Shown: positions 1-64,000 of the stretch, one piece after another
Layout of the letters: the number at the start of each line of letters is the position of its first letter
Position numbering within the stretch: the stretch's first letter is position 1
Assembly: GCF_932294415.1 (NCBI RefSeq)
Contig: NC_065545.1
Coordinates: 18,232,857-18,296,856, forward strand
Direction: 5' to 3'
DNA from: Quercus robur
Taxonomy: Eukaryota; Streptophyta; Magnoliopsida; Fagales; Fagaceae
DNA: 64,000 nt
Position numbers and translations under genes: made by a program
The notes under the pieces: model-generated
What the model was told of the DNA's origin: nothing
The model's database searches: none
The model's input: only the letters and a program-made list of their open reading frames with translations

Positions 1-580
1 TATATAGCAATATACCACTTTTTTAGGTACTCGAGCTTGGCAAGCTCGAGTACCATGTTTTTTTAATCCACTATCGCCCCATATTCAAGGAGCCCTATAG
101 TGGCGTTTTTAAGCCCTATAGTGACGTTTTCGGGCCAAAAAACGCCACTATAGGGCCCCTTGAACCTGTTATGGGGACTTATAAAAAATTTTTGCAGGAA
201 AACGCCGCTATAGGGTCCAAAAACGTCACTATAGGGCTTAAAAACGTCACTATAGGGCCCCTTGAACCTGTTATGGGAACTTATAAAAAAATTTTTGCAG
301 GAAAACGCCGCTATAGGGCCCGAAAAACGTCACTATAGGGCCCCTTAACCTGGTATGGGGCTTAAAAACGCCGCTATAGGGCCCGAAAACGTCACTATAG
401 GGCTTAAAAACGCAACTATAGGGCTCCTTGAATATGGGGCGATAGTGGATTAAAAAAACATGGTACTCGAGTTTGCCAAACTCGAGTACCTAAAAAAGTG
501 GTATATTGCTATATAGTTTGGAAACAGTGTTTCTAGGCAAATTATTTTGAAAATTGACGGTAATGGGCCAATTTTGCCAA
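1..580. mobile_element. Fold-back element copy 1, left end cut by window edge
   Basis: Positions 1-136 and 380-515 form an inverted repeat that I aligned base by base: it has three mismatches in 136. Each arm contains its own 29-nt palindrome around CTCGAG (26-54 and 462-490). The loop, 137-379, holds direct copies of a 16-bp motif and a repeat of about 102 bp. Sequence outside the right arm, to about 580, resembles the outer ends of the related elements at 7693-8248 and 36313-36598, so the element probably ends near 580 and starts before base 1. No coding capacity is seen. Long inverted arms point to a non-autonomous DNA transposon, possibly Mutator-like, but the class is inferred. Confidence 0.75.
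92..424. repeat. Array of 16-bp motif AACGYCRCTATAGGGC
   Basis: Eleven copies are visible. Two are inverted (92-107, 113-128). Nine are direct, starting at 141, 201, 222, 243, 304, 327, 367, 388 and 409. Variation is concentrated at two positions (AACG C/T C A/G CTATAGGG). The same motif recurs in the element at 7693-8248 but nowhere else that I saw in the window, so it belongs to this transposon family. Confidence 0.85.
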
Positions 581-3500
581 AAAAAAAACCAAATCTTATC
601 ACAAAGCCCAAAAGCTGTGCTTTTCTGGGGCCCCCAATCCATCAAACAAAAAACTCGCTTGAGGTGTGAGTAGATTTAGATGGTGGCCAAAGCCAAGTCT
701 GCCTGCCCCTATCGCCGGCCTGCAACGTCCAATCAAACCTTAGAGATTGTGACACCAACTTTTGCTTTTCTTTTTCTTTCTTACTTAGCGTGAAGTTGAG
801 CTTTACAAAACTTTTTACATTGTGGTTTTGACGCAAAAATAGAAAAAAGAAGATAGCTTTACAAAAGTTAACAGCCCTGATATGATTATCACCGACAGTA
901 ACCTCTCTTCAAAACTTTTTACGTATGTCTTTCTACTTACGTGTCCTTCTCCCATTTGCTCTCACTCTCCCTTTCATAAATAATAGTTGACTGTGTTTTT
1001 CTTTTACTATATTGTAAACGTTGTATTCTTTATTAGTATTTTTTTTCCTAACCCAAAATATTACCTCGGAACGTAGGGGCATTTGGTATGGTGTTATAAG
1101 TAATGTTTTTCAGTTATTAAACAATATTATACATATTTTTATATATTTTTCACCTATACATATTTTTTAAAAATACAAATAACGTTATTAGAATAATGTC
1201 AGCAAACGCCGTCTTAGACTTCTGACCAAGCAAAGAGTTGCAATGTTACCTAATTTTTTGGGTCTAATCAAGTGTAGATGATGACACTTGGCGATATGGG
1301 TATTATTGTGCTTATGTGGGTCATGGATATGCTAAGATTAGAAGGAATATAGATTAGAGTCATTAGACTTAATTGGTTTGACCAAGAATAAAGCACAATT
1401 GAAATGTGGGCATAAGATCTTGAGGATAATCTTAAACAAAGACTTTTATCTACCAAGTGAATGTGATAAACGAATTTAGACCTTGGTAATAAGTTGTTAG
1501 AACTTAGAAGTAATTGCTTAGGAAAAAACATATAAAAGTTGTTAGAAGTTAGGTTCAGTTTAGACCAACCAAAGCATAAGTTAAGCCTTGAGTCAGAATG
1601 TGATCCAGCCTTGAGATATTATTATTGACCTCAATTTTGATGGTAAGATATTACAAATTATTTTAAAATAAGTGAAGATATGATTACTAGCTTAATGAGG
1701 TATTATTGCTTTTTTTTTTTTTAATGTGAAAAAGATAAGTGAGAAATTGAGAACTCTTTTTCAAATCATCAAGCAGTTTTGGCAAGTAGTACACACCTCT
1801 TTCTTTTTAATTGGTGAGGAATGAGCATTTTAATCCGAATTCTACTCATTTATTTTTATTTTTTGAAAGAATTGAACTATAAAACTATTAACAATACCTT
1901 AAAGCAATTATTAATACTAGAAAAAATTATAATGATGTAGGTAGTAGTTGGTTTAGAAAATAATTTTTATGACAACATACATAAACCCATAAGCTGAAGA
2001 TAGCTATTTTTTAAAAGATATTATTGGATGTATATGATTATCCGACGATAAGATAATTGTTTCATCGCTAGTTATAAGTTGTATCACGTTTGAACATGTT
2101 TTATCAATTTTTTTTTTTTTTACAAAACAGTAATATTTATTATAACACACAAACACAAAAATAATATATAGAGTTTCTTCGCTAAATGAAAAGAAAAATG
2201 AAACAAAGAAAGGATTTTTCTAAATTTTGATTAGGTTTTTCTTCCCTAAATGAAAAGAAAAATGAAATAAAGAAAGGCTTTTCCTAAAATTTGATTAGGT
2301 TTGGGATAAGGTATATATGCATCTGAGCATGAGAATATTAATGACCCAAAAAGGAGAAAAAAGATACCAGTTTCTATCCACTTAATTATGACTCGTGCAA
2401 CACTTTTTTTTATGACTCGTGCACAACTTTGGTTGTGATTCTTATGAACTACTATTAAGTTAGTGGATACATAGATATGATTTTAACAAACAGTAATAAA
2501 CGAGTTTAAAAAAAAAAAGCCTTGCCAATGTGAAGTAAGCAAAGCATGAAACATGAAAAAGTGCTTCTTCAACATCTGATTAGCTTAGCCATATTTCAAA
2601 GAAATATGGAGCAGTTGCCTCTCCTATAGAACCATAGTCTCACACCAGTTGTTAATTTCACCAACAAAAGTAGCAGAGCCCATGTTCTATAAAAATTGTC
2701 TTTCTAAAACCCTTTTTAGCTAGTTGGTCCACTATAAGACAAATTTAGATTCGGCATGCTTGAGTTTGATCAAATAAACTATACTGTTAAACTAGTCAAT
2801 AGTCATGCATGATTTGGTAGAAATTATAGATTCTGATTTTGTTTTGACAAATTGGGTTAATGACACAAAGTACACCCACATGACCATTTTGAAACATACC
2901 ACACAAAAGATGGCAAAAGTGGTAGCTAGCTAGGCATTCATATTGTTCTAAGGTGTGTGACCTTTTTCTCTAGCTCCAGCCAATTGTCATAAAGGACTTA
3001 AATGGTGTTATAAAAATGCAGAAGTATAGTTATTACCATTAATTGCTAGTATGACCCGTTATGATTAGTGTATAAAAATGTGGGGTTACTTAAAATATCC
3101 AACCACAACAAGCCATATTAACGTTTGTGAAGAAAAAAAACTGCGAACAAAAAATTGTACACTTATTCCTTAGCATTACTCATGAAAATGCGAGTTGAAT
3201 AAGATAGAGACATAAAAATGTTTGAAAATTCAACCCTCTTCAAGTGGGTGCACAAAGGCACAAAATAGTTAATGGTAAACATCAAGTGATATATGGTAAG
3301 TTTTAAGGACCCACTAGTTGGGAAACTCTCTATCACACACACAATGATATAGCTTTGAGTTATCAATTCCTTCTGTAGGTTTTTAACAGTATGTATCATG
3401 GTCCCCTGCTAAACTCATTTCTTTCATTTAATGGCCCCCTTGTGGTCCTGATTATGAATCCCCTCCCCTGATGGATACAAGGGCTATAATTCATTGATTA

Positions 3501-5412
3501 AGTTACTTTTGGCCACTCATGGTCCCCCTAATATATGTGGACCACTCATCCAATGGTCAATCTGTCCAAAAGCCTTTGCTTCTGGGGACCAATTTTTTTT
3601 CTCTCTTTTTTCTTGTGACATTGATTTCTTTGTGTGCCATGCACAAGAGGCTGATATTGATATCCTAGGTGAAGGGCCATCCGGGGAATATGATATACCA
3701 GCTTGACTAGAAATGAAAAGATTGGGGGTACTGATATAAGGCCCAACAGTGCCAAGAATCTATCTAAAATGGTTTCTACTATATGAAAGTACATCTATAA
3801 TTTTAGCAATAATGGGTTAAGTAATGGAACATGCTAATAGTGAAGCTTGATTTATAATCAAGTGAAATGATAAACTGTTCAAATTACTATATATTCACTT
3901 AATAAAACCTTTTTTTTTTTTTGGGTAATAAACAAGTAAATATTTGATCCCCCAATTTTCTTTTTCAGGGGCATGGGTTAGGGGAGCAATAAGGGTCTAT
4001 TCAAAGGCTAGAATCTAACCTGTCTTAAATTCCCACACTACTACACTCTATATGTTTCTATTTGGATGACAGAGGAATAAAATTGAGCTCCACAATTGTT
4101 GCTGCACAACTTGAATGCTTGTATGCTTGAATTTAAGCTCCCAGCTGTATGTAAGGAAAAATAACATTATTGTTGCTGCAATGATTATTAGTTAAGTTCT
4201 GCCATCTTTGTTCACACAATTCTTTTTTTTTTTTTTTTTTTTTTTATAAATAATTATTGAGGTGATATGTTATGATTGATACCAATAAAAATGATAGAAA
4301 TGGAAGATCTATCTAAAAATGATACTGATTAAATCACAATTTATCATCTCAATAATTGTGAACATTTTTGTGTTTTATTGGATGTACGATAACTTCCATC
4401 TTCCTCACAAGTTGCTAATAATTTTCTGAAAATGGAAGATCCAAAAACCTGTCCAAATTAAGGAGTAGACAGCTTTACACCACTAAATCACAAATGCTTT
4501 GTTCTAAAAGTCTAAACAAAAACCACCCAAATTCTAAGTCCTATATCTCTCCTTTAAATGGCTTCCAGGCCCTACTTTCCACTTGTATCAACAATCGGTC
4601 AAAAAAAAAAAAAAATGCATGTATTATTGTATTCTTTTTCATTATTACTCATTTATAGTATTTAAAAATCCCATCACTTTAGCTTGAGCTAGTCCACATC
4701 TCTCTCTCTCACAAAGTTTATACAACCATCATTAATTGTATATAGGTACGTGGCCGGTGAGGGGCGGCATATGCTTTTTTGAAGATAGCTTGTATCATAT
4801 AATCATGGTGTTATTTTTCATGTTTATGGGCACCAATACTTTCAATCTCCACAAACACGTGGATTGTGGAAATTTAATGTATGGCAATTTTTTTGGATCT
4901 CTTTCTCATAATACTATAGATATTGGACCATGTCGTTAGGAAGCTCAAGTTGTTGAAAATTGATATGATATGCATAATTGTCCTTGACATTATTTTTTTT
5001 CTTTTCAGTGCTAGTAGTTGTGTACACGGTATACAGAAAAAACACACAAACAAGAAATAAACTATATTATTGTACTACCAATTCCTCAGTGGATACGTTT
5101 TGAGTACAGAACTCTATGACTTAGTCTTTGAAAAAAAAAAAAAAAGATTACTCTCTGTTTTATGGAAGTTGACCTAAATGAACATGATTTTAATTAAGAG
5201 TTGTTTTGTTGAAATGTTAATTGCTTATTTGTTTAAACTTGAAAGTGTGTATAGCTCTAAGATATTACACCACCCAATAACTTGTTATAGAATTCATATT
5301 TTCAAAATCTCATCGTTGAATTACATGTTCTATATGTTTTTAACATATATGCCAATTTTCATACCAATCGGATGTAATTTACCATTCGATTTATAAACTA
5401 TCTTTTATGCAT
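581..5412. other. AT-rich intergenic sequence, no gene recognised
   Basis: Short open frames on both strands have no recognisable domain, no splice logic and no coding-like composition. The stretch holds poly-A/T runs (for example near 4225-4246) and one local duplication at 2173-2301. I see no RNA gene or clear mobile element. Confidence 0.6.
2173..2301. repeat. Tandem duplication, unit about 64 bp
   Basis: The segment around CTAAATGAAAAGAAAAATGA (from about 2173) is followed directly by a second, slightly diverged copy (from about 2237). Both end in TTTGATTAGGTTT. Confidence 0.8.
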
Positions 5413-5420
5413 TATTTTAA

Positions 5421-5591
5421 GAGTAATCCTACAGACACAAACTATTTTACAACATTTTTATAAAGTGTTGATGTGGCCAAACTCTTATTGGTTTTCATCT
5501 AGACCTACCATTAATATCACATTTTCATTTACCAATAATTACTCACCATATCAGCAATTTGTAAAATAGTTTGTGTCTCTAACATTATTCT
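5421..5591. mobile_element. hAT-type MITE, 171 bp
   Basis: The ends are inverted repeats sharing AGACACAAACTATTTTACAA. The left end begins GAGTAATCCTACAGACAC and the right end, reversed, begins AGAATAATGTTAGAGACAC. An exact 8-bp direct repeat, TATTTTAA, flanks it at 5413-5420 and 5592-5599, which is the duplication size of hAT transposons. There is no coding capacity. A probable partial relative lies at 10780-10880. Confidence 0.85.
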
Positions 5592-5599
5592 TATTTTAA

Positions 5600-6169
5600 A
5601 CTACAAAAACTTGAATTTAAACAATTGATTGATGACATGGCTATTGACATCCAATTAAAAAATATTGGGTGGTGTAATATTGTTTAAAGTCACAACAAGT
5701 GTTAACTTGAACCCAACCTCTCTCTATATATATAATTCAATATTTATAATGGGGGCGCATTTAAACATTGGAGATATTCGTTGAAAATCACTAGAAAGTG
5801 TCAATTGAATTATAGCACAAAGATACAATAATATATATTTTTTTAAAGAATGGAAAAGTTAACGAATGTCCTATAGCCATTGATTTAGAAACAATTTTTT
5901 AAAATATTTTATGGGAAAATGATAAACAATTTTTTTGAAAGATTTTTATATTTTTTATTAAAATTGTATCAAAACTTTCTTAAAATAGTTTATTAACAAT
6001 TACTTTAAAGGCATCCGTTAACATGAGCCAACAAAGAAAATTTTGAAAATGCTATATATAAGTGAATAAGCTAACCAAAAGAAGAAAGAAATCCAATGGT
6101 TCAACTGTTTAAGTATGGCCTTTATGCATATCAAAAAACCAAAAAGTATATGGTCTCTATGGAAATGCC
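5600..6169. other. AT-rich spacer, nothing recognised
   Basis: No open frame with a domain, no inverted repeat with target duplication and no RNA gene is seen. It leads into the promoter-like region beginning near 6170. Confidence 0.5.
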
Positions 6170-6657
6170 TTGTAGGCCCATTAAGATCTGGGCTTATGAG
6201 AAAACCATTACTGGCCTGAGAGAACAATCACAAGTTTGGGTCCAACACCATGATTGAATGTAAAGGAGCTTGGATTTAATGGTCCTTTAAATAACTACCA
6301 AACCCAAACCTTCGAACAAAACAACAACGAAATTGAGTTGAAGAGTTGTCTACTGGGCCAATGGGCCTTAGACTCAGTCGGCCATTCTAAATAATTAATG
6401 ATTGCTAGTAGGATTGGGCCTCAGACTCTCAGTTGGGTCCGTATCAATATTACCTATTGGGTCAAATTCGTAAAAAAAAAAGGGCATATTAGTAATAGTC
6501 ATCTCTCACTAACCAAAATACATAAAACCATAAGGGCACTATTGCAAATTCTCAAAACAATAAATACATCTTATTTGTTTTCAGTCTCAGAGTTCAGAAA
6601 CCAAACCCTAATCAAACCAGACCTTCATACATTCCTCAAAAATTCACTGTAAGTCAT
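6170..6657 (+). promoter_or_regulatory. Site II / telo-box promoter and probable 5' exon of an unidentified gene
   Basis: Several Site II-type TGGGCC/GGCCCA motifs cluster here (about 6176, 6355, 6363, 6415). They are followed by a telo-box, AAACCCTAA, at about 6602-6610. In plants this pair is typical of promoters of ribosomal-protein, snoRNA and other growth genes. The leader after the telo-box ends in CACT|GTAAGT, a good splice donor near 6649. No protein exon is recognised downstream before 8.3 kb, so the transcript may be non-coding or decayed. Seen: the motifs and donor. Inferred: transcription. Confidence 0.5.
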
Positions 6658-6728
6658 TAGTTTGGGCAATCCAATCATGCTCTTGTTTGGTTGCCCATAA
6701 ACACTAGGTTCAGAAAACCAAAAGTGAT

Positions 6729-6822
6729 TTTATTTTATTTTCGTTTATTTTGTTTTGTTATGTTTTTGTTCTTCCCTATTTTATTTTCGCTTATTTTGTT
6801 TTGTTATGTTTTTGTTCTTCCC
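6729..6822. repeat. Tandem duplication, unit about 47 bp
   Basis: A T-rich unit containing TTGTTATGTTTTTGTTCTTC is present twice, back to back and nearly identical. It is followed by a T run near 6902-6928. Confidence 0.85.
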
Positions 6823-7094
6823 TATTTTATTTTTATTTTAATTATTATTTTGGGTTTGAGAAACAAGAATCTTATCCCATCTGAGCTTAATTCAATTGGG
6901 TTTTTTTTTTTTTTTTTTTTTTTTTTTTGAATTTGGAAGAAAAGTAAATGTAAAGACTCAATTTTTTTTAAGCCTAGGAACAGAGCAGAAATTGATATGA
7001 TTGCTTAGAGTTTAAAGATTTTGTTTTGATTTCTGATTTTTGGGGATAGCTGAATTTGCTTTTGATTTTTTTGTTTTTTTGGGGTGGAAATTGT

Positions 7095-7225
7095 TATTTG
7101 CTGATGATGACAAACATTAAGGCATGAGCAGCAACAATATTATTTGCGCACTGTGTAGGAATTACTACATGGGTTGTTTGTTGCAAATGAAGAATGTGCC
7201 AAAATGCTAATCTGAGGCTCTCACT
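7095..7225 (+). other. Non-coding unit, copy A (possible small-RNA gene)
   Basis: This segment recurs, diverged, at 7616-7692 plus 8249-8275 (shared: CATGAGC, TTTGCGCACT, GGTTGTT, AATGTG, CTAATCTGAGGC). Copy A has ATGATGA at 7104-7110 and CTGA at 7212-7215, which match C- and D-box consensus. It also has an imperfect hairpin (GCAACAA at about 7131 against TTGTTGC at about 7178). I cannot see a convincing terminal stem and I do not recognise a known snoRNA, so this is only a candidate. It sits downstream of a Site II/telo-box promoter. Confidence 0.3.
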
Positions 7226-7615
7226 TGTGCATTCTACTTTTGTGGAAGGCACTGTATGAAAAAAAATTTAAATTTTTTTAATTAAGGAATTTTTCCCATT
7301 GTTAGAGACAATGGAAAAACTGCGTTCTTAAGATTTACAGGAACTCCAAATGTCTTTGTTTCTGTTATTGTCCTCTGTTTATTCACTTCAGTTAAACTGG
7401 CTTAGATGTTATGGTGGGATTGACTTAATGGCACTAAAAACCCAAAGTTGTGGTTGATTTTAGAATGATTGAAGAAAGACAAAATGGAGATCCAGAAATG
7501 GCTTCCTTTTCATCTTTCTTAATTCTAAATAAGAACCTGTTGGCTGGACTGCTGAGATGTCTGTTGTAATTGCTATGTATTGATGAGTTGCACTACCTGT
7601 GATGGCTACATTCGT

Positions 7616-8275
7616 ACATGAGCTACAAAAATACTTTGCGCACTAAGATTATCTAGATTGGTTGTTGAAACAATGAATAATGTGTCAAAAGGGAGTTTTT
7701 TTTCTAAATAACAATAAATATTAAAAAATTTAGTTAATTGCCACGTTTCAAAACAATTTTGAAAACTAGCATCTCGAGTGTCTAAAACTCGAGTTCCAAG
7801 ATAGAACTCGAGTTTTTAAGTCTCGATTTGCAAGTGGATTAGTTGGAAGTTGGAAAAAAATCAAGCTGAAAATCGAGTTTTAAAGACTCGATTTCCATAA
7901 ATTGAATAAAAACGCCGCTATAAATCTATAAAACGTCACTATAGGGCTTAAAAACGCCACTATAGGACCCCTAAACCTGTACTTATAAAAAAATTTTTTT
8001 GCAGGAAAACGTCGCTATAGGGTTTTAAAACGTCACTGTAAGTCTTAAAAAAACCACCATAGGTTAAATTTTTTTTGCATGAAACTCGAGTTTAAAAGAC
8101 TCGAAATCTAAAGCGAGTCTTTCAGACTCGAGTTCTAATATGGATCTCGAGTTTCTAAAACTCGAGATGCTACTTTCCTATATTGTTTCAAACGTTGCCT
8201 AACTAACTATTTTGAATGGTTGAAGAAATCTGATATGCACAATACCTCTGTCAAAAGGCTAATCTGAGGCATTAT
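7616..8275 (+). other. Non-coding unit, copy B, split by a fold-back element
   Basis: The left part (7616-7692) and right part (8249-8275) together resemble copy A at 7095-7225. The intervening 556 bp are the fold-back element. The 10-bp TGTCAAAAGG occurs at both junctions (7683-7692, 8249-8258). If the insert is removed, the junction resembles copy A (AATGTGTCAAAAGGCTAATC against AATGTGCCAAAATGCTAATC). Confidence 0.5.
7693..8248. mobile_element. Fold-back element copy 2
   Basis: The arms are inverted repeats. The left has AACTAGCATCTCGAG near 7765-7780 and the right, reversed, has AAGTAGCATCTCGAG. Outside these, TTGCCACGTTTCAAAAC (left) matches GGCAACGTTTGAAAC (right, reversed). The arms are packed with short palindromes around CTCGAG, including a perfect 25-nt one at 8144-8168. 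The core carries the same AACGTCACTATAGGGC motif and the same ACTTATAAAAAAATTTTT-GCAGGAAAACG stretch as copy 1. The flanking 10-bp repeat suits a Mutator-like duplication. The inner arms begin about 35 bp inside the stated limits, so the exact ends are uncertain. Confidence 0.75.
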
Positions 8276-8337
8276 TTCTTAAGTAGTTTTACAACATAAG
8301 CGCATAACTTAATGAAAGTAACCTGGATTCTCTATGT

Positions 8338-8665
8338 AGTGTATGTTTGGATTCAACTGAACCTGCGTTTGCGTCTGTCTTGGTGCGTTTTGCTCCTTTT
8401 TTTTTTCTTTTTCTTTTTTTTTTTCTTTTTCTTTTTTTTTTCACGGGTTTTGAGTAATGAACAGTAACCGCAAAAGTTGACTTTCTGCAGTGAACAGTGC
8501 ACATATGCACTGTTTACGGATCCACAAATTTCATTTTTTATCAATTTTTTCATTAAAAATGGGTCCCACAGTACTATTCACACATTTAAAAATTATTTTG
8601 CTACAGTGTTTTCAATTTTCAGTTTTCAGTTTCAACAAAATAAGTTCTATCCAAACACACCCGTA
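8338..8665. mobile_element. MITE of the GTTTGGAT-ended group
   Basis: The left end contains GTGTATGTTTGGATTCAAC and the right end, reversed, GGGTGTGTTTGGATAGAAC. The interior has the CTACAGTG, AACAGTGCA and GGGTCCCACAGTA motifs that recur in the elements at 11125-11339 and 41353-41812. It has no coding capacity; long purine and pyrimidine runs fill its left half. Confidence 0.65.
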
Positions 8666-8809
8666 ATATGGAGTATTGACATATCTGTATAATGCCACAT
8701 TCATGACTGAAAACAATCACACGCAGGATTGAGGATGCTTGAAAACTGTGACATCCCATATGAAAGTGAATACCATGCTCAAGGCTAATTCTACCGTAAC
8801 CTGATATTA

Positions 8810-9700
8810 GTTACCTTTTTCTCACATTTGACAGTTCTATACTTATATTGTGTAGTTCGAATATCACATGTGACAGTTCTTTATCACATTCGGCGGTTTC
8901 GTTACTTTTTTCTCACGTTTGACGATTCTATCCTCATATTGTGCAATTTTAACATCACATGTAACCGTTTTTTTGTCACATTTGGTGGTTCCTTTCTTTT
9001 TTCTCACATTTGATGGCTCCATCTTCACATTGTGCAGTTCCAACATCACATATGATAGTTCTTTTGTCATTTTTAGTGGTTACCTTACTTTTTTCTCACA
9101 TTTGACGGTTCCATCCTCACATTGTGCAGTTCTAATATCACATGTGACAGTTCTTTTGTCACATTCGGTGGTTCCATTTTTCTTTTTCTTTTTTCTCACA
9201 TTTGACAGTTTCATCCTCACATTATGCAGTTCCAACATCACATGTAACAATTTTTTTGTCGCATTTAGTGGTTCTCTTTATTTTTTTTCTCACATTTGAC
9301 GGTTCCATCCTCACATTGTGCAATTCTAACTTCACGTGTGACTTCTTTTATCACATTTGGTGGTTCCTTTTTTTTTTTCCTCACATTTGATGGTTTCATT
9401 GTCACATTAGGCAATACCAACATGACATCTATCTGTACTTTTGTCACATTCAATAGTACTCTATTTTTTTCTCACATTTGACAGTTCCATTATCACACTG
9501 TGCAGTACCAACATCACTTTTGACCGTACTTTTGTCATATTCGGTGGTATCCTAATTTTTTTTTCTCATATTTGATAGTTCCATCATCACATTGGCAATA
9601 CCAATATCACATATGATCATACTTTTGTCACATTCAATGGTTTTTTTTTTACTTACATTTGACAGTTTCGTCACATTAAGCCGTACCAACATTACATATG
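8810..9700. repeat. Satellite A: about 92-bp tandem repeat made of four ~23-bp subunits
   Basis: Copies begin with CTCACATTTGAC or a near variant at 8821, 8912, 9003, 9095, 9195, 9289, 9380, 9471, 9565 and 9652, so the spacing is 87-100 bp. Inside each copy the TCACAT...GTTC pattern repeats four times at about 23 bp, so this is a small higher-order repeat. Open frames across it are periodic by-products, not genes. Confidence 0.9.
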
Positions 9701-10568
9701 GGCGTAGCCAACCCAATCCAACCCCACTAAATTACCTAATAATCGACAAATATATATAACAAAAATACTCCTAAAGTCTCTAAAATTCCAAAATACCCTT
9801 AAATATACTAAAATTACCAAAACACATTCTAACAATTAAAAATTACCAAAATAACCTCGAAACTCTCAAAAATTATTGGGATATCCTTAAAACCTAAAAA
9901 ATGGCCAAAATGACCCTAAAATCTAAAAAATTACTGAAATGCCCTCTAAACCTAAAAAATAATTGAAATACCCTTAGATACTAAAAAAATGGCCTAAATG
10001 ACCATGAAACCTAAAAAAGAAATGACCTTGTAACTTAAAAGGTGACAATAATGCCCTTAGAACCTAAAAAACAACCGTAATGCACCTTAAACCTAAAAAA
10101 TTACCAAAATGCCCATAGAACCTTAAAAATTACCGAAATTACCTTGAAACCTTAAATTTTTTTTGAAATACCCTTGAAACCTATAAAATGACTAAATACC
10201 TCATTAAATTTGAAATGACCAAAATACCCCCGAAACCGTCAACAATTACTGGAATACCCTTAGAACCTACAAAATGATCAAAATACCTTTAAAACCTAAA
10301 AAATGAGCCGAATGACCCTAAAACCTAAAAAAATGTCTGAAATTACCCTAAAACATAAAAAATTATCTAAATAACCAAAAAACCTAAGACAATAACCAAA
10401 ATTACCCCTATAATACTTGAAAATGACCAAAACACCTTCAAAAGCCTTTAAAATTACCAGAAGACCCTTAAAACCTAAAAAATAACTTAATGACACTAAA
10501 ACCTAAAAAATGACCAAAATGACTCCGTAACCTAAAAAATTACTTAAATATGCTTAGAACCTAAAAAA
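9701..10568. repeat. Satellite B: degenerate ~31-bp tandem repeat inserted in satellite A
   Basis: The unit is about 30-31 bp, approximately ACCTAAAAAATTACCNAAATGCCCTTAGA, repeated with much drift over 868 bp. It interrupts one satellite A unit: the left side stops at CATATG and the right side resumes at ATGACCATAC, where an uninterrupted unit reads CATATGATCATAC (near 9611). ATG is shared at both junctions. Confidence 0.85.
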
Positions 10569-10765
10569 ATGACCATACTTTTGTCACATTTGTTGATGCT
10601 CTAATGTTTTTCTCACATTTGACAGCTTCATAGTCACATTGGGCAGTACCAACATCACATGTGACAATTCTTTTGTCACATTTAGTGGTTCCCTAATATT
10701 TTCTTACATTTCACAGTTCTATCCACATATTGTGTTGTTTCAACATCACATTCAACAGTACTTTT
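10569..10765. repeat. Satellite A, block beyond the satellite B insert
   Basis: About two further 91-bp units continue in the same orientation and phase as 8810-9700, with starts at 10612 and 10703. Confidence 0.85.
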
Positions 10766-10779
10766 ACATTTGGGCCCAC

Positions 10780-10880
10780 CACTAAAGTTACTTTTTTACT
10801 CACTAATAACCGCTCATCACAATAGCAATTTCAAAAAAAAAAAAAAAAAAAAATTTGTAGCTCTAGCATTTTCCTCCTTT
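10780..10880. mobile_element. Remnant resembling the 5421-5591 MITE
   Basis: It has the right-hand motif order of that MITE (CACCACTAA..., TACTCACTAATAA..., ATAGCAATTT..., TTTGTAGCTCTAGCATT), with an A run in place of part of the end. No matching left end is seen. Confidence 0.35.
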
Positions 10881-11124
10881 TAAAAGCTATTAAAAAAAAT
10901 TTAGATCTAAAATCTAAAACAAAATAAATATCCCAAAAAATTAGCCAAACCACAATAATTACTAATAGTAAAGTTAAAAACAATTAAACTCAATTAACCA
11001 ATTTTAACAAAAATGATCAACCCGACCTAATGAGAATCAACAAGCATTCAAGGATCCACCCGACTTGAGAAGAAGCAATTCAAACATAATGTTTGCTCTT
11101 GTATTTCTTGATGAAGTTGTTTTA

Positions 11125-11339
11125 TAGACTCTAAGTGTGCGTTTTCCTCTAAATTAAAAAGCCAGCTTATTTTACTATTCAACTTATTTTTGTTACTATT
11201 TATAGGTCCCATTACACTTTTTGGTACTATTAATGGGTCTCACTGTATTATTTCAGCTAACTTTTACCTCTATCTACAATACTTTCAATAAAAAGTTTTC
11301 AGTTTTAACAAAATAAACTGATTCCAAATAGACTCTAAG
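11125..11339. mobile_element. MITE of the GTTTGGAT-ended group, flanked by TAGACTCTAAG
   Basis: The 11-bp TAGACTCTAAG stands at 11125-11135 and 11329-11339. It brackets a segment with the family's internal marks (GGTCCCATTACAC, GGGTCTCACTGTATTATTT, TTTTCAGTTTTAACAAAATAA). The ends are degenerate. The duplication cannot be trimmed to a unique 8 bp by eye. Confidence 0.6.
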
Positions 11340-13758
11340 GATTCTTATATATGAAAGTGTGATAGCATTGAAGGACTCAAAATGGTGGTCTTGGTCAAAC
11401 TTTGATTATTTTAATGTTTTTTGCCCTTGAATATTCACTTCATTAACATGAATCAAACAAAAGTTGGTAGGGTCTCTACCATCTCATTCTTCTGATGGAG
11501 GAATTTGTTTCACACAAGAGACATATGTGGCTCCCAACATAATGGCTCTTCTAAGACCACAACTTTTTTTTTTAAGTGCTAAGACCACAACTTTTACCAT
11601 AATTTGATGAAGTAGTCAAATGTGAATGATGTACAATTACTTTTATATGAATCCATTACTTTATCTCCACTAATCACAACTGACCACTTCAAAGTTGTGT
11701 CTAAATGCTTTATAAGAACCAAAAAAAAAAAAAAAAAAAGAGCCAAAATTATCTTGGTTTCTTCCATAAATCTTTGAATATACCAATTAACTTTCTACGT
11801 ATCTCCCTTGATATCTCACATCACATTCAGGGCATACCGCCCTCTAAAATAACATAGTTGAGGTCACTTTCTTGATGTTTATATTTTTCTAATTAACATT
11901 AATGTGTGAGATTAATAGGGATATATTGTTTATTTTTATCTATTTATATATGTTTTAAGATATGCTTTACATCATCTTAGTGGCATTAGCTTGCTAGGAA
12001 TACAGACATGATTTTGCCAAGCAAGTACATGTTCCAGCAGGGTAATTTGAATAGGCTTCCTTCAGAGAAAACACCAATGTTACACAACCTGCAAATTTCC
12101 ATTAAAGTTTTATTGGCATCAGCTGAAAATCGATAGTGTCATAAAACAAAAGCAAAGCAGTTATTCAACCAAAAAAAAAAAAAAAAGGAGACTTCTTCTA
12201 GATCGCCACAAATACAGAAAAGCCTACCCAAAGACAAATACATTGAACAAAGCTCTATTTCTTCAATATGGCTCAAGAAAGACTCTAGCTGGCTTGGTTC
12301 ATTTAGAAAGAGTAAAATAAAAATCCAAAAATGTTACAGTTCACAATTGCACGAGCTGCCAAAGAATCTCATGAACCTAATGTAACAAATGTTATTTTTG
12401 TTATGTGACAAGACTGTTCCAAAATCAAATTCCAATAGTCCTACCATTTGAGTCACTAATAATATTCCATGTTCAAGAATTGTCACTAAAGGATCCGGTT
12501 TATTGAACAGAAAAAAGCATTATGTGGGAATTAGTTATCAATCTCCACAAACTAGAAAAGAGAGTAAAAAAAGTCAGGATTAAATTTTTAATGTTCTTAG
12601 ACTATGTAGGAACCACTCCTAATTCTGTAACCGGCAGATTGCATGCAAACCCTGCAATATTTGCTTACCATAGATTATATGCGTGAGTCCAAGGTAAAAG
12701 GAAAGAGTGGAATTGAATTGCTCATTGGATGTAACAAATCCCAAAAATGAAAGCTATAGGAAAATAAGGGGAATGTAGCAAGACCAATTCTAATAGCAAT
12801 AGCATACCCAATGAGAAAGGGAATCAAGCCTCATAAAATTAAAAATAATTTACACTTGACATAAAAAATAAATAAATAAAAAAAATTAAAAAAAAAAACA
12901 TGTAAGACTCTCAATGCAAGTCCAAGATTCCTATTCAAGATATTCCTTATGAAAGCCATAAGAGAGGTCTCTAACCATGCAAACTCCAAGTTAACTCTGA
13001 ATGACCAACACTAACAGGGCCCCTTTGGCATGTGTTCACCAGTATAGTGTTATCAGGACAGTTGAGCACCAGCATCTGTCAACACCTTTTAATTCTCAAT
13101 GCAGCCAATGTAGTTGCAAGTACCAAGCAAAGGCCAAGCTCTACTTAGGTAGAATTGCTAGAATAACAACACCAAATCTAAAATTCAAGAAATAACCCTC
13201 ACTTGATGCCACATGACTTTTCATGCATACTCCAGGTTTAAGGAAGCATACGCCTTTACTGAAACCATACTATTTAGTAAGTTAATCTAGATGTAATGAG
13301 AAAACATAATAATATAAGTTGTCTACCCCCTAAGAGACATTTTAGTTTTTGGTAACCACATCTGGCCAACAAATCACTTAAGTTCTAACCATCTTGGCCT
13401 CTCCAGATCTCTTTTCTTTGTGACACCACACCACCAAATTTTCATCAAATCTCATGGGCAACATTTGAGCAACATGAATCAACTAAGATAATCAAATTCT
13501 TTATGTTCCCAGTAATTTCTTGGTGATTTAAGTACACGGTCTCCACAATTTGTCAACTAAATCACAGTAGGTTCATTTGGACTGCAGCTTTGAGAACTAT
13601 TTTGACTATTGAGAATTTATGTATGAGGAAGATGTTGACATAAATAATATAATGTTTACAGTTGATAATAAATAGTTGAATACCATTCCTATGGATTTTC
13701 CTTTGTAACTTTTTCCAAACCTAAACAACGAGGAAAAAAAAGGAGATTTGACCCCCCA

Positions 13759-13784
13759 CCCCCCCCCCCCCCCCCCCCCCCCCC
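13759..13784. repeat. C26 homopolymer
   Basis: An uninterrupted run of 26 C (G on the other strand) is preceded by a shorter C6 run. It could form G-quadruplex structure on the minus strand and is a likely site of sequencing length error. Confidence 0.9.
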
Positions 13785-14259
13785 AATTTATCAAATTCCT
13801 CATGGAACTCATTTTCTGTAACAGTGGAAACATAAAACATTTAGAATCATGACCATTATAGAGCAAGACATATATTAAATAAAAATGATCTTATTTTTGA
13901 AATATAGAAATCATCTGTGTAATCAAAACTATATCCTGGCTATGAGTTGTCACTAAAATAAAATGATCCTATCCAATCAAGCGCAAAGTAGTGCAACCCA
14001 AAATCTGACATCTAGAGAAGATGAGAGTAAGTTTAAAATGTTGGTTTGAAACTTTCGATTTCAACTTGCCTAAATCCCAAACTAAAAGAATAAAGCCCAA
14101 ATATTTTGCTTTAGTGAAGGATTTAAAATCAATGATATTCAAACACCAAAACCACATCCTTAGGGAGTTTAGGGTTCTGAAGTCATTCAAATCCAAGAAA
14201 CAAAAAAACCACATATGAAAAGAAAGAAAGAAGAAAAAAGTGATTCTGATCGTTGAAAA

Positions 14260-14293
14260 AGAAGAAGAAGAAGAAGAAGAAGAAGAAGAAGAA
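14260..14293. repeat. (GAA)n microsatellite
   Basis: A perfect GAA trinucleotide run of about 11 units lies just downstream of the putative minus-strand exon at 14305-14363. Confidence 0.9.
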
Positions 14294-14304
14294 AGAGTTC
14301 ACAC

Positions 14305-14363
14305 CTTGCCTTGCCCATCTTGGAGTTTGCAGAAGCAGTCTCAACTCTTAAGAGCATCGACAT
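14305..14363 (-). CDS. Putative short first exon of an unidentified gene
   Basis: On the minus strand an ATG at 14363 opens 59 nt with coding-like content (MSMLLRVETASANSKMGKA) and ends in AAG|GTGTGA, a usable splice donor. The protein is not recognised and later exons could not be assembled. The start is supported only by being the first ATG after a stretch rich in stops. It could be a leader peptide, a decayed gene or chance. Confidence 0.22.
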
Positions 14364-14520
14364 CGTCTTTCCTTGATCACCTCAGAAATCAGAATTGAAG
14401 GAACGCAAAAAAAATTTGGTTGCTTTTATATGCTTACATGTTCTACCGACAACTAGTAACCATTAAATTTAATTAAACAGTCGAGATTAAAGCCAATAGA
14501 ATTGTGTGGTTTAGATTCAA

Positions 14521-14830
14521 AAAAAATTAGGGGTACCGACGAGTCTAAATTTTCTATCCCACTCTTCCTGCTTCACTATATACTCCACAAATAAAAACAT
14601 GTCATATGTCCATCTATTTAATTAAATGCTAAATTTATGTCTTTTATTATTTCAATTACCTAAATATGATGGGTTATTTATTTATTTATTTATTTTAAGA
14701 AATTGAAATAATAGCAGGCATAAATTTAACATTTAATTAAATAGATGGGCATGTGGTATGTTTTTATTTGTGGAGTATATAATGGAACAGGAAGAGTGAG
14801 ACAGAAGATTTGGATTCAATACCGACACCC
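14521..14830. mobile_element. Hairpin MITE with arms of about 100 bp
   Basis: The left arm (from about 14545) and right arm (to about 14815) match in reverse over about 100 bp. They share CACTCTTCCTG, ATATACTCCACAAATAAAAA and CATCTATTTAATTAAATG, with roughly 10% difference. The loop of about 40-60 bp contains a TTTA run. Weaker matches reach outwards to ACCGAC on both sides. I could not define a target duplication. Confidence 0.75.
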
Positions 14831-15286
14831 CGTAGAAGGAGCATGACCCATACTCAATATGCAACTTGTATCTTATGATCTATCACAATTGTAATTGCTG
14901 TTTCCCACCTGTCTTGTGCTCAAACACATAAATGATAAATCATAGACGGACTAGTGCAGCTTTGAATGGTAGGTTTGAAACATGGTTAGATGCATGTTTG
15001 ACTGGCAGCCTTTCTATGTGAAAGGCTGTACATTTTATCACACGAAGCTTTTAGATTAAAGTCTTGATACTGAATTCTTAAGGACTAAGGCAAAAGCTAT
15101 ATTCCGGCATAGATTTCTTCTCTTATATGTGCCACCAGACTAGTTTCGTAAGTTTCTTCTAAAATCGGGTGCATCTCAAGGCTTTTAAAATCTCTTGCTT
15201 TGGCATCTCTCTTGGTGGTATTGAAGGCTGCAGCTGTGGTGGTAGACTAGTGCTAATTGTGTAGAACTCAGCTCTAGTCTCAAAAG
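14831..15286. other. Upstream region of the glycine-rich protein gene
   Basis: No open frame of note. The 5' leader of the next gene presumably starts here; the bases just before its ATG read CTCAAAAG. No clear TATA box could be fixed. Confidence 0.4.
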
Positions 15287-16029
15287 ATGGGACCTGGTGG
15301 AGGTGGTGGCGGTGGCGGTCATGGGGGAGGTGGTGGCGGAGGCGGTCATGGGGGAGGTGGTGGCGGTCATGGTGGAGGTGGGCCTGGTTGGGGTGGCGGT
15401 GGCGGTGGCTGGGGGGGGCGGCGGCCCTGGAGGACCTGGATGGGGTGGTCCTGGAGGACCTGGCTGGGGTGGGCCTGGAGGTCCAGGCTGGGGCCCTGGA
15501 CCTGGAGGTCCTGGTTGGGGACCTGGAGGACCTGGTTGGGGACCTGGCTTTTTTGGTGGTTTTGCTGATGGTTTATGCAACATGGTATCTTCAGTGTAAG
15601 TACAATTCCCTTTTCTTTTTTTTAGAGGAAGTACAATTCCCTTTTGTATTTAGTTTTTGCAATTATTACATCTAGGATTTTTGTAAGCAGCAGATAATGC
15701 TGACTTATATTACATTAGTATCACTTTGAATTTGCCATTTTATCCTCACTAGTATAATTTTTCCTTTTTCTTATACTTACAACAGAGTTTTGAATTATAG
15801 GGAAGACCACTGAGTTATAAGGATCTGGGTGGTTAGCATAAATTATTATCTTTTGGATTATCCATTGACTGACATTGATTCTAAATTTTGTTATATGTGT
15901 TTTTTTTTCCTCCTCTGTGGGGACTGCAGATTATCCTGCCTATGCTGTTGCTGGTTGCTACAAGACTGCTTTGGCGGAGCCCGTGGCCCATATGGCCCAG
16001 GAGGGCCTGGCGGGCCTCCACGTTTCTGA
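15287..16029 (+). CDS. Glycine-rich protein with Cys-rich CYSTM-like tail
   Basis: There are two exons. Exon 1 (15287-15595) starts at an ATG and encodes runs of Gly with His, then WGGPGGPGW-type repeats, ending FFGGFADGLCNMVSS. The donor GTAAGT is at 15596. Exon 2 (15930-16029) follows TGCAG and encodes LSCLCCCWLLQDCFGG and a Gly/Pro-rich end. The Cys-rich hydrophobic tail resembles plant CYSTM-like membrane segments; many such small Gly- or Pro-rich proteins are stress-related and membrane-associated, but the role here is inferred. The frame that starts at 15287 and the frame that reaches exon 2 differ by one base at a run of eight G (15411-15418). With seven G the exons total 408 nt, exactly 135 codons plus stop. 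As written the gene is frameshifted. A sequencing length error in the G run is the likeliest cause; a true null allele is possible. Confidence 0.8.
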
Positions 16030-17452
16030 TTGGTTTATTTTTACTATACTGCAATGCTCATGTTTTACTTGAGTCCATGTAATAATGTTTGGTTTTATGA
16101 TATTCCACTTTATATCCTTTTTTTTTTACTCTGGATTGTGAAAAAGGGAAACGAAATGATTCTTGGATGTTACAGTTTGAGAAGTACCTCTTTTTTTTTT
16201 TTCACTTATTTTCCTCCAATTTTGCAACACTATTGACCCGCCTAAAATAAAAAATATGGAGCCGCCACGGCTCTATTTGATATAATATCTACCATGAATA
16301 GGAGAAACTATAGCATGGCGCCCTATTAAAGTTGATGGGATCACACATTCCCTATTTGTGTATAATAATCATATTATTTGTACATCTTAATTATAATAAA
16401 ATAAATAAATAAATAAAACACAAGAAGTTGGTTCTGTTACACTAATTTTCTATAATAATAAAAAGTGGATGCATTCGTGCTTCAACAATACAAGCACATG
16501 GTTTACTGAACTCTTTCCATTTTTATTTGCAACAAAAAGCTTTCAACAGGAAGATAAAACACACATGAGATCAAGTCAAGGAATTGTTAATAAACATAAC
16601 AGTGTCAACAAAATTAAACAGGTAGTAGGATATAACCACTATTTATATTAGGGTAAAAAAAGCCTCTAGAACACAAGAACAGTATTAAGAAACTCACAAA
16701 CTAGTCCCAACTCAGGTATCTGTCCAATATCTCACACTCAAAATACACTAGACAAGCACCAAAACGACCCAAAAGATGTACTTACGTTAACAAGAAGGCA
16801 ACCAGCATAACCATGTTTAGCTGGTAACACCAACAATTTATGTACAGAGAAGAAAAAAAGAAAAAGAAATAAAAATCCTAAATGCATACATGGCAGCTTG
16901 AAGAAAGCTACTGGATTACTAGAGACTTGAGTTTTTGTTGACTGATGCCCCATGCTGCAACTAGCCTTCCAACCTGTCAGACAAATTTCAGGAACTTTAT
17001 CAATAGAGGATTAGTAAATTTCTGGATTAGAACTATGTTCCAAGGAGCCTATAATGTAAGTTGTTATTCCATGTGAGAGCTAAAATCAACCTCATTAAAA
17101 GATTTAGTGGGGGAGATTTGTCATTATTCAGATTAAAAGCTCAAGTCAAAGACACTCTTAACTAATCATACACGATTCACAACTACTGCGACATTGACAG
17201 TTAGTTGTATTGGCAAGTCACTACATTACAATATAAATATTTCATTTTAAACACACTATCTTATTTTGAACTTTTGGATTACTTGTGCACATTCAGATTT
17301 CAGACAACGCAAAAGGCACTCAACCATGGAAAAATACTATTATATTAGTACTATAACATTTTTATAATTATTATTGTTGTTTGCTTCTACTCATATAGAA
17401 ATTAAATATAGAGAATTTATATAATGAAACAAGATTCATACCTGCTTGTCAC
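16030..17452. other. Tail-to-tail spacer between the glycine-rich and TLP3 genes
   Basis: It should hold the 3' untranslated regions of both genes, which converge here. No other coding unit, RNA gene or element is recognised. T-rich runs follow 16120. Confidence 0.5.
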
Positions 17453-20400
17453 TTATTCACAAGCGATCTTTGTGTCAAAGCTGCTAAGACATATGGCAAA
17501 TGCTTGGAAAGCTGAGATTGGATACTGATAATCCATTGTGAATACATCCTTTCCCACCTTTCCAAACTGGAGAATGACATTCTCATGCTCTGGCCCAGCA
17601 ACTCCATTGTCAGTAGAAGCAACCAGCTGAAAATTCTTAACTGAAGCAACAGTCACCCGTCCATTGAAGTTCAGACACCAGCACTGGAGTTGTTCATGCC
17701 ACCTAGGGGCCTTGTTCCTTAAGACCAGCATTCCTTCAGTTGGAACAGATGAATGTCCAGATCGGAAACTATCTGTCCGGATTGATTTTGATCTGAAGAA
17801 AGGGATGGATGGAAAACTATCCACACTGCCAAGGAGGAATTCAGTCGGTGTGGGAGCCACACCTCCTGGCTCAACAGCAGAGTTGGGAATGGCATCCATG
17901 ACACAGTGCATTCTTCTAGGACCCCTGGTTTCCAAAATATTAAAATCACATTTTCACATAGAGAATATAGTGTAGTAACTGACGATGACGGTTGCCAGTT
18001 CTGTGTTGTTTTTCATTTTCTATGAAGAAAAAGAAGTACTTCAGCACCATCTTTCATACCTGGAGCCCAAGACATTCAACTCATATGAAATATGAGCAAT
18101 GGAATAGTTGCCAGGAGGGACTTTGGGGGTGACTTGTCTATTAATTAGCCTGGTAGAACGACATTTGGTGACTTTCACTCCAGCATGTGGTGGTTGCGCA
18201 TCAAATATTTTGAATTTGGCACCCAGAAAGTTCGATCTATATCACAGAAAGTGCAATTTACACTTAGGCCAACAAGATAAACAAGAACCAGTCCTGTCAT
18301 GCCAGCTCAACATACCTCAATTTTCCAACATAGGTGCTACTCCCTTTTGACACATCATCAGAATTTAAAGAGATGATGTAATCTGTGTGAGTAGGACGTC
18401 GACACTTCCGTGCAGCAAGAAGGAACTTTCCATCATCAGTTGAAGCTGCCAAGATAAAAATGCAAAAGAGCAGCTCAGAGATGAGACTAAAAGAAAAGCT
18501 GAACCTTTCCTTCTCTAGTAGGAACCTAACTCTGTACCAATCAGACTAATCTCACAAAAGTGAAATCAAATATAACATAGACTGAAAAGAAGAAACGTTT
18601 GGTTATTTGACCTTGATTTAAGCCGAGGTAAAGATAATATGTTTGGCTGCTACGATTCCGTTTGATGAAACACTGAAGGAGGGAGTCCCTTGGGCCAGGC
18701 TGCAAAAAGATAACCAAGGATTTTGAATGTTAGCTGGATGACAAAAGGCCACATGCAATAAAGATTATAACCTTACAAGAAAATACTTGATAGCAAGGTT
18801 TTCTGAGGAGGATAGCTGGCATCCAGTATTTGCTAACATACGAACATCATGAAGTACTTGCAACAAAATTCAAAATTTCAAGAATCACAAATATAAGCAG
18901 GGCTTGGATAGTCTTTAGAAACTAACCATCATTTAGAAGCAGCAATTCACTCCAAAATGGCAAATGCTACTGCTAATAAAGCCATTCCCCTGACTACATT
19001 AATTTTTTTTGTTTTTAATGGAATGCTTTTTTTAATTGGTAATAACACATGCACCCAATGGATCTTGAACCCTCAACCTCACCCTCCAACTTACTCTCAC
19101 AAGAGGAGGAGGTACCATTTAAGTTGAGCTCATTGGCATTTTTATCTAATGCTTTAGATTCAATATATTCCAAATCCATGTTCATGATCTGAGAAATTGA
19201 CCATAACCGTTTCAAGTTAAATCATGTATCAACCCATAATTAACATGGATTTGGAATATATTGGCCAAATGTTTTACTAATATCACAAAACAAAAAGAAA
19301 ATTAAATCCACTTTACATTTAGCTCTCTTGAGTGTTGTAATCTACATTGGTCTCACTTTATGAAAAGATGAAAGTTTGCTTCATTTTTAAAACCATGTTT
19401 TGCACCTGTGACAATAACTCTCTGTCTTGATGGACTATAACTTTCTTTTTCATTCCCCTCTTTTCTGTGTACAATGCGAGTGGATGGATCGCATTCTAAA
19501 AAATGTTTTAACAAATATCTGAATGACACTGGACCAGAATGCATTGATGTAAAGGTCTCCATTGATTGCTTGGTTGGAACCATAGAGGCATTGATATTTA
19601 TAAAATGCCTAATTTCCCAGATTATCAAACTTCTAAGCAATATGCAATCTAACTTTTCTGATTTAATAATTTCCAGATTCCTCACAAACATCCCCAAACA
19701 GTTCTTATAATAACAGAGTGAGAGCCCATGTCTACTTTTTCTTCAAACCCAGATCTTCCCCCATTATCACACTGATAGTTGTATACGGATTTTCGTTCTA
19801 AAAAAATGTTGCAGGAAATTGGTACACAAAAGAAAGAACATTATAAATTGCATGACCTTTTTTTTATAAATATAAATCACAGGACCTATTCTAAATTAAA
19901 CCCATTAGTATGTGGGATCATGCAACCAGTGGATCAAATAGCTAAAGCTCAAGCATATGTTGTGCTTCTGGTTCCAAGCACCACTGGGTGGACACTGGAC
20001 AAACTATTAAAACCAACCTTCTGACTCCCCAAATTCCAAAAGATTATGAGGCAACATCTTTGCTGACAAATGAAACTAATAATGTCATTGTTTATAGACC
20101 AGTTCCCACTATCCATTATAAACAAATTGAAAGGAAAAAAAGTCAAATTTGAAAATCCACTTGCTGCTCTTAATAGCTAGGAAGGTACATCATGTGAAAT
20201 TTTCATTTCTAATTGTGGAATTACAATGATGGTAAACATCTAAACCATACAGATACGACTGTATCATAACAAGAAACAAATATAAGGTAAAAACACAATG
20301 AAGAGGAACATGGTTGAATCATAAGCAGCAACTCATGTATGTTCAAACCTGCTTCAAGGAGATTGGAAATGTTAACTTGCCAGAAACCTCAGGGGATTTC

Positions 20401-20702
20401 ACAATTTCTTTCATGATTTCTCTCCAATTCCTGCAAACACCAGCACAAGCAACCACATTTTTCCGGGGAGGCCAAGTATCTTCAGAGGTGTCTATCCTTA
20501 TTAGCACATCCCTCAAAAGTTCCGGTGGCAAGTTAACCCAACAGCTCTGCTTCAAAGCATCAATTGTTGCCACCGCAGAGCTATCCTGGACCACCCGGTG
20601 CGACCTGGATCTCATCCCAGACACAAACTTCACCTCAAACCCTTTCCTAGAAATGCTCCCAAACTCACCTCTCATGTCCTGAATGATACTCTTAAACGAC
20701 AT
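17453..20702 (-). CDS. TLP3: Tubby-like F-box protein
   Basis: The five coding exons, in transcript order, are 20702-20349, 18699-18612, 18445-18316, 18236-18060 and 17924-17453. All introns are GT/AG, and the sum is 1221 nt, exactly 406 codons plus stop. From memory, Arabidopsis TLP3 is also about 406 aa. The N-terminus [20 protein letters not shown] is the hallmark of plant TLPs. An F-box follows at about residues 53-108 ([10 protein letters not shown]...[11 protein letters not shown]). The tubby domain runs from about 119 to the end, closing in FDTKIACE. The YVGKLRSNF segment places K189 and R191 where the family binds PIP2. Family knowledge: TLPs sit at the plasma membrane through PIP2, are released under stress, and some join SCF ubiquitin ligases through the F-box. 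Intron 1 is about 1.65 kb and carries a SINE. Assignment to TLP3 rather than another TLP rests on length and the gene neighbourhood. Confidence 0.93.
18990..19150 (-). mobile_element. tRNA-derived SINE fragment in TLP3 intron 1
   Basis: On the minus strand the segment reads TGAGCTCAACTTAAATGG (A-box-like), then GAGGGTTCAAGATCC (B-box-like), and ends in A-rich sequence toward 19000. That order and spacing match plant SINEs. It lies in the same orientation as the host gene. The ends are not defined. Confidence 0.5.
19161..19263. repeat. Perfect 22-bp inverted repeat in TLP3 intron 1
   Basis: Positions 19161-19182 (CAATATATTCCAAATCCATG plus TT) are the exact reverse complement of 19242-19263, with a loop of 59 bases. 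It lies next to the SINE fragment and could be an end of a small element or a local inverted duplication. Confidence 0.9.
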
Positions 20703-21541
20703 TTTATGTCTCTTTAGTTCTTGACCTTTCTACATCTAAAATAACACAAAACTTAATATCAAAACATTCCCAATCCCTCCAAATAACCCACATTTCTCAC
20801 AACATAATGAAATATGACCTCAGTATCAAAAAAAAGAAAAGAAATATGACCTAGTAAAACTAATGAAAAACCCCACAAATCTCAAAATCCAAAAGTCTTT
20901 ACTCAGATGAAAATGACAAACTCAAATTCTTCCCCTAAACCATGAGAATAAATCAAAATCACTCCAAAACCGGTATATACACAACACTAAGCCATAAACA
21001 CCCACATTTCTCACGAATTAAAAACCAGTAAACAAAAGCTTAGAAGCCCCAAAAGCTATAAATCCACAATTTGATCATCTTGACCAACCATCACCACAAA
21101 TTCTCTTCCCCAAAAAATGTGAATCAACCATAATTCATTTTTAAAAAAAGGCATGAACCCAGAATCAAGCAACAGAAACCCAGAATTTAGATCCAAAATA
21201 AACTCAAAACTTAACCAAAGTTATGAATTTTGACCAATAAATTCAAAAACACAAAAATACCCAACAAAAAGTAACGAACTAAACCGCCAAATGCAACCAA
21301 ATTTTGCAGTTTCTCTCAAAAAATCACAGACCAAACACCCTATAAAAAGAAAACATTAAAAGTTTGCAACAAATAAACAGCAGTTTACAGAGATTGAAAC
21401 AAACCAACAAACAAACAAACAAACCTCAAAATGCAATGCACTGTTACAGAAACTTGTTAAGGCCAAGAAAACCAAAGGGGAGTGATACCCATCAGTTACC
21501 ATAGAAAGAAAATGGTATCACAGTACAGTCGTCAGAAACAT
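20703..21541 (-). promoter_or_regulatory. TLP3 5' untranslated exons and leader intron
   Basis: On the minus strand a leader exon probably ends at 21425 (GAG|GTTTGT). The second leader segment runs from 20735, after TTATTTTAG, to the start codon at 20702. The second exon begins with ATGTAG (20735-20730), a minimal start-stop upstream frame. A leader intron of about 690 bp is typical of plant TLP genes. The transcription start is not fixed; 21541 is an estimate. Confidence 0.5.
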
Positions 21542-22398
21542 GTTAGGGTTTGTTTGGTCTGTGTGTCAGTGTGTGGTCCCAAAAGGGTTCCCTAGGACCA
21601 CTGTGTTGTCTTGATGAATGCCTTTATCTAATGGCCACTGGCTTGGTATGTCTCGGGTATTGCTCGGGTCAAAGTTCGGATCTTTGGGCCAGGACCCAAA
21701 AGACTTCTTCTTTTTTTCTTTTCTTTTCTTTTTTTGCTTTTCCTTTTTCTTTTTCTTCTAAGTTCTAAGGAGGTGGCATGAATGTCGGATGGATTCTACT
21801 GAAAAGGGATAAATACTCGTGGAAGATGCTACATATGATCCTAAATAGTTACAATATATTGCTAATTCTGTAGTTAAAGCCATTTATACCGTCCTACATC
21901 CTTAAGTACTTTGTGCATAGAGAGATAGTAATTAATTTACAGCGCACTTGAGATGTCTATTTTAAAAACATATAACTTGAGATGTCTATTTTAAAAGCAT
22001 ATAAGTATCAAACTATTCCACGCTATAGACATAGGGCAATTTGCTTGTGATAATTTTTTAAGGGTGACTCCAAAAACATTGGGCAGAAGACTTTAAACTA
22101 GTAACTCATAGATTGATAGACCACATGAGGCCTATATGTAAACTGTTAATTGTCTAAATACTTTTTTTTTTACAAGAATTGTCTAAATACTTAATCCCTT
22201 AGATTTATGAATGTTAATATAATACACACACATATATATATATAGTGGTTTATATATAAAACAATAAAATAGATGATTAAGCATTACATTCAAAATATCA
22301 AGAAAATTTCATGTTTTAAGGAAAACTCACACAAGGGTTTTGTGTAATTTCCCAATAATAAATACAAAAATTTGCAAATACAAATACCTGAGGTCTTT

Positions 22399-22452
<54 letters not shown>

Positions 22453-23002
22453 TTTTTTAGGAGGGAGGTTAGATATGATAGAATTTTAACTTATGAGACA
22501 ATTGAATTAGAATATGAACATTTCTATATATGTAAACACACGTGTGAGTTGAGATGGGTTTTGCTTGGGCTTGAGATTGCTCACTTCTTCTTGTGGAAAC
22601 CAAAAAATATAAATAAAAAATAATTTTCTTGAGACAAAAAATAAAATATAAATTGATGGCTCAGTATCTTGTTCTTTTACATACTAGTTATTATTTTAGA
22701 TCGATTATACTTTGCTTTATGGTTGAATGAAAACTATTTATGTATGCATAGAAAGAAACATAGAATGAGTATCAAAAGGCCTTTCCTTGCCAAAATAGGA
22801 GAGACATTACTTTTTCAGGAAACACACCAAAAAAATAAAGCGCTACTATGGTAAATTGGTAATAACCAATAAGTGATTGGTTTTCAAATTTCAATGGCAA
22901 AATTAGAAAAATCCACTCTTAAGAAACTTCATAGAAAGGACGAAGGGCCTTTTTTTTTTGCCAAATAATACATTTTGTCTAGGATTATTTGGTAGTTTCT
23001 TG

Positions 23003-23037
<35 letters not shown>

Positions 23038-23141
23038 ACCTTTTATGTGACTCGTCTCCTATTTGATGTGGATTAGTGTAAAAAACATGTTGAAATCTAT
23101 AGTATCTTTTTGTTTCCCTGTGTTAAAAAAAAAAAAAGGAC

Positions 23142-23176
<35 letters not shown>

Positions 23177-24739
23177 TAATAATTTAATAGATAAGGCTCA
23201 GAGAAAATTTAATTATATTTTAATTGGATTCTCAATTTTACGTCACGTGTTTTATTTAATTTTTAATTTAGTGTGCCAAGTGAATTATTGAGCGTAACCA
23301 ATTATATCCTAAATTGGATTTTAATTAGAGTCTAATTTTCCGCTACGTGTCCATCTAAGTTTTTAATTTTTGTAGCAAGTGAATTATTAGGTTTAATCGA
23401 ATTGGAATTATCTTTGAAGTTCTGGTTTTGATTGAATAATGAAAATTGCAGAAGAAGTATATTCCAATATTTGGAATATTCTGTATATGTGTTGTTGTAG
23501 TTTAAACTTGGTATCTGAATTATTAAATTGTTAATTCACAGTTTCATTGTTCATCTATTAATCATGTATAATAATATTGTTATTTGCAACCATCATGATA
23601 TGATATCAACGATGTGATCATTTTGAATGCTTTCCTTTAGAGTTTAGATAGAGTCTATTTTATGATTAAAAAATTTTACAATTAAAAGACTTTTGAATTT
23701 TTTTTTTTTTTAATTATTGGATACGTTGGATCTTAAATGACTTCTATTAAACTCCATCATTTATGGCATCATTAAAAAGAAAACTCATATAGATAGGTAT
23801 TAGGATATTATTCGGAACTATCATAGTGGACTAACGTATTACACATTGTGCAGATCTAACTGTAATATCCTATGATTTAAAATAAAAATTAGGCTTATGG
23901 TTATTTTTCTCTTTGCAACAAATTGTTAAATTCTCATTAATTGTGATGGTTCACTTTTAGGTAAAATAAAAACTCTATTAACTAAGTTTTAAGAAATTTA
24001 AAATTCTATTTCAAAAAATTTCTAGAAAATTAGATTTTATTTTAATTATTTTAATAATTTTATATTGTAAAAGAATAAAATTTATACATTACATACAATC
24101 ATTATTTCAGTTACCTTCTAAATGATGGAGGATATAAAAATGCAATTTGTAGATCTACTATCATGATAACGTAAATTAGATTGGTGGTGGATAGTAGATT
24201 TAATTGCAGTTAAGTATTGTGTGAAGTCATGACCATAAAATAGGCCACGCTAGGATGTGTTATGCGAAACCAATGATATGAGAGAATTTTTTTTTTTTAT
24301 AAATCATTATATTGAACAAAAAATTTTCTTATTTTCATTTATTTTCAAGTAATACATTTTTTTAAGTCAGGTCATAGACCTTTAAGCAAAATAAATACTT
24401 TTAATTTTTATTTAACTATCTCGTATATTGCATGGATTAGCGATTAGTATTATTTATAAGTCAAGATAACATTTCTCATAAAATTATTAGATCTTAATTG
24501 GCATGTCTCACCAATTTTTAAGCTACTAGAGAATTCTATTAGAATTTTGTCACATCAAATTGTAGTGTAAGGACCAATTTAGCATCTTTTTTTTTTTTTT
24601 TCCTTTGAAAAGGAGATCCAACTGTTAAATTATTAAAGCTTCTAAATCTGGATTTTAATTTGAATTTTTTGATAATTTACCTACTTGGTACCTGGTAGTT
24701 CAGTTGTTACCATTTTGTTCCTATATTTATTTCTCTAGT
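21542..24739. other. AT-rich intergenic sequence with simple repeats
   Basis: It holds the TLP3 upstream flank (to about 21770, pyrimidine-rich), a (TTA)n microsatellite at about 22402-22452, a long A run near 23005-23036 and an (AT)n run near 23143-23172. No gene is recognised. Confidence 0.6.
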
Positions 24740-25187
24740 AGCTTTTGTTAGCATGGGCAAAACAATTGGATCGAGGGAATTCTTTGCTAGGGGAAGCCAA
24801 AGCAACTTGGTGTGCTGCTATGAAAGGTTATAGTAATATAATATTGGAAGGTGATGCTCTAAATGTTATTGAGCCCTTGAAGAATGTAGATTTTGTCCCT
24901 CACTAGAGTATCAAACCCATATCTGATGATATTTTGTATTTCACAAAAAATTTTGTAAATGTTTCTTTCTCTTTTATAAATTGAGAGGGCAATGTCCCTG
25001 CTCATCTTCTTGTCCAATGGGCTGCTTTTGTATCTTGGTTTGGGCCAGTTCCCATCTCCATTTTGCCTTTATCTATGGTGAAAGTTTTAGATAAAGATGG
25101 TTTCAAGTCCAAACCTTTTTGTATTTCCCCTATATTGAGTTATGTAATAAAGTATTTATTCAGCAAAAAAAAAAAAAAAAAAAAAAA
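24740..25187 (+). mobile_element. LINE 3' end relic (RNase H-like domain plus poly-A)
   Basis: The plus strand encodes scraps of a plant L1-type C-terminal RNase H domain: GEAKATWCAAMKGYSN, then ILEGDALNVIEPL, then NVPAHLLVQWA. In-frame stops interrupt it, and it ends in an A run at 25165-25187. It matches in order the RNase H part of the LINE at 36866-39503 (EALAARRAL, VEGDSLKVIQAL, NRLAHSLAKR). It is 5'-truncated and dead, and older than that copy judging by its stops. Confidence 0.75.
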
Positions 25188-26984
25188 TTACTATCTTGTT
25201 TTTAATAGTTACAATAAGTTTGAGGCGGGAGGGAAGGGGGGTTTGAACACTGTAACAATAATTAAGAGCACATTATACCACTTACACTTTTCAAGAACTA
25301 TCGTTTATTAATTAGATTAAAAACTCAATTAAGAGCAATGCAGTAGCTTGAAGATTGACCATACACGAGTTTACAAGAAAAAAGAGTTATAATATTAGAT
25401 ATGGTTGAAGGATGTTCCACCTTTTCTTATTGGTTTTCTAATGCATGACATTTATAACATGAATGTCTGATACCAAATTTTGCGTCATTAAAAATGATAT
25501 TTGTTTATTAGAAAAACAAAAAACACTTATGTAGAGGGTCGGAATCAACAGCCCGATCCAAGTTAGAAACTCTGTAAAAACTGTATTCAAGGGTCATTCT
25601 GCCATTAAATGTGGTAGGTTGAGTGTATACAGTGTATTTAATGCGGAAGTGATGGGTACTTTATATGGGAACTTCCCGTTTTCTTTACCTGAACATCTCT
25701 ACTTCTTTCCTCGGTCTTCAGTCTTCTGGCTCAGGTGGCTTATCTAAAGTCTCCCGAGGAGTGTTCGCTACTTAGACTCCTCGGGCGGTTCATTTCTTCG
25801 GTTTCAATACCTGGGCTCTTATCAACATGGTGGGCCGAAGTTGATGAGACATTGGGCCCACCTCCTCCTCTGGTTGGACCTAATTGGCAATATTTAGTGT
25901 TCAAACCTTACCCTCCCACAACTTACATGACAACATCCTATAAAAAAAAGAAGTCAAATATTTTTATTTCATGTTATCTATTGTTTATTATGGAAAAAAA
26001 AACCCTTGCATGACAACATCCTATTAATTTTATATAAAAAAAAGTTAAATACTTTTATTTCGTAATATTCATTCATTTTTTCAGCCTAAAAAAAAATATT
26101 ATTCATTCATTCTAAATTAATTGATTGAATTTTATAACATTATCAATATTTTAAGTAGAGATCAAAACAATGACAATTAACGGTTAAGTAGATGAAAAAG
26201 TATAAAAAAGGTGGTAAATATTAATTTCAAAGATGAAGGGATAAAGTTCTAAGAATGTAATTTATTGCATAATGGAGTTATCCAATAAATTCTAAAAATG
26301 TAAGAATAAAATTCAATTTTTACATTTTCTTTTTTAGAAATACTATTATACTTCTAAACTTAGAATGTCCAAGTTTTAAAATGGGGTATAGATAATACTA
26401 TACTAGTCATTAATAATAATTAAAAAAAAAATCGAATTTAGTTGGTATTGACATAGTACAACATTATCTAAATATTAAAGAAACGTCATATTCATAATAT
26501 TTTCACAACAAATTTTAGATGGTATATTTTTTTCCTACTAGCAACAATATGCCACCTAAGATTAGTATTAAAGTCAATAAAAATTTCATTTTCTTGAAAT
26601 ATCCGAAGAGACAGGCTGTTGTCGACAAAATTAGCAGTTCTTACCAAGAGTCAAAAAGTCAATTCAGATTTTTCTTGCCCGTGAGGCAAAAAAACATTAA
26701 CAACAACAATCTTAATTTAACTAACATTAACATGATAGCGTAGACTTAACAACAAAGGGCCCCACCAAATTAAAAGATTTTTTTTTCTTTCTTAAAAAAG
26801 AAAAGAAAAACAAATTAAAGGTTCTTTCTTTTAAAATTGTTTGATTTTGATTTTCGATATTCACAAAATCTGTCGGTTGAAAATGAACAGATAAAATATC
26901 TACCTCCCGTGTTCGTTACCACACCGTATAAAAATCTCACCGCACCTTCCTTTCGCGCCGTGGGCTTCAACTTTTCTTTATTGC
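25188..26984. other. Intergenic; GC-richer island at 25530-25920
   Basis: Most is AT-rich with nothing recognised. Positions 25530-25920 stand out as less AT-rich, with sequence in the style of LTR-element ends (CCCGAGGAGTGTTCGCT, CCTCGGGCGGTTCATTTC). I found no partner copy in the window, so its origin is unproven. The last 200 bp are the NHX upstream flank. Confidence 0.4.
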
Positions 26985-27090
26985 TCTCTCTCTCTAGATA
27001 GAGTCTCAACTCGTTCTCTCTCTCTCTCTCTCTCTCTCTAGAAAGAGAAGCTCAGATTCGCTACAGATTACCATGAGAAGCAACTTGTAG
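26985..27090 (+). promoter_or_regulatory. Probable NHX 5' untranslated exon with (TC)n run and uORF
   Basis: A TC microsatellite (about 27013-27038) is followed by ATGAGAAGCAACTTGTAG at 27073-27090, a five-codon upstream frame. TAG sits immediately before GTAGAT, a plausible donor at 27091. The next leader exon would start near 27976 and lead to the NHX start at 28013. If spliced so, the uORF stays upstream of the main frame and could lower translation. Confidence 0.5.
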
Positions 27091-28012
27091 GTAGATTTTT
27101 CTCTTTTTCTTTCTCAGTTTATTAGTCTTTAGTTCTTGTTTGGTTGTTGAGAAAATCGAGTAAAGAGAAAAAAAAAAAGGAGGAAAGTAAAATCTTAAGT
27201 TAAGTCTTAAGCTTTTTTGTTTGATGGTTTTGTTTATGATAATTGGTTAGCGGCAATGATTCTGAGTTTGCTTTTTTGTTTTTGGTTGCTGAGAAAACGC
27301 AGGGAATGAGAGAGAGTAAAAAAAGAAGGGAATGTGAAATCTTAGGTCTTAATTTGTATTTATATTTTGCTTGATTTTGTTTTTTTTTTTTTTTAAAAGG
27401 TGGAAGAGAGCTGAATTGGTTAGTTAGTGAAAACGATATTGAGGTTGCTTTTGTGTTTGGTTGCCCAGAAAGTGAGGGATGAAAAGGAAAGAAAGCTATG
27501 GCGTAGGCGTTAAGTTTTCTATTGTTCTTTGCTTCTGATTCGTTTAGAGCTGAAATGGTTGAGTATAGAAGGAAAAAGGAATGAATCTAAGAAAAAACAA
27601 ACGCAAAAGAGAAACTTTTTGAGGCTTAGGATATTTTGGTTTTGCTTCTTTGTTCTAATTCACATCTTTTTGACTGAAAAAAAAAATGTTTTTTTGTTTT
27701 CTACTGAAAATAACTGAATTATTCAGTTTTATTTTTTGAACTCTTTTTTAAATGTTTAAATAGAGGGCATTGTTTGGTTGTATAATCACATATCTTTTTA
27801 GCCTTTTAGGTTTATAAAAATGGTATAATTTGATGTTATATTGTTTCATATTCATATTTATTTGAAATTTTCATCATGTATGTTTATAATTTGTATATAG
27901 TTATTATGGGAAAATGGGGTACTCACTTTTTTAATATACCTATGAATTTATGTATATCTTTGTGTCTATGAACAGAGAGTTTCTTGTGCCTATTTGAGAT
28001 TGAAGTGGCTTC

Positions 28013-31000
28013 ATGGGTTTCAGTATGAGCTCTTTCTTTATGAACTTGGGTGTGACCTCCCCTAATGAAACTTCGGTCAATTCTATTACTTTATTTGTGT
28101 TGCTTCTTACTGCTTGTATTGTGATTGGGCATCTTCTAGAGAAGAGTAGATGGATGACTGAGTCGATTACTGCCCTTGCCATTGTGAGTTTCTCTAACTG
28201 ATATACAATTAGTTGGTGGCTTGCTAGTTTCGATTGTAATTACCCATGATTTATGTAGTATTATGGACGTCTGTGGAGTCATTGTTTTTGGGGTTGATTG
28301 CAGGGTCTCTGTACTGGAATTGTAATTCTACTAAATACTAAGGGAAAAAGCTCACACGTCTTAGTCTTTAGTGAAGATCTCTTCTTTATATATCTTCTTC
28401 CACCCATTATCTTTAATGCTGGGTAAGTTTGGTTCTCTTTATCACAACCTTTACCTTTTTGGTTGATGCTTTTTGCCATTTTCAATACATCTCAATGATG
28501 CTACTTCTGAATATTACATTTGATTTCTATGAAAGATTAAATTCCTGTTTATTGTTAGGAGGTTTAAGTATATTATATGGAGTTGTAGCCGTGCTGCATT
28601 TTATTTGCGACTAGTAAGAATGGTTCATTTATTTATTTGTCTGCATTCCAAATTTGATTTGAAGTGTAATTGGGGAAGATGCAGGCTCCAGATTATTTTC
28701 TTCCTACCTCCTCTTTTTAGCTTCTGAGACTTAGCCCATAATCTAGATAAAAGGTTACTGTGAAAGTACAGTGTCTACTGCTGTCAGCAAACCATACATT
28801 CAATTAATGAACTTGAAATTATTAACAGCAATAGTCTTCCTGATGTTCCTATTCATATTCCTCCTTGACCTTAAACTCTAGATTTTAGAACATCTCTGCA
28901 TTTTGAACTCTTTACCCCTTGTATCTGTTTTCATGGACTACCGTAATCAACAACAACATAAAGCTTAGCTAATTTCCTCCTTAGCTGAGTATTTATATAC
29001 CCCTTGCTTATATTTGAGTTTGAACTGTTATCTTTAGCCGTCTGGTCTTCATTTTAGTCAATTTTATTAATTTGTGTGAACTTTGGATGGATTGTGCATA
29101 TCGTCTTTTTAATGCTGGTATTGGAGAGAAATTTATGAATGTCAAAGATTGAATTTTGGTGCCTTGTTTCCTGACCAGATCCTTTCCTGTTCAGGTTTCA
29201 GGTGAAAAAGAAGCAATTTTTCCGAAACTTTATGACAATCACTTTGTTTGGTGCTGTTGGTACTTTGATATCCTTTACCATCATATCGCTAGGTATGTTG
29301 AGAATGTGCAGGCATGCTTACATCAGATGGATATGGCAACATGCAGTCTTCAATAAAATGTTGCATTATTTGATGTAATTTAGCTAACATGCATATATAT
29401 ATATATTACCTAATTGGTATCGATTCAGAATATGCTCTTTTTTTTGGTCATGTTGTAACTTACAGAATCTTGATCCAGGTTCAATGCAGCTATTCAAAAA
29501 ATTGGATATTGGCTTCCTGGAGGTTGGAGATTATCTCGGTAATCTCTCACTTTCTTTTGTTAATTTGCATATGAACGCTTGGCAGACGTAGATTTTCTGT
29601 GGGTGTTGGGTCTTTTGGATAACATATATGAAGTTGGGGTTCAGACTCTGCATGCCTCTTTGCTCTCTGGATTGGGTTGGAATTTAACCCATGCACAAGT
29701 GTTTTGATGAATCCCATTGAAACTCGAAATCTTTGGCTCATTAAAATTCATGGTTATGTTTATGTAAATTTTTTGCTAAAACAAATAATATGTGCGCTAT
29801 CGTTAATGTTCTCTCTCTAATTGCCTGTGTATGATACCATTTCCATTGCTCTACCCATGATTGGTTGCAAAAAAATCCCCTGCCTCTTAAAAGTTATATC
29901 TTCACTTAAAGCTTAAAATATGTTATGCCTTGTACTGCTTTATTCTTTGGACTCGGTCCTAAATATTGCATCTCTTCATTTTTTGTAGCAATTGGAGCTA
30001 TATTCTCAGCTACAGATTCTGTTTGCACATTACAGGTATAAAAGTATTGTCAAGGTGTTGGCTTTATGTACAATAGCTAGAAATTAGTGAATAACTAGAT
30101 AAACATTCCTTATAAAGCTCCCCTATGATATGGCAGGTGCTTAATCAGGAAGAAACACCTTTCCTGTACAGTGTAGTCTTTGGGGAAGGTGTACTCAATG
30201 ATGCCACATCTGTGGTACTTTTCAATGCAATTCAGAGATTTGACCTTTCTCATATCACCTCAACCAATGTCATGCAATTCATTGGCAATTTCTTATCTTT
30301 ATTCTTCACCAGCACGGTGCTGGGGGTAGCAGTAAGTCCCTCTCTCTCTCTCTCTCCCCCCCTTTGTGTGTTTTTGAGCACACTGCACATGCATGTATGT
30401 TTGCTTATCTTTCCAATTGTTTACACTGCCTTATTACTGCTATTTAAGTTCAACAACGTAAATTCTCCTTTTTCATTCTGTGTGCTAACAATTGTATGAA
30501 TTGTGTTTCTCCGTGCTCCTGGGACCATTTAGCTCACCTTAGCAAGGATCCTAAATGAATTAGCAAACTAATATGCTCCATTGAATGAGGTGAGAGTAGA
30601 AATTCTTGGTAACATCCGAGTATGGGGGAAGTTCTAATCACTGGGCTTTCTATATCATGAAGATTCAATGGTGATAGAAATCCAATTACTTAAGCCCCAG
30701 GTTTTTCTGGAAGAAAAATCCTTTTTTTTTGATAAGTAAGAATGTTATATATAACAATGGCTACTCTATGCATGAAGAACATAGAGCAAACCCAGAAGAT
30801 ACAAGAAGAAGAAAACAGAGAAAAAACAAAAAAGAAAAGGTGATGGTGCATGTGATGCAGTCATGCGGTTTTAGTTTTATTTTTTCCTTTTTTTGGGAGA
30901 GGGCCGGGGGGGTGGGGGGGGGGGGGGGGAATCACTTGGCTTTTCTCATTGGAAAGATTCAATGGTAGTAATTGAGATCCAATTACTTAAGCCTCAGATT

Positions 31001-34000
31001 CTTCTGGAATGCAGTTTTTTTTGGGACCAAAGTGATGTTGTATGAGATGCAGCCACGCAGTTTTAGTTTTAGTGTATTTTTATATTCTTTTTTTTGTTAT
31101 TTTATTAGGCACAGGGAATTATATCTTTTATTGACATTTTGTATCTTTTACTTGCAGGTTGGATTGCTTAGTGCATACATAATAAAGAAGTTGTACTTTG
31201 GCAGGTAGCGAAGGGCAAGAATTGCGATTTGCTTATTATTTAATTCAATTGATCTGTTGTATTATTTGATGTATAAAAAAGTTATGCTTTAGTTTGATTG
31301 GGGAACTTTAGGTGTAGTTCAGTATTATTATATTGATTGGTGTGGTGCACCTTGGATTATAACAGCTATTTGGCAATATTTGGCTATAGAGAACAATTTA
31401 GATATGGAATTAGTATTCTAAATATTATTATGATCAATTTGGAACATAAAATCAATAATTTATTTTCTATGAAACATTGAATAATGTGGGATGAATTAAA
31501 GTTTTATATGCATAGCAATTGTTCGGAGGCCCATGAATTTTAGCATGTGAAGCTTTTAAAACTATTTTTTTTCATTACCAGTGTACTGGATGTGCTGGTA
31601 TTTCATTGTTGTGATTCTCTTTTGAAAAAAAGGAAGAAAAAAAAGAACTTCTGATCTTCTGTTGTATCAAAAAGAAAAACTGTATACAATATGTTCCTAT
31701 TCTTTTACATATTTATTTATTTACTTGAAATTGAAGTCATTAAAATTTTTTGGTAGGCACTCCACTGATCGTGAAGTTGCTCTAATGATGCTAATGGCTT
31801 ACCTTTCGTATATGATGGCTGAAGTAAGATTTTTTAATCTTGAGCTGAAACTTTTGTTTCAGGTCTAGTTATTGGGTTTTATGTCACTGACCTTTGTATT
31901 CTAATGATTGTTAATACTTTCCAGCTATTCTATTTAAGTGGCATTCTTACCGTGTTCTTTTGTGGGATTGTCATGTCGCATTACACCTGGCATAATGTGA
32001 CTGAAAGTTCAAGAATCACAACTAAGTATGTTAACTCTGTAAATAGTTTCTTAAACTTTTGAGACCCACAAACCCCCCCTCCCCTTCATCTCCCGTCATA
32101 TGATATGTTTTTTCTGAACATCATTAAAACACTTATTTTTCCTTTCCTATTTATGTGTAGGCATTCTTTTGCAACATTATCATTTGTCTTAGAGATTTTC
32201 ATCTTCCTATATGTTGGTATGGATGCCTTGGACATGGAGAAGTGGGAATTTGCTTCCAAGAGGTAATATATACAAGTGTTCAAAAGGATAATGCAATCAA
32301 GCTTATTCTTCTCTTGTTTAATCTAAATATGTTGTTCCCCTTGTTTTTAGGATCATAAAAATGTTAAATTTCTTTTATATTTATCACAATGCTTTTCAAT
32401 GTAACTTGTTTTTTTCTTTTTTGTAACTGGATCTTCATTCTAATTTTCAGTCCTAAGACATCGGTTGGTGTGAGTTCGATATTGCTTGCGTTGGTTCTGA
32501 TTGGAAGAGCAGCTTTTGTATTCCCTCTATGTTTTATATCCAACTTAACTAAGAAGTCTCAGGGCAACAAAATAAGATTTAAGCAGCAGGTGGTATCTTT
32601 GGTATTATTGTGTTGAGTTTCCCATCTCCCTGAATTCTCAATGAATCTTTATTATAACTCAAACAGGTGACCATATGGTGGGCTGGACTCATGCGAGGTG
32701 CTGTGTCTGTGGCACTTGCTTATAATCAGGTAAAATGGGGACAAGTTTACTGTGCTACTCATCACCAGTGTTAAGGCATCCTGCACATTGAGGGAGTTAG
32801 GACATGCATAGGTTACTCCACTTTGTGTGTAAGTCATAAAATGGGATGTATGCTTTAGTGGTGAGGATGTCATTTTCCTTGTTTCTTGGTGCATTTTTCA
32901 CCCTACTACACTATATATTCTCATTGGTCCTACTGTTTTCAATACGTAGAACTAAATTAATGATACATGGGATGAGATCCCCTCTCATTGAATCCTCCAA
33001 TTCCTTCTAATTTTTATTTAGATGTAAGATATGTGGCATTTAAAAATCAAATGAATGCCAAGTGTTGCTTATCTGGCTAAAAATGGGAGGAAATTAGAGG
33101 GGATCCTTTACCATGATACAAAATGTCATCTTTGTTTATTTGTGGTGGTTTTTACATTTGATGAAGTCTGTATTATGATGTGTGCAGTTTGCTAGTTCAG
33201 GGCATACTCAATTGCCAGGGAATGCAATCATGATCACCAGCACCATTACAGTCGTTCTCTTCACTACTGTGGTAAGAGATCTCATTCCGCTGAGGTTAAA
33301 AAGTCCTAAACTTTGGACTGCTCTCTAGTACTTGCCATAATTTCCAATTTATGTTATTTAAACACGGTGATTTCCACTACTGGGTTAATGTGGTTAAACT
33401 TTTAATAGTGATTTCCACTACTGGGTTAATGTGGTTAAACTTTTAATAGACATTTTGTACGTGGATAAGAGGTTGGACATTAGTTCAATGAAAAGTGCTT
33501 CCACCCAAGTGATGTGTCATGAGTTTCAGCTCATGAATTAGGTTCTCCAAAATTGGGGGTAAGGTTGTTTACTGACCACCTCTCTCATAGTCCCTGCAAA
33601 AGCAAGAGTCTTATGTAGTAGGTACGACCTTTTATCTACAATAGGCAAAAGCAAGAGTCTTTTGCAGTATACTTCACAGCCTTTGATCATAAGTGGCAGT
33701 CTCACTCCCAAAGGGATCCCCATAGGGTTGAGTGGTGCTTGGTTTAGGGAATTATTACCACCATGCTACAAAGGTGGTTTTTTTTTTTTTGGTGAAAAGG
33801 AACTTGTATAAAAGAAAGAGCAGAGGCCGAAGCCAGCAGAGGCCAAAGCATTTATGTTACCTTTTATACTTGAATAAGTCATATCTAGATCATCCTGGGG
33901 TACTAGATAGTTCTCTGTTAATGAGCTCCTTATTTTCAAGTTTTCCTGTTTAGTTCCTTGGATTGGGCTTGCTTCTATTTAGAACATCATAAAGGCTAGT

Positions 34001-34494
34001 TGCAGCCCTAGCCCATCCAGCAAGTTATTTGTTGTGCGCAATTGTGACCATTGTATTGGCATGTCGTTTGTAGTCTCTGAAAGATGATAGCTATGATAGG
34101 ATTTTCTTTGTTAGATTTATTTATCATGTTCATTCTCCAAGTTATCATTGATTTGTGGACATTTCAGGTGGGTGGATTATTGACAAAGCCTATTGTAAGG
34201 TTCTTGCTACCACAACAGAAACACTCAAGCGGCATAATATCCCCTGATTTGTCATCGTCAAAGTCTTTGAATCTTCCACTTCTTGGCATCAATGGGCAAG
34301 AACCAGAAGGTAACTTAAGTACCAACGTTACCCGTCCATCTAGTTTACGAATGCTCTGGGCTACCCCAAGTCGCACTGTCCATTGCTATTGGCGAAAGTT
34401 TGACGATGCTTTCATGCGTCCTGTGTTTGGTGGGAGGGGTTTTGTTCCTTATATCCCTGGTTCACCAACGGAAACAGAAGGAATTATCCATTAA
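28013..34494 (+). CDS. NHX: Vacuolar Na+(K+)/H+ exchanger, NHX1/2 type
   Basis: The fourteen coding exons are 28013-28183, 28304-28422, 29195-29292, 29479-29538, 29989-30035, 30137-30331, 31158-31204, 31757-31823, 31925-32025, 32161-32262, 32451-32589, 32667-32729, 33188-33271 and 34168-34494. All junctions are GT/AG, and the sum is 1620 nt, 539 aa plus stop. The amiloride-binding motif LFFIYLLPPI is at residues 83-92. The transport Asp is in FSATDS (D159) and the ND pair is N186-D187. Other family marks are YFGRHSTDREVALMMLMAYL, MSHYTWHNVTESSRIT and the C-terminal FMRPVFGGRGFVPYIPGSPTE. Length and motifs fit the tonoplast class, which exchanges vacuolar H+ for Na+ or K+ and governs ion storage, turgor and pH. 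The endosomal NHX5/6 class lacks this C-terminus. No frame damage is seen. The start is the first ATG after the leader acceptor; M5 is an alternative. Confidence 0.96.
30660..31075 (+). repeat. Duplication inside NHX intron 6, one copy with an insert
   Basis: A segment with AGATTCAATGGT, CCAATTACTTAAGCC, TGATGCAG and GCGGTTTTAGTTTTA starts at 30660 and again at about 30952 (diverged). The first copy carries an extra block, about 30730-30838, beginning GATAAGTAAGAATG and A-rich at its end, which looks like a small retroposed fragment. A G-rich run (30900-30929) separates the copies. Confidence 0.65.
33367..33448 (+). repeat. Exact 41-bp tandem duplication in NHX intron 13
   Basis: Positions 33367-33407 are repeated without a mismatch at 33408-33448. 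It lies in the intron after coding exon 13 and leaves the splice sites untouched. It is either recent or an assembly artefact. Confidence 0.9.
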
Positions 34495-34983
34495 TGGGAA
34501 ATAGGAGAAATATATGTAGTAGATATAGAATTTTGAAGATATCTTCTAGTTACGGTATTTGGCGTTCCACCGGCATTTTCTTTTGTGTAAATAAAATTAA
34601 AAAAAAAAAGTGTTATTATACAATTTCACTTGGAACGCTCATTACTGTGATTCAAACTATAATGTGGACACTGTTTTTTTGATGTATGAACTTTTATATA
34701 GATATCCAAAAACAAAAGAGAAATATTATCATGGTAAAAGGCCACAACAATGGAGTCTTGACATAAAAAAAAAAAAAAAAGGTTATGTTATGCCCTGCCG
34801 TACTGATTGGGGAAATTGTGGTCTTTAATACTTATTTAATTTTTATTTTCTTCAGAGGTTTTTAAGTTAAAAGAAATAGGCCATTCTCGGGGTGTGAGAG
34901 TTTGGTTTGCATTGATCTGCATTCTGCTATTTGTTGATTATAAATTGCTGCCAAATTTTGTCCCAACTTAGAAATACACAATA
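34495..34983. other. NHX 3' flank
   Basis: It contains the probable 3' untranslated region (AATAAAATTAAAAAAAAAA near 34590 could supply a poly-A signal) and a short A run near 34767. Nothing else is recognised before the PIF/Harbinger-like element. Confidence 0.5.
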
Positions 34984-34986
34984 TAA

Positions 34987-35929
34987 GAGCATTCGCATCA
35001 GGTGTAAATTTGGCATTTGGCATATCAAACACTAATATCCATACTTCATGAGATGTTTCAAATCTCAAAAAAATTTTCAACATACTACAGTGCAGTTTCA
35101 TTTATGGAACCGCATTGTAGCATGTTACAAAATTTTTTATTATTTGTTTATTCACTCCGGTGGACCCGTATCTCTCTCATTTATTCACTCACACACACTC
35201 TCTCTCTTTCCTCATCTGGATTTTTGCTCTCTTTTCCCGCCATTTCTTCTCTCTCTCTTTCTCTCTCTTCCCTCTCCTCCCTGCTCAAGATCTTTGTTTG
35301 CCTCTCTTTGCTTCCTACTCTAACCAAACCCAGATTGGAGCCATATTTGTCTGAAGCTGTGTCGTCCTCCACAGCTCTCGCTGCTTCATTCTCCACAACT
35401 CGCCGCCGACCTCGAAGCGTTGTCCCTCATGTCGCACCGACAACCTTCTTGCATCTTCCGACCTCCCACCTTCGGATCTCTCTTAATCAGGTCGTGGGTG
35501 TGAGATTTGGGATGGATTTTGATGTGCTATGTTTGTGGTTGTGGGTGGTGGTGCTATGGGCAATTTTGGGTTATGGATTGTTGAGGTGGTGTGATTTGAT
35601 GGTCGATTTGGCAATGGCGGTGTGATTTGTTGGGTGTTTATGTGGTGGTTTTGGTGTCTTTGATGGTGGGTTGTGGGGTGATGGACAGTGGTGACTGGTG
35701 CGGTGGGATGTGGGGTGGTGGGTTTTTTATTTTGCATTTTTATATATTGTTGGTTTTTTTAATATTATTTTAATATTTGTATATATTCTTTTAATGCTAT
35801 TGAAGAATAGAAGATGTGATGTACATTGAATTGTAAAATGGTGTGTTAAAATAATAAAGTAGTCTTTTGGATGTGTCAAAATAGCTTTTTTTTTTTTTTT
35901 TTTTTTTCCAACTTTTGATGAGAATGCTC
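34987..35929. mobile_element. PIF/Harbinger-like non-autonomous element, 943 bp
   Basis: The left end is GAGCATTCGCATCAGGTG and the right end, reversed, GAGCATTCTCATCAAAAG. TAA duplications stand at 34984-34986 and 35930-35932, the three-base target typical of PIF/Harbinger. No transposase is visible. The interior is pyrimidine-rich on the left and G/T-rich on the right. Open frames of up to 202 codons cross it but match no transposase motif, and they look like by-products of biased sequence or captured DNA. The element at 62181-63023 is of the same kind. Confidence 0.8.
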
Positions 35930-35932
35930 TAA

Positions 35933-36312
35933 GAAATAAAATGAAATTAGTCTTTTATGTTGTAAAAAGGTTAGGAACTTTGGAGTTTAAAATTTAAATG
36001 AATGATTTATCAATGTAATCAACTAACCAATAAATTCTTTTAATTACTCCATATCCTATTCATTTTTAAGAATCATGTCTAATTATAGTTTACCCCTTCT
36101 TATATGATAATAAAATATTGAAATGATATTTTGATACCAAAGGTGTTTTTTCCCTTCTTAAATTTAGTGGAATTATGGTTATTATTATTATAGTTACAAA
36201 TTACAATAGGGAGAGAGGATTTGAATCCTAAATTTATTTGTTAGAAACATTAAAAAGTGTCAATTGAACTACAAAGCTCTTGATGGTTTTCTATTATTCT
36301 AGTGGCTAAAGT
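35933..36312. other. Spacer, nothing recognised
   Basis: AT-rich sequence between two mobile elements, with no gene or repeat that I can support. Its last nine bases (36304-36312) form one side of the next element's target duplication. Confidence 0.5.
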
Positions 36313-36598
36313 GGGCAAAAATGACAAAATACCCCTTTTGCCCAAAAGATCTAGCAAAATGCTCATGTTTTGAAACTATCTAGCGAAATGCCCCTGTTTT
36401 GAAACTCGATTTGTAGAAAATCAAGTTATAGGCAATCAAGCTTAAAAAAAAAAAAAAAAAAAAATTAAGGAATTCCATTTGAAATTTTTCAAGGAACTCG
36501 AGTTCCTTACTGAAATTCGATTTTTAGAAAATCGAATTTCAAAACAGGGGCATTTTGCTGGAACTTTTGGGCGAAATGGGTATTTTGCCATTTTGGCC
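36313..36598. mobile_element. Fold-back element copy 3, 286 bp
   Basis: The left end reads GGGCAAAAATGACAAAATAC and the right end, reversed, GGCCAAAATGGCAAAATACC. The arms match over about 65 bp and share GCCCAAAAG and AAAATGCCCCTGTTTTGAAA. Inside are a perfect 29-nt palindrome at 36512-36540 (13-bp stems around ATTCGATTTT, loop TAG) and GGAACTCGAGTTCC at 36493-36506. Flanks read GGCTAAAGT (36304-36312) and GGCTATAAAGT (36599-36609), a near 9-bp duplication as in Mutator-like elements. It lacks the AACGTCACTATAGGGC array of copies 1 and 2. A 20-base A run occupies the centre. Confidence 0.75.
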
Positions 36599-36865
36599 GG
36601 CTATAAAGTGTGTGTGGTTAGTATTTGTGGTCTTGTCCTTAAGTTTATTTTAATTATTTTATTATATATATATATATTAGTTGAATTAAAACACTTATAA
36701 AAAAAATGCTTAGTTGTTTTGAATTTATTCATTTTTTTTAATATTACATTATTTGTTCACTAAGTATTTGAATTCAATTGGAATTCAATTAGAAAATCTA
36801 AAGTATTGTAGGTTTGTACCTAAGGTATTGATAAACTATCTTTACAAATTTCCTTCAAAATAAAC

Positions 36866-39503
36866 TAGTTCAAAGAAGAAGGAGTTACTGTGGAAAGCAG
36901 AAGAATCGACTGCCAAAGGTGGAGACTATGAGCCAGTTGTCACCTTTAGACGTGATCTCAATGCTTTGCTTGATAGGGAAAGCCGGATGTGGAGACAGAG
37001 AACAAGAACACAATGGTTGGTGAAAGGAGATAAGAATACAAAGTGTTTTCATGTGGTGGCTACTCAGAGAAAAAGAAGAAACTTTATAAAAGGAATCCGA
37101 GAGAAGGAAGGGGTATGGCAGTCAAAGGATGAGGTAGTGTCTTCAATTTTTGTTGACTTTTATACCAGACTCTTTACGTCATCAAATGCCCATGATATTG
37201 ACCGAGTCTTAGAGGGAGTGAATAAGGTTGTTTCTGACAGTATGAATGCCGAATTGTTGATGCCTTATAGCAAAAAAGAGGTGGATGTAGCTATTAAACA
37301 AAAGGCACCGTTAAAAGCACCAAGTTCAGATGGGATGCCGCCCATTTTTTATCAATCCTTTTGGCAAAATGTGGGCTCAAAAGTTATTGAAGCTATCCTC
37401 TCCTGTTTGAATTCTGATGATTGCCTTTTGTTTTGTAGGTCAAACGCAACTGAATGCCAAAAAATTCAGCTTCTTCTTGATTGGTACGAAGCTGCATTGG
37501 GCCAGCAATTGAACAAGGCCAAGACCACTATCCAAGACCACTATTTTCTTTAGCCGAAATACTTCTGCAGAGGTTCAACAGGAGATTAAGGATCTTTTGG
37601 GAGTGCCGGCCATAAAGCAATATGACAAATATTTGGGTTTGTCATCTCTTGTGGGGAGGCAGAAAAAAGCTTGCTTCAATCAGATTAAGGAAAGGATTTG
37701 GAATAAGATGCAAAGGTGGAAAGAGAGACTATTATCTCAATCCGGGAAGGAAGTAATGATTAAGGCCGTGATTCAATCCATCCCCACTTACTCTATGAAT
37801 GTGTTTCGCTTGCCACTTGGGTTGATTAAAGACATTGAGTCTATGATCCACAAATTTTGGTGGGGGAATCAAGATAACATAAGGAAGATGCAATGGGTGA
37901 AGTGGAGGATGCTCTGCTCCTCAAAATCTCTTGGAGGTATGGGATTTCGTGATCTTCGACAATTTAATGATGCACTCCTTGGTAAACAGGTGTGGAGGCT
38001 TTTTCATGAAAAAGATACTTTGCTTTATAAAGTGTTCAAGCCAAAATATTTTCCTTCAGGTTGTATTCTGGATGCTGAGATCAACCCACGAAGCTCTTTT
38101 GCATGGAAAAGTATAATGCAGGCAAAGGATGTTATTTGTAAGGGTGCAAGATGGCATGTTGGGGATGGCTCTTCAATAGATATATGGAAGCACAGGTGGA
38201 TAGACTCTTCAGGGGGTGGAAAAATACTTTCTCTTCGGCTGAACTCATCTCTGGCTGTAGTAAATGATTTGTTTATCATTGGAACGAAGATGTGGAATTC
38301 GGACCTGATTGATCAGAATTTCTAACCCTTGGGAGGCTGAATGCATAAAGAGCATGCCTGTTAGTTTTCATACTGACAGGGATTCACTTATTTGGCCGCG
38401 GACCTCAGATGGAGTATACTTGGTTAGGAGTGCTTACCAGATTTTGGCTAATGATTCTCTCTTATCCCAGGCAGGTTCATCCAATCCAGATGACTCAAAA
38501 CCCTTGTGGAATGGTATCTGGAAACTCAAGGTCCCTAACAAAGTCAAGCACTTCATGTGGCAGGCAGCAAATGAATCTCTACCTACAAAGTGCAACCTCT
38601 ATGCACGACATGTCCTACTTGAAAGTAGTTGCGGACTGTGCGAAGAGTTTCCAGAAGACGTCATACATTGCCTATGGCTGTGTGATCACGTCAAGTGTAT
38701 TTGGCTCTCGGATCAAACCTTCCACTACCCACGTACAAGGAATTTTAGATGCTTTGGTGACTTGGTGTCCTTTGTGTTATCAGAATTACCATCAGGTACT
38801 GCTGCGCTATTTTCTATGGTAGCTTGGTGTATCTGGACTAGACGTAACAAGTTGAGAGAAAGGCAACCCGTGTGGGATGTTGGAGAAACTGTGAAGAGAG
38901 CAAGGGAGTTGCTGTAGGAATTTATTGATGTTCAAGACACTCCTGTACGGTCTGCTATTCCTCGGGTGGAGGCGAGATGGAAGCCACCTGGTGCCGGGCT
39001 TTTCAAGATCAATTTCAACGGAGCTGTGTTTGCGGACAGGTCGCTGGCTGGGCTGGGTATCGTCATCCGCGATGAGTTCGGGCTAATCATCGTGACCCTT
39101 AGTTAGAAAATCCCTTTGCCAAGCTCGGTGGAATTGGTGGAAGCTCTGGCAGCACGGCGTGCTCTTATTTTCGCCCAAGAGATCAACATCTTCAAGGCTG
39201 AGGTGGAAGGGGACTCATTGAAAGTCATTCAGGCACTCAATAACCCAAAGCCCAACAGAACTCAGATGGGCCACATTATAAGTGATATCCAAAGATTAGG
39301 TGCTGGCATGCAGAGTTGTATTTTCAATCATACACGTAGGGGGGGCAATAGATTAGCCCATTCCCTTGCAAAGAGAACAGTTTTAGCTGTTGATACAGAT
39401 GTGTGGTTAGAAGAACTACCACAAGACTTGGTTGATGTATTTCAGTTTGATTTGCCTTAATGAAGTTGACTTACCTTTCCCTCAAAAAAAAAAAAAAAAA
39501 AAA
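36866..39503 (+). mobile_element. L1-type LINE, 5'-truncated and internally deleted
   Basis: It encodes, in order: the region before the reverse transcriptase (WLVKGDKNTKCFH, then KAPSSDGMPPIFYQSFW); a reverse transcriptase reduced to its end (DDCLLFCRS); the thumb/connection ([30 protein letters not shown]); a zf-RVT segment (VPNKVKHFMWQAANESLPTK); and RNase H (FKINFNGAVF, VEGDSLKVIQALNNPK). It ends in poly-A at 39484-39503. Near 37411 the sequence jumps from LSCLNS to DDCLLF, so roughly 200 codons of the polymerase core are missing. A 13-bp duplication (37519-37531 and 37532-37544) shifts the frame, and another shift lies near 38320. TAG stops at 38915 and 39104 sit where CAG (Gln) fits. 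Endonuclease and ORF1 are absent. CTTCAAAATAAAC (about 36853) against CTCCAAAATGTAAC (after the poly-A) may be a worn target duplication. Confidence 0.9.
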
Positions 39504-41352
39504 CTCCAAAATGTAACACTCTTCAAAGGGATAAAGAGGTAAAATGGAATACTCTAATGGAGATGGATGACTTTTATACTCAAGAAAGTGTAAGTGCCCG
39601 TTTGGCATAAGTTTATTTGTTTATTATTATTATTTTTTGGATTGCTTTTAGCTAAAAGTAGACTAAAGTATATGTATATTTTAAAAAATGAGAAAAAAAA
39701 AAGTTTTAGAAAATTGTATATAAACAAAACAAGTTAAAAGTTAAAAGAAAACCTGAGGATAAATTGAATATATTTGCAGATAAAGTTAATAAACACCAAA
39801 TTTTCTTGAACAGATACCCATAGTAGAGGCCATTTGTCTTGGTGGGTTACTTTAAAGTAAGACCATAAAACAAGAATCCTATTTGTCCCTTCTCCCATAA
39901 ATCCTAATAGGATAATAACTTAGGAAGTTCAACATTATTTTGTTGATTAAAAAGATAGAAGAAAGTTAAACATTATTAGCCCCAAGGAATATAGAAGGCT
40001 CTTTATGATATTTTAATTATTAGCCCCAAGGAATATAGAAGGCTCTTTATGATATTTTTTTCGACCGTTGCACTCATTTTCTTTTGACCCCACTAGGGCC
40101 ACTACGCTCCCCCACATGATTCATCATACATCTCACCCATAAATTAAGTTTTCAACCTTCGATTCTTCGTTACTCAAAAAAAAAAAAAAGCTTTCAACCT
40201 TCGAGCACGGGTTAATCCATAAATACCAAATATCTCTAAAACACCTTTGCGACTTTTATGCAACAATATTATAAATAAATGGATTTCAATTAGTTTGAAT
40301 AGTAATTTTTTTTTTGTTGGATATTTATTGAACAGTAAATTCTTTCCCCCCTAATAAGGGCTCTTAGATTGAATTCAGCTTATATAAAACTAGCCTTATC
40401 ATACATACTCTGCGTGTGAGATGAGTTTTTTTTTTTTTTTGGTCTATTGTTATAATTTTTTTTTAAAAATTTTTTTGGATAAATTTGTTTTGAAGACATG
40501 GCTTAGTAGGAGAATGTCTAATTTTATAGGCATTTTAAATGAAGTTGAAGATATATTTTTACCTGGTTGTCTTTAAGTTTTTTCTCTGTTAAACCTAAGG
40601 TTTAAGAGTATTTCTAAATCACATAAAAGTTCAGTCCAAAGAGGGAAATCCTTTTATCTATACTATATTCTATATTATATATAAGATGATTTTCTATTTA
40701 ATGAAATCTATCAGTTTTGTTGCTCTAAAAAAAAGCCGATTTGCTTTCAAAAAAAAAAAAAAAAAAGAACTTTTATGTGGTTCAAAAATACCCCCATTAA
40801 TGAAGGGTAACTTTATTTAGAAATATGGTCATAAATGTTAAATAACAAATTTCATTTTGAATTCAAAAAGAAAATTCTTAAAATTTAGGATTTTTTTTCC
40901 TTTGCATTCAAAAAAGAAATTACTGCTTTATTTCTAAAGTTTATCCTTTTAATTTGTTTGAAAAATATAAAAAAATATTTTTAAATTATAATAGATGCAA
41001 ATTATTAACCTTTACCCAAAAAAATAGAAGAGCCTCACACGTGTGTTCAGAGGTTAGTAGATAGTATAAATATCAATCAGTATATTAGCTTAATGATAAA
41101 TAACCATTATTATAAAATGAAAACTATAAATTTAAGTATTTATTAAAATAAAAATTATATTAAAATTGAAACCACTAGAAAATTGGCCAATTACATATAT
41201 TAAACTCTCAAAGAGTGGGATAAAATATTTCTATTCAAAAAATATATATAAAATATTCAAAAGATTTGAGGGGTTGTTGTTGTTGTTTTTTTTTTTTTTT
41301 CTAAGCCTCTAAGAAAGAAAAGCTTGGAGTTCAAATGTTCAATTAATTAAGG
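39504..41352. other. AT-rich intergenic sequence with one tandem duplication
   Basis: A 44-bp unit containing AGCCCCAAGGAATATAGAAG occurs twice in a row (39971-40014 and 40015-40058) with almost no change. The rest has poly-A/T runs and no recognisable gene. Confidence 0.6.
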
Positions 41353-41403
41353 TTGGTTTGGATAGCACGTTCACGTCCACGTTTGTTCTCTTTGCGTGTT
41401 TTC

Positions 41404-41446
<43 letters not shown>

Positions 41447-41577
41447 GACCAGAGCCTGGTGCACACCAAGGCATATGAATAGTAAAAAAAAAGAGTGAAC
41501 AGTAATTTTTTACACATTTAAAAATTATTTTGCTACAGTGTTTTCAGCAAAATAAAGTTGTATCCAAACGCACTCTA
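41353..41577. mobile_element. MITE of the GTTTGGAT-ended group, first of an abutting pair
   Basis: The left end has GGTTGGTTTGGATAGCACG and the right end, reversed, CTTAGAGTGCGTTTGGATAC. It holds AAAATTATTTTGCTACAGTG near its right end and a long T run (41410-41441). It has no coding capacity. Confidence 0.7.
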
Positions 41578-41812
41578 AGGATCTGTTTGGATACAACTTA
41601 TTTTTGCTAAAACTGAAAACACTGTAATAAAATAATTTATAAATGTGTGAATAGTATTGTGGGACCTGTGAACAGTGCATTTTGTCTCCTGCACAATAAA
41701 TTTATGTGATTTTACTGTTCACGCGCTGGGAAAAAAAAAAAAAGGAGAGAAGTTGAAAACGTGAATGTGGATCCGCGTTTGCGGATCCAAACGCTCACTA
41801 AGACAAGATTGC
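41578..41812. mobile_element. MITE of the GTTTGGAT-ended group, second of the pair
   Basis: It starts GGATCTGTTTGGATACAAC directly after the first element and ends GCGGATCCAAACGCTCACTAAG. Its interior reads in the opposite direction to its neighbour (CACTGTAATAAAATAATTTATAAATG near the left end). The two therefore stand head to head with only a few bases between them. Confidence 0.7.
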
Positions 41813-42496
41813 TAGTATCATATTAGGCAAAAATCAAGGTACGAAAAAAATTTCAAAAATGAAAGATTTTAATTTTAATTTGAACTTTTAAATAATTTTC
41901 TAATAATTTGTTAAATACATTGGGATAGAGACACCTAGACTAATTTTAAATAGCTTAAACATAGTATGAAGTGATTTTTTTTTTTTTTAAATTTATAACA
42001 GTTATAAATGGACATGAAATTTATTAATATATAGTTTTTATTTCTATCCATTAGGTGTAAATTATCATTTCAAATTTTTATTTGAACAACAAAGTCTCCA
42101 AAATCACGTGTTAAATTTAAATCTACAAGTAATTTGAGGATAAAAGTCAAAAAGAGAATAAATTCAGCCGAAGATAAGATAATTTTTTTTTTTTTTTTGA
42201 ATGCATTTGATTTTTATGGGAAAAAACGTAATTTTCAGCAGAGCGTCATTCATGCCTCGTGGGCTACGACTTTGTTTGGCATAGAAATACACGTGTCAAA
42301 ATCCCAGTGGCCAAGACCCAAATTTCAATTCTAGTACGAGACAAACTAATTTGGAACTCGAGGAACTCCCATTTAAAACTCGTATTACACTCACGACTAC
42401 TACACACGCACACGGTCACAGAGACAGAGAGGCAGAGAGAGAGAGAGAGAGATCCAACTTTGGCTTCTCCGTGGAGAAGATCAAACAGTACCAGGT
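41813..42496 (+). promoter_or_regulatory. NET3 upstream region and probable 5' untranslated exon
   Basis: The region is AT-rich to about 42240, then less so. A (GA)n run lies at about 42434-42452. A leader exon probably ends at CAGTACCAG|GTACCC near 42494, and the next acceptor would be TGTACAG near 43361, upstream of the start codon. The TATA box and start site are not fixed. Confidence 0.45.
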
Positions 42497-43386
42497 ACCC
42501 TTTTACTCTTCTTTCTATATGTGTCTGTGTCTGTGTTCTACTTACTAGATTTGTTGTGTTTCCTTAACGTTTGACAATGGTGTTTTTTTTTTTTAGTTGT
42601 TTGGTTTGGTTTGGTGGGTTATACTTATGAAAACACCAAAAGCTTGCATCTTTCTTGTTCTTGTTATTGTTCTAGTTCTTGTTTTTGTGGTGAAGTTTCA
42701 AGTGATTGGTCTAGGTGGACGTAGAACACTGTTGCATCTTTCTTGTTCTTGTCACTCAGTTCTGTTTTATTTGAAACTTGAAGATACTTTTTTTTTTTTC
42801 CTAGTGTGAATTTTCTAGTAATGAAAATTTAATTGCTTTTCTGAGGTTTATCTGGTCAGTTTTTATATATGGGAAGAAAATTATAAGGTATCAAAAAAAA
42901 AAAAAAAATCATCTTGGCCTTTTAGGAAATAAAATGTTTATTATATTGGCTTTTTTTTTTCTTTTTTTTTTTTTTTAAATTTTAATTTACAATTCTTTTC
43001 TAGTCGCCTATTAATAGTGCTGTTAATGACGGTTATCTAGTGGTACTATGTGGTATCACTGGTTGTTGGGTAGGTTCTTTATAAAAAAAATTCTTTTTGG
43101 GAAAAAAATCTGAGTTTTTGAAAAATTAGATTTCCTCTATAAGCTTTTTAGGATGTAAATTACAATCTTCTATTCCTGGTCCGCCCTCTTTGACATGTGC
43201 TTTACCAACACATATCTTTTATATAAAATCAGGCTAATTTTGTGAGTTTTGAATTTTTAAAAGAAAGTTTGAATTTTTATTTTTTGGGTGCTTGATATGT
43301 TTTAATTTATTTCTGGGAAATAAAAGTTTGAAATTTGAGATGATGGTATTGATTTTGTACAGGTAAGGAGTAATAAGATAGTGGGA

Positions 43387-43576
43387 ATGATGATGAGGAA
43401 GCAAACATCACATTGGTGGTGGCTTGACAGCCACAACAAGTCAAAGCGCTCTCCATGGCTTCAATCCACTCTTGCTGGTACCTTATCTTATCTCTTTCAA
43501 GTCTCAATTTGGTTATTTCCTTGTTGAATTTTTTTCACCACTTGGAAAATTTCGTTTAAGGTTAAATATATCATAT

Positions 43577-43610
<34 letters not shown>

Positions 43611-45692
43611 CCTCAAATTTCAATATGTTGTAATTTAATTCTCGAAAATTTTAAAAGTTATAAATTTCATACTTCGGTCAATTTGTCACTAAATTTGTTC
43701 TAGATCATGTCAGTTTTTTTAAGGTGCCATGTCAATATTTTGTGTCACATTTACTATTTTTTCATGGTTGATGGAGGAAAAAAATGGGTGCTTTTTAGGT
43801 GTGTGTTGATATCAAGTGGGCCCGGATTACTGGTTTTTTGATTCCTGACCGTTGGAGAATGCGTATTAACTATTTGTTTTTTGAAAGTTTGAGTTTGAAA
43901 TCTTTGTACTTTTGTGGCCTAGTGTATTTTACTATTTTTAATGGGGATTTGAATTTTGACATACAAGTGAACAAAAGGTGACTGAGACTAGTGGGTGGAT
44001 CTCCTCAAATGAATACATACAAAATATCTTGATCTAGGAATAGGATTATTCGCTTAAATCAAAAGTAATTAAGAACAACAAAAAATCTGAATACTATATA
44101 TGTAATAGCGGACAGCCGTGGGTTTTGTGTGAATGGTATATTTAGACGTTGAAGACTTGAGTTAAGTAAATTATAAAATACTACTCATAAAGGTAAAGGG
44201 ACAAAGGGGGTGGGGGGGTTGATACTGAAAAGGTTAGGGACAAATCAACTCAATGGGTGGCTTGCTGTAAGTAGAAGATATCTCACGAATGTGGAGGGTT
44301 CACATACCTGAGAGGGAGGATGCATAATGAGACAATTATTGTGTCGTAGGTTGTTCATATCTCTAGTCTTGGATCAAACAAAGATGTTAACAATAGGAAA
44401 AGTTTCCACCATTGTTTGGTATATGCCATTACATTAAATATTTTGATTCATGGATATGAATAAGTTCCAAGTCTCTAGCTAGTACAAAGCCATAAAGACT
44501 ATAGTAGCAAGCTAGCTGACTAACAAAATAACAACTTGTATAGTGATGAAAAAGATTGTGCATGACCTTGAGTTAAATGGGTAAAGGGGTCCACTCATAT
44601 GATGAACTGGTAGACTTGATTATTGAGAATAGGATTGGGGGAAATGAATTTTGGAGACAAAGGACCTCGGGATCTGGGAAGTTTATGGCGCTGGTTCTAA
44701 TAGGGGATATGTTAGTCAGTGATATGATGATTGTAGGGAATGCAATAGTAAGAGCACTCACTGTTTTCATTTTGGTCCTCTCTGTTTTGATTACCCTTTA
44801 ACGTCTTGTTTAATGTAAAGACACTTTCTGAACATACAAAGCAGATTCTGAGTACTAAAGAAAGTTGGAAGGTCCATGGGACCCTATAATAATTCTTTGA
44901 TCTTCCCTTTTTTTATTCTTTATGTTCTCCTTTTCTCCTTTCTAATATTGTTGGTTAAACATGGTAATTGGCTTAGTTTTAATTGACGACCATCTCTATT
45001 CTTATATGATAGAGCTAGAGGAGAAGACAAAGGCCATGCTAAAATTGATTGAAGAAGATGCAGATTCCTTTGCTAAGCGTGCAGAGATGTATTACAAGAA
45101 ACGACCAGAGCTAATTAGCATGGTTGAAGAGTTTTATCGTACTCACCGCTCATTAGCTGAGCGATATGATCAACTTAAGTCCGACTCTGGAACACGCCTC
45201 CTCACAACCTTGGCGTCCCCATTTTCTTCGTCTAAATCTAAACCAGAAAAGTTAATGAGTGTGGTGGATCAAACATATGACAGCTACTCGGAGACTTGTG
45301 ACACTGAAGAGTTAGCTGAGTCTGAAGTTGATGATCCCGAAGAGGAAGATGAACCTCTAGTTGATGATCAAGAAATGAAAGAGGAGGAAATTCCAAGTGG
45401 GGTCTGCAATGATGAAGTGAGGAAGTTGAAAGAAGAAATAGAGAGGCTTAAAGAAGAGAATAGAATTCAAAAGGATCAACTAATGCAGAAAGATGAAGAG
45501 AAGAGAGAGGTGATAAGGCAGTTGAGTTTGGCAGTGGATATGCTTAAGGACGAAAATGTGAAGCTGAGGAAGCGTGTGGCTAGAGACTCCAACAACAAGA
45601 AACGTACCCCTTTAGAGTTCAACAAATTGAAGGGAGCATTTCTAGGGAAGTTATTCAATGGGTTTTCCAAGAATACAGTTGTTGCTTTGTAG
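43387..45692 (+). CDS. NET3: NET3-type actin-binding protein (KIP1-like NAB domain)
   Basis: There are two coding exons, 43387-43477 and 45013-45692. The junction (GCTG|GTACCT ... ATGATAG|AGCTAG) restores Glu31, and the total is 771 nt, 256 aa plus stop. The N-terminal NAB domain (about residues 8-90) shows [56 protein letters not shown] and [11 protein letters not shown]. These are the signature of NETWORKED proteins, which bind actin filaments at membranes. An acidic linker follows, then a coiled coil at about 164-222 ([17 protein letters not shown] ... [14 protein letters not shown]) and a basic tail. The short length fits subfamily 3; Arabidopsis NET3C links actin to ER-plasma membrane contact sites with VAP27. 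Any of three tandem ATGs could start; the first is chosen. The frame is open for 52 bases upstream of the exon 2 acceptor, but that part is intron. Confidence 0.93.
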
Positions 45693-46589
45693 ATGTGGTT
45701 ATGTGTTGTAGTAAGTTTTTTTTTTTTTTTTTTTTTTTTTGGGGGTGGGGGAGAAATGTTGTAGTAAGTAGTGTAGTCTGTTCTACCAAAAAAAGAAAAC
45801 AGTAATGTAGTATGTAATGCAATCTATAGAGATGTATATTGGGGAGATTCCCCTTCCAACTCAAATTAGAAAGTTAATCTAATGCATCCTTTTTAAAGTA
45901 TTTTGGTAAATAATCCCATACAAGTCATTATCAGTAGTACTTTACCCAAAAAGAGCCATTATGTGTAGTGCAAATTGTTTGAACTTTTATTTTGTCTAAT
46001 GTACTTTAGGTAATTATTAATTAAGCAATAGCCACTCGCCTTCAGAACAAAGCATAGCCACTCGCCTCTTAGCCTCTAGGAGACCTATTCACTGATGCTG
46101 TATCAAAGGGTCAAAGTGATTTATGGCTTTTTAAACTCAATTATCCAAATCAATGAATGATAGGTGAACCTTTTTGCAGGATGTTTACCTGTGGAATGGG
46201 GATGATAACACAAAAAGGAAGAAGAAAAAGAGGGGGAAAAGGAAGAGAAGAAAGGGGAAGCAATCACTGTTTCAGTGGTAGAACACTAGGATATTTCTTT
46301 ATAGTAAATCTTCCAAACCTAAAAGAAAGGGAAAAAAAAAAAAAAAAAATCAAGATCCTCAATTTACCAACTTTCCCATTAGTGACAATAAAATATGGGA
46401 TTGGAAGAACAACTACTATTTATTTTTTACTTTTTGGCAGACATTATATTATCACAACTTACAAACTATGCCTTACACTTCATACCTAACATCACACTTC
46501 ACCAAACCAAGTAATACCAAAACAAAAAAAAAAATTATACAAACATAAAGTGGAAACACTAGCAATAATTGGAGCTGTCAAACAAGCCC
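45693..46589. other. Tail-to-tail spacer between NET3 and AGP
   Basis: It holds the 3' untranslated regions of both genes. A T run and G-rich patch lie at 45717-45752. No other gene is recognised. Confidence 0.5.
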
Positions 46590-47003
46590 TCACATACCAG
46601 GGAGCTGCATTATGCAAGCAGCCAGCAATCCCAACAATACAACTAAGTTTAGAGGCCCTGATGGAGCAATAGAAACTGTGGAAGATTCTGGCAAAGTCCC
46701 AGATGGTGGAAAGGCCGAGTCTGGTCCGGGAGCAACTGTAACATCCGGGTTTGGAGGGCTCTGGCTTGAAGGAATTGTAGGCACTGATGACTCAGATGGA
46801 GGAACTGCCTCACCACCAGGAGAAGGAAATAGTGGAGAAATGTCTGGGGATAGAGCTGGAGAGTACACAGGAGCACCTGGCAAGACTGCAGGTGCAGCTG
46901 AAATAGTTGAAACTTTGATATTTAATTCAGATGCTAAGGCTAATGAAGAATAGTAGGACATAAATATCATGAACATTGCCAAGATTGAGGAAAAGGAAGC
47001 CAT
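46590..47003 (-). CDS. AGP26: Classical arabinogalactan protein, AGP25/26/27 type
   Basis: Intronless, 137 aa. The start is the ATG at 47003; the upstream in-frame TTG is not a credible start. The N-terminus, MASFSSILAMFMIFMSYYSS followed by LALAS, is a signal peptide. The mature part is rich in Pro, Ser, Ala and Thr with scattered Ala-Pro, Ser-Pro and Thr-Pro pairs for Hyp-linked arabinogalactan. The blocks VSTISAAPAVLPGAP, SPDISPLFPSPGGEA, PTIPSSQSPPNPD and APGPDSA recall the AGP25/26/27 group. The C-terminus (NLVVLLGLLAACIMQLPGM, after SGP) is a GPI-anchor signal. It should be a cell-surface proteoglycan on the outer plasma membrane; such AGPs act in cell expansion and signalling. The particular member is inferred from these blocks and from the adjacent NET3 gene. 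Confidence 0.92.
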   Translation of the reverse strand: MASFSSILAMFMIFMSYYSSLALASELNIKVSTISAAPAVLPGAPVYSPALSPDISPLFPSPGGEAVPPSESSVPTIPSSQSPPNPDVTVAPGPDSAFPPSGTLPESSTVSIAPSGPLNLVVLLGLLAACIMQLPGM

Positions 47004-50000
47004 CAATGATGATAGAATTAATTCCCTTATTATGAAGTATAATAAATGTGTCTAAGAGAAAGGGAGAGAGTGAGGGTTGGAGAGTGAGGAAGAATATGGG
47101 AAGAATGTGAGTAGGTTCATGATTAAGGCTTAAAAGGTCTAGTGGAAGTGCTGGTGGGGACTAAATGCTATGTGGCAGAAGATCACTTGGACCTGTTGTG
47201 ATAGTACAGCTTGCATTTTCTGCTAAGGGACAAGGTCCATATGTGATTTTTGTTCAGAAGAACATGAGGATGAGTTGTCTTTTTTTATCCTTTTTTCCTT
47301 TTTGAGTATTGTTAAATGTTGCTGCAGAAGGCACCTATTAAACAATAAGTCAAAGGGATAAAATTTTTTTTCTAAACTTTTACTTAAGTGTTTATATATT
47401 TTGATGTGAACTTATGATTAGTGTATAATAAAAGTAGTGAGAGTGATGAGTTCATGTGAAAGTAATATTGCTTCATTCACAACTAACACCTCAGCAAATT
47501 TATGAAAAATATTTGTTTTTTTAGATTGTCCTATGAAATCGTGTCATTAATATTTAATTTAAGACAGGTAAGCTTAGCACTTGGCATAAAAAAATTTATC
47601 AATTGCATGATAATTTAATAATTACAATCACTATAAAACATATGAAAGTTACAATTCAATCTTACAAACAGGCAGAGACGTAAAGAATATTGAGCATTCC
47701 AACCCTATGGACCCGGGAATTGGATTTAACTTCATGTTTTTAACTCTTAATTGGATTACATATGGAATAAGGTCAGCTTTACTGCCATGGCTATCTTGAT
47801 AAACTCATTGTTAACTCTTTAAACAGCTTCGTTTATTGAGAAAAATAAAAAATTAGTGTGGGATTAAAAAATAAAGACGTGAAAAAAAAAATTGTTTAAT
47901 TGGGACTAGTGGTATTATCAGAGCTTATAGCTTTTCCCTTCCCCCAATATTGTGATTGGGTTGATGATGCAGCACATAATTGCCAGGAAAAATAAAAAGA
48001 GCACAGTCCCAAAATTTCACAACCTATAGTTGGTTTGGAATCACCACCAAGCTTTATGGAAAATTTTCATTGGAAATGTGTAGTAGGGATAGGGATGATG
48101 ACAAGAAGATAAGAGAGAAATGGAGGTGTAGTCATAAGAGTATTGAGTTAAGAGACTAGTGTTTTAGAGAATAATAATAGTATATATAAGCCAAGGGAGT
48201 ATTGAGTTAAGAGACGTGTGTTTTAGAGAATGATAATAGTATATATAAACCTTCCGGAGTAGGGTGGGATATTTTTACCATCCCTAACTAAGGCTTTTAA
48301 AGTAACAAATAAGAGATGAACAACATAATCATTACATTAAATTCGGAAATAAAAATAAAAATTCAAATTAAACAAGATCCAATCTTGGCTCAATTAAAGT
48401 CCCTTAATCCCCAACTGATATATTCTCTCTTTAGAGTTTAGAGTAGGTTCCTTCTCAAAAAAATAAAAAAAGAGTTCAGAGGAGGTTTGGAATGTGATGC
48501 CCTCTCTCTTTTGTTGTCCACATTTTTTACAACCATAGGACACCATGTAAGCATGTGCTTTCTGACCCTTAAGAGGCACATAACTAATCCTGGTGGGTTT
48601 TATCTGTTTGGTGAATAAAGACAAATGTTAAGATGATGATGCTGCTGTTAAATTTTTATATTGACAACTCAAACACTGGACCATTAAAGACTCTTGGAAT
48701 CTTCTTGTGTGATTTTTGATTTATGCATGAAACATAGTCTAAAGTTAGTAATATTAGTTTGACAACAAGAGGGTGATTCTCATTCCATTTTTCTACTAAA
48801 CAACCAAACTACTGCAGGGAGAGATGGATTCCTTGATCTTTTTCCCCTCTCTAACACTCCTTTTCATCCTCTTTACCAAACAAGATAAAATATTTGATAA
48901 ATTTTTGCTTATTTGCGTTTTGTTTACCATTATTTGACTTAGTATACTTATGTGGTATGTTCTTACCGTTGGTGCGAACATAGTTACCGCAAGTTATTCT
49001 CATTCTAATTTTTTTTTTTTTTTTTTTTTTTTTAAGGCTTTTAGATGAAATAGTTGCCAGTTGCCACATGTTATTCATTTGTATATATCTAAAAGTTGAG
49101 ATGTAGAATTTAATGTTGCTGTACTCTTATTAAGCTACCTCATACTAAAAAAAAAAAAAGTTCCTTTATGATTTTTCTATTTTATTTTATATAAAATAAT
49201 TAAATATAGTTCATGGAAAAACCTGTTAATGCACTCCATTACTATCTATTATCTAACATGTTACTATTCATTTGTTTTAAATGTAAATATTTAACTATTC
49301 AGTTATCCAAATTGATTTCAACTTTTCATTTTCATTTTTCTAATTTCAAGTAATTGTTAAAATTGAATAATTCATTATCTTTTTAATGGATATATGCACA
49401 TGTTTAACTATTCATTACAAACGTTACTATTCATTAGATGCAAATGATTGACAATATTTAACTATCCAAATTGATTTCAACTTTTCATTTTCTTCTTTCT
49501 AATTTCAAGTAATTGTTAAAATTGAATATTTAAACTTTTCAACTTTCTATTCTGAAAAAAAAAAAAAAAAAAAAAAAAATCTTTTTCTCTTCCTCTAACC
49601 TTTCCCCTCCCTCTTTGTCTCTTTATCTCCTCACTACTCTTTACTTAGCCGTTACACTTTCTTCATCATTTCCTCTTTTTTATATTTTGACTCTTCTTCT
49701 CTCCATTTTATTTTGTATAAATTTGATATCATTTATTCCATTCAATCTATATTTTTTTCCACACAAAAACTGTGAGTACTCTCTCTCTCTCTCTCTCTCT
49801 TGCTTGATTTTTGTTCTTTCTTATAACTCTAATTTAGGTTGATGGTTTTTTTATTTAATTTTATGTGTTGTATTTTTTAAATTTCCCATCACAAATTTCT
49901 CTTATAGCTTTGGTTGAATTTTGGTTTGGGTTAATATGTAGTTTTTTTTTAAAAAAAAGAAAAAAGAAATTTGAGTTTATATCAAAACAAAATATACATG

Positions 50001-50189
50001 GCTACGAATTTGAATGTGCCTACCAATGGACTTTCACTGAATAGAGATGTATTCAGAATGCTTTTAGTTTCATATACTTCTTTTGTATTGTTGCATCCCA
50101 TGTGTTTGGTAAAATTTCTTTTAGAAATCTTATGTGTTTTTCTCAAATCTATTTGTTATTTTTATTTTGGTCATTTTATTACAAATTGT
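47004..50189. other. AGP upstream flank and AT-rich intergenic sequence
   Basis: The first few hundred bases are the AGP promoter side (minus strand), with CT-rich leader sequence near 47060-47090. A 60-bp tandem duplication lies at 48137-48250 (unit containing GTATTGAGTTAAGAGAC). T and A runs lie near 49011-49033 and 49556-49579, and a (CT)n run at about 49780-49800. No gene is recognised. Confidence 0.55.
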
Positions 50190-50749
50190 AGGGTCACATT
50201 TTTCTGGCCAAGCCTAAGATGCATGGAACCTTAGGCCAGTGAGCCCGGTACAATGAATTTGTAGAGAGTGGGCCAAAGAGCCAGACTTTAGTGTATGGAC
50301 AACGGTCATCACGGTGTTCTTCAAGGACCAAGTTTTCTAGAGAGAATTGGTCCTCAGCACGATCCGAGGAGCTTTTTCTGGTACCTCTGGTGTGTTGGGG
50401 GCGGGTCTTGGTCCTTGAAGAACACCGTGATGACCGTTGTCCATACACTAAAACCTGGCTCTTTGGCCCACTCTCTACAAATTCATTGTACTGGACTCAC
50501 TGATCTAAGGTCCCATGCATCTTCTGGCTAGACCCCGCCCCTAACACACTAGAGGTACCAGAAAAAGCTCCTCGGATTGTGCTGAGGACCAATTCTCTCT
50601 GGAAAACTTGGTCCTTGAAGAACATCGTGATGACCGTTGTCCATACACTAAAGCCTAGCTCTTTGGCCCACTCTCTACAAATTCATTGTACCGGGCTCAC
50701 TGGTCTAAGGTCCCATGTATCTTGGGCTTGGCCAGGAAAACGTGACCCC
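50190..50749. mobile_element. Compound inverted-repeat element, unclassified
   Basis: The left end GGGTCACATTTTTCTGGCCA matches the reversed right end GGGGTCACGTTTTCCTGGCC. An arm of about 140 bp (with CCGGTACAATGAATTTGTAG, AGTGTATGGACAACGGTCAT and TTCTTCAAGGACCAAG) occurs three times: forward at 50190-50330, reversed at about 50408-50535 and reversed at about 50605-50749. A second block (ATTGGTCCTCAGCAC, AGCTTTTTCTGGTACCTCT) pairs 50345-50400 with 50540-50600. It is less AT-rich than its surroundings, and no coding capacity is recognised. A clear target duplication was not found. Confidence 0.7.
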
Positions 50750-50819
50750 ACACAAATAATTAGCATCTCCACCATCAAATTTTTAGTTAATATGAAATTT
50801 CTTGGTAAGCTTTTACTTT

Positions 50820-50945
50820 ACTTTTTTTTTTTTGAGAAAATAAATACATCATGCTGCTAATCCTGCAGTTCGAACCCTTTCCCCCTTAGACCCCCAAGCA
50901 CTTTGTACATGGGAATTTGCCAATTTAGTTACAAGGCCTTTGACA
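50820..50945 (-). mobile_element. Possible tRNA-derived SINE
   Basis: On the minus strand there is an A-box-like TAACTAAATTGGCAAA, then a B-box-like GGGTTCGAACTGC, then an A run (the T run at about 50822-50832 on the plus strand). A diverged relative may lie near 21825-21925. Confidence 0.4.
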
Positions 50946-52110
50946 GCTTTTACTTAGTTAATCATCTTTACTGAAAATGACAAAAAGAAAATAAGATAAA
51001 GTATAATTTACTCTAGAGCATCATTATACCATTAATGTTTTTATGTATAGATACTTAAAGAATTCTTTCTTTTTGCATTTATTTTATTTTATACTTCCAC
51101 TTTATGATATATGATTTATTAATAATGATTTATTGCATAGTTATCTTTATTTACTTTTTCACTTAGTTTCAATTGTGAGGAAGAAAGAGATGTGGATCTA
51201 TGTTTTGGAGAAAAATATACCTATAAGAGTTGAATCGCATATATCTGTATAGTAATAAACAAAATATACATAGTTACAACTTGGTCTAATAGTTCTCACA
51301 CTATCAATTAAAAAAAAAAAAATTTATTGCATTGTATTTTCATACATATCTCACTATATATAATACCTGACTACAAAAAACTTCTAATTTAAAACATAAT
51401 TTCAAATAACACATAATAAAAATTTAAAAATATACAATCTAATATATTAATTCAATAATTATCCAATAAAAAATAATCATATCAAATATTTCCGTGCATC
51501 GCGTAAGTTTGCGACTAGTTTATATAAAAATGGGAGGAAGCTGGATGTTTTTAAATTAGAGGTGAGCCTCTCCCATTACAGAGTTACAGTAACCCTTCTC
51601 TCTCTCTTTTTTTTTTTTTTTTTGGTTTCCTTTCAAAACTTAGTTATTAGAACCCTTTACCTAAGTTTTGTTTTTTCCATTCTCATGTTGCAAGTAGGAT
51701 TAAAAGACTAGAAGTATTAGAAGGAAGCTCTAATAGAGTTAGAGGACATTCTAGAAAAGAATATGGCAAATGTGAGTTTCTCCTAAGATTAAGATCTTTA
51801 CATGAGATGCATGTACAAACATTCTGCTGACTGTGGAATATGTACTAAATAGACAAGAAACAAAAAAAAATAATTGTACTATTTTAGGGATATCTAACTA
51901 TGGACGCCTTTTTGTTTTAATAGGTTGGGGCCCGTTTTGCTATGCTCAAGCCCATTGAGTCGTGGGTCAGGAAGTTGGGATTGACCTAATACCTTAGTAG
52001 GACCATGCTACAGGCTAGTTTTTGCGCAAGCTGAGTGTTCCAAGGGCGTAACAAAGCACAAAAAGCAGTGAGTTGGATTGTGGTTAGGTAGGCCAGCTAC
52101 AACATAAGAA
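50946..52110. other. AT-rich intergenic sequence, nothing recognised
   Basis: No gene, RNA or repeat is supported apart from short simple runs (a T run near 51609-51622). Confidence 0.5.
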
Positions 52111-52114
52111 AGTG

Positions 52115-52410
52115 AAGTGGCAAAAATAGCTGACACAGTTGAATAGCCGATACAACAAATATAATAAGGGGTGCCACGGTAGACCAACTAACACAGCAAG
52201 TATAATAAAAGATGCCATTGCAGAACAACTAATACAACAAATATGATAAAGAATGCCATGCCAAAACAACTGATACAACGAATATGATAAAAGATGACAC
52301 AGTAGAACAACTAACACAACAAATATACTAAAAGATGTCTCCACAGAATGACTAATACGACAAATATAATAAAAGATGTCACAACAGAACTACTTATACA
52401 ACAAATATGG
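52115..52410. repeat. Minisatellite, unit about 41 bp
   Basis: Six to seven copies of a unit like ACAACAAATATAATAAAAGATG plus CCACAGCAGAACAACTAAT begin near 52152, 52193, 52234, 52275, 52317, 52358 and 52398. The copies differ by about 10-20%. A hydrophobic open frame on the minus strand is a by-product. Confidence 0.85.
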
Positions 52411-52710
52411 TTTCTAACAAGTGAGATTATATGTATTTGCAATCAAAGTCATGTGTCAAATCTTTCCGCCAAAAGTGAACTAAGAAGGAATCTGAACCCC
52501 AACTTGAACAACCTTGTCATAGGCTTTTGCCATCAAAGTTGTGCATTTTGGAAAATGAGCCTAAATGGCTATTCGTTACCACTTATGGGATTCTAGAGAG
52601 TGGGTTTGCGAGGAGGGAGGGAAAAGATGATTTATTGATGCATGCCTCTTTTCTACCATGTGTTCTCTATTCCTTTACCATATGCTTTTTTTTTTTTTTT
52701 TTTTCATTTT

Positions 52711-53836
52711 TGTTGGGAAATTTAGACCTCGGTTGATAGAATTAACAAGTTTTAAACCCAAGTTGTTAATTAGATTTATTATGAATAAAACTTGTTAAAA
52801 TAAATAAACATTGTTTCTCAAAAAAAAAAAAAAAACATCAATATCATGTCAAAATCATGTAGTGGAAAAATAAATAAGATAAGATATGATGACTCAGGAA
52901 AACCAATGAAACAAACTAGTTTCACAGTAAAAAACCTGAGGGGAAACCTTCCCGAAAAGCAATTCACTATAGTTAAGAGAAGTTTCAGATCTAGTACAAA
53001 ACCTTTGTCCCTAGACTTTACAATCCCCGTAGATGAACTCACAGCAGAAACCTTCTACTGTTTTAGAACTTCTGAACTCTTCAATATATGAACACCACCC
53101 TTTGATGCACAAATCCCAGTACGTGAATAACCAACTGTGCAGATCCCAGTACGCGACTTAGTCACCAACTAAAATAAGATGTTGACTGCAAAATTCTTCA
53201 CTTCATCAACAATGAAGATCAATAAGCACTTGGTTACAGAACCTTAAGGCGCAAAAGACGCAGTAGCTTCTTTCAGAGAGAATAAGGTCTCGGTCACCTT
53301 TTTCATATGTTCTCCTTGTATTCTCTTATGTGACGGCCTCTAAAACAAGCCTTATATATGTCTAGGGTTGTGAGAAAAGAAACCATACACAAATAGAAAA
53401 GATTGGGCCGAAAATCAGATCTGGAAATCTAAATTCCCGTAACCTCGATAGATACCTCGATCGATCGAGAATCTGTCAAGCTTTATTAAATCTTGATAGA
53501 TAACTATTTGTCGAGCTATCTGTCTGCAGCTGTCGAGCTATCTGTCCACAGGTGTCGAGCTATCTATCCGCAGCTGTCAAGCTATCTGTCCACAGGTGTC
53601 GAGCTATCTGTCTAGTTTTAATGAATAGCCCTTCTTCACTTGTTTTTTGGTCTAATCTTCATGGCTTTAATACTAGACTTGAACAACATGTTTCTTGAAG
53701 TATTAAACACATCCTAGATCTATCTAATTACAAGTAAAGTGCGTTTTGTCAAAGGATTAGCTAATTACATAAATATTGACATATGTTCCTAACATGAATC
53801 ACATATGTCCTAACACGAATCACATATGTCCTAACA
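52711..53836 (-). mobile_element. Lone LTR of a Ty1/copia-like retrotransposon (fossil)
   Basis: On the minus strand it begins TGTTAGGACATATGTG, as do the LTRs at 55380 and 58764, and ends near CCCAACA at 52711. It also shares the stretches TTATGTAATTAGC and GCACTTTACTTGTA and the AACCCTAGACATAT block in the same order, so it is a related but distinct LTR, about 1.1 kb. No second LTR, primer site or internal region is seen beside it, so it is a solo LTR or a remnant. Flanking bases do not give a clean 5-bp duplication. The ends are inferred. Confidence 0.65.
53510..53615. repeat. 22-bp minisatellite inside the lone LTR
   Basis: Five copies of GTCGAGCTATCTGTCCACAG plus GT, or variants, start at 53510, 53532, 53554, 53576 and 53598. 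Odd and even units alternate slightly (TGCAGCT, CACAGGT). Confidence 0.9.
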
Positions 53837-54152
53837 CTTTTCTTAGTTCTTTCTCTTTTAGTCTTTTTACGATTCTCTTGCCATGGGTTCCTCCACCCTT
53901 TTCATCTATAGCTACTGTCCCCTTTTATAGTGGACTGATTCTATAAGATTTCACCCTTTTACCCTTGAAGTTTTACCAACTGTTTTTGGTTTGTCGTGGA
54001 CATCCCTTCAGCACTGCCTATAGATCCATTGGTTGCCCGACTACTACCACTACTGGGTAGACCCAGTGCATTTTCTTTCTTCCTCTACCCATTTCTTCCT
54101 CTACTGGGTCTCTCACTTTCTACCTCAATGGCATGCATTAGGTGGTCCTAGT
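53837..54152. other. Spacer between LTR fossils
   Basis: Pyrimidine-rich sequence with a short local repeat (ACTACTGGGTAGACCC, CTCTACTGGGTCTC). It may belong to the neighbouring retrotransposon fossil. No gene is recognised. Confidence 0.4.
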
Positions 54153-55379
54153 TGTAAACCCCACATTTTGTACCCCTTACGACTCGGACCCCCGTTCTCC
54201 AATGATGCCGAAATTCTAAGACCTAAGGTTGGTTTAGGGCCCAATCAGATTACAAATTGACTTGAGAGATGTTAAAATGGAAAATATAACTTTTTAATGA
54301 ACAAAAAATCTATTTTTGGAAAATAAAGGCCAAAGGAAACCCTTGGCCTGCGTACACAGCCTTAAAGCTTGCATACACAAGCATGAGCCTGCGCATACAG
54401 GTAGAGTTTCAGAAACCTATGAAAGGTAAGCTTTCTGCATTAAAAATTGAGGTTTGGAACGAATCTCACATCGTATGAGAGCCATTCCAAACCCCCCATT
54501 TTCACAATACAAATAGCCATACATAGTACCTTTTCAAGACACAGAAATCCTATGGGAAAACACTAAGATTTACTAGAAATAATGAATCAAAGAGAGAGTT
54601 TTTCACAAAACATCCTCAAGTCAATTTTATTTGATTAAGGTCTTTTCTGGCCTTGATCTTTGAATTTTAAGATTACTAATTGCATTTTTATTGATTTGTG
54701 AATAGATTTGATTGAGGGGAACGGTAAAAAATCAAGTCTAGGAGCTTTTTGCTTTGAGGTATTCTTTTTAAGCTTTCTCTTTTATTTCTGCTTTTGATTC
54801 TATTTTTGATCTTGTTTGTTGCTTTGTTTATGTTATAACATGTTTGTTTAGATTAGGGTTAGGCTATGCTTTTCCTTTGTTATGAGCATGATAAGATGTT
54901 AGATTTAAGCTTTTAAGTCATTTTCTGCTTTTCTGTTTCTGGGTTAGGATTTAGGGCATGTTTGCGTGCGCATGCTTCTTGCATGTGTACGCAGGCTCGA
55001 AGTATGCGTACGCATACAATGGGTCTGCGTACGCAAGCTTATGTATGCACATACATACTCGGGCTCAGAAACCCTAATTCAAGTTTTCTACTTTTGTCCC
55101 TTCTTTTATTTTACGTCACATGCCTCTGTTTTAACCTTCTTGTATGCTTTTGAGTAATCTATTTCTCTGTTCACATTTTTTTTTTTTAGTCATTGTATGT
55201 TAGATTAGGGTTTTCTCTTAAAGTTCTTGCTTTGATGCTATGCCATTCATTCACATGTTCATGCATGATGCCATAGGTGCGGAGTTGCTGCAAAGTAAGC
55301 AAAGGTAAGTCACGCATTCACAATGTACATGCATGGTTTTGTTTAGGTTTAATGATACAATTGTGTTCTTAATGTCTTG

Positions 55380-58300
55380 TGTTAGGACATATGTGTTTCA
55401 CATGTTAAGAACATCTGTCATGATTTTATGTAATTGGCTTATCCTTTGACAAAATGCACTTTACTTGTATTTGGGTAGATTTAGGATGTGTTTAAATACT
55501 TTAAGAAACCTTGTTTCAAGATCAAGTGTTGAAACCTTCAACTCTGTCCAAGAAAACAAGCTGATAGTGCAAATTCATTAAAGCACGACAGCTGCATCTA
55601 TCGAGCTTAAGAAAGCTGTTCAAAGCCCGGTGTGCTCGACAGCTGCTCGACACCTCCTATCTGTTGAGGTTTAAGAATTTCAAAATTCTAATATGATTTT
55701 CTTGGAATCCATGAATATGTCTTTGGACTTTCTTTTCTCCTAACCCTAGACATATAAAAGGATTGTTTTAAGAGCCGTCAAACAGTTCACAAGTTGCACA
55801 AGCATTGAGCAAACTTTGTTCAAGCAAATTGTGACCGAAGACGAAGTTCTTGCCCTAGTTCATCTCTTTCTCTTGAAGAAGTTGCTGTGTATGTGCACGT
55901 AGGGTTTTGTGACCAAGCATCTTCTTGATCTTCATTGTGTGGATGAACTGAACAACTTTGCAACGAACAATCTTCTTAATTGGTGATTACAGTTGCATAT
56001 TGGGATCCGCGCAATTGATTAGTCACGTACTTTGGAGTCGTGCATCAAAAAGGGGAACTGTCACTATAGAACAAGTCCAATTGGGTATTGGGGTAAGGGT
56101 TCAACTGTAGGTTGGTAAGGTACTTGGGATTCCCTTACTTGTAATCGTTTGTTGTGATAATAGTAGAGTTTCGGGAGTGGTGACCTGAAAATCACCCGGT
56201 GGGGTTTTTGCAGTTAGGTTTTTCCCATTCGTAAACAAATCACCGTGTTATTTATTTTCCGCTGCTTAATTAGTTTATTGGTGATTTGTTTGTGCTACCA
56301 CGTGTTTGCATAATAAATTGATTAATTAATAACTTGGCTAATTAATTAATTAATTAATTTCTATCAAAAGGGGTCATTCAGTTTGTGGCCTATCAAGTGG
56401 TATCAGAGCAGGCACACTCTGATTAAAGTTTAATCTTTGCTGTGTTGATCCATTGACCCCTGTTGTCATGGCTGTAACCGGCTTGAAGAGATCATTGGTT
56501 TCAAATACATCTTGTTTTTCTAATCTCGATCTCTCTCTCGATACTTCTCTGATTTCTCTCCCAAACTCTCTCATCTCACTCCCTTAACTATTCCTCAAGG
56601 TTTCTTCAAGCTTTTTCAAGTTTTTCTTCACTTTGGTAAGCTTCTAATCCTTTCACATTCATGCATTTCATATTTTGAAACCTAGGTTTTGGGGTTTTTG
56701 AAAAATTTTGGGGTTTTTGAAAATTGATGAGTTATTATTGAAATTTTGGGATGGGTTTTCACTTAAATGAGTTTAAAACCTCATACATTGCATCACATTA
56801 GCATCATAATAGTATTGTAATGCATTTAGATGTGTGCTATCTGTTTGTGTGCTGATAGGTTTGGATTGGGCTGAGCCCATGATGCAATTTCTTTTGCATG
56901 TCACATGTTCATGCATTTTCCCATGCATATGTACTATCTTTTCAATATACTTGTTATATTTGAAATTGCTTGGGATTTTTCTGATTTTCTTTCTTTCTCT
57001 CCCTCTCTTTTGGTTTACGTTAGTCGTGTTTATGGAACCTAAGCGTAAATCCACTCCAGCTCGGAACCTTCTTCGTTCCGGAGCTTCTTCGTCCTGATCC
57101 TACACTATCTCATATTCGGTTCCGTGATGATGATGCCTTTAAGGCATTCTCGGAGATTTTTTCTAGACGAGGCATTCATTCGGAACGCTGAGTCATTCTG
57201 TCAGATTTTGCTGACACCAACCTTCCCTCTGCCATTCATAGTAGGGGATGGGAGTCACTATGTGACGTCCCGGTCACCTGTCCTCTCATGCTTATCCAGG
57301 AGTTTTACTCCAACATGCACGGGATTAATCGTTCAGTACCTCTTTTCTTCACTTGCGTTCAAGGTACGCGCATTCCTATCACACCGCAACTTGTTGCGGA
57401 TGTGCTTCGGGTCCCTAGGATAGAGTTTCCGGACTATCCTAGTTGTGAGCGTCTGAGGACTGTGTCCAAGGATGAACTTATGTCTGCTTTCTGTGAGCGC
57501 CCTTCTGTTTGGGGTGAGCGTCTGTTTACACCATGTCGACCTTTTGCTAAAGGTCCTAGATTCATGAACATGGTGATGACTTTTGTTTTGCATCCACTCT
57601 CTCACTATAACTCCATTACAGAGCCTCGTGCTCGATTTTTGCTATCTCTTCTTGAGCATTTTACTATAGATTTCCCTTCTCATTTCATTCTTTCTATTAT
57701 AGATGTTCATCTAGATTCGACGTCCCGTGATAAGCTCATTTTTCCTTCCGCTATCATGAGGATCTTATGCCATTTTTTCGTTCCTTTTCCCTTTTCCGAT
57801 CATTTCACTGTCATGTGTGCCATAGATTACGCTACCGTTAAACGTAGCGAGGCCCAGTTTCAGTCGCAGCAGTCGGATTCAGCAGCTCTTCCCTCCTGTT
57901 TAGCTCCATCTCGTTCTGCTTCATCCACGTCCGCTCCTCCCTTTTCTTCGGGCGATGTGACTTTAGGAGACATCATGACGCAGTTGCAGCGCATGGATGC
58001 ACTCTCTACAGAGTTGTATCAAGTAAACGTTTGTATCGGTCGTATTGCACAGCGATAGGCGTCCATGGGTGGTTTTGCTCCTGAGGCTACTCCTTCACCA
58101 CCTTCTCCCGTGGCTTCTGATTCTGAGGATGACGATGATGATGATGTTTCGGATGATGCTGATGGAGATGCTAGCTCTATCGATGAGATGTTTTCTTGAC
58201 ACTCTTACCCTTTGTCACTCGTGACAAAGAGGGGGAGTAGTTTTGGATATGAGAGTAGTTATTCTTAGGGGGAGAGTTAGTATATGACCATTTTGTTAGG

Positions 58301-59789
58301 GGGAGTGTTCATATGATCATTTGAGAGATGTAGTGAGGATATTATGCATCTTCTTTTCTTTCTTTTTAGACACATTATTCTTGTACATGAAGTCTTGTGA
58401 CCATTTATTGACATACATTGTACTTATCTCCTTATTTATATTGATGTATGTTTTTCCTTCACCTACCCCTTCATGTGTTGTTTCTTTTCTCCCTTAATAC
58501 ACATGTTTCTTATAGTTGTATGCAATCTATTATTTCTGTTTCATACAAAGATGCCTTGATGAGTTTTGTTTAAAGTGTTTCAGAAATATAAGTTGTCAAA
58601 GTCAACTTACCATAAACTCTCTTCTTGCAAAGTTTTTCAAGAGTTTGTGTTAGGATAGATTTTATTGTATTCAACAAGTGAATATGAGTTAAGTGATTTA
58701 TGACTTCTATCATATGCTCATTTGTTTGTTGTGGTTTTGTCATGGATTGTCAAATGGGGAGATTGTTAGGACATATGTGTTTCACATGTTAAGAACATAT
58801 GTCATGATTTTATGTAATTGGCTTATCCTTGGACAAAACGCACTTTACTTGTATTTGGGTAGATTTAGGATGTGTTTAAATACTTCAAAAAACTTTATTT
58901 CAAGATCAAGTGTTGAATCCTTCAAATCTGTCCAAGAAAACAAGCTGATAGTGCAAATTCATTAAAGCTTGACAGCTGGCTTGACAACTGCATCTATCGA
59001 GCTTAAGAAAGCTGTTCAAAGCCCGGTGTGCTCGACAGCTGCTCGACACCTCCTATCTGTTGAGGTTTAAGAATTTCAGAATTCTAATATGGTTTTCTTA
59101 GAATCCGTGAATATGTTTTTGGGCTTTCTTTTCTCCTAACCCTAGACATATAAAAGGATTGTTTTAAGGGCCGTCAAACAGTTCACAAGTTGCACAAGTA
59201 TTGAGCAAACTCTGTTCAAGCAAATTATAACCGGAGACGAAGTTCTTGCCCTAGTTCATCTTTTTCTCTTGAAGAAGTTGCTGTGTATGTGCACCGTAGG
59301 GTTTTGTGACCAAGCATCTTCTTGATCTTCATCGTGTGAATGAATTGAAGAACTTTGCAACCAACAATCTTCTTAGTTGGTGATTGAAGTCGCGTATTGG
59401 GATCCGCGCAATTGGTTAGTCACGTACTTAGGAGTCGTGCATCAGAAAGGGAAACTGTCACTACAGAATAAGTCCAATTGGTTATTGGGGTAAGGGTTCA
59501 ACTGTAGGTTGGTAAGGTACTTGGGATTCCTTTACTTGTAACCGCTTATTGTGATAATAGTGGAGTTTCAGGAGTGATGACCTGAAAATCACCCGGTGAG
59601 GTTTTTGCCGTTAGGTTTTCCCCATTCGTAAACAAATCACCGTATTATTTATTTTTTCGCTGCTTAATTAGTTTATTGGTGATTTGTTTGTGCTACCATG
59701 GGTTTGCATGATAAATTGATTAATTAATAACTTGGCTAATTAATTAATTAATTTCTATCACAAGGGGTCATTTAGTTTGTGGCCTATCA
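55380..59789 (+). mobile_element. Non-autonomous LTR retrotransposon, Ty1/copia-like (fossil)
   Basis: The 5' LTR is 55380-56395 and the 3' LTR 58764-59789, both TGTTAGG...CCTATCA. The 5-bp duplication TCTTG flanks it (55375-55379, 59790-59794). The primer site TGGTATCAGAGC (56398-56409) fits initiator tRNA-Met. A purine tract, AAATGGGGAGAT, precedes the 3' LTR, and GGGGGAG-type repeats lie upstream of it as in SIRE-like copia elements. The 2.4-kb interior holds one open frame of plant-transposon type and no recognisable gag, protease, integrase or reverse transcriptase. The LTRs differ by roughly 4-5% by eye plus one short indel, so the insertion is not recent, probably some millions of years old. 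The ends look whole; the interior reading frame looks broken in about three places. Confidence 0.88.
57288..58058 (+). pseudogene. Remnant of 'putative plant transposon protein' frame inside the LTR element
   Basis: The longest open part shows EFYSNMHGIN, VQGTRIPITPQLVADVLRVP, RPFAKGPRF and the block FPSHFILSIIDVHLDSTSRD, then a Ser/Pro-rich stretch. This layout is that of the plant 'putative transposon protein' family found in many non-autonomous LTR elements, whose function is unknown to me. It is not a gag or pol protein. The reading frame is treated as a fossil. Confidence 0.6.
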
Positions 59790-60151
59790 TCTTGGATGAT
59801 GACATGATTTATTGGCTTTATTTCTACCTTGATTTTAATGTTCATATACTACTGCCTTGGATGTGATGACATGATGCTAGATGTATGCTATAGTTTATGT
59901 TATGCCATGTTAGATGAATGCAAGGTTGGTTTGACATGTATGCTAGATGTATGTTAGGGTTTATGATGTGAGATAAGAGCATGATTAGGGTTTGTGGTGT
60001 GATAAGATGCAATGATGATATGACATGTATGCTAGATGAATGTTAGGAGATGCCATGATAGATGTATGCTAGGGTTTGTGATGCGATGATAAGCATGATA
60101 GATGTATGGTTAGGGATGTTTGATGCCATGTTAATTGTTAGATGAATGCTA

Positions 60152-60152
<1 letters not shown>

Positions 60153-60225
<73 letters not shown>
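60153..60225. repeat. Compound microsatellite (TG)n(AG)n
   Basis: About 15 TG units are followed directly by about 21 AG units. It lies in the right part of the split gypsy-like LTR, after a degenerate repeat around GATGTATGCTAGGGTTT (59870-60120). Confidence 0.9.
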
Positions 60226-60227
<2 letters not shown>

Positions 60228-60450
60228 AGATGCAATATTGAGTGTGCCTTTAATAGGATTAGGACATAAGATACAATGAAGGGAAGCCAACATTAGGGTT
60301 GGGCGGTTTTGGATGCCTAACACCTTCCCAAGACCGTATCTTAACTCCAAACCCATATCTCTGGTAGTAAGATCAAAATGTCATTCCTTGAGAGGACGCT
60401 ATATATATGGTTTCTAGACCATTGCAAAAACTAGGTGGTGACTCCCAACA

Positions 60451-61400
60451 CTTTTTGTTGTGTCCACACCAACCATATACTTCTTCTTTTAGGCAAAATG
60501 CCATCTTAGTAAGGCATTTTACCAAAAGAAGCTATGGTTGAAAACTCAAAATGGACTCTTTTCCCCTACCACCAAATCATACCTTTTGAACCCCTTGATT
60601 GTGGGCCCATTTCTCCTGTATTGGCTGTGTACAGATTGGTGGAGCTCCGGTTATTGTGTGCTTGTTCCACTATCCTTTGTCTTTGTTTTCTTTCGTTCCC
60701 AGGCTGTTTTTGCCATAACAGACTAGCCTTGTTTCGTTCTATTGCATGTCTCTTCTGCCAGTGCTTATCTTCTACGAAAAAGGGCATGGGCTTTTGGGCT
60801 TGCGTTATTTCTTTTCATCCTTTCCTGGGCTTGTGTGTTTACTTGGGATAAGTTCTTGTCAAATCAATTCATTGGGCTTTTTCTCTTCTTCTTTCTTATT
60901 TCCCCGGGCCTTCATAACCCATTGACTTGAACATTATTCTCCTTTTTTTTACCTTTTATGTGCCTATGGGCCTGTTGGCTGTCACTTCCTGCCATGTTGA
61001 TTCATTGGGCTTTTACCTCTTTTCTTGGACTCTTATAGCCCATTTATTTTACTTCTACCTCTCGTTATGTCCATGGGCCTGCTGGTTGTCACTTCCTGCC
61101 ATGTTGGCCCATTGGGCTTTTATCTCTTTTCTTGGGCTCTCACATCCCATTTACTTTACTTTTACTTCTCATTATGCCTATGGGCTTGCTGGCTGTCACT
61201 TCCTGCCATGTTGGCCCATTTGGTTTTTACCTCTTTTCTTGGGCTCTCGTGGCCCATTTACTTCTATCGTGTTTCTTTTATTCTTTTCCTCCTTTATCTT
61301 CCTTCACTATTGGGCTTTTTTTGCTGTTGGGCCTCTTGTCAAAAACGGGTATCAACACTAACCAATCCTTATATATTGATTCATAAGTCACAACACTTTG
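60451..61400. repeat. Pyrimidine-rich region with three ~107-bp tandem repeats
   Basis: Units carrying GGCTGTCACTTCCTGCCATG lie at about 60966, 61073 and 61179, spaced 106-107 bp, with a half unit after. GGGCTTTT and CCCATT motifs recur through the rest. The region adjoins the gypsy-like LTR; tandem repeats next to LTRs are known in Tat/Ogre elements, so it may belong to that fossil. Long hydrophobic open frames here are by-products of the repeat. Confidence 0.75.
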
Positions 61401-62177
61401 TATTCAATTTTTTATGAATGCTGTGCCCCATTTTATAATCCTAGCCATGTCTTGCTTTAATGGCCCAATTCATTCGGATGTGGTGGTGATTTGTTTGTTG
61501 TGAAAGTTTTGGAGTTATGTGGTTGAGAAAAAGAGGAATCATGAGGTTCAGAGGTATAACCTTTTACAATCAATTCTCTTCTTTTCTTTTTACATTTCAC
61601 CTTTTTAATTCTTTTTTTTTCCCTCTAAAATCTTTGGCTAGACTTTTTTATTACTTAAAATCTTGATTTATTATTGGACAGATTGTGGTTCAAACGGGTA
61701 CTCCTAAGGCAAATCTCAAGACTCTGTGAAGTTCAAACATGATGATTAAGGGTTTGAAATTTTATTCTTTTTCCCCTTTCAAAATTTTATTCTAGAAAAG
61801 TGATTGCATTCTTGGGTAAGTAAGAGGGAATACAAATACAATGCTTTAACAAAAATGAACTAAATTTATTTATTATAAAATTTGTCTGTATAATTGTGTT
61901 GTTATCAATCTACCACTAGAGTTTGCAATTTTGATGTGTTGGGTTTTTTTGTAGGAATTATAGACAGATAAAAAAAAGTGGTTTACGAAATCCCTTGACA
62001 AAGGCAATGACATCAGAATTGGTACGTCCCTTTAAGGTTAGTTTTAATTTCCCCCATTGTTTAGATTCTACCAAGTGGCACCTTCTATAACTCTTTTATT
62101 TAAGCCAATCATCTTTTTTTTTTTTTTTTGGTTCCAAGTTATTACACCTTATTCGTTATTTCTCCTCCTCACGCCTC
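61401..62177. other. AT-rich intergenic sequence, nothing recognised
   Basis: No gene, RNA or definable element. T runs lie near 61607-61620 and 62110-62128. Confidence 0.5.
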
Positions 62178-62180
62178 TAA

Positions 62181-62688
62181 GGGCAATTGTATCAGTGAGT
62201 CTAAAATACAAAAAGTGCGACAATTTACACAATATAACATAAAAATCACACACATCAAACCTTGTATAGCTTTGTAAATATCCAAACTAGCTTTGTATTT
62301 GATTACTTTAATATTTTTTCTCTCTCACCCTTGTTAGACTCTCTATCTCTTCCCCTTGCTCTCTTTATCTCTTCAATGTCCAAAAAATCAAGAAGAAAGA
62401 AAGAAAGAAAGAAAGATGAGGATGAAGAAGGAAGGCCACTGCAGCCTAACACCACCCAACCACCACTACCACCCAAAAACAAAACCCAATGAAAAATCCA
62501 AGGAAAACCCATTCGGAAATATCGCCGGTTTCCTTAGACAAAAGCAAAATTCCCACCGTTTGGAACCAACACCGGTTTTCTTAGCACTATCTAAGTCTTC
62601 TTGTTGTCTCTCGCTTCATTCCCAGCCAATTTGAACACCTAAGATTCACCATATGAACTTTAAATTAATAACAAAAAGTAAAATTAAT

Positions 62689-62750
<62 letters not shown>

Positions 62751-63023
62751 TCCATGGAGGGTTGGGTGGAGAGATCTGATTTTCAAATTTGAGCCATGGA
62801 GGCCAGGTGGAGAGACCTAAGATTTTCAGATTTGAGAGAGAGAGAGAGTGTGTGTGTGTGTGTTTTGACGTGTGTGGTGTGGGTAGAAAAAAAAATTATT
62901 TAAAGGAAATAGAGTGTATGATAGAAGGTCTGATATGGGTATTTTTGCAAAATAATTGTGTAAAATAGAAAAAGTAAGTTTTTATGTTAAAATAGAAATA
63001 AAATTTTACACATACTGATGCCT
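62181..63023. mobile_element. PIF/Harbinger-like non-autonomous element, about 843 bp
   Basis: The left end is GGGCAATTGTATCAGTGAG and the right end, reversed, AGGCATCAGTATGTG. The left end has extra bases, so the match is imperfect. TAA stands at 62178-62180 and 63024-63026. The interior layout resembles the element at 34987-35929: pyrimidine-rich left part, then GGTGGAGAGA-type and AAAATAG-rich right part. A (GA)n run lies at about 62695-62747. No transposase is seen. Confidence 0.6.
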
Positions 63024-63026
63024 TAA

Positions 63027-64000
63027 TGCTTTAACGTTTAAACTTTCAATTATACCATTAATTCAGCCCTAATATGTCTAACCCTTCAATTGCCCGCCCC
63101 TTTCAATATCCAAGTTATATTTTAGGCTTTACCATACTTCCAGCTCCGAGTCTTAACAAAAGTCTTTAACAGGTTTTGTAATTTTTTCATCTCTCCTCTT
63201 CATTCTGTAATTTTTTCTAACATGTCACCAAAATATTCTTTATTACTTCAATGTGCTTTTATGATACAAGCATAAGTAGAGGAAAAAAATATAGCGCATT
63301 AATAGTTACTAGACTCATCATATGTGCTTCGCACATGTGATAAGGTTTTTTTTTGGGTTTAATGTCATAATTTTCCATTCATCTCAATTTGAGATATTTT
63401 TCTCTTCTATCCAATTAAACCACACACATAGTGATTTTTATTTTGGACATAGAAAATACATTCATTAAAATGAAAAAAAAAAAGAAGATAGTACAAATAG
63501 ATGTGAAGAGAAAACAATTCAAACACCAACATAAATAAATAAATAAATCATTAAAAAGAAAAAAGGGAGTACATTAAAAAACACTTTTTTTAATAATTCA
63601 AAAATAAAGAAGAAAAGATTTGAAAAAATAAAAACAAAAACCAAAAAAAAAGTGAGATTAGAATTTAGAAGAAAGGAAACCGAAAAAGAAGAAGAAGAGA
63701 GAAATGTTTAAGTCTTGATAAAAGGGAAAAAAAAGTGAAAACATTGGGCTTAGTGGTCCTATTTTAGAGCCAAAAAAACAAAAAAAAACTTGTGTCTTTA
63801 TTTTTTATATATAATTTTTATTTTGATAATCTAATTTATAAATGGATAAAATAATTTGAAAATCAACAGGAGAGTGACCCTATTTTTTAGGCAATATTTT
63901 AGTGGGAGTTAGAGTTGTATTTTTATCGGATTGTCCTTTAGTTTTGTCTCTACTTAAACATAAGATATGAGCATTTTTAAATTAAAAAAATGAGGATCAC
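63027..64000. other. AT-rich intergenic sequence to window end
   Basis: Purine-rich simple sequence (about 63470-63760) and AT-rich DNA. No gene, RNA or repeat element can be supported. Confidence 0.5.

Follow-up and report, generated by a model that had tools for sequence, protein, structure and literature searches.

Paired change and recurrent loop switching in the arm palindromes of a fold-back element family of Quercus robur: a possible trace of hairpin-templated copying

The two arms of a fold-back element at the start of a 64,000-nucleotide stretch of the Quercus robur genome (hereafter, the window) carry the same 29-nt palindrome in two versions, one with a C:G base pair where the other has T:A. 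The locus raises the question of how both halves of one base pair came to be replaced within a single arm. An earlier note on this DNA had reported that the arms differ at three sites and that two of these are the partners of one stem pair, and both observations proved exact. Between positions 1–136 and 380–515, the differences are located, counted outside-in, at 36 (C/T), 44 (G/A), and 102 (G/T). Positions 36/44 form C:G in the left palindrome (26–54, loop base 40 = G), whereas 480/472 form T:A in the right palindrome (462–490, loop base 476 = C), and both 14-bp stems are perfect. When three changes are placed at random, the probability that two of them become complementary partners within a single stem pair is P = 0.0022, which is an after-the-fact figure. 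In Markov-shuffled windows (n = 3), the longest stem was 9–10 and 2–8 palindromes had stems of at least 9; the real window contains 48 palindromes with stems of at least 9, many of which are (TA)n runs.

The element, designated as E1 (1–578), is truncated by the window start. The earlier description of 136-bp arms with three differences holds for the visible part, but the complete arms are 199 bp long and differ at seven sites (3.5%; the within-copy mean is 3.3% in 30 copies). The full-length element is 641 bp (G000:C41:18232794-18233434), begins 63 bp to the left of the window, and has GGCAAAA/TTTTGCC ends. Inside the window, it comprises the remaining part of the left arm (1–136), an interior (137–379) of ~21-bp repeats of AAAACGYCRCTATAGGGC in a single orientation, and the complete right arm (380–578), which is followed by the right copy of a 9-nt target duplication (579–587) that consists of nine A and, being of low complexity, is weak alone. 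The RNA fold of 1–515 had a z-score of −31.5, indicating fold-back capacity, and no reading frame of at least 150 aa was found in 1–580. The AAAACGYCRCTATAGGGC repeats are organized in higher-order units of ~103 bp and occur in one orientation both in the E1 interior and in part of a second element (7909–8063). The end of the right-hand repeat array of E1 recurs in inverted form within its left arm.

Two related, more diverged elements are present in the window. E2 (7693–8248) contains six 29-nt palindromes of the form TCGA-N11-TCGA, starting at 7769, 7803, 7868, 8081, 8108 (with one TCGA mismatch), and 8142, and is flanked by a perfect 10-bp target duplication, TGTCAAAAGG, on the forward strand (7683–7692 and 8249–8258). 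A paralogous empty site at approximately 7123–7218 matches the joined E2 flanks across the junction with a score of 83, compared with a shuffled maximum of 33. The region is a diverged local duplication (7123–7218 versus 7617–7692 plus 8259–8270), one copy of which holds E2 while the other is empty. E3 (36314–36598) contains palindromes at 36401–36429 (one TCGA mismatch) and 36512–36540. Its flanks, GGCTAAAGTG and GGCTATAAAGTG, were matched by eye as a near-duplication of 10 of 12 bases, of which an ungapped search recovered only a 9-mer with one mismatch. At the center of E3 (36491–36508) lies an 18-bp perfect palindrome, AAGGAACTCGAGTTCCTT, which by eye resembles a unit collapsed between two TCGA words. 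All eight exact TCGA-N11-TCGA words of the window fall in E1, E2, and E3. When one mismatch was allowed, 17 hits were obtained; ten of them are units of these three elements, and in the remaining seven only 5–6 of 14 positions pair.

We searched the genome (785.7 Mb in 42 contigs), obtained 1625 first-look candidates, and analyzed E1 together with its 39 best-scoring matches among them. These 40 full-length copies share 95–100% identity. As they were selected for their high scores against E1, the family results given here apply to E1-like copies. Allowing an offset of a few bases from the element ends and keeping the best repeat, we found perfect direct repeats of 9–12 nt at all of the first 30 loci (14 of them on the minus strand; the GG of the element end is part of the two 12-mers) and direct repeats of 9–11 nt at ten of ten further loci, and thus target duplications in 40 of 40 copies. 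With these duplications, long inverted arms, and a short multicopy body that lacks a long frame, E1 is shown to belong to a non-autonomous family of fold-back MITEs. This family very probably falls within the Mutator superfamily, and as an element E1 is most likely of an ordinary kind, namely a fold-back MITE of that superfamily.

The family copies also reveal which arm changed. The T:A pair in most of the outgroup units of E2 and E3 had made the left arm a candidate for the changed one, and this assignment was overturned by the copies: among 60 palindromes from 30 copies, C occupies position 36 in 58 and G occupies position 44 in 59. Since C:G is common across the family, T:A in the right palindrome of E1 is derived. 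The loop base of the right palindrome, C at 476, is the minority state, found in 12 of the 40 copies.

The left loop base (position 40) is the most homoplasic site of the family. Across the 40 copies, it is G 21 times, C 16 times, T twice, and A once. When parsimony steps were counted on a FastTree tree of the copies that was built without the palindromes, site 40 required 13 steps, the highest number among 197 variable sites (331 steps in total), while the next site required seven and shuffled labels gave a mean of 15. It was highest or tied for highest in 60 of 60 bootstrap trees, with 11–16 steps; sites 443, 507, and 508 averaged 5–6 steps, yet reached 13–15 in some bootstrap trees. Changes between C and G accounted for ten steps at site 40 and three at site 476, compared with 14 across 639 other sites. 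The C/G change rate at the left loop base is thus approximately 450 times the per-site mean (10 steps at one site versus 14 at 639), and the frequency of complement changes there, far above that of other sites, is as expected of a template-switch hotspot. Switching is seen among close relatives: the loop base differs in 59% of 34 copy pairs that are 1.2–2% apart versus 52–61% of more distant pairs, and the single pair closer than 1.2% agrees.

These observations can be combined in one explanation, to which we give about even chances: the arm palindrome may be a local mutation hotspot through hairpin-templated copying. The hairpin would extrude during replication or repair, and the new strand would occasionally copy the hairpin from the opposite strand, so that it becomes inverted. 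In a perfect stem, such an inversion would alter only the loop base, exchanging G and C. More rarely, this process would transfer a mutation from one half of the stem to the other, and the right palindrome of E1, with T:A replacing C:G, would be a case of such copying between half-stems. The better supported step is the first, and repeated inversion of the hairpin by template switching is somewhat favored as the source of the loop flips. That the base pair of E1 itself arose by hairpin-templated copying is plausible but falls short of an even chance. The proposal in the earlier note of a hairpin-templated repair process therefore gains support from the G/C switching of the left loop on the copy tree, while the E1 pair, from which it had been drawn, is also compatible with chance.

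In passages of PMC8794818, an inverted loop flanked by an unaltered perfect stem is described as a footprint of template switching, with 69 cases and enrichment. The combination of a paired change with loop inversion is hypothesized there to be the strongest support, and it was extremely rare (six cases) and not enriched. Homogenization of arms together with spacer inversion is described for yeast in part of PMC8604942. The right palindrome of E1 does combine a paired change with the minority loop base, but its neighbors on the tree have T (L004) and G (L005) in the loop, which means that the two changes may have arisen separately. Templated copying also faces counterevidence within the family. 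Flipping is far less frequent at the right loop base, with the three C/G steps given above, and the two commonest asymmetric stems, the TG variant (nine arms) and T37A (six arms), were not once seen inverted, although they represent few lineages. Mirror-image single changes are present (C32T/G48A and G27A/C53T), but C-to-T changes on either strand give the same mirror pairs, which consequently have an explanation other than inversion.

The alternative that survives best, which we rate as distinctly possible though less probable than templated copying, is coincidence: two independent C-to-T transitions, one on each strand, in copies that are decaying and probably methylated. With C>T and G>A changes placed at random, the expectation for 40 copies is about 0.29 double hits that convert C:G to T:A, compared with one observed. 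Moreover, nine E1 changes are absent from all other copies or present in just one, and six of these are C>T or G>A. The change at oriented position 36 is not private to E1, as it occurs singly in three arms (L022R, L036L, and L037R); these arms speak for chance and, having been left uncorrected, against templated copying. Against coincidence, six such changes placed at random give, for E1 considered alone, a probability of approximately 0.006, or slightly more when the change at 480 is counted as a seventh.

A block exchange, by which a short conversion from a T:A sister family supplied the right palindrome of E1 and loop alleles were exchanged likewise, is unlikely. The right palindrome is identical to the 29-mer of sister locus L041, including the loop base, which keeps this alternative in play; L042 and L043 also have the T:A stem, and the palindromes of L041–L043 adjoin sequence that is 76–82% like the family arm. 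These three loci were retrieved by the T:A pattern itself, however, and their number is uninformative about frequency. E1 has its own family's flanking sequence on either side of the palindrome, which limits any conversion tract to ~30 bp or less. Exchange is further favored by the TG variant (positions 41 and 42), which is common to nine of 40 right arms and L043 and occurs in none of 40 left arms, and by wide conflict among common sites of the family. The conflict amounted to 19/21 at site 292 and 18/21 at sites 443 and 382, compared with 20/22 at site 40. Because common sites elsewhere conflict nearly as much as the loop base, exchange of sequence between copies may explain the loop pattern in part or in whole. 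The TG variant reads GGTGAG instead of GGCAAG in the loop region and was found in the right arms of L008, L013, L018, L022, L026, L027, L028, L030, and L035. No 100-aa frame was present in L041, and both L041 (1501–1828) and L043 (1066–1529) contain tandem arrays with diverged TCGA-N11-TCGA palindromes.

Exchange between the two arms of one copy was considered separately as a source of the loop flips. Recombination that swaps entire arms was rejected, because none of the 40 left arms contains the right-arm markers 8G or 9T. None of the 16 left arms with loop C carries the right-arm markers 8G, 9T, 12G, or 25G, and one carries the right-arm marker at 73. In five of the copies with a loop-C left arm, the right palindrome belongs to the TG type, which excludes it as the donor of the loop C. 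Arm-to-arm conversion, mainly in tracts shorter than ~32 nt on each side, is a possible source of the flips.

The earlier note had also suggested that the hairpin itself is selected, separately from the pairing of the long arms, and the family argues against this view. In the 40 copies, 53 of 80 palindromes are perfect, and the stems contain 21 single changes besides the TG variant and one paired change, that of E1; the 21 are cells rather than events, as T37A alone contributes six, and the nine TG arms were counted apart. Low-frequency changes, defined as letters present in at most four of 80 arms, occur per site at 0.0076 in the stem (17/2240), 0.0070 in the outer arm (49/7039), and 0.0087 in the inner arm (57/6560). 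When all minor letters were counted in 60 arms, the stem (0.0196) exceeded its flanks (0.0153 and 0.0132). In simulations that scattered 23 changes randomly, 10.6% of trials produced one or more partner pairs. Stem positions thus vary singly as often as their neighbors, which is the pattern that the earlier note had itself set against selection. Since the stem mutates like the neighboring arm, nothing appears to protect the hairpin, and the palindrome is without selective protection in the 40 copies examined.

Covariation between elements is the observation that favors selection. Among the ten units of E1, E2, and E3, eight of 14 pairs have changed on both sides, and the covariation score of 0.284 compares with at most 0.125 when the register is slid and a shuffle mean of 0.124 (0 of 500 shuffles reached 0.284). 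Comparisons between elements gave 94 pairs altered on both sides versus 48.2 expected, although the unit pairs are non-independent. Without E1, however, the units of E2 and E3 barely covary (p = 0.17, 0.30, and 0.03), and in E2 (outer arm) and E3 the partner arms differ at 15 of 85 palindrome sites versus 17 of 108 flank sites, a comparison that omits the inner E2 arm, which is mostly gaps. Templated copying would yield the same covariation. Arms of Galileo elements are described in part of PMC3688188 as holding several transposase sites of this type. Nevertheless, a selected hairpin (acting in RNA or as a transposase site, for example) in which the second change of E1 compensated the first, is very improbable in view of the within-family rates.

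Compensatory pairs are usually taken as proof of a selected structure, and here one has arisen without a sign of selection. If hairpin-templated copying does account for the loop flips, the frequency with which a 14-bp hairpin is extruded and copied in inverted form in vivo can be read from the dispersed copies. Flips that are real inversions could then be counted to gauge template switching at short palindromes in vivo, free of the selective effects that complicate the picture for RNA genes. Present in many copies, the arm palindrome could perhaps serve as a natural record of hairpin inversions in a plant genome, a role that we propose tentatively.

Wider searches placed the element in context. 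The E1 patterns and DNA had no match in viral contigs, prokaryote genome contigs, plasmids, or phages, where a plant sequence is not expected, and no Rfam family reached threshold within the window. We found no report of the E1 family or of loop inversion in a transposon arm in the open-licence PMC literature, which is weak evidence of absence. Elsewhere in the window, other inverted repeats are located at 50187–50752 (219-nt arms, 94% complementary) and 14541–14817 (124-nt arms, 85%), and a ~22-bp tandem repeat around GTCGAGCTATCTGTC was recognized by eye at 53511–53620. Reading frames at 17453–17935, 38309–38917, 44961–45692, and 57288–58058 match Tub, zf-RVT, KIP1, and Transposase_32, respectively. 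KIP1 proteins are plant proteins, and the matches to KIP1 and to 'putative plant transposon protein' point to a plant origin of the window.

The closest known systems are the plant Mutator-like fold-back elements MuTAnT of Medicago truncatula and FARE of Arabidopsis, which, as described in passages of PMC4486113, resemble the E1 family in being short and non-autonomous and in having long, near-identical, modular fold-back arms and 9-nt target duplications; empty sites serve as evidence for MuTAnT as well. The same passages mention no arm palindrome at a fixed place, and MuTAnT inserts at TA repeats, whereas none of the target duplications listed for the E1 family is a TA run. The Tm1 Mutator/Foldback elements of root-knot nematodes share composite, repeat-bearing arms, target duplications of 8–10 bp, and MITE-like members with the E1 family, according to part of PMC3169594. 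Unlike E1, they reside in a nematode, their arm repeats are 13–15-bp tandem units, and their hairpin, located between the arms, is of the histone type. The template-switch hairpin mutations described in parts of PMC8794818 and PMC8604942 resemble the changes reported here in that stems are corrected and loops or spacers are inverted at short inverted repeats. Those mutations concern rRNA, microRNA, and yeast genes with few loop inversions, whereas in the E1 family a single loop base would have flipped approximately ten times in 40 copies.
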